Positions 1 through 44,522 of a stretch of 44,522 nt of DNA are shown in pieces. Numbering within the stretch: the first letter of the stretch is position 1; each line of letters begins with the position of its first letter. The translations under genes and the position numbers were made by a program. Source of the stretch: a virus; the IMG/VR virus record IMGVR_UViG_3300018877_000007, positions 1-44,522 of that record, one strand, 5' to 3'. The notes beneath the pieces are model-generated. The model saw only the letters and a list, made by a program, of their open reading frames with translations, was not told the DNA's origin and searched no databases.

Positions 1-26
1 GTCTTTCCCGGCGTGTTGGCTGGATT

Positions 27-302
27 TTATGCGCATCGACGGCTACGGCGGTTGTTCTCGGAGTACGTCACCGGTTCGAGGTGGTCGGGGTTGACGCACG
101 CGCGGTTGCGGCAGAGGTGGTCGAGCACGAGGCCATCGGGGATCGGGTCGCGGAGGTGTTCCCACATCGCGCGGTGTGCGGTGACGTTGACGCTGTGCCT
201 GCTGATCTGGCCGTAGCCGCCCCACGTCAGGGTTCCTGTCCATCGCCAGCATCCGTTGTGCTCGACGGCGTATCGCGAGGTGAGTCGGTCGGTGTAGGTC
301 AT
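27..302 (-). CDS. HNH endonuclease (short form)
   Basis: 91 residues, predicted to be a DNA-nicking or cutting HNH enzyme. The core shows an N-terminal GCWRWTG block, then DHLCRNRACVNPDHLEP, which contains the two metal-binding His, the central Asn and a Cys pair. It ends soon after this core, unlike the relative at 1602-2039, which adds a second Cys/His cluster. The ATG at 302 follows the stop of the previous HNH-like frame by four bases. It is the last gene of the leftward operon. If the window is circular, the next gene is the small terminase subunit, and HNH proteins commonly neighbour terminases and help cos cleavage in HK97-like phages. That role is inferred. The TAA stop lies at 27-29. 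Confidence 0.82.
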   Translation of the reverse strand: MTYTDRLTSRYAVEHNGCWRWTGTLTWGGYGQISRHSVNVTAHRAMWEHLRDPIPDGLVLDHLCRNRACVNPDHLEPVTYSENNRRSRRCA

Positions 303-306
303 GTGG

Positions 307-663
307 TCACCACTGTCGTGAGTGTGGTTCGGGGGCGTTGGTGCGGCGGGCGGCGGATTGGTTCCCTCGGATCCCACCTTCGGCGCGGTTGCACTCGGGT
401 GCTTCGGGTCCGGTCCAGGTGCTGCGGTCTGGAACGTGCCCCAAGTCCCATCGTCTGGGGTTGACGAGGTGTCCGGGTTGGAGGCAGCGGGTGGAGCGGC
501 AGGTGATGGGTTCGCCGCGGTCGAGTCTGCGTTGCCATCGGGCTCGTTCGGCTTGGTGTCGGCTGCCGTATCCGCGTGCTGTGGTGCCTCCTGGCTTCGG
601 GATGAGGTCACCTGCCGTGGTGGTGTGACACCTGTCTCGGGTGTGAGTTTCGTATATCCGCAG
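307..663 (-). CDS. HNH-like protein without a canonical start codon
   Basis: An open frame reading about 110-118 residues with a convincing HNH-type core: RGYGSRHQAERARW near the start, a Cys pair around TCRSTRC, then WDLGHV and PECNRAEGG, as in small actinophage HNH proteins. I find no ATG, GTG or TTG upstream in this frame before the previous gene (stop at 671-673). The only possible start is CTG at 663-661, with no clear Shine-Dalgarno. It could start at CTG, be reached by a +1 shift from the gene upstream, or be a decayed gene. The competing frame over the same bases is Pro/Ala/Thr-rich and looks like a shadow. Confidence 0.5.
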   Translation of the reverse strand: MRIYETHTRDRCHTTTAGDLIPKPGGTTARGYGSRHQAERARWQRRLDRGEPITCRSTRCLQPGHLVNPRRWDLGHVPDRSTWTGPEAPECNRAEGGIRGNQSAARRTNAPEPHSRQW

Positions 664-670
664 GTCAGCG

Positions 671-1327
671 TCAAGCCGGGTCTGTGGCGGGCGTGTCGTT
701 GCGGAGGTGGTTGGTGAGGGTGGTGAGGGTGCCGTCTGTGTGGGTCCAGGTGGTGGTGCATGTGGTGCAGGTGACGGTGGTGGCGGTGGGGGTGGCGGTG
801 GCGGTGAGGGTGCCGGGGGTGTTGCAGGTGGGGCAGCGTGCGTTGAGGCGGTGGTCGGGGTCGCGCCAGCCTGTGATGATTTCGGCGGTGCGGCGCCAGG
901 CTGCGGTGTCGGTGGCTAGGGCGGTGAGGGTGTCGGGGTCGCAGGTGTGGGCGTAGAGGCCGAGGACGGTGAGGGCGCTTTCGGTGGTGGGTCGGGGGTG
1001 GTGGCCGATGTCGAGTGTCCAGCGGAAGTGGCTGATCCAGTGGCGGGCCATGGTGTCGATGTGGTGGAGGTGGTCGAGGGCTGCGGTTCCGCCGGGGGTG
1101 CGGGATTCGGGTGCGGGCCGGCGGTTGCCGGCGGGTGGTGTGGTTTCGGGGTGGTGGGCGAGGTGACGCAGCTGGTCGAGGAGGGATGGTTGGCGGGTGG
1201 CGTGGGTGGTGAGTTTCCGGTTCCGTTGTTTGGTCCAGGTGAAGACGGGTTCGTTGTGGGTGCGGGGGGTGGTGAGGGCGTGGATGTCGTCGGTGATGCG
1301 GTCGAGGTGGCCGGCGCGGTCGGTCAC
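671..1327 (-). CDS. Zinc-ribbon protein, Thr/His-rich
   Basis: 218 residues from the GTG at 1327, which overlaps the upstream stop as GTGA. The C-terminal quarter has a four-Cys ribbon (CPTCN, then CTTC about 20 residues later) embedded in a Thr-rich sequence. The middle is helical and includes ALDHLHHIDTMARHWISHF. This organisation resembles zinc-ribbon proteins seen in many actinophage early regions, possibly DNA-binding. I cannot assign a function. The original longer open frame to 1408 runs into the upstream gene, so I reject that start. Confidence 0.65.
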   Translation of the reverse strand: MTDRAGHLDRITDDIHALTTPRTHNEPVFTWTKQRNRKLTTHATRQPSLLDQLRHLAHHPETTPPAGNRRPAPESRTPGGTAALDHLHHIDTMARHWISHFRWTLDIGHHPRPTTESALTVLGLYAHTCDPDTLTALATDTAAWRRTAEIITGWRDPDHRLNARCPTCNTPGTLTATATPTATTVTCTTCTTTWTHTDGTLTTLTNHLRNDTPATDPA

Positions 1328-1599
1328 TGGGGTTCCTCGGCGTAGCCGGCCGCTCGGTTGAGGGCTGCGGCGAGGGCTCGCGCTGCGTCGGGGGCGAGGA
1401 CGGCCCACGCTGGGCCTTGGTGGTCGGTGACGGCGAGGAGGACGCAGTGGTCGCCTTGTGAGACTTCGGCGGTGCCGTGGTGGGTGGCGACGGTGCGGGG
1501 GGCGGGGTCGGTGGGTGTGCAGGGGCGGTGGCCGTGGAGGGTGGCGTTGAGGTGGCCGTTGGTGGTGGTGTCTGCCCAGGTGAGGCCGTGGAGTTCCAT
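1324..1599 (-). CDS. Hypothetical protein
   Basis: 91 residues, beginning MELHGLTWADTT. Two ATGs are possible. The one at 1605 overlaps the upstream stop but has GGAGG immediately adjacent, leaving no spacing. The one at 1599 has GGAGG six bases upstream and is preferred. The C-terminal half (VLLAVTDHQGPAWAVLAPDA) predicts alternating beta strand and helix. I recognise no family. It lies between an HNH gene and the zinc-ribbon gene in the same leftward operon. Confidence 0.6.
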   Translation of the reverse strand: MELHGLTWADTTTNGHLNATLHGHRPCTPTDPAPRTVATHHGTAEVSQGDHCVLLAVTDHQGPAWAVLAPDAARALAAALNRAAGYAEEPQ

Positions 1600-1601
1600 G
1601 G

Positions 1602-2039
1602 TCATCCTCCGTTGCGCTTACGTGCCCTGCGGCGAGCCTTCTCGCAGGTTCGGCAGTGTCGTCTACCCGACGGGCTGACGTACGTGTTCGCGGCGGTGTA
1701 GGCGTGGCCGCGCGGGCAGTGGGTGGTGGCGGCTGCGCGCGCGTTGACCGTGTCGCCTCGGAGGAGGTTCTCCCGGCAGGTCACGGGTTCGAGGTGATCG
1801 GGCCGGCAGCAGGCGCGTACGCGGCAGAGGTGGTCGATCTGGAGGCCGGCCGGGATAGGCCCTACGAACGCCTCGTAGGCGACGCGGTGAGTGGCGCGCG
1901 TGGTGCGGTCGTGCCAGATGCGGGTGTACCCGCCTTCGTTGGTGCCGCGGTTGCTGACCCAACAGGGGCTGGTGTGTCCACGGTCTTCGACCGTGATGCG
2001 GCTGGTGATCCGGCGTTGGGTCTCGGTACGGTCGGGCAT
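1602..2039 (-). CDS. HNH homing-type endonuclease
   Basis: 145 residues with the full domain layout of phage free-standing HNH enzymes: a Trp/Asn-rich N-terminal block (CWVSNRGTNEGGYTRIW), the His-Asn-His core with a Cys pair (DHLCRVRACCRPDHLEP), then a second Cys/His cluster (HCPRGHAY followed by HCRTC) and a basic tail. It probably cuts or nicks DNA. A clear GAGGAG precedes the ATG. It shares the core with the genes at 27-302 and 32279-32842, so this phage carries a small family of these enzymes. Confidence 0.85.
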   Translation of the reverse strand: MPDRTETQRRITSRITVEDRGHTSPCWVSNRGTNEGGYTRIWHDRTTRATHRVAYEAFVGPIPAGLQIDHLCRVRACCRPDHLEPVTCRENLLRGDTVNARAAATTHCPRGHAYTAANTYVSPSGRRHCRTCEKARRRARKRNGG

Positions 2040-2062
2040 GTCAGCTCCTCGTTAGCTGGCCT

Positions 2063-2093
2063 GCCCCGGGTCGATTGCAGTCGATGCCGGGGC
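2063..2093. terminator. Hairpin between the RuvC-like and HNH genes
   Basis: A 7-bp inverted repeat (GCCCCGG and CCGGGGC) with a 17-base loop lies in the 70-base gap. There is no T-run on either side, so it may be only a weak or Rho-dependent stop, or an RNA-processing hairpin. Confidence 0.35.
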
Positions 2094-2109
2094 GTTCTGT
2101 GCGTTGACC

Positions 2110-2727
2110 CTATCCGCCGAGGGCACGACGAGCGGCAGAGGCGGGGTCGTACGTTCTCACCCACGGCGAGGGTTTCGTCGTGGTGAAGGGCCCGCGGTAT
2201 GCGTCGAGCGCGCGCCGGTGGTGGGGCGGCAGTGCGAGGAGGGGTTCGCCGAGGAGGTCGTGGACGAGGGCGCAGATCCACCAGGCGTCGGCGGTGTCGT
2301 CGTTGTCGATGGTGGGGGGGCGGGTGTTGAGCTGGGCGCCGTCGTCTGCGCAGGCGAGGTGGGCGGCTTCGAGCATGGCGCTCTTGGGGGCGTTGCCGTT
2401 GCCGGTGGCGTAGATCTTGACCGATGAGGGTGCGATGTGGATCACGGCGGCGCCGGTGGTCATGGCCTGGTCGGTGAGGGTGCCCAACAGCTCCGCGCGG
2501 TCGATGACGCCGTAGTTCAGCGACGAGAACATGCCCTCTACTGCGATCGCGTCGGCGGGGCGGATGAGGGGCGCCATCTGCCCGCGGATCCATTGGCGGC
2601 GGGCGTGGGCGCGGGCGAGGGGCGGGAGGTCGGCGGTGCGGGCGGGGGGGACCAGGGAGCGGGTGTGGCCGGCGGTGGCGACCCCGGTTCGGGTGTAGCT
2701 GGGGTCTACCGCGACCACTCGGATCAC
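2110..2727 (-). CDS. ruvC-like: RuvC-like Holliday junction resolvase
   Basis: 205 residues with the RNase H-like fold signature of RuvC. The N-terminal strand VVAVDPSYTRTGVA supplies the first catalytic Asp. AIAVEGMFSSLNYG, near residues 60-73, supplies the Glu. KIYATGNGNAPKSAM forms the substrate loop. TIDNDDTADAWW, near residue 140, supplies the last acidic pair. RuvC family enzymes resolve four-way DNA junctions. In phages they process recombination or packaging intermediates, which fits the RecE/RecT-like pair upstream. It starts with GTG overlapping the upstream stop (GTGA). Confidence 0.83.
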   Translation of the reverse strand: MIRVVAVDPSYTRTGVATAGHTRSLVPPARTADLPPLARAHARRQWIRGQMAPLIRPADAIAVEGMFSSLNYGVIDRAELLGTLTDQAMTTGAAVIHIAPSSVKIYATGNGNAPKSAMLEAAHLACADDGAQLNTRPPTIDNDDTADAWWICALVHDLLGEPLLALPPHHRRALDAYRGPFTTTKPSPWVRTYDPASAARRALGG

Positions 2728-3296
2728 GGCTGGTCCTGGTCGTGGCGATCGACGCAGCATGTGCAGGCGATGTCGCCGCACATCTCGGGGATGGCCCGGC
2801 AGTCGCCGTAGGGGTGCACGAGACAACTGCTGCGCGGCCCTGAGATGGCCTGTGAGGGTTCCGGGGGTCCAGGGACACCAGGGGAGGGGCGTTCGTCGCT
2901 CCTGGTGCTGCTCCTGCGGCGGGACGGGGCCGCGCTGTTCAGGTCGTCGGCCCGGTCGATGGCGATGATGCGTCCGAGGAGGTGCGCGGCGGCGGAGACG
3001 AGGTCGGCGCGTAGCCGCGGGTCGCCGGCCGGGCGTCCGTGGTCGTCGAAGGTGAGTCCCTTCGCGGTGGCGTGGTGGATCGCGATGTCGGCGAGGGCGT
3101 TCGCGGCGGGGGTGGTGAGCCAGTAGTCGTACCGGATGCGGTGGACGCGGTCGACGGTCGAGTGGTTCCCGGTGTGGGCGCGCCCGGCGCGGAGGTCGAG
3201 GCACCGGTATCCGGGGTTGGCGCCGCAGCGGGGGCAGCGGGTGGCGATGGCGGCGGGGTCGAGGGGGGCGGGGGTGTTCGGGGAGTGGGTGGTCAC
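2724..3296 (-). CDS. Zinc-finger protein
   Basis: 190 residues from the GTG at 3296 (GAGGAG lies 8 bases upstream). Near the N-terminus, CPRCGANPGYRCLDL and a following HTGNH form a zinc-finger-like cluster common in actinomycete and phage small proteins. The middle is helical (LTTPAANALADIAIHHATA). The C-terminus has a second Cys cluster (CGDIACTCC). The frame stays open upstream to 3485, where a GTG would overlap the previous stop, but codon use there is poor and the DNA is repetitive, so the downstream start is preferred. Function unknown. Confidence 0.62.
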   Translation of the reverse strand: MTTHSPNTPAPLDPAAIATRCPRCGANPGYRCLDLRAGRAHTGNHSTVDRVHRIRYDYWLTTPAANALADIAIHHATAKGLTFDDHGRPAGDPRLRADLVSAAAHLLGRIIAIDRADDLNSAAPSRRRSSTRSDERPSPGVPGPPEPSQAISGPRSSCLVHPYGDCRAIPEMCGDIACTCCVDRHDQDQP

Positions 3297-3481
3297 GGGG
3301 TGGGCTCCTCGGGGGCGGTTGAGGGCTCTGCGCGCGCGTCGCGCGTTACGAAACCGGAAGGGAAGGATCTCTAAGTGGTGGGGGGCGTTCGTCCGTAGCG
3401 TTCGTTCGTTCGTACGTAGCATATGCATCTGCATATGCGCGGTGCATTGCGTTCCGCATGCGCGACGCATTGCGTTCCGCA
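3297..3481. other. Repeat-rich intergenic region, candidate replication origin
   Basis: 185 bases between the initiator-like gene and the zinc-finger gene, richer in A/T than its surroundings. It holds an 18-base palindrome at 3420-3437 (CATATGCA-TC-TGCATATG), two exact 16-base copies of GCATTGCGTTCCGCAT at 3444-3459 and 3467-3482 (23-base period), a run of CGTTCG/GTTCGT repeats at 3386-3417, and an alternating GC block near 3330-3345. Repeats beside a replication initiator are typical of phage origins. A multi-site promoter is the alternative. Confidence 0.45.
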
Positions 3482-3482
3482 T
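3444..3482. repeat. Two 16-base direct repeats, 23-base period
   Basis: GCATTGCGTTCCGCAT occurs exactly at 3444-3459 and 3467-3482. Two copies only, so an iteron or operator pair rather than an array. Confidence 0.8.
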
Positions 3483-3847
3483 CACGCGGTGTCCTCCTTC
3501 CCGGGCCTCCACCGGGCGGCGGCGGCCCGCTTCGCCATGGCCGAGCGGAGCCGGGCGGCCTCGTTGGTGACTTGCTTCTCGTCCCACCCGTTGATGATCC
3601 AACCGCCGTCGGGGTAGTCGTGCCACAACCCGACTTCGACGAGTTTCTGCACGTCAGCGCGCCGGCCGTGGATGAACGGGAGGGCGCCCGCCGAGACGAC
3701 GCCGTCGGTTCCGTGGGCGCCGCAGTAGGCGAGCGCGCACAGGTAGACGAACCCGGCCCGGTGCCCCTCGCGCATCTCCAGGAGCTGGAGGACCTTCGGG
3801 TTGGTGGGGAACGAGGCGTCCAACCGGACCCAGGGGAGGCCCGCCAT
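3482..3847 (-). CDS. Replication initiator / replisome-organiser-like protein
   Basis: 121 residues starting MAGLPWVRLD at the ATG overlapping the upstream stop. The pattern WVRLDASFPTNPKV, a helical segment with GHRAGFVYLCALAYC, then GLWHDYPDGGWIINGW and a basic AMAKRAAAARW tail matches the N-terminal winged-helix half of phage replisome-organiser or DnaD/DUF1376-type proteins, which bind the origin and recruit the host helicase. It is short compared with two-domain members and no helicase-loading partner is visible. Its position directly beside the repeat region 3297-3481 supports a role in initiation. Confidence 0.6.
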   Translation of the reverse strand: MAGLPWVRLDASFPTNPKVLQLLEMREGHRAGFVYLCALAYCGAHGTDGVVSAGALPFIHGRRADVQKLVEVGLWHDYPDGGWIINGWDEKQVTNEAARLRSAMAKRAAAARWRPGKEDTA

Positions 3848-4017
3848 CACGCGCCGATCCGCGCGGTTTCGGGCTGCGTTTCGCCGTTCCACTGCTCTGG
3901 ACAGGGGCCGATTCTGCACAGTTCGCGACGCGTACCACGGCTGTCAAGGAGCTCGTTACTGGCGGGTAAGTGCGTCGGAAGGCTACGGGCGGCGGGGGGT
4001 GCTGCGGGGCGGGTCAT
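3847..4017 (-). CDS. Small hypothetical protein
   Basis: 56 residues starting MTRPAAPPAARSLP at an ATG preceded by GGAGGCACC. The stop overlaps the next start by one base (TGATG). It has a Pro-rich N-terminus and a C-terminal Cys pair (CRIGPCPEQW). No family recognised. It is the first gene after the hairpin region 4082-4125, so it may begin a transcript with the initiator-like gene. Confidence 0.5.
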   Translation of the reverse strand: MTRPAAPPAARSLPTHLPASNELLDSRGTRRELCRIGPCPEQWNGETQPETARIGA

Positions 4018-4029
4018 GGTGCCTCCAGT

Positions 4030-4046
4030 CGTGCCTGTCTGGCACG
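4030..4046. promoter_or_regulatory. Inverted repeat upstream of the small replication operon
   Basis: CGTGCC-TGTCT-GGCACG lies 13 bases upstream of the ATG at 4017 and could be an operator or a 5' RNA hairpin. Confidence 0.35.
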
Positions 4047-4081
4047 CGGGCGCCTGTACCATGGCTCCCGCGTTGATGGGA

Positions 4082-4125
4082 TGTCGGGGTCTGGTCGAGC
4101 TGCCATGCATGGCCGGACCCCGACA
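4082..4125. terminator. Nested palindromes after the methyltransferase gene
   Basis: A perfect 10-bp inverted repeat (TGTCGGGGTC at 4082-4091, GACCCCGACA at 4116-4125) encloses a 12-base palindrome GCCATGCATGGC (4102-4113). It lies about 20 bases beyond the leftward methyltransferase stop. It has no T-run, so termination is possible but not certain. A protein-binding site is the alternative. Confidence 0.45.
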
Positions 4126-4143
4126 GCATTCTAGGACCGCCAG

Positions 4144-5760
4144 TCACCCCGGGTCCGCGAACAGGTCACCCTGCGCGGCCGGGACGGCCGGGGCCTTGTC
4201 GTAGCCGAGGACTTTCCGGAGACGTGCGTCGGCGAGGTGCGGTGACGCGGCGAGGCGGCAGTAGTCGGCGGACAGGTCGACGCTGATCCCGGCCCGGCCG
4301 AGCGCGGCGGCGACGTGGGCGGTGGTGCCCGTTCCGCCGAATGGATCGACGATCACGGCGGGGCGGGTGGGTGCGGTGGTGTCGGGGCATGCGCAGGTGT
4401 AGCCGGTGATGGTGTGGAGGGCGCGGTTGGTGACTTGCTGGCCGGGTGCTTCCCCGGGGTTGCGATGGCCGCCGCTGCCGATGGTCTGGCGGGTCCATCC
4501 GTGTTCGCGTTCGACTGTGGTGACTGGCCGGCGTCCGTCGCCGCAGGCGGTGCAGATCCCGGCCGGGGACCATCCGAGGATGAGCCGGCGGGGCCACTCG
4601 GTGGGGAACGCGGCGAAGTGGTCCACGTCGATCCCGGGAACCTTCCGGAGCGGTTCAGTCGCGACGGTCCACACCGACCCGGGGAGCTTGCCAAGCGGGT
4701 CCGGCGTGTAGTCAGCGTTACGAAGCGCACTCGTCTCGCCGAGACCCCGCATCTCCTTAGACGGACTGCGCACCTTCCCCGGCCGTGACCAGTGGGGGTG
4801 CAAGTGCGGCTCCCGGATCTCGTCCACGGCAGCGAAGTACCGGGGCTGCTTGGTCAGGTGCACCCAGTCTTCGTGGGAGCGTCGGACCCGGTCGGTGACG
4901 GACTCGGGCAAACCATTAGGTTTGCTCCAAATTATGACGGATCGGGCGAACAGTCCCAACTGGTCTACGCACGCCACGCGGTAGCGCTCGGGCAGGAGTA
5001 GCAGTGACTTCGGTGGCACCCACCGTGCCTTGAGCGGCAGGTCTGGCAGGGGCAGCAGGGGCGGCTCGTAGTCGTCCGGCGTGCCGCTGTTCCAGTTCAG
5101 CACCGCCGTCCGGATGCGCTCCCTGTGGGCCAGCTCCGTCGGCGTCAGCGCGTTCCATCGCCCCCGGCCGCCGACGGCCGCCTTGCGGCTCTGTAGCTCC
5201 ACCGCGGCCAGCGCTTGCCCTCGCTTGATCTGCAACCACGGCCAGACCCGCGCGAGGACGGCCGACGCCTGCTGAGCGGCAGCGTTCCAGTTCCAGACCC
5301 CGCGCTTGTCCTGGAACACCTGCCCGATGCCGGTCACCTCGCGGATGCGGTGCACCACCTCCGGTCGCATCTGTCCGACGCGAGTCCACGCGGTGTACGA
5401 GGTGCCCTGCTTGTGGACGCTGATCGAGCCGTCGGAGTCCAGCACGCCGGCCAACCACGCGGCGTCCTCGACGGTGAACTCCGAGTCGAGTCGCTGGCCC
5501 TTGGAGAACGAATCACCCAGGTTGACGAAGATCGACCCGGTCGGCTTGAGGACCCGGGTCCACTCCCGGGTGCAGGCGACTAGCGCGGCGATGTACTCGG
5601 CGGGGGTGGGCTCGGCGCCGATCTGCCCGGCGTAGTGCTGCCCGCCGTCGGTGTAGGAGCGGAGCGCGAAGTACGGCGGGGACGTGACGATCAGGTCGAC
5701 CGAGGCGTCTGGGATGGGGAGCCGGCCGGCGTCGCCGCGGATGGTCAGGGGGCGAATCAC
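4144..5760 (-). CDS. DNA methyltransferase with inserted LAGLIDADG-like domain
   Basis: 538 residues, starting GTG at 5760 (GTGA overlap). It is a beta-class N4-cytosine/N6-adenine methyltransferase: the catalytic TSPPYFALRSY lies near residues 26-36 and the AdoMet-binding VDPFGGTGTT near 471-480. IIWSKPNGLPESV (276-288) and a CTAC/CAC Cys cluster lie between. Between LGDSFS (about 81) and PPKSLLLLPERY (about 249) sits an insert of roughly 150 residues with AWLAGVLDSDGSIS at 101-114, close to the LAGLIDADG motif of homing endonucleases. No intein splice residues are evident, so it reads as an in-frame fusion. SPPY favours cytosine-N4 methylation; the target site is unknown. The neighbouring transglycosylase suggests a joint DNA-modification role. 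Confidence 0.85.
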   Translation of the reverse strand: MIRPLTIRGDAGRLPIPDASVDLIVTSPPYFALRSYTDGGQHYAGQIGAEPTPAEYIAALVACTREWTRVLKPTGSIFVNLGDSFSKGQRLDSEFTVEDAAWLAGVLDSDGSISVHKQGTSYTAWTRVGQMRPEVVHRIREVTGIGQVFQDKRGVWNWNAAAQQASAVLARVWPWLQIKRGQALAAVELQSRKAAVGGRGRWNALTPTELAHRERIRTAVLNWNSGTPDDYEPPLLPLPDLPLKARWVPPKSLLLLPERYRVACVDQLGLFARSVIIWSKPNGLPESVTDRVRRSHEDWVHLTKQPRYFAAVDEIREPHLHPHWSRPGKVRSPSKEMRGLGETSALRNADYTPDPLGKLPGSVWTVATEPLRKVPGIDVDHFAAFPTEWPRRLILGWSPAGICTACGDGRRPVTTVEREHGWTRQTIGSGGHRNPGEAPGQQVTNRALHTITGYTCACPDTTAPTRPAVIVDPFGGTGTTAHVAAALGRAGISVDLSADYCRLAASPHLADARLRKVLGYDKAPAVPAAQGDLFADPG

Positions 5761-6422
5761 GAGTCCTCCAGCGGCAGTACGGGAACGGCGGCGAGGGCGT
5801 CGAGCCACCCGAGGAGCTTGGGCAGGTTCACGTCGGGCCCGTACCGCAGGTAGGTGCCGTCGGCGGAGTGGCAGCCCAGTCGGGCGGCGCGTTGCAGCCG
5901 TTTGAGGGAGTTCACCCGGCCCATGTGGACCCATTTCCCGGCGTCGCGGGCGCGGACGGCGACGCGGTGTGCGGCGGGGCCGAGTTTCCAGGTGTCGTCG
6001 CCGGCGAGGAACGCGCAGTCGAACGCGTCCCACGGGATGTTGGGGTCGTGTTCGGCGCCGTTCTGCATGGCGAACGCGGCGGGGTAGCCGAGGTCGCGGA
6101 CGCGTTCGGCCCATGGGAGGGCGCGGGTGAGGGTGGCGTCATGGTCGCAGACGACGTCGGGGAGGACCGCGAAGAGGTTCCGGGGCGCGGCGCCGATGTG
6201 GCGCTCGAGGTAGGTCAGCCACCCGGTTTCGGACCAGTGGGGGTTGGCCCGGGGGACGGGGCTGTCGATGCCTTGTGCGACGCAGCCGTTGTCCGCGGCC
6301 CACCATCCGGCGTCCGGCGGCGGGTTCGACCCGGGCTGGGAGATGTAGCCGAGGCCGGGGCCGTGGAGGGGTGGGGTGGCGCGGACGAGGTCGAGGGCGG
6401 CGGCGGGGCGGGTGCCGGTCAT
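5757..6422 (-). CDS. dpdA-like: DpdA/TGT-like transglycosylase
   Basis: 221 residues from the ATG at 6422, which overlaps the upstream stop as ATGA (an ATG at 6434 is also in frame). Proteins of this tRNA-guanine-transglycosylase relative exchange guanine for a 7-deazaguanine. In phages the DpdA branch does so in DNA. Supporting motifs are FAVLPDVVCDHDAT (candidate nucleophilic Asp region), PAAFAMQNG, FLAGDDTWKLG and GKWVHMGRVNSLKR, which resemble actinophage proteins annotated as queuine tRNA-ribosyltransferase or DpdA. It is smaller than bacterial TGT (about 370 residues). No preQ0 synthesis genes are present, but a precursor transporter lies two genes upstream. A tRNA substrate is the main alternative. 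Confidence 0.72.
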   Translation of the reverse strand: MTGTRPAAALDLVRATPPLHGPGLGYISQPGSNPPPDAGWWAADNGCVAQGIDSPVPRANPHWSETGWLTYLERHIGAAPRNLFAVLPDVVCDHDATLTRALPWAERVRDLGYPAAFAMQNGAEHDPNIPWDAFDCAFLAGDDTWKLGPAAHRVAVRARDAGKWVHMGRVNSLKRLQRAARLGCHSADGTYLRYGPDVNLPKLLGWLDALAAVPVLPLEDS

Positions 6423-6628
6423 GAGGTAGAGCATTCGGGGCCGTCCATCTGGGGGGTGTGGACGATGGCGGTCGGGTCGAGTCGTCGCTGTAGGCCGAAC
6501 AACTGGTGTTGCGCGTAGGAGTGGCCGTAGACGGCCCTGTCGGCCTGCAGGTCGGCGAGGAGGACGGGGCAGTCCGGCTGGTGCCAGTCGCCTTCGCAGT
6601 CGTCGGCGCAGTTCGGGTCGCGGGTCAT
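6419..6628 (-). CDS. Small Cys-rich protein in the modification block
   Basis: 69 residues with an N-terminal Cys cluster (CADDCEGDWHQPDC) that could bind a metal, followed by a helix (LLADLQADRAVYGHSYAQHQLF). It overlaps both neighbours by four bases (ATGA), between the transporter and the transglycosylase. Such tight coupling suggests co-expression with them. No family recognised. Confidence 0.6.
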   Translation of the reverse strand: MTRDPNCADDCEGDWHQPDCPVLLADLQADRAVYGHSYAQHQLFGLQRRLDPTAIVHTPQMDGPECSTS

Positions 6629-7161
6629 GCCCGGGCCCGCCTGTCCTCGTCTTCCGTCCGGGCCGCGGCGGCGGACCCGACGGTGAGGGCCCAGATGGCG
6701 GCGGTGGCCCACGTCTTCCCGAGCATCTGCCCGGCGACGCCGGCGGGGGTGGTGGGGAACCCGGCGATCCACAGGAAGAGGAGGGTGTCGAGGGGCGCGG
6801 CGGCGGCGAATGACGCCCACACGGCGACGGTCCACCCGCGGTCGCGGAGGGCGGTGTAGACGGTGAGGTCGAGGAGTTCGGCGAGGCAGAACGCGACGGC
6901 GGAGGCGGCGGCGATCCGGCCGTCGCCGTAGGCGGCTGAGAGCGCGGTGCCGGCGGCGATGCAGGCGAGCGTCGCCGGCCGGCCGGCGACGTTCTGGATG
7001 GTGTCGCGGATGGTGAGGACGGCGCCGGCGGCGTAGACGCCGGCGGTGGCGGCGAGCCCGAACCCGACGGGGGTGAGGCCGTAGCGGCTGGTGAGGACGT
7101 TCGCGAGGGCGATGAGGGCGACGTAGAGGGCGGCGGCGGGGAACGCGCGGGCGCGGGTCAC
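6625..7161 (-). CDS. yhhQ-like: VUT/YhhQ-family queuosine-precursor transporter
   Basis: 178 residues with about five to six hydrophobic spans. Family features are LYVALIALANVLTSRYG at the N-terminus, PVGFGLAATAGVYAAGAVLTIRD, AVAFCLAELLDLTVYTAL, a DTLLFLWIAGF span and GQMLGKTWAT near the end. These match the VUT (YhhQ) family, inner-membrane transporters that import preQ0/preQ1. In a phage lacking deazaguanine synthesis this would supply the base used by the DpdA-like enzyme at 5757-6422. It starts GTG at 7161 (GTGA overlap) and ends in an ATGA overlap with the next gene. Confidence 0.82.
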   Translation of the reverse strand: MTRARAFPAAALYVALIALANVLTSRYGLTPVGFGLAATAGVYAAGAVLTIRDTIQNVAGRPATLACIAAGTALSAAYGDGRIAAASAVAFCLAELLDLTVYTALRDRGWTVAVWASFAAAAPLDTLLFLWIAGFPTTPAGVAGQMLGKTWATAAIWALTVGSAAAARTEDEDRRARA

Positions 7162-7445
7162 GGTGGGTCTCCGATGGGTAGCGGCAACTGCTGCGGGCGG
7201 ACCCGGGGGACGGCCTTGTCGGCGGGGATGCAGTGCGGGGCGTGGGGGTGGTACCGCTTCGTGGGTGCGTCGAGTTCTTCGCCAGCGGCGAGGATGACGA
7301 GCGTCCCGGCGCCGCGGGTGGCGACCCTGTACCGGCCGTCGGGTTCCGGGTATGGCTGCAACGGGACTGTGCCGCCGCGCGGTGCGTGGGCCCAGACGAT
7401 TTGGGCGCCGCACCCGTTGGGGCAGATCCGGCCGCGGGCGGTCAT
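7158..7445 (-). CDS. Small zinc-binding-type protein
   Basis: 95 residues. CPNGCGAQIVWAHAPRG near the N-terminus and HPHAPHC near residue 70 form a split Cys/His cluster typical of small actinophage zinc proteins. The centre is beta-rich (GRYRVATRGAGTLVIL). Function unknown. It overlaps the transporter gene by four bases and heads the modification block. Confidence 0.62.
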   Translation of the reverse strand: MTARGRICPNGCGAQIVWAHAPRGGTVPLQPYPEPDGRYRVATRGAGTLVILAAGEELDAPTKRYHPHAPHCIPADKAVPRVRPQQLPLPIGDPP

Positions 7446-7669
7446 CGGCGTGTCCAGGGGTTGTAGCCAGCGAGGAGGAGTTCGAGGGCGACGTCGGAGC
7501 GGCAGGCGCAGATTTCGGCGATGAGGTGGCGGGGTTGGCCGGCGGCGTGGAGGCGCCGGGCCAAGCCGATGTTGTCGAGCACTGGCTGGGGGTGGCCGGG
7601 TCGGTGTGGGCGGTTGTGGTATTCGCGGACGGCGGGGGCGGTGCGGCGTTCGTCGTGGGGTTCGTCCAC
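7442..7669 (-). CDS. Small hypothetical protein
   Basis: 75 residues starting MDEPHDERRTAP from the GTG at 7669, with AGGAGG upstream. The C-terminal half (LARRLHAAGQPRHLIAEIC) predicts two helices followed by ALELLLAGYNPW, perhaps a small helix-turn-helix, but the match is weak. It is the first gene after the 7689-7721 hairpin. Confidence 0.55.
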   Translation of the reverse strand: MDEPHDERRTAPAVREYHNRPHRPGHPQPVLDNIGLARRLHAAGQPRHLIAEICACRSDVALELLLAGYNPWTRR

Positions 7670-7688
7670 GGGGGGCCTCCTGGTGGGG

Positions 7689-7721
7689 CCGCCCGGCCCC
7701 CGTGTGGTGGGGGCCGGGCGG
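7689..7721. terminator. Strong 13-bp hairpin inside the early operon
   Basis: CCGCCCGGCCCCC and GGGGGCCGGGCGG pair perfectly around a 7-base loop in the only sizeable gap between 7445 and 9419. It lacks a T-run. It may attenuate leftward transcription into the modification block. Confidence 0.6.
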
Positions 7722-7725
7722 TGGG

Positions 7726-8175
7726 TCACGGGCTGTTCGTGAAGTCGGGGCCGGGCTGCCTGGAGTTCATCTCGGCGGTCTCCAACCAGGCGGTGGCCTG
7801 GGGGGTCGGCGGTGGGCGCATGTCGGGGGTGAGGGTGGCTTCGGCGCCGGGTGGGTCGTCGGTGGGGCGGTCGCGTTCGAGGAGGGCGTGGAGGGTGCCG
7901 TCGGGGGTGAATTGGGCGGTGTGGACCCGCCACCCCATGGCGGCGAGCCGGCCCACGGAGGCGATGCTGTAAACGGTCTGGTACTCCATGGGGGGCCACC
8001 CGGTGAGCTCGACGACCTCCCCGATGGGGCGGGGGTGCCGGGTCAGGACGTCGTCAAGGACCGCCTGTATCGCGGCGCGGCGGGCGGTGGCGGGGGCCTC
8101 GGTCGACATGTAGGAGTCGTTGTACGTACGGACGAAACGAACGATGTCGTCGTCGGTGACGGTGTAGCCGGTCAT
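7726..8175 (-). CDS. Hypothetical protein
   Basis: 149 residues. The N-terminal two-thirds (DDDIVRFVRTYNDSYM, then AIQAVLDDVLTRHPRPIGEVVELTG) is helical. The C-terminus is Pro/Glu-rich and probably disordered. No family recognised. The start overlaps the upstream stop (ATGA). The segment around 8125-8145 carries a GTACGTACGGACGAA stretch reminiscent of the repeats at 3386-3420. Confidence 0.6.
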   Translation of the reverse strand: MTGYTVTDDDIVRFVRTYNDSYMSTEAPATARRAAIQAVLDDVLTRHPRPIGEVVELTGWPPMEYQTVYSIASVGRLAAMGWRVHTAQFTPDGTLHALLERDRPTDDPPGAEATLTPDMRPPPTPQATAWLETAEMNSRQPGPDFTNSP

Positions 8176-8852
8176 GACGGGTCCGGGACGGCGGTGAGGC
8201 CGGTCGCGAACGTGGCGGCCGGCACCCGGGCCGGCGCGGGTGCCGCGGCAGCGTCCTCCATGGCGAGCGTGACGTGCTCGGTCTCCGCCGAGCGCTCACC
8301 GTGCTGGTCGTCGTCGGCCGCAGCCTGGTCTTCCATGGCGAGGACGAACTCACGGATGAGCTCCGGGGCGGCGTCCCGCCACGTCGGGACGTCCCCGAGC
8401 TGGTGCCCGGCGAAGTACGTCGTCCACGCCGTGGTGAGGCCGGCGTCGTCGAGGTCCGCGGCGGCCTGCCAGTCCCTGAGCTCGGTCATGGCCTGGTCGG
8501 CGCGGGCGGCGGACCCGTCGTCGTCGAAGGGGATCGGGTTGTCCCCGGTGCGCTCCGCCCTCAGCGCGACGATCAGGTCTTGCATGGTGCCGGCCGGGCC
8601 GACGAGGTCGAGCATCTTCGTCAGGTGCCGGTCGTCGAGGACTTCGAGGGCGCGGACCTTGACGACGGCGGTTTCCGCGCCGTCCTGGTCGTCGTCCTCG
8701 ACGAGCCGGGTGCGGGTGAGGCGGACGAGAGCGTAGACGGGGCTGGGGTCGACGCTGAGGAGGCTTCCGCTGCGGCTTTCCAGGTTGGACAGGTTGCCGT
8801 CGGGGAGTCCGCCGGCGAGGCGGACGGTGGGGCGGGTGAGGCGGTCGGACAT
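8172..8852 (-). CDS. Hypothetical early protein
   Basis: 226 residues starting MSDRLTRPTVRLAGG at an ATG with GGAG upstream. The N-terminal half is beta-rich and includes VYALVRLTRTRLVED and AVVKVRALEVLDD, like a small barrel. The C-terminal half is acidic and Ala-rich. Proteins of this layout occur in actinophage recombination regions, but I cannot name the family. Confidence 0.6.
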   Translation of the reverse strand: MSDRLTRPTVRLAGGLPDGNLSNLESRSGSLLSVDPSPVYALVRLTRTRLVEDDDQDGAETAVVKVRALEVLDDRHLTKMLDLVGPAGTMQDLIVALRAERTGDNPIPFDDDGSAARADQAMTELRDWQAAADLDDAGLTTAWTTYFAGHQLGDVPTWRDAAPELIREFVLAMEDQAAADDDQHGERSAETEHVTLAMEDAAAAPAPARVPAATFATGLTAVPDPS

Positions 8853-8862
8853 GGTGCTCCGT

Positions 8863-9198
8863 TCAGAGGTCGAGGGTGGCGACGAGCCGGAGGAGTTGGT
8901 CGGCGCAGTGCCGGTATGTGCTGTCGTCGTCTTCGCCGGCCCGCCACTCGTCGGCGAGGGCGAACAGCGCGTCCCGTTCGGGGTGGGTGGGCTCGGTGGC
9001 CGGCGGGTCGTTCTGGACGTACATGGACACGTCGAGGTGCTGCGCCGCGTTCGTGTGGACCTCTGCGAGGTCGCGGAGCGTGTGGCGGAAACGGGCATCG
9101 TCCATGCGGCCTGTGATCCGGAGGTGCGCGACGCGGTCCGGGCCGAAGTCGATGGGGCTCGGGTCCGGGTCGGGGGTGTACGGGATCGTCCTGGTCAT
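8863..9198 (-). CDS. Hypothetical protein
   Basis: 111 residues. DFGPDRVAHLRITGRM starts a small alpha/beta unit, followed by a helical C-terminus with acidic patches (ADEWRAGEDDDSTYRHC). Its ATG shares one base with the previous stop (TGATG). No family recognised. Confidence 0.58.
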   Translation of the reverse strand: MTRTIPYTPDPDPSPIDFGPDRVAHLRITGRMDDARFRHTLRDLAEVHTNAAQHLDVSMYVQNDPPATEPTHPERDALFALADEWRAGEDDDSTYRHCADQLLRLVATLDL

Positions 9199-9419
9199 CA
9201 GGGCTCCTGGGGTTCGTCGGGGGCTGGGAGGGGTTCGACGTAGCCGGCCAACTGGTCCGGGGTGAGGCGTTGGGCGTGGCGCCGGCGCCACCGCGGCACC
9301 GCGCCGGGGTCGGCGCCGCAGTTCGGGTGGTCGTCGACGTCTGCGAGGACCGGGTCCATCGCGAACCCGCACACGGGGCACAGCCGGGGGCCGGGGAACC
9401 GGCGGTGGGTGACGGCCAC
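9198..9419 (-). CDS. Small zinc-binding-type protein
   Basis: 73 residues from the GTG at 9419, three bases beyond the stop of the annealing-protein gene. CPVCGFAMDP and HPNCGADP form a Cys/His cluster. The C-terminus (LTPDQLAGYVEPLPAP) is short and acidic. It probably binds zinc; function unknown. Confidence 0.58.
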   Translation of the reverse strand: MAVTHRRFPGPRLCPVCGFAMDPVLADVDDHPNCGADPGAVPRWRRRHAQRLTPDQLAGYVEPLPAPDEPQEP

Positions 9420-9421
9420 GG

Positions 9422-10558
9422 CTACAGCGGTTCCGCGGCCCGAGCCCGGGCGCCGGCGAGGACGTGGTCCGCGATGCGTTCGTCGCGCTTCTCCTCGTCG
9501 GTGGTGTAGCCGATGTTCCGGGCCGCAGTGGTCACGAGCTCGATGTCCTCGGAGGTGAGGTCGTCGGTGGTGTTGATGGGCCGGCCGACGATGTCGGTGC
9601 ACAGGTTGAGCCGGTCGTCGCGGGCGGTGACCTTGATGCTGCCGAGCTCGGCGAACATGGCCCGTTCCGCGCGGCGCCGGTCGGCCATCGGGTCCGCCGG
9701 CTCCGCGTCCGGGCCGGGGGCGGGCGGCACGGGAGCCGGCCCGGTGCCGGGGTCGGCGGGCGCCGGGGGCCGCGACACGCCGGGGTCGCCGCGGGGGAAC
9801 TCCTCCTCGACGCGCAACTCCCCCCGCTGGATGGAGCCGTACAGGGTCTGCAGCTGCGCCAGGTCCTGCCCGGTCCACCGGGACGCGGCCCGGCCGATGC
9901 GGTCCGCCATCTGGTCCGGGGACACCCCGAGCCGCTCGAACGCCGCGACCGCGTCCGCGACGCGCTGCTGCAGGGGCTTCCCACCGCCGTGCTCGTTCGT
10001 CTTCGCGGCGATCTCCTGCGCCTCGTCGACGAACCACAACGGTAAGACGGAGAAGATGGCCTCCCGTACCCGGCGGGCGCCGGCGTTGGCGTTGTTCTCG
10101 TAGATGTCCCTCATCTCCGTGATGGGCTTGGGGCCCTTCTTGGTGTCGCGGATGTGGGGGACGATGAACGTCGACGACACCCGGACGTTCCGTTCGAGGT
10201 CCCACGCGTACGCCTGCATCTCTGACTGCTTGTGCTCGTCGTCGCGGAGCATCTCGGCGACGCCGTAGGTGACGTTCCCCCACATCCCGGCGAGCTCGCG
10301 GGCGAGGTACACCGACGGGCCGGCGACTCGTTCCCCGCCGCGGGGGAACGCGAAGAACGCCCGGCCGGCGAGGCGCGGGTTCTGGCAGGCGTCGCGCATG
10401 GCGAGGGTCGCGGCGGCGACGTCGCGGGGGTACTGCATCGCGACGAGGACCGCGGCTTGCACCTCGGCGACGGCGCGGGACTGTTCGACGGCGGTGGCCT
10501 GCCCGACGCGGGCGGGGCCGCGGGTGGGGCGGGCGTCTGGGACGGCGATTTCGGTCAC
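9422..10558 (-). CDS. recT-like: RecT-like single-strand annealing protein
   Basis: 378 residues from the GTG at 10558. The N-terminal 230 residues match phage annealing proteins found beside RecE-type nucleases: AFFAFPRGGERVAGPSV, MWGNVTYGVAEM, EMQAYAWDLERNVRVS, VPHIRDTKKG and DIYENNANAGARRVREAI. A Pro-rich linker (about 240-275) leads to a helical tail (AMFAELGSIKVTARDDRLN). These proteins coat single strands made by the exonuclease and anneal them to complementary DNA. The pairing with the gene at 11239-12186 supports the call. Assignment to a specific annealing superfamily is uncertain. Confidence 0.7.
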   Translation of the reverse strand: MTEIAVPDARPTRGPARVGQATAVEQSRAVAEVQAAVLVAMQYPRDVAAATLAMRDACQNPRLAGRAFFAFPRGGERVAGPSVYLARELAGMWGNVTYGVAEMLRDDEHKQSEMQAYAWDLERNVRVSSTFIVPHIRDTKKGPKPITEMRDIYENNANAGARRVREAIFSVLPLWFVDEAQEIAAKTNEHGGGKPLQQRVADAVAAFERLGVSPDQMADRIGRAASRWTGQDLAQLQTLYGSIQRGELRVEEEFPRGDPGVSRPPAPADPGTGPAPVPPAPGPDAEPADPMADRRRAERAMFAELGSIKVTARDDRLNLCTDIVGRPINTTDDLTSEDIELVTTAARNIGYTTDEEKRDERIADHVLAGARARAAEPL

Positions 10559-10815
10559 GGGGCGCCCACGATCCGGGCGACATGCGCGCCGGTGCCGCTG
10601 TCGGCTTCGTCGCACCAGCGGATGTCGGCCCACCGCGGCGGCGGGTCCTCGGCGTTAGTGGCGACCGGGGGAAGCTCGACCCGGCCGACGAACGCGGCGG
10701 ATTCTTCCGCGGCGAGGGTGTCCAGGGCGGTCAGGACCCGGGACAACGCGAGCGCGACGGTCGAGTCCAGTTCGTCGGCCTGGACGGGCATCGTGGGGTC
10801 GGGGGGTGTGGTCAC
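10555..10815 (-). CDS. Hypothetical protein
   Basis: 86 residues, GTG start overlapping the upstream stop. A long helix (STVALALSRVLTALDTLAAEESAAFVG) precedes a short Trp-containing C-terminus (PPRWADIRWCDEADS). It sits between the zinc protein at 10812 and the annealing protein and may be an accessory of recombination. No family recognised. Confidence 0.58.
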   Translation of the reverse strand: MTTPPDPTMPVQADELDSTVALALSRVLTALDTLAAEESAAFVGRVELPPVATNAEDPPPRWADIRWCDEADSGTGAHVARIVGAP

Positions 10816-11009
10816 GGGGTCTCCTTGGGGGCGGTGGGTGTGCGTTGGTGCCGGGCCGGGTCGCCGCCGCACGCGAGGTACGGGCTCTGGTCGGCGTCAG
10901 GGGCACCTTGCCAGGCGCATACGACACATCGGGGCGGCCAGTTCTTGAGGGCGGGGACGACGGCGCCGGGCGGGCGGCGGGGGCTGGTGCGGTTGCGGTC
11001 CAGTCCCAT
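10812..11009 (-). CDS. Small Cys-rich protein
   Basis: 65 residues. PPRCVVCAWQGAPDAD and ACGGDPARH provide three Cys and a His, suggesting a small zinc finger. The ATG shares a base with the preceding stop (TGATG). Function unknown. Confidence 0.58.
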   Translation of the reverse strand: MGLDRNRTSPRRPPGAVVPALKNWPPRCVVCAWQGAPDADQSPYLACGGDPARHQRTPTAPKETP

Positions 11010-11242
11010 CACGCACCACCCGACGAGCGGTACACGCGGGGCGCGAAACCGAACGACCAGGTCAGGCTGGTGACGGCCACGGCCACGATCCAAGCCCAGG
11101 ACGGCAGGCCCACGGTCGCTCGGAGCAAGAAGTACAACGCGAGTACAGGCACGCCCACCAGTGCCAGGAACAGCGCGTAAGCACGGCGGAAGGTCAGTCG
11201 CCCCCCGCGGCCGGTCGAGGAAGTAGAAGTGGGGTCGGTCAT
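11009..11242 (-). CDS. Small two-span membrane protein
   Basis: 77 residues with two hydrophobic segments (AYALFLALVGVPVLALYFLL and WAWIVAVAVTSLTWSFGF) separated by a short basic/polar loop. The ATG overlaps the exonuclease stop (ATGA). Placement in the middle of recombination genes is odd for a membrane protein; role unknown. Confidence 0.62.
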   Translation of the reverse strand: MTDPTSTSSTGRGGRLTFRRAYALFLALVGVPVLALYFLLRATVGLPSWAWIVAVAVTSLTWSFGFAPRVYRSSGGA

Positions 11243-12186
11243 GGGGTGTCCTCCACGTCGTAGTCACCGCGGGCCGCGGCGTCGTCGTGCTGCCGCGCCG
11301 CCCACGCCGGCGAGTCCAACCAGGCGGTGCGGTCGTCGTTGTAACCGGGCCACCACCCGGACTCCATGCACCGGCGATACACGGCCAGGGCCTTCCGGTT
11401 CCGCACCCGCCCCCGCTGCAGCACCTCTTCCGGGAGCCGGTACACCGCAGTCAGGTACGGCGGGGACTTCTCGACCATCACCAGCAGGTACACGTCCGGG
11501 CCGCCAGCGCCCGGACCGACTGGGTCCAGCCCGCACGCCGCGGCCGCGTCGAGGTACCAGGCGGCCTGCTGGTCGTAGCCGAACGCGGCCATCGCCTTCC
11601 CCGCGGAGTCCGGGTCGGCCCGAACTGTGGTCTTGAGGTCGACGATGACGACGCGCTCCCCGAACCCGCGTTCGAGGACCCGGTCCAGGCGGGCCCGGCG
11701 CCACACCCCGGCGTCGTCGTCGAACCAGATCAACGTCTGCTCGGAGTCCCCCGACGCCGGGTCCAGGAGCGGCCCGGCTTCCGGGTGCGCGCGGACCGCC
11801 GCCACCATCGCCTCGACCTCGGCCATGTCCTTCGTGAGCAGCGGGGTACGGCCGGCGGCGTACGCGGCCTTCTTCGCGTCCTGTGCCTTGGTGGTGCGCC
11901 ACGAGTCGGCGTCGACGACGACCAGGCCCGACCCGGTCCCGAGGAGCAGCTCGTGGGCGGCGTGCCCCAGGTCGTACTCCTTCTTCGGCGGCTGGGGGTT
12001 GTCGGCGTACCAGCGGTACGCGGCGGGGCAGTGCGGCGGCAGGAGCCGCTTCGCGCCGGACGACGAGATCGACCCGCACGCGACGGGGTCCCGCAAGTAG
12101 TCCTCGAACGACAGGTCCCGCAGGACGTACGCGCCGGGCGCCGGCGCCGGCTCGGCGAGCGCTGCGAGGATCTCGGCGGGGGTCAC
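11239..12186 (-). CDS. recE-like: RecE-like exonuclease (PD-(D/E)XK)
   Basis: 315 residues from the GTG at 12186, which overlaps the upstream stop (GTGA); an ATG at 12219 is in frame but lies inside the previous gene. Features are SISSSGAKRLLPPHCPAAY, LGHAAHELLLG, then ARLDRV, VVIVDLKTT (the D-x-K catalytic core) and FGYDQQAAWYLDAA. This is the order found in RecE/PDDEXK exonucleases that resect one strand of double-stranded DNA from 5' ends. Together with the RecT-like protein it forms a recombination pair for replication or end repair. Confidence 0.78.
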   Translation of the reverse strand: MTPAEILAALAEPAPAPGAYVLRDLSFEDYLRDPVACGSISSSGAKRLLPPHCPAAYRWYADNPQPPKKEYDLGHAAHELLLGTGSGLVVVDADSWRTTKAQDAKKAAYAAGRTPLLTKDMAEVEAMVAAVRAHPEAGPLLDPASGDSEQTLIWFDDDAGVWRRARLDRVLERGFGERVVIVDLKTTVRADPDSAGKAMAAFGYDQQAAWYLDAAAACGLDPVGPGAGGPDVYLLVMVEKSPPYLTAVYRLPEEVLQRGRVRNRKALAVYRRCMESGWWPGYNDDRTAWLDSPAWAARQHDDAAARGDYDVEDTP

Positions 12187-12428
12187 CGGGGTCGCCGGTG
12201 CTGGTCGGCGTCCGGGCATGTCGTGAAGTGCGACATGCCCCGCTTCTCGCCCGCGTCCAGCTCGGTGCGGCCGGCCGGCGCCGACCGCACCCGCAGGCGC
12301 CCGTCGACGAGCCGCACGGCGAGGTTCCCCGCCGGGTCCGGTTCCGCGTTCAGCGGGATCCGTTTCCCGGTGCTGTCGGACACCGCCCACCGGATCGGCG
12401 CCTCACACGACCGGCACGCCGCGGTCAC
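12183..12428 (-). CDS. Small zinc-finger protein
   Basis: 81 residues. CRSCEAPIRWAVSDSTG at the N-terminus and SHFTTCPDADQHR at the C-terminus form a split four-ligand cluster with a beta-rich centre. This pattern is frequent in actinophage early operons. GTG start within a GTGA overlap. Possibly a nucleic-acid-binding accessory; function unproven. Confidence 0.65.
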   Translation of the reverse strand: MTAACRSCEAPIRWAVSDSTGKRIPLNAEPDPAGNLAVRLVDGRLRVRSAPAGRTELDAGEKRGMSHFTTCPDADQHRRPR

Positions 12429-12805
12429 AACTGGCTGCCGACGCGGACCGGGTGCGCGAAGACCAGGACGGACGCCCCGGTGCGCTCCGCGACGTCGCGG
12501 ACCGCTTCCGGGTCGTACTGCGGCCACGACGACAGCACGATGACGTACTTCTCGTCGGGGAGGGCGAGGACGCCCACGGTGGGGACGTCCTCGGTCTGGG
12601 CGCGATCGTGGGCGGCCTGCGCCTCCGCGAGGAGGTCCGGGCCGTCCTCGGTGTCCGGCTTGGCGAGGGCCGTGCGGGTGGCGTCGATCGCGGCACGCAG
12701 ATCGGTTGACCGGACGAACACGCCGTCCACGTGTCCGAGGGTCTGTTCGTACTGTCCGAGGTGGGCGATGATCACCGCGAGGGCGCGGCGGGCTTGGGAG
12801 GTCAC
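12425..12805 (-). CDS. Hypothetical protein
   Basis: 126 residues with two parts: an N-terminal helical bundle (ALAVIIAHLGQYEQTLG, then LRAAIDATRTAL) and a C-terminal alpha/beta half (TVGVLALPDEKYVIVLSSWPQ, then ASVLVFAHPVRVG). GTG start, overlapping neighbours on both sides. No family recognised. Confidence 0.6.
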   Translation of the reverse strand: MTSQARRALAVIIAHLGQYEQTLGHVDGVFVRSTDLRAAIDATRTALAKPDTEDGPDLLAEAQAAHDRAQTEDVPTVGVLALPDEKYVIVLSSWPQYDPEAVRDVAERTGASVLVFAHPVRVGSQL

Positions 12806-13011
12806 AGGAAGGCCCCTTCCGAGGCGTACACGACCACCGCGACCATCCCGACGAACGACAGGACAGCGGCGGCGAGGTAGGTGAGGGAACGGCGGTCATC
12901 GTCCATGAACAACCAGTCCATGGACAGGGTGAGGAGGACGAGGGTCCCGCACAGCCACGCCCCGACGAGCGCGACCCCGACCACCGCGGCGATGGCCTCG
13001 ACGGGGGTCAC
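12802..13011 (-). CDS. Small two-span membrane protein
   Basis: 69 residues. Spans IAAVVGVALVGAWLCGTLVL and LTYLAAAVLSFVGMVAVVVY are separated by a charged MDDDRRS turn. GTG start in a GTGA overlap. It resembles the two-span protein at 11009-11242 in size and topology, though not clearly in sequence. Role unknown. Confidence 0.62.
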   Translation of the reverse strand: MTPVEAIAAVVGVALVGAWLCGTLVLLTLSMDWLFMDDDRRSLTYLAAAVLSFVGMVAVVVYASEGAFL

Positions 13012-13283
13012 GGGGTGGTTCGTTCCTGGTCGTAGGTGAGCGCCCGCAGCGTCGCCGCGCGGGCACGGGCCACCTCCAACGACTCCCAGCCGGCGGCAAC
13101 CAGCGCGCGGGCGCACGCCTCCTCCCACGCCGCGGCCCGTTCCTCCGGGGTGGCCGGCGGGCGGCCCATGCGGGCGGTGTTGCGGGCGAGCGCGGAGCAC
13201 TCCCCGCACCGGTGGCGCCCGGCCGTGCACTCCCGGTTCCGCCACCACTGGAACAGGGCCAGGAACCCCCGCAGCCGGCTCAC
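13008..13283 (-). CDS. Small Cys-rich protein
   Basis: 91 residues. An N-terminal cluster (CTAGRHRCGECSALARN) may bind zinc. The rest is a long Ala-rich helix (ERAAAWEEACARALVAAG). GTG start within a GTGA overlap. No family recognised. Confidence 0.58.
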   Translation of the reverse strand: MSRLRGFLALFQWWRNRECTAGRHRCGECSALARNTARMGRPPATPEERAAAWEEACARALVAAGWESLEVARARAATLRALTYDQERTTP

Positions 13284-13726
13284 GCCGGATCCCCGTCCGG
13301 GAGGAGCCCGTGCCGCTCGCCGTACACGTGCGCGGCACGGCCCATGAGGACCCACACGTCCACCGGCTGGAGGTGCGGCAGGTACCGGACCACCGCGTCA
13401 CCCTCCTGCGGGATCACGACATGGACCGCGGCGACCGGCAGCCCATCGGACGGCACCGACCCGGCCAGCTGCGTCGACCGGGCCAGCGCCCGGTACAGGC
13501 CCGCGATCTCCCCGCGCAGGTCGTGGATCTCGGCCTGAGCGGTGTGGAGTTGCTCGGTGGTGGACTCCAGCAGCTGGCGGGTGTCGACGAGTTCCTCAAA
13601 CGCGGCGGTCTCCCGGATCTGCCCCAGGAACGCCGGGGACGCCACCCGGTCCAAGGCATCGGGGAGGAGCCGGCGCGGTGCGGCCGGGGGGCGCCTACGG
13701 GGCCAGGGGCGCGGTATCTTGGGCAT
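13280..13726 (-). CDS. Coiled-coil protein of unknown function
   Basis: 148 residues. A basic Pro/Arg N-terminus (MPKIPRPWPRRRPP) is followed by a coiled coil around residues 40-85 (LLESTTEQLHTAQAEIHDL) and a beta-rich C-terminus (VAAVHVVIPQEGDAVVRYL). The ATG has GGAG upstream. It lies just after the 13777-13808 hairpin, so its level may depend on readthrough. Confidence 0.58.
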   Translation of the reverse strand: MPKIPRPWPRRRPPAAPRRLLPDALDRVASPAFLGQIRETAAFEELVDTRQLLESTTEQLHTAQAEIHDLRGEIAGLYRALARSTQLAGSVPSDGLPVAAVHVVIPQEGDAVVRYLPHLQPVDVWVLMGRAAHVYGERHGLLPDGDPA

Positions 13727-13776
13727 GCGGGCAAGTCTCCTTCGGGAGCGGGTTCTGCGGGGTTGAGGGGTTCGGC

Positions 13777-13808
13777 GCGGCGGTCACCCGGGGGCGGGTG
13801 ACCGCCGC
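13777..13808. terminator. Strong 13-bp hairpin inside the early operon
   Basis: GCGGCGGTCACCC pairs perfectly with GGGTGACCGCCGC around a 6-base loop, just downstream of the leftward gene ending at 13815. No T-run; candidate attenuator. Confidence 0.6.
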
Positions 13809-13814
13809 AGCCCG

Positions 13815-14129
13815 TTACACCGCCGGAGGCCGCGGGTCGTACGTGGCGACCGCCACCGCGACCCACGGCGGCACATGCCGCATGCCGTAGAACCGCTCCG
13901 TGCGCCGGGCCACCCCCACCGCGCCGTTCTGCCGGACCAGCGGCCCGTACACCTCGGAGTACGGCTGCACGCTGGTCCGGCTGCCGTCCGGTTCGACGGT
14001 CCACTCGTAATCGATGCGCATGCTGTCGGGGGCGTAGGTGTGCCCGGTGTCCAACTTGCGGGCCGGGACGTCGACCACGGACGCCGTGACCCTGACCCTG
14101 TGGACGGTGCGGGGGTTGTTCGTCGCCAT
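13815..14129 (-). CDS. Hypothetical beta-rich protein
   Basis: 104 residues starting MATNNPRTVHRVRV at an ATG preceded by GGAG. It alternates short strands throughout (VRVTASVVDVPARKL, then MRIDYEWTVEPDG and WVAVAVATYDPRP), suggesting a small beta sandwich. No known motif. Confidence 0.6.
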   Translation of the reverse strand: MATNNPRTVHRVRVTASVVDVPARKLDTGHTYAPDSMRIDYEWTVEPDGSRTSVQPYSEVYGPLVRQNGAVGVARRTERFYGMRHVPPWVAVAVATYDPRPPAV

Positions 14130-14155
14130 GGGGGCTCCTTCATGCGGGGGCGGGG

Positions 14156-14275
14156 TTAGCGGGCGGAGCCGCCGTGGGTGGCGTTCATGTGCTGCTTCCG
14201 GTCGAACAGGCGCAACAGGCCGGTGAACTTCGCGCCGCACTTCGGGCAGAACACGGCCGGTTCGGGGCGAGCCAC
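14156..14275 (-). CDS. 39-residue single zinc-finger protein
   Basis: Starts GTG at 14275 with GAGGAG upstream and ends TAA. The whole protein is one C2H2-like finger: CPKCGAKF at residues 10-17, then DRKQHMNATHGG, giving Cys-x2-Cys and His-x4-His. The domain occupies almost the entire chain. It may bind nucleic acid or protein; role unknown. Confidence 0.7.
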   Translation of the reverse strand: MARPEPAVFCPKCGAKFTGLLRLFDRKQHMNATHGGSAR

Positions 14276-14311
14276 GGGGTACTCCTCGGGTGGGGGCGGG
14301 ATGATGTTGGT

Positions 14312-14358
14312 CCGGGGCCGCCCGGCGCGGCAGCGTCGACACGGCCGGGCGGCCCCGG
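14312..14358. terminator. Strong 15-bp hairpin inside the early operon
   Basis: CCGGGGCCGCCCGGC (14312-14326) pairs perfectly with GCCGGGCGGCCCCGG (14344-14358) around a 17-base loop, in the 165-base gap between two mini-genes. Outside the hairpin I see nothing coding in 14276-14445. Candidate early transcription attenuator. Confidence 0.6.
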
Positions 14359-14445
14359 GTTCTTGCGTCGGCGCCCCCGCCCACCTGTGGCGCGCGGCCC
14401 TGTGGTCTCCCCACGGGCGGCAGGCAGGGACGCCGACAGCTCCGA

Positions 14446-14610
14446 CTACTTCTTCTTCGGGTCGTACTTGTCCTTCTTCGCGTTGTACCGGGCGGCGCCC
14501 GCGACCTTCGCGGCCCGTCGCACCTTGTCGTTCACCGTGGCTCCCTTGGGGAGCTTCCCGGCGGAGTAGTTCCCCGCGCCCGGGTCCCCCGGATCCGGCT
14601 TCGCGGGCAC
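14446..14610 (-). CDS. 54-residue basic protein, paralogue A
   Basis: Starts GTG at 14610, sharing a base with the preceding TAG stop (TAGTG). The sequence runs AGKLPKGATVNDKVRRAAK and ends in a Lys-rich tail (KKDKYDPKKK). It is clearly similar to the gene just upstream (14610-14780): both have GKLP, a V-x-D turn and an Ala/Lys helix. Net charge is strongly positive, so nucleic-acid binding is possible. Function unknown. Confidence 0.62.
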   Translation of the reverse strand: MPAKPDPGDPGAGNYSAGKLPKGATVNDKVRRAAKVAGAARYNAKKDKYDPKKK

Positions 14611-14780
14611 TACTTCTTACCGCCTCTCTTCGCGTTCTTCACGGCGTCGTTCGCGACCTGGGCACCGTTCTTGATCCGGTCGGTGACGGACGAGCCGTTG
14701 GGAAGCTTCCCCCCGGCCTTCGTCTTGTCGGCGTTGCTGATCGACCCGGACGCGGAGTCCCGCTCGTCATCCAGTCCCAC
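14610..14780 (-). CDS. 56-residue basic protein, paralogue B
   Basis: Starts GTG at 14780, with GAGAGGAA upstream. GGKLPNGSSVTDRIKNGAQ followed by a Lys-rich end (KNAKRGGKK) parallels paralogue A, indicating a tandem duplication. It directly follows the HTH gene (stop at 14784), so it is among the first leftward genes transcribed. Confidence 0.62.
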   Translation of the reverse strand: MGLDDERDSASGSISNADKTKAGGKLPNGSSVTDRIKNGAQVANDAVKNAKRGGKK

Positions 14781-14783
14781 TGG

Positions 14784-15077
14784 TCAGTTCCTCTCTGGTG
14801 GTTGGTCCCCACCCCGGGCGATCCCCTGGGCGAGCGCCTCGAACGGCACCCCCAGCGCCCGGGCCACCTTGTCGAGTTCCTCAACGCCGAAGTCGATCTC
14901 GCCGCGGCACCGGCGGTGCATGCTCGCGCGGGGCATCCCGACCCGATCGGCCAGGATGTTCACGCTGACGCGCTGCCGGGCGAGTTCGGCGCGGACTTCG
15001 GCGGCGACGGCGAGACGGAGGGGGGCCCGATCGCCGATGGTGGCGACCCCGGGGTCCTGCGGGGTGGGGTTCGTCAT
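14784..15077 (-). CDS. Xre-type helix-turn-helix regulator
   Basis: 97 residues starting MTNPTPQDPGV at the ATG at 15077. RLAVAAEVRAELARQRVSV, then ILADRVGMPRASMHRRCRG and DFGVEELDKVARALGVPF, give the five-helix lambda-repressor-like DNA-binding fold. There is no C-terminal cleavage or oligomerisation domain, so it resembles Cro/Xre-type short regulators more than full CI. The predicted -10 element ends six bases before the ATG and no Shine-Dalgarno is present, suggesting a leaderless message. It probably controls the divergent promoters beside it through the 15104-15126 palindrome. Confidence 0.78.
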   Translation of the reverse strand: MTNPTPQDPGVATIGDRAPLRLAVAAEVRAELARQRVSVNILADRVGMPRASMHRRCRGEIDFGVEELDKVARALGVPFEALAQGIARGGDQPPERN

Positions 15078-15083
15078 GGAAGG

Positions 15084-15112
15084 AACGTAGCCGATCCGTG
15101 CCGCCAGCGCAA
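15084..15112 (-). promoter_or_regulatory. Leftward promoter for the HTH gene and early operon
   Basis: On the minus strand, TTGCGC (15112-15107) and TACGTT (15089-15084) are separated by 17 bases. The start of transcription would fall at or next to the ATG at 15077. The -35 element overlaps the operator palindrome. Confidence 0.55.
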
Positions 15113-15126
15113 CACCGTGGCGCTGG
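15104..15126. promoter_or_regulatory. Operator palindrome between divergent promoters
   Basis: CCAGCGC-(9 bases)-GCGCTGG, perfect 7-base arms. It covers the leftward -35 and abuts the rightward TTGACA, so one bound regulator could control both directions. The HTH protein at 14784-15077 is the likely ligand. Confidence 0.6.
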
Positions 15127-15155
15127 TTGACACCCACGCACCGCTAGGGGAACAT
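15127..15155 (+). promoter_or_regulatory. Rightward promoter for the small-gene operon
   Basis: A consensus TTGACA at 15127-15132 with a weak GAACAT at 15150-15155, 17 bases apart, upstream of the first rightward gene (ATG at 15197). TGACAC (15128-15133) and GTGTCA (15161-15166) form a second, wider inverted pair. Confidence 0.5.
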
Positions 15156-15196
15156 CTGTCGTGTCACCGAAGCGCCACCGCCCCCCGGAGGACACC

Positions 15197-15379
15197 ATGA
15201 ACACCACCACAGGGAAGCCACTCAAGGAGTGGTGCGTCTGCGGCCGGGGGTTCACCACCAGCAGCGGCGCGAAGCACCACCAGGAAAAGTGCCCCCAGGA
15301 GCAGGCCCGGAGCGCGGCCTACCTCCAATGGATCGAAGCCGGCGCCCCGAGCCCCGTCCCCGACGCCGCCCGCATCTGA
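15197..15379 (+). CDS. 60-residue zinc-finger protein
   Basis: Starts at the ATG at 15197, with CGGAGGACACC immediately upstream. WCVCGRGFTTSSGAKHHQEKC gives a compact Cys-x-Cys, His-His, Cys finger. The C-terminal third is helical (ARSAAYLQWIEAGAP). It is the first gene of the rightward operon and so probably an early or immunity-linked product. Function unknown. Confidence 0.68.
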   Translation: MNTTTGKPLKEWCVCGRGFTTSSGAKHHQEKCPQEQARSAAYLQWIEAGAPSPVPDAARI

Positions 15380-15404
15380 CCCCGACCGTCTCTGAGAGGA
15401 CCCC

Positions 15405-15869
15405 ATGAACGTCACCCCGCCCGACCCGCACCAGCCCCCCGGCCCCGGTGGGACACCGCCCCCCAAGGCCCCCGTGCCCCCCACCCGGAAGCGGACCCTC
15501 CGCAAGGTCGCCACCGCCGGCGCGCTCGTCCTGTTCGGCATCGTCATCGGCTCGGCCGGCGGCGAGGACACGAAGGAGGTCCCCGGCCCGGAGCGGGTCC
15601 GCACGGTCACCGCCCCCGCGAAGACCGTCACCGAGACGGTGGAGCGCACCCCGGCGGTGTGCGTGGAAGCGCTGCGGCTGGCGGAGCAGGGCCTGACACT
15701 GTCGGCGGAGTCGATGGCGGTGGTGTCGACGGCGTTCACCGCGATCACCGAGGGCGACTCGGCGGGGTTGGACGCGGCGTCGACGGACCTGGAGCGGAAG
15801 AACCGGCAGATTGTGGAGATCACCCCGGACTACCGTGAGGCGTCCCGCCAGTGCCGGTCCGGCCGATGA
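15405..15869 (+). CDS. Membrane-anchored protein with Pro-rich N-terminus
   Basis: 154 residues. A Pro-rich N-terminal 25 residues and basic RKRTLRK precede one hydrophobic span (VATAGALVLFGIVIGSAGG). The outside part is Val/Thr-rich then helical (CVEALRLAEQGLTLSAESM) and contains two Cys that could pair. Topology suggests an inside N-terminus and exposed C-terminus. GAGAGGA precedes the ATG. Similar proteins occur in actinomycetes, but I assign no function. Confidence 0.62.
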   Translation: MNVTPPDPHQPPGPGGTPPPKAPVPPTRKRTLRKVATAGALVLFGIVIGSAGGEDTKEVPGPERVRTVTAPAKTVTETVERTPAVCVEALRLAEQGLTLSAESMAVVSTAFTAITEGDSAGLDAASTDLERKNRQIVEITPDYREASRQCRSGR

Positions 15870-16075
15870 CCCGCGGTGCGCACCGGGCGCCGTCGCGGGC
15901 TGGGCGGGCGTTGACGTACCTGCTCCTCGCGGTCGTCGGCACGGTCATCGTGGTCGGCGGCCTGCTGGCCCTGGGGTACATCGCGTTGGACAAGTGGGAC
16001 GAGTTCGGGGCGTCGAACACCCCCGGCTCCGCGTGCGTGACCTGTCCCGCCCCGGAGAAGGCGGACACCCGATGA
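15866..16075 (+). CDS. Small single-span membrane protein
   Basis: 69 residues from the ATG at 15866 (ATGA overlap). One strong span (ALTYLLLAVVGTVIVVGGLL) is followed by an exposed C-terminus carrying a Cys pair (SACVTCPAPEK). It overlaps both neighbours by four bases, so it is translationally coupled. Role unknown; membrane-acting exclusion is one possibility for such genes. Confidence 0.62.
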   Translation: MTRGAHRAPSRAGRALTYLLLAVVGTVIVVGGLLALGYIALDKWDEFGASNTPGSACVTCPAPEKADTR

Positions 16076-16338
16076 GGGAGTACACGATCCGGGTCCACGA
16101 GATCGCCACCGACGGCCTCCCCCCACGCCACGAAGACGACCTCGCCGGGCGGACCGCGTTCATCTTCGACGGGTGCATCGTGTCCGGGTGGCCCCTCCAC
16201 AACGGCCCCGACTACGACGGCCCGGTCTACCTAGGGACGTGGGAAGCGGACGAGGACGTCGGGCGGCGGGTCGAGTTCGGTGGGGTGACGCACTGGGTGG
16301 AGTTCCCGGTGCCGGTGCACAGGATGGAGAAGCCGTGA
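16072..16338 (+). CDS. Hypothetical protein
   Basis: 88 residues starting MREYTIRVHEIAT. It alternates strands with aromatic residues (RTAFIFDGCIVSGWPL, then YDGPVYLGTWEADEDVG and THWVEFPVPVHRM), like a small beta barrel. ATGA overlap upstream and GTGA overlap downstream. No family recognised. Confidence 0.62.
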   Translation: MREYTIRVHEIATDGLPPRHEDDLAGRTAFIFDGCIVSGWPLHNGPDYDGPVYLGTWEADEDVGRRVEFGGVTHWVEFPVPVHRMEKP

Positions 16339-16436
16339 GGCGGTGGCGGTGTGGGTGCGGGGCCCGGTTCTGGACCCGCGCCGGCCTCAACATCCACCAG
16401 GTCGAGGACCACACCGACGCGGTGCTCGGCCGGTGA
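16335..16436 (+). CDS. 33-residue single zinc-finger protein
   Basis: Starts GTG in a GTGA overlap. The chain is essentially one finger: RCGCGARFWTRAGLNIHQVEDH supplies Cys-x-Cys, about twelve residues, then His-x5-His. It is one of the smallest genes in the window and is tightly coupled to both neighbours. Likely metal-binding; role unknown. Confidence 0.6.
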   Translation: MRRWRCGCGARFWTRAGLNIHQVEDHTDAVLGR

Positions 16437-16636
16437 CCGCCCCGCTGGAAGTGCTGCGCCAGATCTACGCGGCGGTCACCGACACCTACGTCACCCCCGT
16501 CGAGGACCAGCAGGCCGCCCGCGGTCGCCTCGGGGCGGCGCACCAACAGGCAGAGCTCTGCCTCGGGGCCCACGACGGCACCTTGAACGACTTGGGCCGG
16601 GCGTTGCTGGCCCCGGCGAAGGAGACCGACCGATGA
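16433..16636 (+). CDS. Small helical hypothetical protein
   Basis: 67 residues from a GTG in a GTGA overlap. TAPLEVLRQIYAAVTDTY followed by QAELCLGAHDGTLNDLGRAL suggests a helical hairpin. It ends in an ATGA overlap with the DUF6221-like gene. No family recognised. Confidence 0.6.
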   Translation: MTAPLEVLRQIYAAVTDTYVTPVEDQQAARGRLGAAHQQAELCLGAHDGTLNDLGRALLAPAKETDR

Positions 16637-17076
16637 CCACGCCCATCACGGGGAACCGGGTGACGGCCGGCGGCGGTGTAGACCTGGTGGCGTTCCTGCG
16701 GGCCCGGCTCGACGAGGACGAGCGCGCCGCGCAGCTCGTCCGCAGCAGCCTCTGGCGGTGGATCAGTACGGTCCCCGACCCCGGCGCCATACACGGGGAC
16801 GGCACCCTCGAAGTCCGGTGGCCGGCCCGCCCCGACCGCAACGGACCCCTGCCGCACATCGCCCGTCACAGCCCGGCCCGGGTGCTCTGTGAGCTCGAGG
16901 CGAAACGGCGCATCGTGGACGAGCACACCGGATCCTGGTCCCACGGCGTCGGGCTGACCTGCGACTGCTGCGCCGGCGGCGGCGGGTTCGGCGCGGACTG
17001 GCCGTGCGTCACACTCCGGCTCCTCGCGTTGCCGTACGACCAGCACGCCGCATACCGCACCGAATGGAGACCGTGA
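16633..17076 (+). CDS. DUF6221-like protein
   Basis: 147 residues. The layout DLVAFLRARLDEDERAAQL at the start, RVLCELEAKRRIVDEH in the middle and CVTLRLLALPYDQHAAYRTEW at the end closely follows the DUF6221 family of actinomycete and actinophage proteins. Members have no established function. The GLTCDCCAGGGG Cys cluster near residue 110 could bind a metal. It is the best-conserved member of the rightward operon. Confidence 0.72.
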   Translation: MTTPITGNRVTAGGGVDLVAFLRARLDEDERAAQLVRSSLWRWISTVPDPGAIHGDGTLEVRWPARPDRNGPLPHIARHSPARVLCELEAKRRIVDEHTGSWSHGVGLTCDCCAGGGGFGADWPCVTLRLLALPYDQHAAYRTEWRP

Positions 17077-17264
17077 TGGGCCAGCACTGGGGCGAACCCG
17101 GCCGCCCCCACCAGGACAGCCCCGGCTGCATGGGCATCGCCGCGCCCATCGTCGGGGTCGTGCGGTCCGTCCGCGCCGGGTGGCAGCCGGCGGCCGCGTA
17201 CTCGGCGTGCCTGTTCTCCGCCGCCTACATCGCCGGGCAGGTCGCCCGCGTCGTCATCGGATGA
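17073..17264 (+). CDS. Small hypothetical protein
   Basis: 63 residues from the GTG at 17073 (GTGA overlap); the ATG at 17076 is equally possible. The C-terminal half is moderately hydrophobic (AAAYSACLFSAAYIAGQVAR) and may associate with membranes. It is the last gene before the Trp-rich mini-ORF. Function unknown. Confidence 0.55.
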   Translation: MMGQHWGEPGRPHQDSPGCMGIAAPIVGVVRSVRAGWQPAAAYSACLFSAAYIAGQVARVVIG

Positions 17265-17279
17265 GAGGAGGTGATCAGT

Positions 17280-17318
17280 ATGTGGGTGTGGACCCCGTTC
17301 GGCTGGCGCTGGACCTGA
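17280..17318 (+). CDS. 12-residue Trp-rich peptide (MWVWTPFGWRWT)
   Basis: ATG at 17280, TGA at 17316-17318. The upstream AGAGGAGGTGATCA (about 6 bases before the ATG) is nearly a full complement of the 16S rRNA 3' end, a stronger ribosome site than any neighbour has. Four of twelve residues are Trp. It lies between the last rightward gene and the 17361-17392 terminator, after which genes run the other way, so it cannot be an attenuator leader for a downstream gene. A short CCTGA repeat follows the stop. It may be a membrane-active or regulatory peptide; untested. Confidence 0.45.
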   Translation: MWVWTPFGWRWT

Positions 17319-17360
17319 CCTGACCTGACCACGCTGCCCCCTGACCCCGGGCAGCACAAA

Positions 17361-17392
17361 AGCGGCCCCCCACCGTGAGGTGGGGGGCCGCT
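17361..17392. terminator. Intrinsic terminator for convergent operons
   Basis: AGCGGCCCCCCACC pairs perfectly over 14 bp with GGTGGGGGGCCGCT around a GTGA loop. On the minus strand a TTTT run follows, so it is best suited to ending the leftward late operon; it probably also stops rightward transcription. Confidence 0.85.
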
Positions 17393-17400
17393 GTGGTGCG

Positions 17401-17429
17401 GGGGTGCCGGCCGCGGGTCCGGGCACCCC
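17401..17429. terminator. Second hairpin between convergent operons
   Basis: GGGGTGCC and GGCACCCC pair with an inner GG/CC extension, immediately right of the main terminator. Probably a back-up stop. Confidence 0.45.
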
Positions 17430-17475
17430 CTGCACGGAGGGGAGGTGGATGCCGCGACAGTGTAGCCCCAGGCGG

Positions 17476-17865
17476 TCAGGCGTCCGGAGTTTTGTCCTCC
17501 CACTCCACCTCGCCGGTCACCGACAGCGCGACCGCGAGCCGGTTCACCGCGCCGCCGAGGACCCGGGCGCCGGAGGCGAACGCCGCGTCCCGGGCCGGCT
17601 CACCGACCCGCTTCACCAGCTGCACCGCCGCCGCCACCGCGGCCTCGTCGAGCTCGCCGGGCTGGTTGTTGACGTAGTTCGCGAGAACCTTCGTGACGAG
17701 GCGGAAGAACCCGGGGACCTCCGCGTCGAGGGCCTCCATAGCCTGGTCATGCTCGTCCTCCGACGGGCCCGGGTTCAGCACGGCGTCGCGGAGCTCGTCG
17801 ACGGCGGACTTGACGTCGCCGTACCGGGCCTGGAACTGCTCCTGGTCGGTGGTGGGGGTGGTCAT
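17476..17865 (-). CDS. Hypothetical late protein
   Basis: 129 residues, mostly helical and acidic (EQFQARYGDVKSAVDELRD, then GFFRLVTKVLANYVNNQPG and AAAVQLVKRVGEPARD). It is the last gene of the late operon, downstream of the holin candidate. No membrane span and no signal peptide. Function unknown. Confidence 0.65.
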   Translation of the reverse strand: MTTPTTDQEQFQARYGDVKSAVDELRDAVLNPGPSEDEHDQAMEALDAEVPGFFRLVTKVLANYVNNQPGELDEAAVAAAVQLVKRVGEPARDAAFASGARVLGGAVNRLAVALSVTGEVEWEDKTPDA

Positions 17866-17918
17866 GTGGCTCCTTCGTGTGGGGGGGGACAGGCCCGGCC
17901 GTGGGGTGGCCGGGACGT

Positions 17919-18260
17919 TCAGAGGACCGGGCCGTTCGGGTCCACGGGAGCGGCGTGCCGGCCGTGGGTGTCGGCGCCCGGGTCGGCCGGGACGAGCGGG
18001 ACCCCGGTGTTCGTCTTCGGCTGCAGGTCCGGGTTCGACGGCGTCACACCGGCGCGGGCCCAGAAGATGCCGCCGATCAGCCCGATCACGTAGATCCCGC
18101 GGGACACCAGGGTGTCGGTCTGCTCGGTCATCTCGTCGGGGATCAGCCCGGTCTGCACGAGGAAGTCAGCGACCCCCACCGCGGCCGCGACGATCAGGAC
18201 GCGCTTCGCGACGATCTCCCGGGCCCACCCGGAGACCTTCCGCCCGAACGGGGCGGTCAC
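17919..18260 (-). CDS. Holin candidate
   Basis: 113 residues from the GTG at 18260 in a GTGA overlap with the amidase C-part. It has two hydrophobic segments (VLIVAAAVGVADFLVQTGLI near 21-40 and IYVIGLIGGIFWARAGVTP near 56-74), a basic N-terminus and a hydrophilic Pro-rich C-terminus. This is the usual layout of two-span actinophage holins encoded directly after the endolysin. Holins form lesions that let the endolysin reach the wall. Identified by topology and position only. Confidence 0.72.
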   Translation of the reverse strand: MTAPFGRKVSGWAREIVAKRVLIVAAAVGVADFLVQTGLIPDEMTEQTDTLVSRGIYVIGLIGGIFWARAGVTPSNPDLQPKTNTGVPLVPADPGADTHGRHAAPVDPNGPVL

Positions 18261-18712
18261 GGGGCCACCGGGCCTGTGCCCGGGTCGGCAGGGAGCACGG
18301 GCGGCGCCGGCGGCGCGATGGGCGGCGGGTAGTTGCCGTCCGGCCGGTACTCGACCTTGGGTGCCCCGACCCAGGTGCGGATCTGCTCCAGCTGGGCCTG
18401 CGCGAACAGGGTGCGGCGGTCGATCTCCCCGCGGGTCTTCGTGGCGGCGGTCGCCAGCTTGTGCAGGGTCGTGAGCGCGCCGCCGACGGAGCGGGGGGTG
18501 ACGTGGAAGTCGATGGTGTCGCGGAGCTTGAGCTCCACGGCGTCGGCGATCAGTTGGCGGTCCTCGGGGGTCACTTCGTCCTCCTGCGGTGCGGGGGGCC
18601 GGGGGGTGGGCGGTGCCCAGTCCCGGAGGGTGTCGACCAGGTAGGGGCCCGGGTCGGTCTTGCGGGTCGGGGCCCAATCGCGATGTCCGATGATGTTCCC
18701 GGCGGGGATCAT
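18257..18712 (-). CDS. Endolysin, C-terminal part (amidase_2/PGRP half plus tail)
   Basis: 151 residues from the ATG at 18712, in an ATGA overlap with the N-part. It opens with MIPAGNIIGHRDWAPTRKTD, the conserved C-terminal block of amidase_2/PGRP amidases carrying the second zinc His and the third ligand region, but contains none of the first half of the fold. After residue 40 it continues with a Pro-rich linker, a helical region (DEVTPEDRQLIADAV) and a Pro-rich end. It must work together with the product of 18709-19197, either as a separate chain or after a -1 shift at the junction. Confidence 0.78.
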   Translation of the reverse strand: MIPAGNIIGHRDWAPTRKTDPGPYLVDTLRDWAPPTPRPPAPQEDEVTPEDRQLIADAVELKLRDTIDFHVTPRSVGGALTTLHKLATAATKTRGEIDRRTLFAQAQLEQIRTWVGAPKVEYRPDGNYPPPIAPPAPPVLPADPGTGPVAP

Positions 18713-19197
18713 GACAGCACCTCCCGTACGGCGTAGGCGAGCACGCGGTAGGCGTGGAGGGCGGCTGCGTTGAGGTTCTCGGTGGGGCCGGCCCATGCCC
18801 ATTCGGCGCCGTACATGTACCGGGACGCGGAGTCCACGGGGATGATGGTGCCGTCGGGGAGCCGGTAGGGCCCGCCGCGGCCGGCGTGGTTCGCCCGCCC
18901 GGCGGCGACCATCGCGACCTTCGGGATCCCGTCGAGGCACCGGGCGCCTTGGAACTGCGCGAGGGGGCCGGGGACGGGGCTGTCGCCGCCGCGGCCGCGT
19001 TCGATGATGCCGAGGGCACCCCACTCCCCGGACCGGATCGTCGAGGCGTCCCAGTGGCAGGTGAGGCCGCGGGGGGCGAATGTGTAGCCGGTGCCGCGGG
19101 AGTCCCATCCGGGGCGCCAGACGGGGCGGACGTCGTGGCGGGTGAGGACAGCGCCGATCGCGCGCATGCGGCGGACGTCGAGGGCGGTGGCGCTCAT
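18709..19197 (-). CDS. Endolysin, N-terminal part (N-acetylmuramoyl-L-alanine amidase)
   Basis: 162 residues starting MSATALDVRRMRAIG at 19197 (ATGA overlap). RGLTCHWDAS provides the first zinc His of amidase_2 enzymes. GRANHAGRGG and YGAEWAWAGPTENLN continue the fold, and the chain stops after the helix AYRVLAYAVREVLS, exactly where related enzymes go on to the GH[RK]xWAPxRKxDP block. That block is found in the next ORF. The enzyme cleaves the bond between MurNAc and L-Ala in peptidoglycan. The split is natural, a frameshift site or a sequence error. Confidence 0.82.
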   Translation of the reverse strand: MSATALDVRRMRAIGAVLTRHDVRPVWRPGWDSRGTGYTFAPRGLTCHWDASTIRSGEWGALGIIERGRGGDSPVPGPLAQFQGARCLDGIPKVAMVAAGRANHAGRGGPYRLPDGTIIPVDSASRYMYGAEWAWAGPTENLNAAALHAYRVLAYAVREVLS

Positions 19198-19502
19198 GAG
19201 CCCACCTCCCTGATGTGGTCGGTCAGCCCGAGGTGCGGGCCGCGGTGGTGGCGCCGTTCCATGCACTCGGCGGCGTCGCATTTGCGGCCGCCGCAGTCGG
19301 TGCACCGGACCGGGATGCCGGGCCCGGACTGGCCGCCGACGACGGACGTCCTGCGGCCGACCTGGGGCGCCTCGTGCCACGCCATCCACTGGTGGCCGTG
19401 GGAGCCGTCGCACTGCCGGCAGGTGTCATCTGGGAGCTTGTGCCCGTAGCACTCACCGACAACCGGCCACGGCGGGGCGGTCACGTCAACGGGGGCGCTC
19501 AT
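19194..19502 (-). CDS. Cys-rich zinc-binding-type protein
   Basis: 102 residues with two Cys clusters: CYGHKLPDDTCRQCDGSHGH near the N-terminus and CTDCGGRKCDAAEC near residues 67-80, followed by a His-rich segment (RRHHRGPHLGL). Probably binds one or two zinc ions. It overlaps the preceding 59-residue gene by 17 bases and the amidase N-part by four. Role unknown. Confidence 0.65.
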   Translation of the reverse strand: MSAPVDVTAPPWPVVGECYGHKLPDDTCRQCDGSHGHQWMAWHEAPQVGRRTSVVGGQSGPGIPVRCTDCGGRKCDAAECMERRHHRGPHLGLTDHIREVGS

Positions 19503-19665
19503 CGACGACCCCTTCGAGCGGATCGTAGGTGCGCCCGTCGTCGTCGACGCCGGGCGGGATCGCGGTCTGCGCGTCGAAGTACTCGTCGTCGGTCACGGTC
19601 CGGAGGTTGCCCTCCAGCACCGCCGACGGCGAGTCCGACGGTTCCAGGACTTCAGGTTCGGTCAC
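19486..19665 (-). CDS. 59-residue acidic protein
   Basis: Starts GTG at 19665 with AAGGAGG upstream. The chain is strongly acidic (TVTDDEYFDAQTAIPPGVDD) with no hydrophobic core, so it may be partly disordered. It overlaps the start of the next gene. Function unknown. Confidence 0.62.
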   Translation of the reverse strand: MTEPEVLEPSDSPSAVLEGNLRTVTDDEYFDAQTAIPPGVDDDGRTYDPLEGVVDERPR

Positions 19666-19709
19666 GCGTGCCTCCTTGGGGGCGGGGGGTCACGGTGAGC
19701 GTACGACGG

Positions 19710-20111
19710 TCAGACGACATCCGTGGTGGGGCGCGGCCCGCGCCCGTCGTACGGCAGGGCGTGCCCGGCGGCGATGAGCGCATCGGAGAGGTTCCGGCCG
19801 TCGGCGAGGGTCACCTCCGCCATGTACTCGGCGGCCGGCTGGTTCCCGCCGTACTTGTACGGCTTCAACGTCTGGACAGCGAACGGGCCGCCCGCGAGGG
19901 CGGCCCGGACGAACGCGGTACCCGCGGCACCGCGGGGTGTGGTCGACGGCCACGTGTCCACCCGGTTCAGGCGGACCCGTTGCGGCCCGGACGACGTCAG
20001 CCGCCGCCCGAACCCCACATCCACGACGAGGGTGAGTTCCACGTCGAGGGTGTCGCCGTCAACGACCCGGATTAGGGTCGCCGACCACACCCAGCGGGCC
20101 GGGGTGAACAC
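19710..20111 (-). CDS. Staphylococcal-nuclease-like (SNase/TNase) protein
   Basis: 133 residues. IRVVDGDTLDVEL (13-25) is the Asp-containing metal site of SNase proteins and QRVRLNRVDTWP (44-55) carries the Arg-Asp strand. LKPYKYGGNQPAAEYMAEV and LSDALIAAGHALPYDG complete the OB-fold pattern. The usual PE after the Asp is replaced by WP, and a second catalytic Arg is not obvious, so activity is uncertain. Cleaves DNA or RNA in active members. The neighbouring product is secreted, but no signal peptide is seen here. Confidence 0.75.
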   Translation of the reverse strand: MFTPARWVWSATLIRVVDGDTLDVELTLVVDVGFGRRLTSSGPQRVRLNRVDTWPSTTPRGAAGTAFVRAALAGGPFAVQTLKPYKYGGNQPAAEYMAEVTLADGRNLSDALIAAGHALPYDGRGPRPTTDVV

Positions 20112-20114
20112 GAC

Positions 20115-20732
20115 CTAGCAGCGGCCCGGCCACAGGATCCGGACGCCGTAGTCCAGGTTGGTGCTGACGATGAACTGCTTGGCGCCGGTCACGCCACTGT
20201 CGACGCTGTACCAGTACAGCCACTGGTCGTGGGACGCGCCGATCGGCTTGTACCACAGCTGCGCGCACCACCCGGCGCGCAGGAAGTACGCCTCCGCGCT
20301 GGTCCACTGGAACTGCTGCCACGTGTGCCTACGCGGGGGCAGGACCGCGTCGTACGCCGGTCCGCCCGCGGTGCGGGCGACACCCACGCCGTACTTGGGC
20401 GACAGGTTGAAGATGACTTGCGGGGTCTTCGCCCACCTGGTCGTAGCCGGCGGGGTCAGCGCCGGGACGGTCTTCGGCCGGCCCAGCTTCCGGCCGAGCG
20501 CGGTGTCCGGGCTCTGCCCGCTGTGCGCGAACGCGGGCACACCCTGCTTGGCCTTGTTCTCGGTGGTGTCCGGGGCGGTCCGGATGCCACCCTGCTTGGC
20601 CTTGTTCTCCGTCGTCACGGGGGCGACGGTCACCGGGGCCCCGTCGGCGCCGAGCGCGGCGCCGGCGGCGTTGCCCTGGACTCCGGCGAGGGTGCCCAGG
20701 GTGAGCAACAGCGCGGGGAGAAGTCTCCTCAT
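20115..20732 (-). CDS. Secreted protein with tandem TTENKAKQG repeats
   Basis: 205 residues. RRLLPALLLTLGTLAGVQG with a following Ala-rich AAGA site is a clear signal peptide. The mature N-terminus repeats TTENKAKQG at about 40-48 and 56-64, matching a 21-base DNA repeat (20541-20561 and 20589-20609, 48-base period). The C-terminal 110 residues are rich in Trp and Tyr (TWQQFQWTSAEAYFLRAGW, then DQWLYWYSVDSG) with two Cys. No family recognised. A secreted protein in a late operon could modify the host surface, block superinfection or aid release. Confidence 0.65.
   Translation of the reverse strand: MRRLLPALLLTLGTLAGVQGNAAGAALGADGAPVTVAPVTTENKAKQGGIRTAPDTTENKAKQGVPAFAHSGQSPDTALGRKLGRPKTVPALTPPATTRWAKTPQVIFNLSPKYGVGVARTAGGPAYDAVLPPRRHTWQQFQWTSAEAYFLRAGWCAQLWYKPIGASHDQWLYWYSVDSGVTGAKQFIVSTNLDYGVRILWPGRC
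20541..20609. repeat. Two 21-base direct repeats in the secreted-protein gene
   Basis: ACCCTGCTTGGCCTTGTTCTC, 21 bases written here in 20-base-safe form as ACCCTGCTTGGCCTTGTTCT plus C, at 20541-20561 and 20589-20609; in frame, encoding the TTENKAKQG repeats. Confidence 0.85.
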
Positions 20733-20808
20733 TGCTGCGGTGGTTCCTTTCGGTGGGGCGGGCGCCGGTGCGGTCGCCCCGGCGCAGGCGCCCACGCTAC
20801 CCACTCCT

Positions 20809-20823
20809 GCGACGAATCGTCGC
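20809..20823. terminator. Short palindrome after the papain-like hydrolase gene
   Basis: GCGACGA-A-TCGTCGC directly follows the leftward stop at 20825. It is a weak hairpin or operator ahead of the secreted-protein gene, in a 92-base gap. Confidence 0.4.
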
Positions 20824-20824
20824 C

Positions 20825-21379
20825 TCAGCGGGCGGTGAGCGGCCCCGCGCGCCGCCGGTCCAACATGTGGGGAGACACCGTGCCCGGTGCGATCCCCGGG
20901 AACAGGTCGAGGTGCATGAAGTCCCGGGCGACCCACGACACCCACTCCGAGCAGAACAGCCGCTTGTCGGGGTGGTCCGCCGCTTGCCCCCGGTAGCGGG
21001 CGACGATGACCCGGAGCCCGACCTCCACAACGGACGGCCAGTCGTACGGGGTCCCGCGGTACTCGTCCATGACCTTCACCGCCGCGGCGCGCTGCGTGGG
21101 CGAGAGGTTCAGGGTGGACCATCGCCAGCCGGCGAGCGCGGGCCCTTCGACCCACCGTTCACGGATGCCTTGGTCGGGGGTGGCCTCGGAGACCAGTACC
21201 CCGGCGAGGTGCCCGCCGGGGTCGAGGGTGACGTGGCGGACGAGGCCGGCGTGCCCGGCCCACGCCGGCTTGAGGAACGGCACGTCCCCGGTCCACAGCC
21301 GCACCGCGAACATCAGCGGCCCGCCGCCGGGGCAGACGCCGTAGTCACCCGGGCCGGGGACTTGGAGGAGCCGGGTCAC
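20825..21379 (-). CDS. Permuted papain-like (NlpC/P60-type) hydrolase
   Basis: 184 residues from a GTG in a GTGA overlap. An N-terminal His block (AWAGHAGLVRHV, about 38-49), a middle Y-x-G-x-P-Y-D-W segment (EYRGTPYDWPSV) and a C-terminal RLFCSEWVSWVARD, with a candidate nucleophilic Cys followed by Ser-Glu, give the His-before-Cys order of circularly permuted papain-like enzymes such as YiiX/YaeF. These cleave amide or thioester bonds, often in cell-wall or lipid contexts. No signal peptide. It may support lysis or wall remodelling; substrate unknown. Confidence 0.62.
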   Translation of the reverse strand: MTRLLQVPGPGDYGVCPGGGPLMFAVRLWTGDVPFLKPAWAGHAGLVRHVTLDPGGHLAGVLVSEATPDQGIRERWVEGPALAGWRWSTLNLSPTQRAAAVKVMDEYRGTPYDWPSVVEVGLRVIVARYRGQAADHPDKRLFCSEWVSWVARDFMHLDLFPGIAPGTVSPHMLDRRRAGPLTAR

Positions 21380-21771
21380 CGGTCCTCCGGGCGGGTGGGG
21401 GCGACCACGTACGCGTCGGGGTCGACGGGCCCGAGGGGGCCTGTGACGTCGGCGCAGCCGGTGAGGACGTACCCGGCGGCGGCCGTGCGGATGATGATGC
21501 GCCCGAGGTCGCTCGTGGAGGGCAGGACATCGACGCCGGCTTCCTGCTTCCATCGGACACACAGGTTGCGTTGGGCGCGTTCCTGCTCGGCGCGGAGCCG
21601 GGCGAGTTCCCGGGCCTGCCGGCCCTGGTCTTCGACGATGGCTTCCTGGATGCGCTTGGGTTCGTCGGCGACCCGGTTCACCGTCCACGCGATCGCCAGC
21701 GACGCCAGCGCCACCCACGCGTAGGCGAACCAGAAGCCGAACCCGCGGTGCTTACGACTGGGCCCGGTCAC
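21376..21771 (-). CDS. Membrane-anchored coiled-coil protein
   Basis: 131 residues from a GTG in a GTGA overlap. One span (FWFAYAWVALASLAIAWTV, about 12-30) is followed by a charged coiled coil (RIQEAIVEDQGRQARELARL, then RAEQERAQRN). After it come a Cys pair and an Ala/Gly-rich segment. An N-in, C-out membrane anchor with a long coil resembles spanin-like or lysis-accessory proteins, but Gram-positive hosts lack an outer membrane, so this is topology only. Confidence 0.6.
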   Translation of the reverse strand: MTGPSRKHRGFGFWFAYAWVALASLAIAWTVNRVADEPKRIQEAIVEDQGRQARELARLRAEQERAQRNLCVRWKQEAGVDVLPSTSDLGRIIIRTAAAGYVLTGCADVTGPLGPVDPDAYVVAPTRPEDR

Positions 21772-21869
21772 ATCGGCCACGCCCCCGCCACATCCTCGGC
21801 GGCCTGGCACACCAGCAGCATCGTCACACCGACCCACACGGCAGCTTCGTACCCGCCTCGGCCGGACAC
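21768..21869 (-). CDS. 33-residue membrane peptide
   Basis: Starts GTG at 21869, sharing one base with the preceding TAG, and ends in a GTGA overlap. SGRGGYEAAVWVGVTMLLVC forms one short hydrophobic segment followed by an acidic turn. The exact fit between neighbours supports translation. It may join the adjacent membrane proteins in lysis. Confidence 0.5.
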   Translation of the reverse strand: MSGRGGYEAAVWVGVTMLLVCQAAEDVAGAWPM

Positions 21870-22120
21870 TACGGGCTGGGATCCTGCGCGGTGGGCGAGC
21901 GCTGCGGGGCCGGCGGGTCGGGCGGCGGTGGATCCGGTTCGCGCCGGCTGTCCAGGATCCGGGCGACGGGCTGCCCGAGGATCAACGCCACCGCGGCGCC
22001 GATCAGCAGTGCGCTGTCCTCCCCGTCGCGGAGTTGCTCGCCGATGAGGAGCCCCAGCCCGGCGAGTGGCGCGAAGACCTTCCGGATGACTTGTTCCGCT
22101 GACCCAGTCGACCACTGCAT
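21869..22120 (-). CDS. Small membrane protein of the lysis region
   Basis: 83 residues at an ATG with GAGGGGAG upstream. Two weak hydrophobic segments (VFAPLAGLGLLIGEQL and ALLIGAAVALILGQPVA) flank an acidic turn. The C-terminus is Pro-rich and hydrophilic. Size and layout fit the holin-like proteins that cluster in actinophage lysis cassettes. The better-placed holin is 17919-18260. Confidence 0.6.
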   Translation of the reverse strand: MQWSTGSAEQVIRKVFAPLAGLGLLIGEQLRDGEDSALLIGAAVALILGQPVARILDSRREPDPPPPDPPAPQRSPTAQDPSP

Positions 22121-22298
22121 CGGCTCCCCTCGTCCCCCATGTGCATACCCGGTCGTGGTGGTCCCGCGGTGGGGACGGGGGGAGCGGCCGGCACGGTCTG
22201 TTTCCGCTGTGCCAGCATCCCACGTTCCCGGGCCGCGGTGATCTAGGTGTGGTGGTGACTGCCCCCTATCGTGGGTGGTGACGGGAGCGAGGTGCGGC
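22121..22298. promoter_or_regulatory. Divergent intergenic region
   Basis: 178 bases between the leftward membrane gene (ATG 22120) and the rightward coiled-coil gene (GTG 22299). A TATCGT near 22267 is a candidate rightward -10 element; no good -35 is seen. It probably holds at least one promoter. Confidence 0.35.
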
Positions 22299-22691
22299 GT
22301 GTCGGGTGAGACTGAGGAGCACCGCAGCGGTTGGACGACGGACACCTTGCGTGCGCACTACGACGCGGTCCTGCGGGAGCGGGATCGGCGGTTCGATCAG
22401 CGGTTCATCGCGCAGGAGGAAGCGATCCGGGCGGCGTTGACGTCGGCTGAGCGGGCGGTCGCGAAGGCGGAGTACTCGATTGAGCAGCGGCTGACGTTGC
22501 TGAATGAGCTCCGGACCGGCGTCGCGACGTCCGCCGAGTTGGAGTCGTTGAAGAAGCTGATCGACCTGATGGAGTCCCGGATGGACCGCACGGAGGGGAA
22601 GTCCCAGGGCCTCGGGTCGGCGGGGAACATCATCGTCGCGGTGATTCTCGCGGCCGGCACGATCGTCGGGATCATCATCGGGACCCGCTGA
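22299..22691 (+). CDS. Coiled-coil protein with C-terminal membrane anchor
   Basis: 130 residues from the GTG at 22299 (GAGG upstream; a start at 22275 is also open). TLRAHYDAVLRERDRRFDQ and RAVAKAEYSIEQRLTLLNEL form a long coiled coil, and the C-terminus NIIVAVILAAGTIVGIIIG is one strong span. This architecture is common in actinophages near tail and lysis genes, where it is often suspected of a lysis or signalling role. It is the only non-HNH rightward gene of substantial length in the late half. Confidence 0.72.
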   Translation: MSGETEEHRSGWTTDTLRAHYDAVLRERDRRFDQRFIAQEEAIRAALTSAERAVAKAEYSIEQRLTLLNELRTGVATSAELESLKKLIDLMESRMDRTEGKSQGLGSAGNIIVAVILAAGTIVGIIIGTR

Positions 22692-22727
22692 GCGGGCCCG
22701 TCCCGCGAAGGACCCCCGCGCCTGCTT

Positions 22728-22762
22728 CCCTCAGGCCGGGGGCGTGGCCGACCCCCTGAGGG
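22728..22762. terminator. Hairpin between convergent genes
   Basis: CCCTCAGG and CCTGAGGG close a GC-rich loop between the rightward coiled-coil gene and the leftward tail gene. A second inverted pair (CCCCCGT 22791-22797, ACGGGGG 22817-22823) follows. Probably bidirectional termination, without T-runs. Confidence 0.6.
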
Positions 22763-22834
22763 CCCGACGTGCCTGATCGTACTGTGGGCGCCCCCGTACC
22801 GGCCGTCCCCTGCGGCACGGGGGCGGTGTCAATC

Positions 22835-23311
22835 TTACGACGACGGCCCGAGGTCGGTCACCAGCAGGTGCGCCGGGCCATCCGCGCCACCCGACAGGAT
22901 CAACGTCCCCGACCCCGTGGTGCGGGCGATCGCCATCGTGTACGTGTGCGCCCCCGTCGTCGGGGTGAGGACCGCGTACAGGATCGTCGGGGACTCCGTC
23001 GCAACGTTCGCCAGCTGCGTCCTCGACCGACCCAACTGCAGCTGCGTGGAGCCCTCCAGGAGCCGCATCTGCGCGAGGTCCCCGGCCACAGTGGACGTCC
23101 AGGCGGGGAAGAACGCCCGGACCTCGATCCGCCGGCCGGCGTTCACGGTCACCGCGGAGGACAGGACGTTGACTTCGGTGGCGCCGATGTTCGTCAGGTC
23201 GGCGGTGCGCTGCTCGTAGCCGATCCACCCGCCGGCGATGCCGTTCGCGAACGACGCGGGCGCCGGGGTGTTCGGGATCTGCAGGCCGCCGGGCGTAACC
23301 CTGCTGGGCAT
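22835..23311 (-). CDS. Minor tail / receptor-binding-type protein
   Basis: 158 residues. It predicts a beta sandwich throughout (TEVNVLSSAVTVNAGRRIEV, then GAHTYTMAIARTTGSG), like jelly-roll domains at the tips of actinophage tails. It is the last structural gene after the tape measure. No enzymatic motif. Confidence 0.65.
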   Translation of the reverse strand: MPSRVTPGGLQIPNTPAPASFANGIAGGWIGYEQRTADLTNIGATEVNVLSSAVTVNAGRRIEVRAFFPAWTSTVAGDLAQMRLLEGSTQLQLGRSRTQLANVATESPTILYAVLTPTTGAHTYTMAIARTTGSGTLILSGGADGPAHLLVTDLGPSS

Positions 23312-23339
23312 GGGGTCTCCTTCGTGTCGGGCGAGGGGG

Positions 23340-24698
23340 TCACAGGGCCCACGCGCTGGTGTTCCAGGACCCGCTGTTCCAGATGAGGTATGACGTGACC
23401 TCGGCCGGTTGCAACGTCCACGTCCAGCCCCACTGGTTGGTGCCGCGGTACTCCCCGGAGATGCCCCGGATGTAGGAGTCCCGCTCGACGAGGCCCACCC
23501 CCGGGGGTCGGGAGCGGACGGTGATGCGGTGCCCGAAGTCCCGGGTGAGGACCTGGGGGAACAGGTCCGCCGGCTGCGCCCGGGGGTCGACGGTGAGCTG
23601 CTCGAACTGGAACCGCGGCTGCGAGGTCATCGCCAGCCCGTACTGCGCGTACGCGAGCGCCTCGGCGTCGGTCTGCATCAGGAGGTCGGTGCGCTCGTGG
23701 ACTGACTCGAGGTTCTCCACGATGGACACCTCGTCGCGGGCCTCCTGCGGGACACCGCCTTCGCGGGCGATGCGCCACACGTTCCGCATCGCCTCGTCCG
23801 TCCACGCCGGCGCCACGGCGGCGTACGGGAGCTCCCCGGCGGCCCGGTCGGACCCGAACACCCCTTGGGTGGTGGTGGAGGTGGCTTCGGTGAGGGTGGC
23901 GTGCCGGCTCTTGAACACGACCCGCCCCACGGCGTCGAAGTAGACGGAGCCGATCTCGGTGTCCTGGACGAGGAGGAGTTCCGACAGGGCGTCGCCCTCG
24001 AGGGTGGTGCCCTGCAAGGTGGTGGTGCCGGTAGCGATGACACGATCGGCGGCGGGCCAGTTCACGGAGTTCAGGATGCGGTGGACGCGGGCGCCCGCCT
24101 TCTCGCCGGCACCGACCGGCGTCGTCCGGGCGACGCGCCGGGACCGGCCCAGGACCTTCTGCCCGTCGGTGGCGGTGAGGGTGGTGCGGGCGTACGTGGG
24201 GGCGGGGTACTCGGTGTCCCACCGGTCGGCGTACCCCTGCCACAGCCAGTACGTGGCGCCGAGGTAGGCCACGCCGATCCGGACGGGGACCATGGGGCGG
24301 ACGAGGGACCGGCCGCCGGAGGTGTACGGGCCGGCGAGGTTGAGGCCGTTGAAGCGACCGTCGGACCCGTCGAAGACGATCGTGGCGGTGCCGGCTTCGT
24401 AGCGGACGATGGGGCCCTCGACGCGGGTCGCGCCGCGGGTGTACGCGAACGTCTGCAGCCACGGGGTGACGTCGGTCCACACGTCGGCCGGCGCCCACAG
24501 GGCCTGGTCCCAGGTGCGGAGGGGGTCGGACCAATGGAGGTAGAGGCCGCCGCCGATGGTGGGGTCGGTGGCGAACCCGACGTGGACGACGGGCCGGGGC
24601 TGGTTCTGGGCGGGGTCGGCTGGTGGGCCGGGCGGGGGTGGTTCGGGGGTGCCGCCGAGGTCGCCGTACACGTTGTTGTAGGCGTTGCCGTATGCCAC
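23340..24698 (-). CDS. Minor tail protein (baseplate hub-like)
   Basis: 452 residues. The N-terminus has MAYGNAYNNVYGDLGG and a Pro-rich linker. The body then shows features of actinophage minor tail or hub proteins: DVTPWLQTFAYTRG, TATIVFDGSDGRFNGLNLAG, TYWLWQGYADRW, HRILNSVNWP and VYFDAVGRVVFKSR. The C-terminal segment with RDFGHRITVRSRPPG and GISGEYRGTNQWGW resembles the ends of such proteins. It probably lies at the tail tip between tube and receptor-binding proteins. The YGNxYxxVYG motif recurs inside the 727-residue protein at 33907-36090. Confidence 0.78.
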   Translation of the reverse strand: MAYGNAYNNVYGDLGGTPEPPPPGPPADPAQNQPRPVVHVGFATDPTIGGGLYLHWSDPLRTWDQALWAPADVWTDVTPWLQTFAYTRGATRVEGPIVRYEAGTATIVFDGSDGRFNGLNLAGPYTSGGRSLVRPMVPVRIGVAYLGATYWLWQGYADRWDTEYPAPTYARTTLTATDGQKVLGRSRRVARTTPVGAGEKAGARVHRILNSVNWPAADRVIATGTTTLQGTTLEGDALSELLLVQDTEIGSVYFDAVGRVVFKSRHATLTEATSTTTQGVFGSDRAAGELPYAAVAPAWTDEAMRNVWRIAREGGVPQEARDEVSIVENLESVHERTDLLMQTDAEALAYAQYGLAMTSQPRFQFEQLTVDPRAQPADLFPQVLTRDFGHRITVRSRPPGVGLVERDSYIRGISGEYRGTNQWGWTWTLQPAEVTSYLIWNSGSWNTSAWAL

Positions 24699-24730
24699 TC
24701 AGGGCCTCCCGTGGGTGCGACACTGCGGGC

Positions 24731-25000
24731 ATGGACAGTGCTGAACAACACCGGGAGGCCGTGCGTCAGGCTGACCGCCTCGTCACCCTCGCCTTGAACG
24801 GAGACGGCACCGGGATGGGACACGACCTCCGGGGCGCCACCCGCATCGAGTTGGTACGCACCGTATCCGCCCTCGCTATGCGCATGGCGATCGTCCTAGA
24901 CGGGGCCGCGGCGGTGGACGGGCTCACCGGGTCGGAGCTGTGGAGCGCCATGCTCGCCGATCCAGGCTGGCGCGACCTGGTCCCCGAGTCTCGGGACTAG
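24731..25000 (+). CDS. Rightward 89-residue protein inside the tail operon
   Basis: Starts ATG at 24731 and ends TAG at 24998-25000. Its stop is interlocked with the TAG of the facing tail gene in a CTAG palindrome. The chain is helical: SAEQHREAVRQADRLVTLAL, then IELVRTVSALAMRMAIVLDG and ELWSAMLADPGW. No HNH motif and no recognised family. No Shine-Dalgarno is obvious; GACACT six bases upstream of the ATG could be a -10 for a leaderless message. It may be a small accessory (moron) gene. Confidence 0.62.
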   Translation: MDSAEQHREAVRQADRLVTLALNGDGTGMGHDLRGATRIELVRTVSALAMRMAIVLDGAAAVDGLTGSELWSAMLADPGWRDLVPESRD

Positions 25001-25737
25001 AGCCAGGCGCCGGACCGGCGGACCTGCTGGTCGAACGCGACCCAGTCCCCCGACCGGCGCACGAAGTCCGACCCGACCGCCGCCGGCCCGATCGGGGTCG
25101 CCGTGCCGATGTTCTGCGCGAGCCCGTCGAAGTACCAGGCGGTCAACCCGGCGTTCGCCATCCGCCCGTACCTGATCCTGTCCACGACGCCGGCGGTGGT
25201 GATGTTTGACCCGGTGATGGTGTCGATCGCCGTCGTGGAGTGCCCCAGGTAGAGGGCCGCGGACATCGTGCCGGCGGCGCCGTTCAGGCCGCTGCCCCAG
25301 AACTCGACGCGGTGCCACACGTTCAGCGTCGCCGCGACGGTCCCGGTGACTACGTTCCCGCCGTCGGTCTTCGTGATCCGCAGCATCCCCGCCGCGGTGA
25401 ACACCAGCCGGGCGACGAACGCGTCCGTGGTGGACCGCAGCTGGATGGGGAACTGGCTGGTGTCGGTGGACGGGTAGCCGGTCATGCGGACGTAGATCCG
25501 GCACGCGAACGACGTCGCGCCGGTGTCGGACATCTGGAACCCCACCGGCGACGGTGTGCCGGCGGCCTGCGACAGCTCGACGCAGTAGCCACCGATGAAC
25601 GCATTGGCGGCCCGGTACACCACGGACCCACCGGACAGGTACACCCCGGACAGGGCGGCGTCACCGGTGTCGTCGCTGAGGGCGACAGTGAGCGTGGTGG
25701 AGTCGGGGCCGGTCTCGAAGTCCTGGAGCTTGAGCAT
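24997..25737 (-). CDS. LamG-like tail protein, paralogue of 33907-36090 N-domain
   Basis: 246 residues, almost wholly one concanavalin/LamG-like domain: CRIYVRMTGYPSTDTSQFPI, FVARLVFTAAGMLRITKTDG, VWHRVEFWGSGLNGAAG and VDRIRYGRMANAGLTAWYFDG. The same blocks occur in the same order in residues 118-240 of the protein at 33907-36090. Such domains bind glycans on host walls. The C-terminus has a repeated RRSG motif (FVRRSGDWVAF, VRRSGAWL). Confidence 0.75.
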   Translation of the reverse strand: MLKLQDFETGPDSTTLTVALSDDTGDAALSGVYLSGGSVVYRAANAFIGGYCVELSQAAGTPSPVGFQMSDTGATSFACRIYVRMTGYPSTDTSQFPIQLRSTTDAFVARLVFTAAGMLRITKTDGGNVVTGTVAATLNVWHRVEFWGSGLNGAAGTMSAALYLGHSTTAIDTITGSNITTAGVVDRIRYGRMANAGLTAWYFDGLAQNIGTATPIGPAAVGSDFVRRSGDWVAFDQQVRRSGAWL

Positions 25738-25740
25738 GGG

Positions 25741-26706
25741 TCACCCGTTCCGGATCGGGACGACGGTCCCATCGTCCTCGTACACGTTCTGCGTGGACCC
25801 CGACCCGCCGTCCCATGTGATCCCGGACTGCCTGTTGATCGCCCACGACGCGCCGTTCCGCATTCCCCGGCCGAACTTGTTGTTCTTGATGATGCCGATA
25901 TTGGTGAGGAACCGGGGATTGTCGTGGGTGATGTTCAGTCCCGCGGCGCCACCATCGAGCCAATTGAACTGGATGTCGACGTTGGTGATTACGCCGACGT
26001 CCGGCTTAATCATCATGATGGCGTTACCGTGGTTCGTCCCGAAATACGTGTTGAAGAAGTCGGGGTGGTTGTACGCCTGAATGTTGTTGCCCCAGAATTT
26101 GAACCCGCTGCCACCCTGGAGCTGCACCCCATCGGAGTGGGACCCGTCCGTCGCGCGGGTCTCCGGGGGGTTGGGGAACCAGTGGAAGTCATGGAAGTAC
26201 GACTGGTAGATCTCCACGCCGAGGGGGCCGGTGGGGTCCGCGGACTGGAAGATGTTCAGGGTGTCGATCACCTGCGAGACGTCACAGCGCCACATTTTGA
26301 ACCCGTAGCCGTGCGCGCCGTTCCACCACCGCGACGGGAATTGCGCGGCGAAGGAGCAGTCGTAGAACTCGACCGGGCAATGCGCGGTCCCGTACAGCTT
26401 CGCGACCCCCACGTCCGACGACTGACCCGACGGCGTGCCCCGGAAGAAACAGTTACGGAAGACGATCGTCGAGGTCCCCGCCGGTGGGGTCATGATGGTC
26501 TCGATCGTCAGGTTCTCGTAGGTGGTGCCCCCGATCGGCGAGAAGCTGGTGACCGTCGTGCGGGGCACCCCCGGCAGCACACCGGTCGTCGACGCGTCCG
26601 GCTTGTACGTGCCCAGGACGAGGGACTCCCGGCTCGACGCGAACGGCTCCGCGGCGAACCCGGACTTGACCCAGGAGCGGGAGCGGGCGGCGAGGACGTC
26701 GGTCAT
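25741..26706 (-). CDS. Beta-helix tail spike-like protein (pectate-lyase fold)
   Basis: 321 residues from the ATG at 26706 (ATGA overlap). From residue 60 on it has repeated Asn/Gly-containing coils typical of right-handed parallel beta-helices (TYENLTIETIMTPPAGTST, VEFYDCSFAAQFPSRWWNG, GFKFWGNNIQAYNHPDFF, NIGIIKNNKFGRGMRNG). A SHSDGVQLQGG segment, near residue 190, resembles the active-site region of pectate-lyase-like depolymerases, though catalysis is unproven. Likely a spike or fibre recognising a host polysaccharide. Confidence 0.75.
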   Translation of the reverse strand: MTDVLAARSRSWVKSGFAAEPFASSRESLVLGTYKPDASTTGVLPGVPRTTVTSFSPIGGTTYENLTIETIMTPPAGTSTIVFRNCFFRGTPSGQSSDVGVAKLYGTAHCPVEFYDCSFAAQFPSRWWNGAHGYGFKMWRCDVSQVIDTLNIFQSADPTGPLGVEIYQSYFHDFHWFPNPPETRATDGSHSDGVQLQGGSGFKFWGNNIQAYNHPDFFNTYFGTNHGNAIMMIKPDVGVITNVDIQFNWLDGGAAGLNITHDNPRFLTNIGIIKNNKFGRGMRNGASWAINRQSGITWDGGSGSTQNVYEDDGTVVPIRNG

Positions 26707-27536
26707 GGGAGCTTCACCCACTCGTCGTTTTCCAGCGCCACGCTGCCGGGGTTCGCGCTGCCCTGGAAGCGCACGATGATGTCGGTGCGGGCGGTCGGTC
26801 GGATGTACGCGCCACCGGACTCAACGACGGTGATCGTGGACCCGGCCGGCAAGTTCGCCAGCGTGGGCGCGGACCCGCCCCCGGACACGGGGTAGGCCAC
26901 GCGGACGATGAAGTCGTCGAACGTCGCCGCGCCGGTGTTGCGGACCCCCACCCGGGTCAACGCCCCGAACGTCGTCTGATCACCGGAGGACAGGGTGTGG
27001 TCGATCAGGGGGGCGGTGCCGCCGTTCAAGTAGCCCTTGATGTTGTCGCCGTTCACCACGACGCGGAGTTCGTACGTGACGCCGGCCGTGAACGCCTGCG
27101 GCACGGTGATCAACGTGGTGAGGGTGCCGCCGACGGTCTTGTTGAGCCGGAACCCGTTGGTCATGTCGAGCTGGACGGCCAACCTGTCGGTGTCCGCGTT
27201 GGCCGCGCGGACCACGATCCCCGCCGCGCCCGACGTCGGCACGATCAGGGCCTGGACGTCGACGTTCGCCGTGCCTGCGTCGAGGACCACGGTCCCGGTC
27301 GACGACGCGGACGCCTTGAGGCCGGCGACGGCGAACGCCCCGGACAGCAGCTGCCACGACTGGCCGGTCTCGGCGTTGTCGAGGGTCGCGGAGTCGGGGC
27401 GGGTGAACGTGTCGACCGCGATCCGGCCGGCTTTCGCCTGCGCGGCGGCGGGCATCAGGGTCCGGTACGCGACCTGGGTGTCCGCGATCTCGCCTGTCTG
27501 GCCCTCCACGACGGTCCACGGCAGGGGCATCGTCAT
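26703..27536 (-). CDS. Minor tail protein with jelly-roll/LamG-like domain
   Basis: 277 residues. TFTRPDSATLDNAETGQSW near residue 43 begins a beta-sandwich domain found in many actinophage tail proteins; VDVQALIVPTSGAAGIVVRA, DRLAVQLDMTNGF and YELRVVVNGDNIKGYLNGG continue it to about residue 213. After a SGGG hinge a short beta domain (GSTITVVESGGAYIRPTAR) ends the chain. Probably part of the tail tip or fibre. It directly follows the tape measure gene. Confidence 0.72.
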   Translation of the reverse strand: MTMPLPWTVVEGQTGEIADTQVAYRTLMPAAAQAKAGRIAVDTFTRPDSATLDNAETGQSWQLLSGAFAVAGLKASASSTGTVVLDAGTANVDVQALIVPTSGAAGIVVRAANADTDRLAVQLDMTNGFRLNKTVGGTLTTLITVPQAFTAGVTYELRVVVNGDNIKGYLNGGTAPLIDHTLSSGDQTTFGALTRVGVRNTGAATFDDFIVRVAYPVSGGGSAPTLANLPAGSTITVVESGGAYIRPTARTDIIVRFQGSANPGSVALENDEWVKLP

Positions 27537-27551
27537 CTGCGGGTCTCCTTC

Positions 27552-30521
27552 CTACCAGCCGGACGGGTTGCGGACGCTCTGGTTGTCGTACTCCCGCTTG
27601 ATGACCCGCCCATCAACGCGGGCGACGGGGATCGCCGCGAGTTCCTTGCGGAGCGCGCGGAGCTCGGCGATGGCCTGGTCCATCGAGCGGGCGGTGGTGA
27701 CGGGCTCGGGCCGGCCAGTGCCGTTGTAGATCGGCGGGTTCCACCCCGGTTCTATCTGCCCACCGCGGTCCATCTTCCGGAACCCCATGTCGCGGGCGAC
27801 CCCGGTCATGATCCGCGGCCCATTCGCCCGGACCACGGCGGCCATCTGCGCCTTCGTGAGCCCGGGCTGGCCCATGAACTGCCCCCCGTACTCGGGGAGG
27901 TAGAACTGGCGGGCGAACGACGTGACCGGGGCCGCGGAGTTCCCGGACCGCAGCCGCGGCGGGGTCGCCTCGAACGCTTGGCCGCCGATGTTGAACGCCA
28001 TGTGCCCCCGGCCTGGGGTGACCCCGACGGTGAACACGCCCTTGCCGGGGCGGAACCCCTGCGCCGCGCCGATGCTGTCGGTGGTGAAGTACCGCCGGTT
28101 CGGGTTCTTCCCGGTGAGGATGGCGTACGCGCCGCCGGCGAACCCGGAGCAGTCCCAGCCCTGCGGGCCGGTGCCGCCCCACACGTACGGCTCCCCGATC
28201 TGCTGCGCGGCGAACGACTGCGCCTCCCTCACCCGGCCGCCGTCGGCGAACCGTGGAAGCGACCCGGCCGCCTGCTGCCCCCGGACCTTGTGCCCCACGG
28301 CCACGATGGTGTTCCCCGGGTCGCCACCGAGGTCGATCTGACCGGCGTTGAGCCGTTCGAGGAACCCAGGGAACCGCGCGTCGAGCTCCCGCACCCGGGG
28401 GCGCTGCACCACGAACTCACCAGCCGTGAGCCGGGCGGCGATGTTGTCAGAGCGGTCCCCGGGGGAGTAGCCCTGGATGCGGCCACCGAACGCACGCCGC
28501 TGCACCACCTCCCCGGGCAGCCGGTAGTTTTGCCCGTAGGTGCGGTCGAACGCCTTCATGTCGACGTTCACCGCGACCGACCGGCCCTTGAGGCTGTTGA
28601 TGGTGCCCTGCAGCGCCTTCACCCGGCCCTGCGCCCGGTCGATCGCCTCGGCGGCCTTCCGGAACGGGGCACCCAGCGGGCCGGGGAGCTTCCCCATCGC
28701 GCCGAGCAGCGACGACATCGCCCCGAGCATCCTGGAGACCATCCCGAGGATCGCCGACGCCGCGGCCTGCGACCCGGTCTTGATGACGGTCCACAGCCCG
28801 TTGACGATGTTCCGGAACGTCTCACTGCGCTTGTAGGCCACGACGATGCCCACAGTGAGGGCGGCGATCGCGGCGATGACCACACCGATCGGGTTTAGGT
28901 TCATCACCACGTTCAGGGCTACCTGGACGCCCGCCCATATCTTCGTGGCGGCGGTGATGAGCTTCACGACCGCGAGGTACGTCTTGTACGCAGCCACACC
29001 CGCGACGACCGCCGCTACCAGCGGGATCACGATGTCCCGGTTGCGGACCAACCACCCGACCAGGTCGCCGATAGCGGGGACCAGGGTACCGGCCACGAAG
29101 CCGCCGACCGCGGCCAGCGCGGCCCGGAACCGGGGCAGCCACACCGCGGCCAGCTCCTGCACCCGGGGGATGACCTCAACCTTGAGGAACGCGCCGATGC
29201 GTTCCATGACCCCAACGAAGCCGTCACTGGTGACGTCGCCCTCACGGAGCGACGCACTGAACGCCTTCACCCCCAGGCTCACCGTGTCGAACACCTTCCC
29301 GGCGAACGCCCCGACCCGCTGCACACCGCCGAGGAACCCGTCCGCGGTGACTTTCCCGTCCTGGAACGCCTGGATCGCCGCGCCCATCCCCGTGACCAGC
29401 GCGGACTGCACGGTCCGCTGGAACTTCGTCAGCGCAGCTGAGGCGGTCGCGCCGACCGACTGGTCCAGCGACGCCGCAGCCCCCCCGACCTTCCCCAGCG
29501 CGGCGACCGCCGACGACGGATCCAGCGCGAACAGTGCGTCACCTAGGTCCTCGGCCTGAGTGCCGAACAACTGCACGGCCAGCCGGGACCGCTTCACCGG
29601 GTCCTCGACCTTCCGCAGCCTGTCGAGGGTCAGGTCGAGGGCGGTGTTCGCGGACGCCCCGCCCTTCCCGATCCGGGCCGCCATCTCGCCGGCGGACAGG
29701 CCGATGCCCCGGAACCCCTCCACGGTGGCCTTCGACCCGTCGACCGCCCTGATGCTGAATTCCTTGATGGCGTCGGCGACGATGTCGGAGTCCCGGGCGC
29801 CCGCCTTGATGCCCTGCGAGATCAGCCCCGTCGCCTGCTGGCCGGAGATCCCGAACTTCCGGAACTGGGTGCCGTACTCGTTCAGGGTGTCGAGGAAGTC
29901 CTCCGACTTGTCCGCCCCGGACTGGAAACCGCGGGTCACGATGTCCAACGCCTCGGTGGCGTTCGCGGCCAACCCGGTCTTCATGAGCTGCCCGACAGAC
30001 CGGGTGACCCCGCCGAGGTCCTGATCGAACGTCTTCGCGACGGAGATGACCTGCCCCGTCAGCGGCTGCAGGTCGACGGAGTTGATCGAGGTGCCGGTGT
30101 CCTGCACGACCCGGCGGAGCGCCTCGTTGACCTCTGTCAACGACTCCCCGTACGCGTTCTTGAACAGGTCCCCGGCGACCTTCCCGACGCGCGCCGCTTG
30201 CGCCCCCGTCAGCCCTAGCTGCCCGGCGAGCTTCGCCTGCGCGTCCTCCACCGACAACGCGGAGGTGAACGACGCCCCGAACGCCCCCGCGACTGCGGCC
30301 CCGCCCACCGCGGCGGCGGCCATGCCTGCGCTCGACTTGAACAGCGCCGACACCCTGCCGCCGATGGCAGGCAGGGACCGGGAGAACCCGATCCCGAACG
30401 ACCCGCCGGCGCGCTTCCCGGCCTCCGACGCGTCGATCTTCGCTAGCTTCTTCTTCAGCTCCGGCTCGAACCGGTCGACGTCGGGCTTGACCGCTACGTA
30501 GACGTCCGTCAACGACGGCAT
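27552..30521 (-). CDS. Tape measure protein with NlpC/P60-like domain
   Basis: 989 residues. Typical start (LTDVYVAVKPDVDRFEPELK), long helical regions, and hydrophobic patches near 490-580 (VIPLVAAVVAGVAAYKTYL, IGVVIAAIAALTVGIVVAY). Its length would set the tail length, and it is expelled or inserted during DNA entry. Near the C-terminus, EPYVWGGTGPQGWDCSGF places a candidate catalytic Cys at about 791, and RGHMAF a His at about 840, the order of NlpC/P60 peptidases that cut wall peptides. It probably opens peptidoglycan during infection. Its ATG shares a base with the previous stop (TGATG). Confidence 0.93.
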   Translation of the reverse strand: MPSLTDVYVAVKPDVDRFEPELKKKLAKIDASEAGKRAGGSFGIGFSRSLPAIGGRVSALFKSSAGMAAAAVGGAAVAGAFGASFTSALSVEDAQAKLAGQLGLTGAQAARVGKVAGDLFKNAYGESLTEVNEALRRVVQDTGTSINSVDLQPLTGQVISVAKTFDQDLGGVTRSVGQLMKTGLAANATEALDIVTRGFQSGADKSEDFLDTLNEYGTQFRKFGISGQQATGLISQGIKAGARDSDIVADAIKEFSIRAVDGSKATVEGFRGIGLSAGEMAARIGKGGASANTALDLTLDRLRKVEDPVKRSRLAVQLFGTQAEDLGDALFALDPSSAVAALGKVGGAAASLDQSVGATASAALTKFQRTVQSALVTGMGAAIQAFQDGKVTADGFLGGVQRVGAFAGKVFDTVSLGVKAFSASLREGDVTSDGFVGVMERIGAFLKVEVIPRVQELAAVWLPRFRAALAAVGGFVAGTLVPAIGDLVGWLVRNRDIVIPLVAAVVAGVAAYKTYLAVVKLITAATKIWAGVQVALNVVMNLNPIGVVIAAIAALTVGIVVAYKRSETFRNIVNGLWTVIKTGSQAAASAILGMVSRMLGAMSSLLGAMGKLPGPLGAPFRKAAEAIDRAQGRVKALQGTINSLKGRSVAVNVDMKAFDRTYGQNYRLPGEVVQRRAFGGRIQGYSPGDRSDNIAARLTAGEFVVQRPRVRELDARFPGFLERLNAGQIDLGGDPGNTIVAVGHKVRGQQAAGSLPRFADGGRVREAQSFAAQQIGEPYVWGGTGPQGWDCSGFAGGAYAILTGKNPNRRYFTTDSIGAAQGFRPGKGVFTVGVTPGRGHMAFNIGGQAFEATPPRLRSGNSAAPVTSFARQFYLPEYGGQFMGQPGLTKAQMAAVVRANGPRIMTGVARDMGFRKMDRGGQIEPGWNPPIYNGTGRPEPVTTARSMDQAIAELRALRKELAAIPVARVDGRVIKREYDNQSVRNPSGW

Positions 30522-30856
30522 CAGCCACCCCCCGTCCGCCGGCCGGCGACGCCGCCGACCTTCCGCGCCGCGGGCCGCAGGTGCGGCCGGGCGGGGGTGT
30601 CCTCGGAGCCGAGCTCAACGATGCCGCCGTAGAAGCCGGCACCGGACCAGCCGACCCGGAACTCCACCATCCCGGTCCCAGGGTCGTACACGTTGGTCAC
30701 GGAGAGACCGCGGCGCAGCGCGCCGGTGTCCTTCGGCGCGAGCGCGCGGGCCTCCCGGCGGATCTCGTTCGCGACCACCCTCATCTGCTTCTTCACCGAC
30801 GGGGTCTGCGTCAACGCGGCGATCACACGCTGACTGAGCCGGGGCTCGAACTTCAC
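30521..30856 (-). CDS. HK97 gp10-like tail-completion/neck protein
   Basis: 111 residues. The pattern NEIRREARALAPKDTGALRRGL, then GFYGGIVELG and ARPHLRPA matches the HK97 gp10-like family, which joins head and tail or completes the tail. These genes usually lie just before the tail terminator. Here it is between the tail chaperones and the tape measure. A basic, Gly-rich C-terminus (RKVGGVAGRRTGGG) follows. Confidence 0.78.
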   Translation of the reverse strand: MKFEPRLSQRVIAALTQTPSVKKQMRVVANEIRREARALAPKDTGALRRGLSVTNVYDPGTGMVEFRVGWSGAGFYGGIVELGSEDTPARPHLRPAARKVGGVAGRRTGGG

Positions 30857-30869
30857 CGTGGCCCCCTTC

Positions 30870-31103
30870 TCAGGTTGGGATGTCGCCGGCGAGGAGCACC
30901 GCCCCGCGCTGCTCGACGCGGACGGCCGCGCGGCGTTCAGCGGGCAGCAGCGGCCCGTCCAGCCACTCGTGCAGCTGGCGGTGGGTGCAGTCGTTCGTGC
31001 ACCCGCGGGGCCGGTCGAACACGCATCCCTCCGCGTGTTCAGTCCGGCCCAGCAGGTGGACGTAGACGAGGTTCCCCATCAGGCGCGGGGACAGCCACGT
31101 CAA
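30870..31103 (-). CDS. Cys/His-rich second tail-assembly frame
   Basis: About 77 residues if begun at the TTG at 31103, which overlaps the chaperone stop as TTGA; an ATG at 31079 is also possible. WLSPRLMGNLVYVHLLG is followed by GCVFDRPRGCTNDCTHRQLHEWLDG, a zinc-like Cys/His cluster. Codon use is fully coding. No Shine-Dalgarno precedes either start, and the frame is open upstream in the -1 register of the chaperone gene, so it is probably made at least partly as a -1 frameshift extension, as for many tail chaperones. Confidence 0.62.
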   Translation of the reverse strand: MTWLSPRLMGNLVYVHLLGRTEHAEGCVFDRPRGCTNDCTHRQLHEWLDGPLLPAERRAAVRVEQRGAVLLAGDIPT

Positions 31104-31642
31104 CCAGCGGTAAGGATGTCGTCCAGGGACCGGAACATCGCCGCGGACCGGTCCGGCTCCTCGTCCGAGTCCAGCGGCCGGGGGGCCGCCGTCAGCACCG
31201 CTGGTGAGGACACCGGAGGAGAAGACGAGGAGCTCGAACTCGGCGAAGTTGGCGGCAGCCCACCCGAGGAGGCGGGCGCCGCCACGGTAGGGCGGCCGTC
31301 CTGCGCCTGGAACAGCGCGAACACCAACGTCATGATGCTGTCGAGGTCGGCGCGGAGCCCGATCTTGTAGAACCGGTTGAAGTGGCTGGTGTCTTCGGGG
31401 ACGACCTTCCCGTCCGGGCCGGTGTGCTCGGGGACGGTGAGGGAGATCGCCAGCGCCTGCCACATCGCGGCCAAGCCTTCCGAGTCGTCGATCTTCCCCG
31501 TCGCCGACGCGCCGAGCTGCAGCATGAGCATCGGCGGGATGTCGCTGGCGACGGTGAAGGTCTCGCCGAGGAACGTGAACGTGTCGCGGTCGGTGCTGCG
31601 GTCGAGCTCCCGCATGGCGGCACCGAAGTCACCGAGGTTCAT
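31100..31642 (-). CDS. Tail assembly chaperone (upstream frame)
   Basis: 180 residues; its ATG shares a base with the major tail stop (TGATG). The N-terminal 130 residues (FTFLGETFTVASDIPPMLML, then FNRFYKIGLRADLDSIMTLV and QAQDGRPTVAAP) match phage chaperones that hold the tape measure during tail assembly. A Ser/Pro-rich linker and an acidic end (DSDEEPDRSAAMFRSLDDIL) follow. A candidate slip site, GGGTGGG, lies at 31265-31259. From there the -1 frame (AANFAEFELLVFSSG) has unusually strong G/C third positions. Confidence 0.83.
   Translation of the reverse strand: MNLGDFGAAMRELDRSTDRDTFTFLGETFTVASDIPPMLMLQLGASATGKIDDSEGLAAMWQALAISLTVPEHTGPDGKVVPEDTSHFNRFYKIGLRADLDSIMTLVFALFQAQDGRPTVAAPASSGGLPPTSPSSSSSSSPPVSSPAVLTAAPRPLDSDEEPDRSAAMFRSLDDILTAG
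31259..31265 (-). other. Candidate -1 ribosomal frameshift site in the chaperone gene
   Basis: TCG-GGT-GGG in the chaperone frame could re-pair as CTC-GGG-TGG one base back. It is not a classic heptamer, so placement is tentative, but the change of codon statistics to the -1 frame occurs here. Confidence 0.35.
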
Positions 31643-32238
31643 CAGATGCTCTGGGCGAGGGAGCCGGAGGTGTGCCGCACGTACGGCAGGCCGGCGTTCA
31701 CGGTCGCGTCGGGGAGCTCGACGGAGAACGTCGCCGGGAGGACGTGCTTCGCGGAGAACGTGGACCGGGCGGTCTCGAAGCCGCCCGTGTTGATCACCTG
31801 CGGCCAGATGATGACCTCGTCGTCGTCCATCGACTGGAACCCGAGCATCACCCGGATCTCGTTGCCCGCCAGCGGCGGCACGTACTTGCTGATCTTGGTA
31901 ACGCCGGTGCCGGACACGGTGATCGTGCCGCCGTTCGCGGCCAGCTTCCAGTTCAGGTCGCTGATCTCCGCCATCGCGAACGCGACCGACCCGGACTTCC
32001 CGGTCGTCACCGTCCGCACCGGGTACAGCGACTCCGCGACCCGAATATCCTCGGTGTCGGTCGACTCCGAGTACGTCAGGCCCTCATCGGTCGAGCCGAC
32101 CGCGATCCACGACGTCCACGTGCCGACGACCTTGTTCGCGGCGGCGGTGAACGTCGGGATCGCGGTGCCCAGCGGGGCGTACCGGATGATGCCCGGGCCA
32201 GTCTTTATGAGCCCAGGGGTGATCGTTGAGATTGCCAT
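31642..32238 (-). CDS. Major tail (tube) protein
   Basis: 198 residues. TITPGLIKTGPGIIRYAPLG, then WTSWIAVGSTDEGLTYSEST, SGSVAFAMAEISDLNWKLA and VIIWPQVINTGGFETAR follow the usual beta-rich pattern of siphovirus tube subunits. It is encoded immediately before the chaperone frames and tape measure, the standard position. Expected to polymerise as stacked hexamers around the tape measure. Confidence 0.87.
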   Translation of the reverse strand: MAISTITPGLIKTGPGIIRYAPLGTAIPTFTAAANKVVGTWTSWIAVGSTDEGLTYSESTDTEDIRVAESLYPVRTVTTGKSGSVAFAMAEISDLNWKLAANGGTITVSGTGVTKISKYVPPLAGNEIRVMLGFQSMDDDEVIIWPQVINTGGFETARSTFSAKHVLPATFSVELPDATVNAGLPYVRHTSGSLAQSI

Positions 32239-32242
32239 TGAT

Positions 32243-32271
32243 TTGCTTCCCTTCCGGGGAACCCGTTAGAT
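32243..32271 (+). promoter_or_regulatory. Promoter for the rightward HNH gene
   Basis: TTGCTT (32243-32248) and TTAGAT (32266-32271) are 17 bases apart. The ATG lies seven bases after the -10 with no Shine-Dalgarno, suggesting a leaderless transcript. Confidence 0.5.
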
Positions 32272-32278
32272 CCGGTTC

Positions 32279-32842
32279 ATGGAGTGCCGAGTGAACACCT
32301 GCGAGCGCACCGTCTACGCGCGGGAGTTGTGCGCCTCCCACTACCAGCGGGAGCGCGCCTACGGGGACGCCGAGCACGTGCCCGTCCGGCGTCGAGCCGG
32401 TGAGGCCGCCCGGTTCTGGTCGAAGGTCGACAAGACCGAGACCTGCTGGCTGTGGACGGGAGGTAAGAGCGCGAGCGGGTACGGCAAGTTCTGGGCCGAC
32501 GACGGCCGCAGCCTCCGCGCGCACCGATGGTCCTACGTCCAGGCGAAGGGGGCCATCCCGAAGGAGCTCCAGCTTGACCACCTGTGCCGGACCCCGGCGT
32601 GCGTCCGGCCCGACCACCTGGAAGCGGTCACCCCCCGGGTGAACACCATGCGGGGGGAGGGACCTGCTGCCGCGAACGCGGTCAAGACCGAGTGCCCGAA
32701 GGGGCACCCCTACGACGACGAGAACACCTACCACATGCCGCCCAGCCGGACGCTCCCGAACGGCGGGCGCGGGTGTCGCGCCTGCCGACGGGAGGCGTAC
32801 CTGCGGTGGGTCGAGCGCGGGAAGGCTCAGGCCGGGCGCTAA
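32279..32842 (+). CDS. HNH homing endonuclease inserted in the tail region
   Basis: 187 residues on the strand opposite to the operon. The N-terminal Cys cluster (CRVNTCERTVYARELCASHY) may bind zinc. CWLWTGGKSASGYGKFW and DHLCRTPACVRPDHLEAV form the HNH core, and CPKGHPYDDENTYH with GRGCRACRREAY forms a C-terminal cluster. Its TAA overlaps the TAG of the facing gene (shared CTAA at 32839-32842). Likely a mobile endonuclease gene. It separates the tube gene from the head-tail joining genes. Confidence 0.87.
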   Translation: MECRVNTCERTVYARELCASHYQRERAYGDAEHVPVRRRAGEAARFWSKVDKTETCWLWTGGKSASGYGKFWADDGRSLRAHRWSYVQAKGAIPKELQLDHLCRTPACVRPDHLEAVTPRVNTMRGEGPAAANAVKTECPKGHPYDDENTYHMPPSRTLPNGGRGCRACRREAYLRWVERGKAQAGR

Positions 32843-33132
32843 GAGGTCTCCCCGAGCACGCTCACCCGGGCCTTCCCGGTCCGCTCCTCGCCGAGGACCC
32901 GGTCCCGCTCCGTCTGGTCGGCGGTCGTCAGGTACTCGTTCACCTCGGGCGCGGTGTGCGCCGACGGGTCGTACTGCGCGGGCAGGACGTCGGCCGGGTC
33001 ACCGGCCTGCACGTAGTCCTGCCACCCGTTGGCCTCCACCGCCTCCGGGGTGATCCGGTCCCCGACCCGGTACGCGTACACACCGGACTTCCCGAACGGG
33101 ATGTCGGCGGTCACGACGAGCTGTTCGCTCAC
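32839..33132 (-). CDS. Hypothetical head-tail region protein
   Basis: 97 residues from the GTG at 33132 in a GTGA overlap with the tail terminator gene. QLVVTADIPFGKSGVYAYRV followed by DRITPEAVEANGWQDYV suggests a small beta domain with helical C-terminus. It lies just before the tube gene. No family recognised. Confidence 0.62.
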   Translation of the reverse strand: MSEQLVVTADIPFGKSGVYAYRVGDRITPEAVEANGWQDYVQAGDPADVLPAQYDPSAHTAPEVNEYLTTADQTERDRVLGEERTGKARVSVLGETS

Positions 33133-33548
33133 TGCTCCTCCATCGTTGCTGTGGTCACTTCGAGCTGGACGAGCCAGCGGGCCCGGCCGGTGGTGGTGTC
33201 CGGCTGCGGCAGCATCCGGTCCAGGTACGCGGCCACGATGTAGCCGGCCGCCGGCGGCCACGCCCCCCGCAGGTCCGGGGCGACCGCGGCGACGGTCCGC
33301 GCGAGCAGAGACGCCTGCGTGGCCTGCGCCGGGTCACCCCCGCGGCCCCAGCAGTCGACTTGCACGAGGGTCACGGTCCGGCGTGGTTCGGCGGTGGGGG
33401 CGAAGTCGACCACCCCGACGACCAGGAGCGGATACACCGACCCTGCGACCCGGTCATACACCCGGGTCCCGACCAGCGCCGTCACCGCAGGTTGCCCGAG
33501 AAGCGCCCTGATCGTGAGGTCGACGACGTCCGGTGCGACAGGCAGCAT
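33129..33548 (-). CDS. Tail terminator-like protein
   Basis: 139 residues. DVVDLTIRALLGQPAVTALV, then YPLLVVGVVDFAPTAEP, VTLVQVDCWGRGGDPAQATQ and ARWLVQLEVTTATM form the alpha/beta pattern of tail terminator (gpU-like) proteins, which cap the finished tail and meet the head connector. The position, after head closure and before the tube protein, fits. Confidence 0.72.
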   Translation of the reverse strand: MLPVAPDVVDLTIRALLGQPAVTALVGTRVYDRVAGSVYPLLVVGVVDFAPTAEPRRTVTLVQVDCWGRGGDPAQATQASLLARTVAAVAPDLRGAWPPAAGYIVAAYLDRMLPQPDTTTGRARWLVQLEVTTATMEEQ

Positions 33549-33554
33549 GCCGGC

Positions 33555-33893
33555 CTACCCTCCCGAAACAGCGCGGACGACCGCTTCGACATGGTGGACG
33601 CGGGCGCGTTGCCGGGGCCGGTCCGGTTCCCCTACGACCTCGAGGTCCTTGCCGTCCCACTGGATCCGGTCAGTGGCCTTGAGGTCGGCGGTGGGCCGGA
33701 GGAACACCCGCCACAGGGTCTCCGTCCGCTGCTGCAACACCACGTCCTCCGTGGACCCGATCTGCTGCACCGACGCCGGCTCCTCGGTGGGGGTGGCGTT
33801 CTCCCAGTCCCACACCGTGGAGTTGTACGGCCCGGAGACCTCTTCGGCGCGGAGGATCGTGACGGTGTCGTGCAGCCGGGCGCTGGTGAGCAC
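33555..33893 (-). CDS. Head closure/adaptor-like protein
   Basis: 112 residues from the GTG at 33893 with GGGAGG upstream. SARLHDTVTILRAEEVSGPY, then VQQIGSTEDVVLQQRTETLW and VFLRPTADLKATDRIQWDGK form a small beta barrel like SPP1 gp16-type head closure proteins. It starts 13 bases after the stop of the 727-residue gene. The C-terminus (RARVHHVEAVVRAV) is a final strand. Confidence 0.72.
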   Translation of the reverse strand: MLTSARLHDTVTILRAEEVSGPYNSTVWDWENATPTEEPASVQQIGSTEDVVLQQRTETLWRVFLRPTADLKATDRIQWDGKDLEVVGEPDRPRQRARVHHVEAVVRAVSGG

Positions 33894-33906
33894 GGTGGCC
33901 TCCCGG

Positions 33907-36090
33907 TCAGGGTCGGGTGATGAGCGCGGTACCGGGCCGGGCGACGGTCCCGGCGGTCGGCCGGGCCAGTAGCGCAGCCCCGGGCCGGGCGACGGTGCCG
34001 GCGGCGAACCGGGCGACGGTGTCCACGCCCGGGCGGGGGACCTTCGGCTTGACCTTCTCCGTGACCGCCACGACCACCGCGAACGTGATGTGGGCGGTGA
34101 GACCGGCCGCGCCTGCGACCCCCGCGGCCGCGGTGAGCGTGAACGCCGCGGTGACCGCGACACCCGCCGTCGCAGGCCGGGCGGCCACGGCTGCGGCGGA
34201 CAGCACCGCCGCCGCAGCGAGGGCCGCCGACCCGAGCCGGGCAGCGGTCGCGCCGGCGGTGAGCCCTGCGGTGACCGAGACCTGCGCGACCGCTCCGGTG
34301 GTCCCTGCGGCGGTGAACGCGACCGTGACCGTCACCGCGGCCCCGGTGACGGCGGTGGTGGCCGCGCCGGCCGTGAGGGCGGCGGTGGCCGGTAGGGCCC
34401 CGGCGGTGACCCTCGTGGCGTCGGCCACTGCGGACAGCGTCGCGGTGGTGGTGACCGCGGCACCGGCGGGGCGGGTCACCGCAGCCCCGGCCGTCCACGC
34501 GCTCGTGGTCGGGAGGGTGACGGTGGCCGTGGACAACCCGGCCGGGTTCTGCCCGTACACGTTGCCGTACACGTCGCCGTACCGGGCGACGACGGACACC
34601 ACCAGCGACAGAGCCGCGGTGGTGGCCAGCGCCGCGGCGGTGGCCTTCGTGGTGTCGGCGCCGGCGGTGAGGGCCGCGGTGGTGGTGATCCCGGCGCCGG
34701 CCGGGCGGGTGGCGGTGCCGGCGGCGGTGAACGCCGCAGTGGCGGTGATGGCCGCCGTGGCACCGAGGGTGGTCGCGGCGGCGGCGTTCAAGCTGGCGGT
34801 CGTGGTGAGCGCAGCCCCGGCCGGGACGGTCCGGGTGCCAGCCGCGGTGAACCCGGCGGTGACGGGGAGCGCCGCGCCCGCCGACACAGCCGTGCCTGCG
34901 CCGGCGGACAGGGCCGCCGTGGTCGCGGCGGCCGCGGTGGTGGACGTGGTGCGTGCGCCGGTGGCGGCCAGGGCGGCGGTCGCGGTGATCCCGGCGGCGG
35001 TGCGGGCGGTGACCGCTGCAGCCGCCCCGAGGGCCGCAATGGCGGTCAGGGTCGCGGCAGTGCCGGCCGTGACAGCGGCGGACGCCCCCACGGCCGCCGT
35101 GGACGCCAGCACGGCACCCGCCGGGGTGGTGCGGACGGCGGCCGTGGTGAACGCCGCCGTGGTGACCTGTGATGCCCCGGCGGTGATGGTGACCGCGGCG
35201 GCCGCCGACAGCGCGACGGTCGCGGCCAGAGCCGCTGCGGCCGGCAAGACAGCGGCCCCGTCCGCGGACAGCACGGCGGTCACCGGCAGCGCGGCGGTCC
35301 CGTCCAGGGTCTGCGCGGTCAGCGACGGCCCCAACGGCACCGGCGACCCGAACGTCACCGCCGGGTCATCCAGCTTCCACGTCGCGAGGTTCGCCGTCGA
35401 CATCCGCCCGTACCGGGCCCGCTCGGCCAGGCCCGTCGTCGTCACCGCCGACACGGTGATGAGGTCCGAGGGGGTGGTGGCGTGCCCCACGTACCAGGCG
35501 GCGGTCAGCACCCCGTCGGTCTGGCCCATCCCGGAGCCCCACAGCTCGACCCGCACCCACGTGTCCAGCGGCACCGCGACCGTGCCCGTGACGAGCGTCG
35601 TCCCGGCGGCGTTACGGATCGACAAGATGCCGGCCGTCGACATGAACACGTTCACCAGCTGCGCGTCCGTCTGCGTGCGGAACTGGATCGGGAACACCAC
35701 CGCCGCAGACGGGTACCCGGTGAGGTTCGCGTACACCCGCGACGCGAACGACGCCGACGGGAACGCGCTGGTCCATTGCACGGTGATGGGCTGGTTCGCG
35801 GCCGTCGGCTGCGTCATCTGGCAGCACAACGCGCCCCGCATCGGCCCGGCCGAGGTGTAGACGATGCTGCCGCCGGTGCTGGTGAACACCAACGAGAACG
35901 GCGACCCCGACGCTGCGGAGTTCGCCACGTCGACCGCGCCGGTGTCGGTGCCGCCGTCGAAGGTGTTCGCGTGGACCGACGTGGGCGGCGGCGAGAATAC
36001 CCGCGGCTGCAGCGCCTGCCCGGCCGGCACCGCCGCGAGGATCGGCCGGATCGTGTCGGTGCCCGACCCTGGCCCCAGAACACCGGGCAT
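33907..36090 (-). CDS. Large Ala/Thr-repeat protein with N-terminal LamG-like domain
   Basis: 727 residues. Residues about 40-250 form a LamG-like domain with RVYANLTGYPSAAVVFPIQF and VRVELWGSGMGQTDG, paralogous to the tail protein at 24997-25737. Residues about 262-500 and 528-670 are imperfect 20-residue repeats rich in Ala and Thr (pattern AGAALTTTASLNAAAATTLG), interrupted by RYGDVYGNVYGQ at 503-514. The end repeats AGTVARPG and is basic. Probably an extended beta-rich fibre or head/neck decoration binding the host surface. A long frame on the opposite strand is an artefact of composition. Confidence 0.72.
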   Translation of the reverse strand: MPGVLGPGSGTDTIRPILAAVPAGQALQPRVFSPPPTSVHANTFDGGTDTGAVDVANSAASGSPFSLVFTSTGGSIVYTSAGPMRGALCCQMTQPTAANQPITVQWTSAFPSASFASRVYANLTGYPSAAVVFPIQFRTQTDAQLVNVFMSTAGILSIRNAAGTTLVTGTVAVPLDTWVRVELWGSGMGQTDGVLTAAWYVGHATTPSDLITVSAVTTTGLAERARYGRMSTANLATWKLDDPAVTFGSPVPLGPSLTAQTLDGTAALPVTAVLSADGAAVLPAAAALAATVALSAAAAVTITAGASQVTTAAFTTAAVRTTPAGAVLASTAAVGASAAVTAGTAATLTAIAALGAAAAVTARTAAGITATAALAATGARTTSTTAAAATTAALSAGAGTAVSAGAALPVTAGFTAAGTRTVPAGAALTTTASLNAAAATTLGATAAITATAAFTAAGTATRPAGAGITTTAALTAGADTTKATAAALATTAALSLVVSVVARYGDVYGNVYGQNPAGLSTATVTLPTTSAWTAGAAVTRPAGAAVTTTATLSAVADATRVTAGALPATAALTAGAATTAVTGAAVTVTVAFTAAGTTGAVAQVSVTAGLTAGATAARLGSAALAAAAVLSAAAVAARPATAGVAVTAAFTLTAAAGVAGAAGLTAHITFAVVVAVTEKVKPKVPRPGVDTVARFAAGTVARPGAALLARPTAGTVARPGTALITRP
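34075..35307. repeat. Imperfect 60-base repeat array
   Basis: The Ala/Thr repeat part of the preceding gene; roughly twenty diverged 60-base units coding 20-residue repeats, broken by a unique segment at about 34505-34585. Confidence 0.65.
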
Positions 36091-36093
36091 CGG

Positions 36094-36567
36094 TCACTCC
36101 TCGAACGTTATGGAGCAGTCCGCGATCTGACCGGTCCCGGTGTTCCACAGGCAGAACGGGAACGGTGTGGCCGCCGGCGGCACGACCAGCTCGTCACCGT
36201 CGGCGAACGGCCACACCACCATCGACCCACCCGGGATCCACAGCCGCCCGGAGTAGATCGCCGGCGGCGCGGGCTGCGTGGCATAGGTGGTGAACACGTT
36301 CTGGGCGGTGGAGGGCGGGTCGGTTGGCCCGCCCCGGCGAACCCCAGGCGGGGACCCGACGCCACCGGCGGGGGTGACGCCGGCGGTGGTGGCGACGCCG
36401 TACCCGATCCCGAACCCGGTCGCGGTGGTGTTCGCGATCGCGATCTGCCGGATGCGGACCTGCCGGCCGGTGCCGACGGCGGCGGCCTGCGGGAGGAGCG
36501 CGCCGAGGACGGACCCGGACGCGGTCTGGGTGGAGCGCCACGACGTGTCGTACAGCGGCAGGCCCAT
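36094..36567 (-). CDS. Hypothetical structural protein
   Basis: 157 residues. VRIRQIAIANTTATGFGIGY, GRLWIPGGSMVVWPFADGDE and FPFCLWNTGTGQIAD predict a beta sandwich without catalytic motifs. It lies among proteins of likely virion surface location. The operon position implies co-assembly with the large repeat protein. Confidence 0.62.
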   Translation of the reverse strand: MGLPLYDTSWRSTQTASGSVLGALLPQAAAVGTGRQVRIRQIAIANTTATGFGIGYGVATTAGVTPAGGVGSPPGVRRGGPTDPPSTAQNVFTTYATQPAPPAIYSGRLWIPGGSMVVWPFADGDELVVPPAATPFPFCLWNTGTGQIADCSITFEE

Positions 36568-36591
36568 GGGGTGCCCTTCGGGTGGTAGTGG

Positions 36592-36981
36592 CTACGCGGC
36601 GAGAGGGGACAGGCTGGCCTGGAACGACGTCACGGACAGCGTGTCGCCGTTGGCGACCGCCCGGGACGTGGTGAGCGCGGCCGAGCCAAGGAAGTTGCCG
36701 CCGGCCGGGCCGACGGTGTCCCACAGCGACACGTGGGTGATGGTCTCCGTCGCGGTCATCGCGAACGACGTCGACGCCGAGGTGGCCTTCACGCCAGCCG
36801 ACGCGGCGCCCCACGTCATCGCGGTCCGGGCGGTCTGCGCCGAGGCGCCCGTGGCGCCCGTGGCGCCCGGGTCGGCGGTGTGGAGCTTCATCCACGTCCC
36901 GGCGGGGGCGGTGAACGTGGTGCCGGACAGCATGTCCAGCCACCGGTTCGCGAGGTTGACGGCCGACAAGCCGGTTGCCAT
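36592..36981 (-). CDS. Minor structural/tail fibre-like protein
   Basis: 129 residues. VNLANRWLDMLSG followed by TWMKLHTADPGATGATG, then TETITHVSLWDTVGPAGGNF and TLSVTSFQASLSPLA, matches small virion proteins seen in many actinophages (LHTADPG motif), often called tail fibre or minor tail protein. Its place, between the connector and closure genes, is shared with the LamG-repeat protein. Confidence 0.68.
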   Translation of the reverse strand: MATGLSAVNLANRWLDMLSGTTFTAPAGTWMKLHTADPGATGATGASAQTARTAMTWGAASAGVKATSASTSFAMTATETITHVSLWDTVGPAGGNFLGSAALTTSRAVANGDTLSVTSFQASLSPLAA

Positions 36982-36982
36982 C

Positions 36983-37339
36983 TCAGTTCTCCTTGGTCAG
37001 ATAGGCGAGCATGCGCGCGCCGGTCGCGCCGTTCGCGCCCGCGATGCGGGTCGCGCAGTTCGCCAACTCACCGACGGGGATCGGGCAACCGGCGGCCGCG
37101 CAGCAGTCGAGGTGCCGATCGGAGGACTTGGGATCCATCAGGTCCCGCAGCAACCGCGTGCGGTCCTCCGCGGGGGCCGCCTCGAGGACGCCGTTGATGA
37201 CGTCCTCCGTCGGGGCGGCGACCACGGCGGCCTCCGGGTCGGTGCCGGCGATGGTGTGGCGGGGGTCGCGGTCGACCTGCCCGCACAGGTCACACACGCG
37301 CAGCGGGCGGCTGGTGTCGTCCATCAGGCTCTTAGCCAC
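36983..37339 (-). CDS. Cys-rich hypothetical protein
   Basis: 118 residues from a GTG. RVCDLCGQVDRDPRH at the N-terminus and HLDCCAAAGCPIPVGELANC near residue 77 may form a split zinc site. The remainder is helical. An unusual composition for a head-region protein. Function unknown. Confidence 0.6.
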   Translation of the reverse strand: MAKSLMDDTSRPLRVCDLCGQVDRDPRHTIAGTDPEAAVVAAPTEDVINGVLEAAPAEDRTRLLRDLMDPKSSDRHLDCCAAAGCPIPVGELANCATRIAGANGATGARMLAYLTKEN

Positions 37340-37360
37340 GGCAGGCCCCTTCTCGGCAGG

Positions 37361-37765
37361 TCAGTAACGGTAGGCGGGGTCGAGTACAGCGGTGATGGGG
37401 TCGGGCCACCGGTGCGGCACCGGGAACGCCCCCTGCGGGGCGCCGGCGGACACCCCGAACACCTCACCGACGCGCACGAGCTCGTACGGGGTGAGGATCG
37501 CGGTGGGGTCACCGGCGTAGGTGCTGCTGTCGCCGCCGGTGGTGTAGGACCGCAGCATCGTCGGGTTGTCGTACACGCGGGCCGCCGCGACCAGCGCGAT
37601 CCCGTGCAACCCGACCGGGTACGGAGCGGTCAGGGTCTGCCCCGGCGCCCGCGCGGTGACCGCTTCGATGACCAGGTCGCATGCCTGCTGGGCCCGGTCG
37701 GTCGGGGCGGTGTCGGCGGGGAGGTCGAGGTACACGACCAGCTGTTCAGGTGTGATCAACGGCAT
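37361..37765 (-). CDS. Head-tail connector (gp6/gp15-like)
   Basis: 134 residues. ITPEQLVVYLDLPADTAPTD, then AQQACDLVIEAVTARAPGQ and GIALVAAARVYDNPTMLRS give the helical pattern of phage head-tail connector proteins that bind below the portal. The C-terminus (TPYELVRVGEVFG) is typical. Located two genes after the capsid gene, as expected. Confidence 0.8.
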   Translation of the reverse strand: MPLITPEQLVVYLDLPADTAPTDRAQQACDLVIEAVTARAPGQTLTAPYPVGLHGIALVAAARVYDNPTMLRSYTTGGDSSTYAGDPTAILTPYELVRVGEVFGVSAGAPQGAFPVPHRWPDPITAVLDPAYRY

Positions 37766-37783
37766 CTCGACCTCCCCCGCCCG

Positions 37784-38218
37784 CTACTCGCCCGCTCGGG
37801 CGGCGAGCAGCGCCTTGACCTGCGCCGAGTCCAGGGTGGCGACGTCCTCGGCGGGGACGCCCTGGGACACCGCGTACTCCCGCCACCGCTCCGGGCGGGC
37901 GTTGCCGTGCGGCTGCGCCATCGTGGTGGTGTCGGTGCCGGACGCCGGGGCCTTCGCCGCCTCGACGACGGCGCCGGTGTTGGTCATCTCGACCGGGAGG
38001 ACCCCGGCCGCCGGGACGATCACGATCGGCTCGTCCGTGGTGTTGACGAGGATCGAGATGGGCTCCCCCGTCGCGGCGATGAACCCCTCGGACTCCAGCC
38101 GGTCCAACTGGGCGCCCTTCACGAACTCCGGGACCGGGGCCCCGAAGTACAGGTGGAACCGCTGGCCCTGCTCGTCCGCGACGACACACGCCGCGGTGAT
38201 CACGCTGTAGTCACTCAT
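37784..38218 (-). CDS. Hypothetical head protein
   Basis: 144 residues starting at the ATG that shares a base with the capsid stop (TGATG). The N-terminal half is beta-rich (YSVITAACVVADEQGQRFHL, then EPISILVNTTDEPIVIV). The C-terminal 35 residues (ERWREYAVSQGVPAEDVATL) resemble a small helical Lsr2/Rho-like module common at the ends of actinophage head proteins. Role unknown. Confidence 0.65.
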   Translation of the reverse strand: MSDYSVITAACVVADEQGQRFHLYFGAPVPEFVKGAQLDRLESEGFIAATGEPISILVNTTDEPIVIVPAAGVLPVEMTNTGAVVEAAKAPASGTDTTTMAQPHGNARPERWREYAVSQGVPAEDVATLDSAQVKALLAARAGE

Positions 38219-39144
38219 CAGACGGTCACCCCCGTGATCTTCCGGGCCGCGCCCGGCTCCGTGACGACCGGGACGGTGACCCGCCGGCAACGCAGCCGCC
38301 ACTCGTCGGTCTCGTCCTGCCGCATCACCTTCGTCTCGACACCGCGGTAGCCGCCGTTGACGTACCCCGGCCCACCGAGATCCTCATCGGCCATGCCGCC
38401 GAGCTGGGTGGTGTCCACGACCAGCGCGGTGCCGGCCGTCGGGAGATTCGGGCTCTTGAGCCACCGCATCCCCGCGATGACCGGGAACTGACCGGTCAGG
38501 GCCGGGTTGTCGTCGCCCTCACGGGGGGTGTAGCCGGCCGCGACGAACGCGGACAGCGCGTACGCCCACGCGAGGTCGTCGACGACGACGGTGTTCGGGT
38601 CGTACCCCTGGTTGAGGCCGACGATCGCGGCCTGAGCGAGCATGACGTCCCGCAGGATCTGCGCGGCCGTCGCGGTCGCCCACGGTGCGGTCGCGGCCTG
38701 CGTGGCCGTGACCGACGACGCGATGACCGCGAGGGCCACCGAGTCGATGTACTTCACGTTCTGGTTGACCATCTTGAGCATCGCCCGGTTGACCGGGTCC
38801 ATCAGGAGCCGCCGGATGGCCTCGTCGGTGACGAGGGTGTCCTCACCCCACTTCACCGTCTTCGCCAGCGACGCGGCGCCCGTGGTGACCGTGGTCAGCG
38901 GGTACTCCGCGCCCGGGGCGACGGCCCGGGGGTTGTCGACCGCGAAGATCGACTCCCCGGTCTCGTACTGGATGGCACCGCCGACGGCGGTGTACCGGCC
39001 GGTGAGCAGCGCGTCGGCGATGTACCGGTTTTGCAACATGGTGCGCAGGGCGCGACCGAACGCGGTCGGGTTCTGCAGGAACCTGCTGATCGTCACGACG
39101 TCGCCGGTCAGCGACGGCGCAGCGGGCGGGTAGGACAAAGGCAC
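38218..39144 (-). CDS. Major capsid protein (HK97 fold)
   Basis: 308 residues. ISRFLQNPTAFGRALRTML, GGAIQYETGESIFAVDNPRA, LAKTVKWGEDTLVTDEAI, NQNVKYIDSVALAVIASSV, ANPDTVVV-like NTVVVDDLAWAYALSAF and VVDTTQLGGMADEDLGGPGY give the N-arm, E-loop, spine-helix and P-domain order of HK97-type capsids. There is no separate scaffold gene, and the N-terminal region is short. The gene follows protease and cement genes. Confidence 0.88.
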   Translation of the reverse strand: MPLSYPPAAPSLTGDVVTISRFLQNPTAFGRALRTMLQNRYIADALLTGRYTAVGGAIQYETGESIFAVDNPRAVAPGAEYPLTTVTTGAASLAKTVKWGEDTLVTDEAIRRLLMDPVNRAMLKMVNQNVKYIDSVALAVIASSVTATQAATAPWATATAAQILRDVMLAQAAIVGLNQGYDPNTVVVDDLAWAYALSAFVAAGYTPREGDDNPALTGQFPVIAGMRWLKSPNLPTAGTALVVDTTQLGGMADEDLGGPGYVNGGYRGVETKVMRQDETDEWRLRCRRVTVPVVTEPGAARKITGVTV

Positions 39145-39175
39145 GGTGACTCACTTCCTCTCAGGTGGGCGCCCG

Positions 39176-39538
39176 CTAGCGGACGAGGTCGACCTCGACG
39201 AGCTGGCCGTTGGTGGCGGTGGTCAACGCGACGCCGACCTGCTGGCCGACCGTGCCGGCACCGGTCGCGACCGCGCCGGCGGCGGCGGCGATGACGGCGT
39301 CCCCGGCGGTGATCGCACCGGACGCGACCAGGCGGTGCACGCCGCCCTTGTGGAGGGTGACGTTCTCACCGGTCCCGGCGTCGAACGCGGCGACCCCCAG
39401 CCACGCCACGGAGGCGGCGGCGGACGGGCCGACGGTGCCGGAGCCGGTCACGATGCACAGCTGCCCGCCGGTGATCGCGGCGGACGCCTGCCGGGTGATG
39501 GCCTGCCCCGGCTTGAACAGCGGAAGAGAATCGGGCAT
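39176..39538 (-). CDS. Capsid cement/decoration protein (DUF2190-like)
   Basis: 120 residues from the ATG at 39538 (a GTG at 39547 is in frame). FKPGQAITRQASAAITGGQL, then VHRLVASGAITAGDAVIAAA and TVGQQVGVALTTATNGQLVE form the small beta barrel of DUF2190-type proteins, which stabilise capsids at the three-fold positions. Sits between protease and capsid, the standard place. Confidence 0.82.
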   Translation of the reverse strand: MPDSLPLFKPGQAITRQASAAITGGQLCIVTGSGTVGPSAAASVAWLGVAAFDAGTGENVTLHKGGVHRLVASGAITAGDAVIAAAAGAVATGAGTVGQQVGVALTTATNGQLVEVDLVR

Positions 39539-39539
39539 G

Positions 39540-40754
39540 TCAGGCACCCACCTTCGGGGTCACGTCGAAACCGAGGGACTTGAGCAGCGCGTCGTCCTCG
39601 GTCGGCTCGGAACCGGCCTGCCCGCCGGTGTGGCCGACCTCCGCGAGCGGCACGAGGCCCTTCGCGAGCGAGTTCAGGGTCTCCTCCGCGCCCGGGTCCC
39701 GGGTCAGAGTGTCCAACCACGCCTGCCGGCGGGCCGGCGCGATCCGCCCGTCCGCGATCGCCGCGGACACCAAGCTCGCCCGACGGTCCGCCTCCTGCTG
39801 ATCGCGGGCCTGCCGTCCGGCGGCGGCGTCGGCGCGCAGCTGGTTCAGCGTCTGCTCGTCGACCACGACCGTCCCCTCCGGCTGGACCGGAGCGGCCGGC
39901 GTCTCAGCACCCGGCGCGGCCGCGGTCTCCCGCAGATGCTCCGCGGCGGTAACCATGTCCTCGGCGGTGGCGTCGTCGCCCACCCCGAGCGTGTTGCGCA
40001 GCCCTGCGAGCTGCTCGTCGGTGAACTCCACCGGCGTACCCCTTCCAGAAGGTGAACCCGGCGGAGCCGGGGACTCAGATGCGGCCGGCACCGTGTGGTG
40101 CCCGGCCCGGGCCAGGACCGTTCGGTCCCAGCGGTTCACGGCGCCCTTGTCGGCGCCGCCGGCGGGCTTCATTACCCGGTCGGCGAGCTTCGCCGCCACG
40201 GCCTCCTCAGCGGAGTACCACGTGTCCGCGGACATCGCCGCCAGCCAGTCGTCGACCGGGGCGCCGGTCTTCGCCGCGTAGATCGACGCCAGGTTGCGGT
40301 CCTCGTGCTCGAGCTCGTCGGCGAGCTTCCGCAGATCAACCGCGTTCCCGATCGCGAGGCCCCACGCCCTGTGCACGAACAGCTCCGCGTTCTCCATCAT
40401 GACGAGCTCGTCGACGCCGGCGGCGATGAACGACGCCGACGACGCCGCGATGCCCTCCACCACGGCGACAACCCGCGCCGGGTGCGCCCGCAGCGCGTTC
40501 AGGATCGCGAGACCCTCCCAGACCTCGCCCCCAGGGCTGTTCACCAACAGGCGGATCTCGGTGGTGTCGGCCGGCAGCTCGTCGAGGACCGCCACGAACT
40601 CCTTCGCGGACACCCCCCACTCCCCGCCGTAGGAGTCGATCGGGTCGTACAGCCGCAAGGCCACCGCGCCGGCGTCCCCCGCCTTCGGGGCCGGGCGCTC
40701 GGCGCGGATCGGGGTCCGCGTGAACGCGGCCGGGTGACGCAGGAACGGGTTCAC
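39540..40754 (-). CDS. ClpP-like (S14) head maturation protease, with long C-terminus
   Basis: 404 residues. The first about 200 form a ClpP-type serine protease: IRLLVNSPGGEVWEGLAIL, VEGIAASSASFIAAGVDEL with the nucleophilic Ser, and ENAELFVHRAW with the His. The C-terminal half is helical and acidic (FTDEQLAGLRNTLGVGDDA, QTLNQLRADAAAGRQARDQ) and could act as a scaffold domain, since no other scaffold is encoded. The protease would remove that domain during head maturation. Confidence 0.87.
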   Translation of the reverse strand: MNPFLRHPAAFTRTPIRAERPAPKAGDAGAVALRLYDPIDSYGGEWGVSAKEFVAVLDELPADTTEIRLLVNSPGGEVWEGLAILNALRAHPARVVAVVEGIAASSASFIAAGVDELVMMENAELFVHRAWGLAIGNAVDLRKLADELEHEDRNLASIYAAKTGAPVDDWLAAMSADTWYSAEEAVAAKLADRVMKPAGGADKGAVNRWDRTVLARAGHHTVPAASESPAPPGSPSGRGTPVEFTDEQLAGLRNTLGVGDDATAEDMVTAAEHLRETAAAPGAETPAAPVQPEGTVVVDEQTLNQLRADAAAGRQARDQQEADRRASLVSAAIADGRIAPARRQAWLDTLTRDPGAEETLNSLAKGLVPLAEVGHTGGQAGSEPTEDDALLKSLGFDVTPKVGA

Positions 40755-40791
40755 GCGCTCTCCTCAGGGGGTGCGGCGGGCGGGTGGCCCA

Positions 40792-42105
40792 TCAGAACAG
40801 GGACGGCGTGTCGTCGGACACCGAGGCCCGCCGGCCGCGGCGCGCGACCGGGCCGGCCGGTGCCGGCGGCGGCGGGGTGTCCTTCGGGGGCAGCCCGAGC
40901 AGTTCCCGCACGGACTCCTCCAACGCCCGGTCCGGAAGCACGATCCCGGCGTCGGTCAGCGCCTTGAGGGACTGGGCGGTGGCCTGCTGGCGGGTACCGA
41001 TCTCCTGGAAGACAACCTTCGGCGCCGGCGTGTCCGGCCCGAAGTTGATGTCGACCCAGTCTTCGACGATGTGTTGGTTCACCACGTCCGCGACGGACAG
41101 CGCGACCGCTTGAAGGCTCATCGTAAAGAAATCGGCGAACGTCGAGCCGAGCGCCCACGACCCCGTCATCGTCCCCAAGTTCAGGAAGTGCCCGAGCGCG
41201 GACCGGGCGATCTGCTCGTCCTGGTACCGCAGGTACGGCATCACGTCCGGGAGCTCACCGGTGACGCCCATCAGCTCCAGCGTCGCCCCGTGCGGCAGAC
41301 CCGCCCCGGCGGCGTCCCCGGACCGGTACGCCTGCGCGAGCGCCGCGCCCTTCTGGATGTCCGCCTCCGACGCGCCTTCCGGCGCCGTGTACACCGGCAC
41401 ACCCATGCCGTTGCGTTCGATCGTCTGCATCCCGACCCGCAACGCCCGGTCCTTCAACAGCCAGTTCTTGTACGCGGTCCGCAGCAGCGACTGACCCAGC
41501 CACGCCCCGCCCTCACGCTCATTCACGTACGCCACCAGCCGATCCACCGGGATCACCACGTTCTCCGTGGCGCCCTCCGGCGGGTCCTGCTCGATGGACT
41601 CCAGCCCGCCGTCCGCGGCGACGTTCACCGCCGCGATCGTCCGCGGCGGCCGCCACGCCAGCTTTCGCAACCGCGCCAGCCCAGTCGGGTCGATCCTGTA
41701 GACCTGCTCGAAGTAGGAGTGGCCGAACGGCAGCATCAGCAGCGCCAACCGGAGGTGCTCCGACCACGAGAACCGGTCCCGGGCCCGCGTAGGCGCCGGC
41801 GCGGCCCCGCGCCCCACGATCGGCAGGCCCAAGTCCTCCGCGAGCGGCAACAGCACCTCGTCGCGCGCGTCCCCAGGCTCCAACGCCCACGGAGTGCGCA
41901 ACACCGGCATCGTCACAGCCTTCAGGACCGACCCGATTTGCCCGTCGGTCCTTCGCATGGCGTCGTAGACCCGGATCGACAGCGGCCACCGGAGTTCAGG
42001 GGTGGATTCCTCCTCCATGACCCACCAAGTGCTGGCGCCAGACCGGTTTGCGTGGCCCAGCTCCCGGACCGGGGCCAGATTGACGGCGCCGCGGGCGTCT
42101 GCCAT
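40792..42105 (-). CDS. Portal protein (DUF935/Mu gp29-like)
   Basis: 437 residues. YDAMRRTDGQIGSVLKAVTM, LLMLPFGHSYFEQVYRID, RLVAYVNEREGGAWLGQSLL, YKNWLLKDRALRVGMQTI, LRYQDEQIARSALGHFLNLG and GSWALGSTFADFFTMSLQAV follow the DUF935-type portal layout. Twelve copies form the channel for DNA entry and exit. The ATG has GGGAGGAATCC upstream. Confidence 0.87.
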   Translation of the reverse strand: MADARGAVNLAPVRELGHANRSGASTWWVMEEESTPELRWPLSIRVYDAMRRTDGQIGSVLKAVTMPVLRTPWALEPGDARDEVLLPLAEDLGLPIVGRGAAPAPTRARDRFSWSEHLRLALLMLPFGHSYFEQVYRIDPTGLARLRKLAWRPPRTIAAVNVAADGGLESIEQDPPEGATENVVIPVDRLVAYVNEREGGAWLGQSLLRTAYKNWLLKDRALRVGMQTIERNGMGVPVYTAPEGASEADIQKGAALAQAYRSGDAAGAGLPHGATLELMGVTGELPDVMPYLRYQDEQIARSALGHFLNLGTMTGSWALGSTFADFFTMSLQAVALSVADVVNQHIVEDWVDINFGPDTPAPKVVFQEIGTRQQATAQSLKALTDAGIVLPDRALEESVRELLGLPPKDTPPPPAPAGPVARRGRRASVSDDTPSLF

Positions 42106-42125
42106 GTGGATTCCTCCCTCCCGGG

Positions 42126-42151
42126 TATGCTGGGTTACTCAGACCGTCTGA
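42126..42151 (+). promoter_or_regulatory. Promoter/operator upstream of the rightward HNH gene
   Basis: TATGCT at 42126-42131 is a good -10. TCAGAC-C-GTCTGA at 42139-42151 is a palindrome between it and the ribosome site (AGGAGG), as for an operator. Confidence 0.45.
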
Positions 42152-42166
42152 CCAGGAGGTTCCGCC

Positions 42167-42664
42167 GTGCGATCCGGTCCCGCGAGGCACGTTCGAGACC
42201 TGGAATGGCTGCGCGACCGGGCCGATGTAGACCCGGTCACCGGTTGCTGGGTGTGGAACCGCGGCGTGAACCACAAGGGCTACGGCCGTTACCACTTCAC
42301 CGACGATCACGGGGCCGTACGCCACGGTAGCGCGCACCGGCTCGCCCTCGAACTGGCGCTCGGCCGGCCGATCCGGGTCGGCTTGAACGCCCTCCACAGG
42401 TGCGATAACCCGCCGTGCTGCAACGGGGCGCATCTGTTCGAAGGTACGCAGGCTGACAACCTCCGGGACTGCCGTGAGAAGGGCCGCGCGCGGACCCCGG
42501 TCGGCGAGGCGAACGGTCTCGCGAAGCTGACCGCGTCCGATGTCCACGAGATCCGGGCCGCTCTCGCGAGGGGTGCCACCCAGACCAGCCTGGCGGGCCG
42601 GTTCGGTATCGCGCAGTCGCAGATCAGCCGGATCAACACCGGGAAGATGTGGCGCTCGGTCTAG
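42167..42664 (+). CDS. HNH endonuclease with HTH tail, between terminase and portal
   Basis: 165 residues from a GTG with AGGAGG upstream. CWVWNRGVNHKGYGRYHFTD, then ALHRCDNPPCCNGAHLFEG, form an HNH core with a Cys pair. The C-terminal 50 residues (LTASDVHEIRAALARGATQT, then AGRFGIAQSQISRINTGKM) form a DNA-binding HTH typical of homing enzymes. It opposes the operon, and its TAG shares the CTAG at 42661-42664 with the large terminase stop. Likely mobile. Confidence 0.87.
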   Translation: MRSGPARHVRDLEWLRDRADVDPVTGCWVWNRGVNHKGYGRYHFTDDHGAVRHGSAHRLALELALGRPIRVGLNALHRCDNPPCCNGAHLFEGTQADNLRDCREKGRARTPVGEANGLAKLTASDVHEIRAALARGATQTSLAGRFGIAQSQISRINTGKMWRSV

Positions 42665-44196
42665 AACCCAACAGAGTTCAGGTCCACCGAGTCGTACGAA
42701 CCCACAGGCGACCCCCCGGCGAGCGCCGGGCCGGCCGGAACCGGCTTCGCAGCCGCTTCCAACGCCAGCAGCCCCCACCGGGCGTTCGTCACAGCCACCA
42801 CCGGGGCGATGTTCACGGTCGCGTTCTTCCTGGCCCACGCTTTCGCGTCCCCCAGGTCCCGCGTCGCCGCCCCCGCGAGGCCCTCATCCAGCGAACGCTG
42901 CCCCAGGTGCCGCAGATGCCCGGCGTTCACCGCGGTCACGAACGCACCGTGGGCCTGAGCGACGTCCTGCGACGTCATCCGGAAGATCGGCGTCCGCCCC
43001 GGCTTCACCCGCGCGCCCGGCACCGCGACCTCGAACCTGTTCACCAGCAGATCCGGGACCAACTCCCACGCCCGGCCCCGCGAATCCAACACCAGCCCCG
43101 CCGGGGACTGCCGGTCCCGCAACTGCAGCAACCGCGGCAGCATCCACCCCACACCCGCCGCCGCGTCCACGACCTCCACGTGCTCCAACCGGTCCGGGCG
43201 CCGGCCGGCCGCACCGATCGCACCCGCGTCACCCTCCGGGTTGATGTCCGCCGCGAGCAACACCGGGCCCGCGATCCCCGACCCCGGGTCCAGGCGGGCG
43301 TTCCACACCGCGGCCTCCAGCACCGACCACCGGTCGCCGTCCTCCATCGGGTAATCCCCGATGCTCAGGCGCTCACCGTCGAACGACTCCGGCGACAACG
43401 ACCTCAGCTCGTCCTCGATCGTCTCCAGCGTGAGCCGGAACCCCAGGCCCGGGTTCGCCCACGCCCACGTCTCCGGGTCCTTGCGGTCCGCGCCGTCCGG
43501 CGGCTCGTACCCGTGGAACGTCAACCGCGGCGCCGGCGCCCCACCGGCCAACGCAGCCAGCGCCCGGCCCCGCAGCCGGCCCAGCACCACCGAGTCCCGG
43601 GTACCCGCCGAGGACACGAGCCACCGCTGCGGGTTCGGCGCGGCCGACTGCGACGGCAACAGCGCCTTCCACGCGTCCTCCGACAGGATCAGCGCCTCAT
43701 CCAGGTAGATCTCGTCGGGGGAGAACCCCCGCCCGGACGACCGGGACCGGGCCACGAACCGCAGCTCCGCACCCGACCGCAGCTTGATGCCCTCCTCGCC
43801 GTGCGAGGTCCGGACCTTCGCGACGTCCCGGCGCAGGAAATCCGCACCCTCGATCAGCGACAGAATCCGGTCGAAGTGCTCCCGCGCCGTCTTGAACTCG
43901 TGCGCGGAGTGCAACGCCCGGGTGCCGTCCACGAACAGCCCGTACAACTGCCGGCTTTCGAGTACAGCGCCCTTCCCGTTCTGCCGGGCCACCACCAACC
44001 CGACCTCTGTCGACGCCCACCGTCCGTCCGGGCGCTCCCCCATCGCATCCTGCAGCACCAGCTGCTGCCACGGGTCCAGCACCAGCCCCGCCTCCGCGGC
44101 GAGCTCCACCGCCGCCGGGCCGGCCGACACCTCGTACGCCGGCGCCAACCGGATCCGCGGAACCTGCGCCCCACGCACCACCTCAGGCGCCAGCAC
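42661..44196 (-). CDS. terL: Terminase large subunit
   Basis: 511 residues starting GTG. The ATPase shows the Walker-A-like VVARQNGKGAVLE (about 67-79), DEIYLDEALIL (Walker B with catalytic Glu) and VSSAGTRDSVV (coupling motif). The nuclease half supplies acidic residues at LLAADINPEGDAGAIG, LVLDSRGRAWELV and LGDAKAWARK. It cuts concatemers and drives DNA into the head. This sequence type is shared with cos-packaging HK97-like phages, although the mechanism is not proven here. Confidence 0.92.
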   Translation of the reverse strand: MLAPEVVRGAQVPRIRLAPAYEVSAGPAAVELAAEAGLVLDPWQQLVLQDAMGERPDGRWASTEVGLVVARQNGKGAVLESRQLYGLFVDGTRALHSAHEFKTAREHFDRILSLIEGADFLRRDVAKVRTSHGEEGIKLRSGAELRFVARSRSSGRGFSPDEIYLDEALILSEDAWKALLPSQSAAPNPQRWLVSSAGTRDSVVLGRLRGRALAALAGGAPAPRLTFHGYEPPDGADRKDPETWAWANPGLGFRLTLETIEDELRSLSPESFDGERLSIGDYPMEDGDRWSVLEAAVWNARLDPGSGIAGPVLLAADINPEGDAGAIGAAGRRPDRLEHVEVVDAAAGVGWMLPRLLQLRDRQSPAGLVLDSRGRAWELVPDLLVNRFEVAVPGARVKPGRTPIFRMTSQDVAQAHGAFVTAVNAGHLRHLGQRSLDEGLAGAATRDLGDAKAWARKNATVNIAPVVAVTNARWGLLALEAAAKPVPAGPALAGGSPVGSYDSVDLNSVGF

Positions 44197-44491
44197 GCCG
44201 CGCCGCCCGCGCCGCCCGCGCCTTCGCCACCGCGTCCTCCGGCTCCGCGGCCGGCGCCGGGTCCACGTCAGGCACCTCCACCGTCGGCCCCCGCAACGAC
44301 CGGATGTCCGCCATCGTGTCCGTCAACCGCCGCGCCACCGCCGCCACACCCGTCGACGCCGGGTCATCCAGGCGCCGGGCCAGTTCCACCGCCACAGCCG
44401 CACGCGCCGAACCACCCACCGGAACACCCAACGCCCGCAACTCCGCCCGCGTCGCCCGCTCCACCGAACCAGGCACGCGACGCTCCGTCAC
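44183..44491 (-). CDS. terS: Terminase small subunit candidate
   Basis: About 102 residues. Three in-frame GTGs (44500, 44494 and 44491) are possible and none has a strong ribosome site; 44491 gives MTERRVPGSVERATRAEL. It is helical and charged, with a coiled region (RAAVAVELARRLDDPASTG) and an Ala/Arg-rich end. It overlaps the large subunit by 14 bases. Position and size support the call; the DNA-recognition domain is not distinctive. Confidence 0.68.
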   Translation of the reverse strand: MTERRVPGSVERATRAELRALGVPVGGSARAAVAVELARRLDDPASTGVAAVARRLTDTMADIRSLRGPTVEVPDVDPAPAAEPEDAVAKARAARAARRAGA

Positions 44492-44522
44492 CACCCACAC
44501 ACCAGGGAGAGAAACGTCGGAC

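Follow-up and report, generated by a model that had tools for sequence, protein, structure and literature searches.

The viral DNA stretch analysed here (44,522 nt; hereafter, the window) encodes a transporter of the VUT/YhhQ family closely linked to a compact protein of the tRNA-guanine transglycosylase (TGT)/DpdA superfamily. The comparative evidence strongly supports the reading given in the original prediction, namely that this pair constitutes a salvage-fed 7-deazaguanine DNA modification module, and, with preQ0 as the most likely base, we assign it a probability of about 0.7. According to the proposed mechanism, a 7-deazaguanine base, for which preQ0 is the most likely candidate, would enter the cell from outside through VUT in the host membrane. 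The compact DpdA would then exchange guanine in phage DNA for the imported base by TGT-type chemistry, and the DNA altered in this way should resist some restriction enzymes. Resistance of dPreQ0-containing DNA to some nucleases has been measured in phages Rosebush and CAjan (PMC6884629).

The window is a phage contig, possibly incomplete, with a GC content of 71.9%. Its distant nucleotide relatives are phages of Gordonia, Rhodococcus and Mycobacterium, and an actinobacterial host is therefore likely. On the minus strand, the VUT gene, which has a GTG start codon, is followed by a 69-aa ORF, the DpdA-like gene and a methyltransferase gene (Table 1), the neighbors being joined by overlaps of 4–16 nt. 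The first three ORFs were all found as predicted, and their third-position GC (0.97, 0.88 and 0.92, respectively) is strongly coding-like. The methyltransferase gene does follow the DpdA-like gene, with a GTGA overlap. ATGA coupling, which had been proposed for both junctions of the 69-aa ORF, was found at that with VUT; at the DpdA-like gene, it gives way to a 16-nt overlap after correction of the start codon. In accordance with the claim that synthesis genes are lacking here, QueC, QueD, QueE and FolE were undetectable in the window, as were a QueF-like protein and a second DpdA. A search of the window and of eight relatives for a preQ1 riboswitch or any other Rfam RNA gave no match. Two HNH_3 endonuclease genes lie close to the left end of the window.

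Table 1. Positions of the genes of the VUT–DpdA string and of related features in other loci.
Feature	Sequence	Position	Strand	Basis or context
VUT/COG1738-family transporter (YhhQ-like), 178 aa, proposed 7-deazaguanine importer	Window	6625–7161	−	Pfam Vut_1
69-aa Cys-containing ORF, probably lineage-specific	Window	6419–6628	−	ORF and coding-like GC3
Compact protein with DpdA/TGT fold, 225 aa, putative 7-deazaguanine DNA transglycosylase	Window	5757–6434 (probable start)	−	PHROG 15826, AF2, Foldseek, hhalign
N6/N4 DNA methyltransferase with endonuclease-like insert	Window	4144–5760	−	Pfam N6_N4_Mtase, PHROG 67, PHROG 5046
HNH_3 endonuclease	Window	27–761	−	
HNH_3 endonuclease	Window	1602–2039	−	
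QueF-like protein	L003 (Arthrobacter phage Aoka)	5604–5933		Between VUT and small DpdA
QueF-like protein	L019	5702–6037		Between VUT and small DpdA
QueF-like protein	L026	5614–5934		Between VUT and small DpdA
QueF-like protein	L039	5702–6037		Between VUT and small DpdA
CPxD...HSGIK protein	L042	6823–7068		Downstream of DpdA
CPxD...HSGIK protein	L071	2105–2374		Beside the pair
CPxD...HSGIK protein	L091	5657–5902		Beside the pair
Small DpdA of a bacterial genome	L010 (Nonomuraea sp. SYSU D8015)	7923–8570		Near a large relaxase-like ORF

Assignment of the transporter to the VUT/YhhQ family was borne out by the Pfam Vut_1 model (35.6 bits; cut-off, 27.2) and by conservation of the invariant residues of the family. 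Like the known YhhQ/VUT (COG1738) queuosine-precursor transporters, it is a multi-helix membrane protein; it differs from them in being phage-encoded, in adjoining a DpdA gene, and in scoring below the curated equivalog cut-offs, both for the queuosine precursor transporter TIGR00697 (32.4 bits; cut-off, 50.95) and for the preQ0/preQ1 equivalog PRK11212 (27.3 bits; cut-off, 252).

The gene for the DpdA-like protein and its TGT/DpdA class stand as predicted, except that its start is probably at 6434 rather than 6422. Relatives of the protein begin with MLYFANP or MLYLANP and the in-frame ATG at 6434 yields MLYLMTG, giving a 225-aa product and the overlap mentioned above, whereas the ATG at 6422 would produce an ATGA overlap with the 69-aa ORF. 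Counted from the 6434 start, the first strand of the AlphaFold2 (AF2) model falls at residues 2–5. The protein matches PHROG 15826 (E-value, 4e-54) and has at least 559 relatives in the viral collection. No Pfam or NCBIfam model was matched by the protein of the window, the DpdA models PF23859 and NF041059 included; since DpdA of phage 9g likewise lacks a Pfam match, such models cover just a part of the superfamily. Searches of PDB sequences with the single sequence or a 13-sequence profile returned nothing meaningful.

Profile comparison with hhalign connected the small DpdA to the 9g DpdA family (E-value, 2.2e-4 with 3 sequences and 9e-4 with 80 sequences) along 133–137 collinear columns. 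The D-x-G motif of the small protein is paired there with its 9g counterpart, as are D93, the GG region and H170. The last of these is equivalent to histidine 196 of 9g, which is conserved in DpdA (Hutinet 2019; PMC6884629). Compared with the score of 32.8, the maximum among 150 column-shuffled profiles was 27.0, and a reversed profile and QueE scored 15.2 and 20.7, respectively. Residues D48, D93, Q124, G145, H170 and D192, among others, are invariant in 64 relatives; by motif reading rather than superposition, D48, D93, Q124, G145 and D192 may correspond to the TGT motifs DSGGFQ, FDEC, IVQG, GG and G-x-D-x-x-D, respectively, and Asp192 is probably the nucleophile. A homology bridge is provided by the gene adjoining VUT in Rhizobium phage RHph_N3_2, which matches both PHROG 887 (7e-51), labelled as queuine tRNA-ribosyltransferase, and PHROG 15826 (7e-5).

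Structure prediction and fold comparison, proposed along with the original prediction, agreed with this placement. The AlphaFold2 model built from 64 sequences had a pLDDT of 91.2 and a pTM of 0.89, and its top Foldseek matches in the PDB were almost all TGTs (E-value, 1.7e-4; probability, 1.00; TM by query, 0.52), fold TM-scores being merely about 0.5. Among viral models, the second and third matches were queuine tRNA-ribosyltransferases. Based on the sequence, the model and the fold search, the small DpdA is a member of the TGT/DpdA superfamily that is nearer to phage DpdA than to tRNA TGT.

Since this fold is that of tRNA TGTs and, in bacteria, proteins of the VUT family supply the queuosine of tRNA (PMC5372724), the small protein might instead place the imported base into host or phage tRNA and thereby tune translation. 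This is very improbable given that the profile comparison prefers phage DpdA, with no hhalign match to 26 tRNA TGTs and no match to Pfam TGT (PF01702) in the record. Further, the core of about 200 residues has no room for the zinc/tRNA-binding domain of TGTs, a conserved cysteine triad was not found among the relatives, and the window has no tRNA gene. According to PMC6884629, mycobacteria, the hosts of the related phage GreaseLightnin and its kin, have no queuosine pathway, the GreaseLightnin host M. smegmatis included. A small DpdA is also carried by a Nonomuraea strain, and a TGT match was obtained in 87 of 149 genomes from the phylum to which this strain belongs, so the use of host tRNA is conceivable for other hosts. 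DNA is, in sum, the likelier target of the small DpdA. In Nonomuraea sp. SYSU D8015 itself, no VUT or TGT match was found anywhere in the genome.

Association of the small DpdA with a supply of precursor was examined in 70 loci selected by this protein and thinned at 85% identity. VUT was adjacent in 50 of them, QueC, QueD or QueE in 10, both in none (0/70), and neither in the remaining 10; near these last loci, no membrane protein with three or more predicted helices was found as a substitute. When shadow reading frames are set aside, none of the other credible neighbor families exceeded 8/70 loci. The same picture was obtained for 50 whole records: QueC was present in 9 of them and VUT in 33, and none had both (Fisher p, 1e-5). 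Some of these records are fragments, making the absences soft. A maximum-likelihood tree was built for the small DpdA, with a bootstrap that is not fully settled. The synthesis state requires 9 changes on it, of which at least 6 are forced by branches with good support, and loci with the importer occur as sisters of loci with synthesis genes (e.g., L036/L085 and L019/L005). The importer and the synthesis genes have thus been swapped repeatedly on this tree.

The larger DpdA of PHROG 887 is also encoded in 4 of the 9 QueC-positive records, for example, that of Arthrobacter phage Sonali, and the small DpdA might therefore have a different job. It could be a pathway accessory, such as a partner subunit or a nucleoside hydrolase that frees the base, which we regard as quite unlikely. 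The PHROG 887 DpdA is missing from the other 5 QueC-positive records and from all QueC-negative ones (0/41), leaving the small protein as the sole candidate found there; in addition, the TGT-like motif positions are invariant, and other DpdA types replace the small protein at the same place beside VUT. QueC, the small DpdA and the larger PHROG 887 DpdA occur together in Sonali (L005), Vibrio phage R29Z (L013), L043 and L068.

That replacement became apparent in the converse test, in which viral contigs were scanned with VUT alone. A DpdA-type ORF was located within 3 kb of VUT in 78 of the 80 loci obtained (57/59 without near-copies), comprising 41 small DpdAs, 26 of the RHph_N3_2/Pam5 type, 10 PF23859-like and 1 of the 9g type. 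By comparison, the small DpdA is rare among phage records as a whole (21 of 50,697). One of the two exceptions (L229) has an ORF containing DSGAF directly before VUT, with a weak score (E-value, 4e-4), and in the other (L291) the contig ends close to VUT. Among phages without the small DpdA, Sinorhizobium phage phiLM21 carries a Pfam DpdA (PF23859; 148.7 bits) beside VUT, and Rhizobium phage RHph_N3_2 and Pseudanabaena phage Pam5 carry a PHROG 887 DpdA there (~1e-50). The VUT gene of the unverified record MT837598 is surrounded by bacterial-looking genes. These linkage data point in the opposite direction to the statement that phage YhhQ is uncorrelated with any phage group (Hutinet 2019; PMC6884629). 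The importer and the synthesis genes do not exclude each other strictly, as QueC was also present in five of the VUT-selected contigs. Three of these (L276, L277 and L279) have the small DpdA, VUT and QueC together and apparently represent one lineage.

The 69-aa protein had been put forward as a new component of the system. This part of the prediction was not upheld: relatives of the protein were found in none of the phage, plasmid and viral contig collections searched, and the slot between VUT and DpdA is empty in most related loci. The ORF is probably lineage-specific rather than a conserved component. In Arthrobacter phage Aoka, L019, L026 and L039, the same slot is occupied by QueF-like T-fold proteins of 106–111 aa, three of the four exceeding the Pfam QueF cut-off, to which the 69-aa protein shows no similarity. 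Their presence suggests a tailoring step in these relatives, in which imported preQ0 would be converted to preQ1 or G+. A shorter family (81–89 aa) with the pattern CPxD...HSGIK is found beside the pair in three loci (Table 1); it is distantly similar to the QueF-like proteins, with few common positions, and has no Pfam match. Neither kind of protein is present in the window.

These QueF-like genes, implying further conversion in some relatives, bear on the identity of the base. The module may be real and the base not preQ0 (preQ1, queuine or another 7-deazaguanine, or one first converted by the host), and substrates do vary among VUT/COG1738 members (PMC11570991). For the window we consider this a minor possibility, given the absence of a QueF-like gene there and the exchange of VUT for QueC in several relatives. 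QueC is the preQ0-forming enzyme.

The methyltransferase downstream of the pair was identified by Pfam N6_N4_Mtase (107.9 bits) and PHROG 67. An insert at residues 99–224 matches the HNH endonuclease PHROG 5046 (E-value, 2e-10) and contains a LAGLIDADG-like motif, LAGVLDSDG; it is apparently in frame and has no recognised intein ends. Near the small DpdA, no methyltransferase family was found in more than 7 of the 70 relatives, and the link of this gene to the VUT–DpdA module is uncertain.

Several features connect the pair in the window to known phage DpdA systems, such as those of Enterobacteria phage 9g, CAjan and Mycobacterium phage Rosebush (PMC6884629), in which a TGT/DpdA-type transglycosylase is likewise fed a 7-deazaguanine base. 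The conserved histidine of 9g-type systems is matched in the small DpdA, and QueC, QueD and QueE adjoin it in several relatives. Unlike in these systems, the small-DpdA core comprises only about 200–225 aa, is too distant for the DpdA models of Pfam and NCBIfam, and is accompanied in the window by an importer in place of synthesis genes. With the DpdA-only phages (Orion, Salmonella 7-11; group three of Hutinet 2019), the window shares a DpdA-type gene and the lack of synthesis genes, and a host or exogenous precursor has already been proposed for this group (PMC6884629); the difference is the dedicated transporter gene coupled to the enzyme. In Mycobacterium phage Orion, which has DpdA and no precursor genes, no modification was found (PMC6884629), and salvage-fed phages may accordingly look unmodified in ordinary medium.

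Direct relatives of the small DpdA (45% identity) are annotated by SEA-PHAGES as 'DpdA-like tRNA-guanine transglycosylase' (GreaseLightnin gp55, Aoka gp40 and Sonali gp81), so the label of the enzyme is not new, while the neighboring transporter is labelled just as a membrane or hypothetical protein. A DpdA subfamily named in the phage 7-deazaguanine papers in Nucleic Acids Research (2023) and MMBR (2024) could cover the small DpdA. No earlier description of the VUT–DpdA pairing was found in the accessible literature and, as far as that literature shows, the system is of a known kind, in which supply by import, and how general this is, represent a new variation.

Considering the association of the importer with several DpdA types and its repeated swaps with synthesis genes, we lean towards a widespread modular phage salvage route to DNA hypermodification. 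The module offers a testable answer to the question left open by Hutinet 2019 as to the source of the base in DpdA phages without synthesis genes. Functions can be proposed for PHROG 15826 and PHROG 4899, both labelled 'unknown function', and the small DpdA represents a very small DpdA for biochemistry. If the proposed reading is true, other organisms, through the 7-deazaguanine bases that they release, would determine the extent of phage genome modification, and the restriction resistance of a phage could hinge on a surrounding metabolite, a dependence that standard laboratory media might hide.
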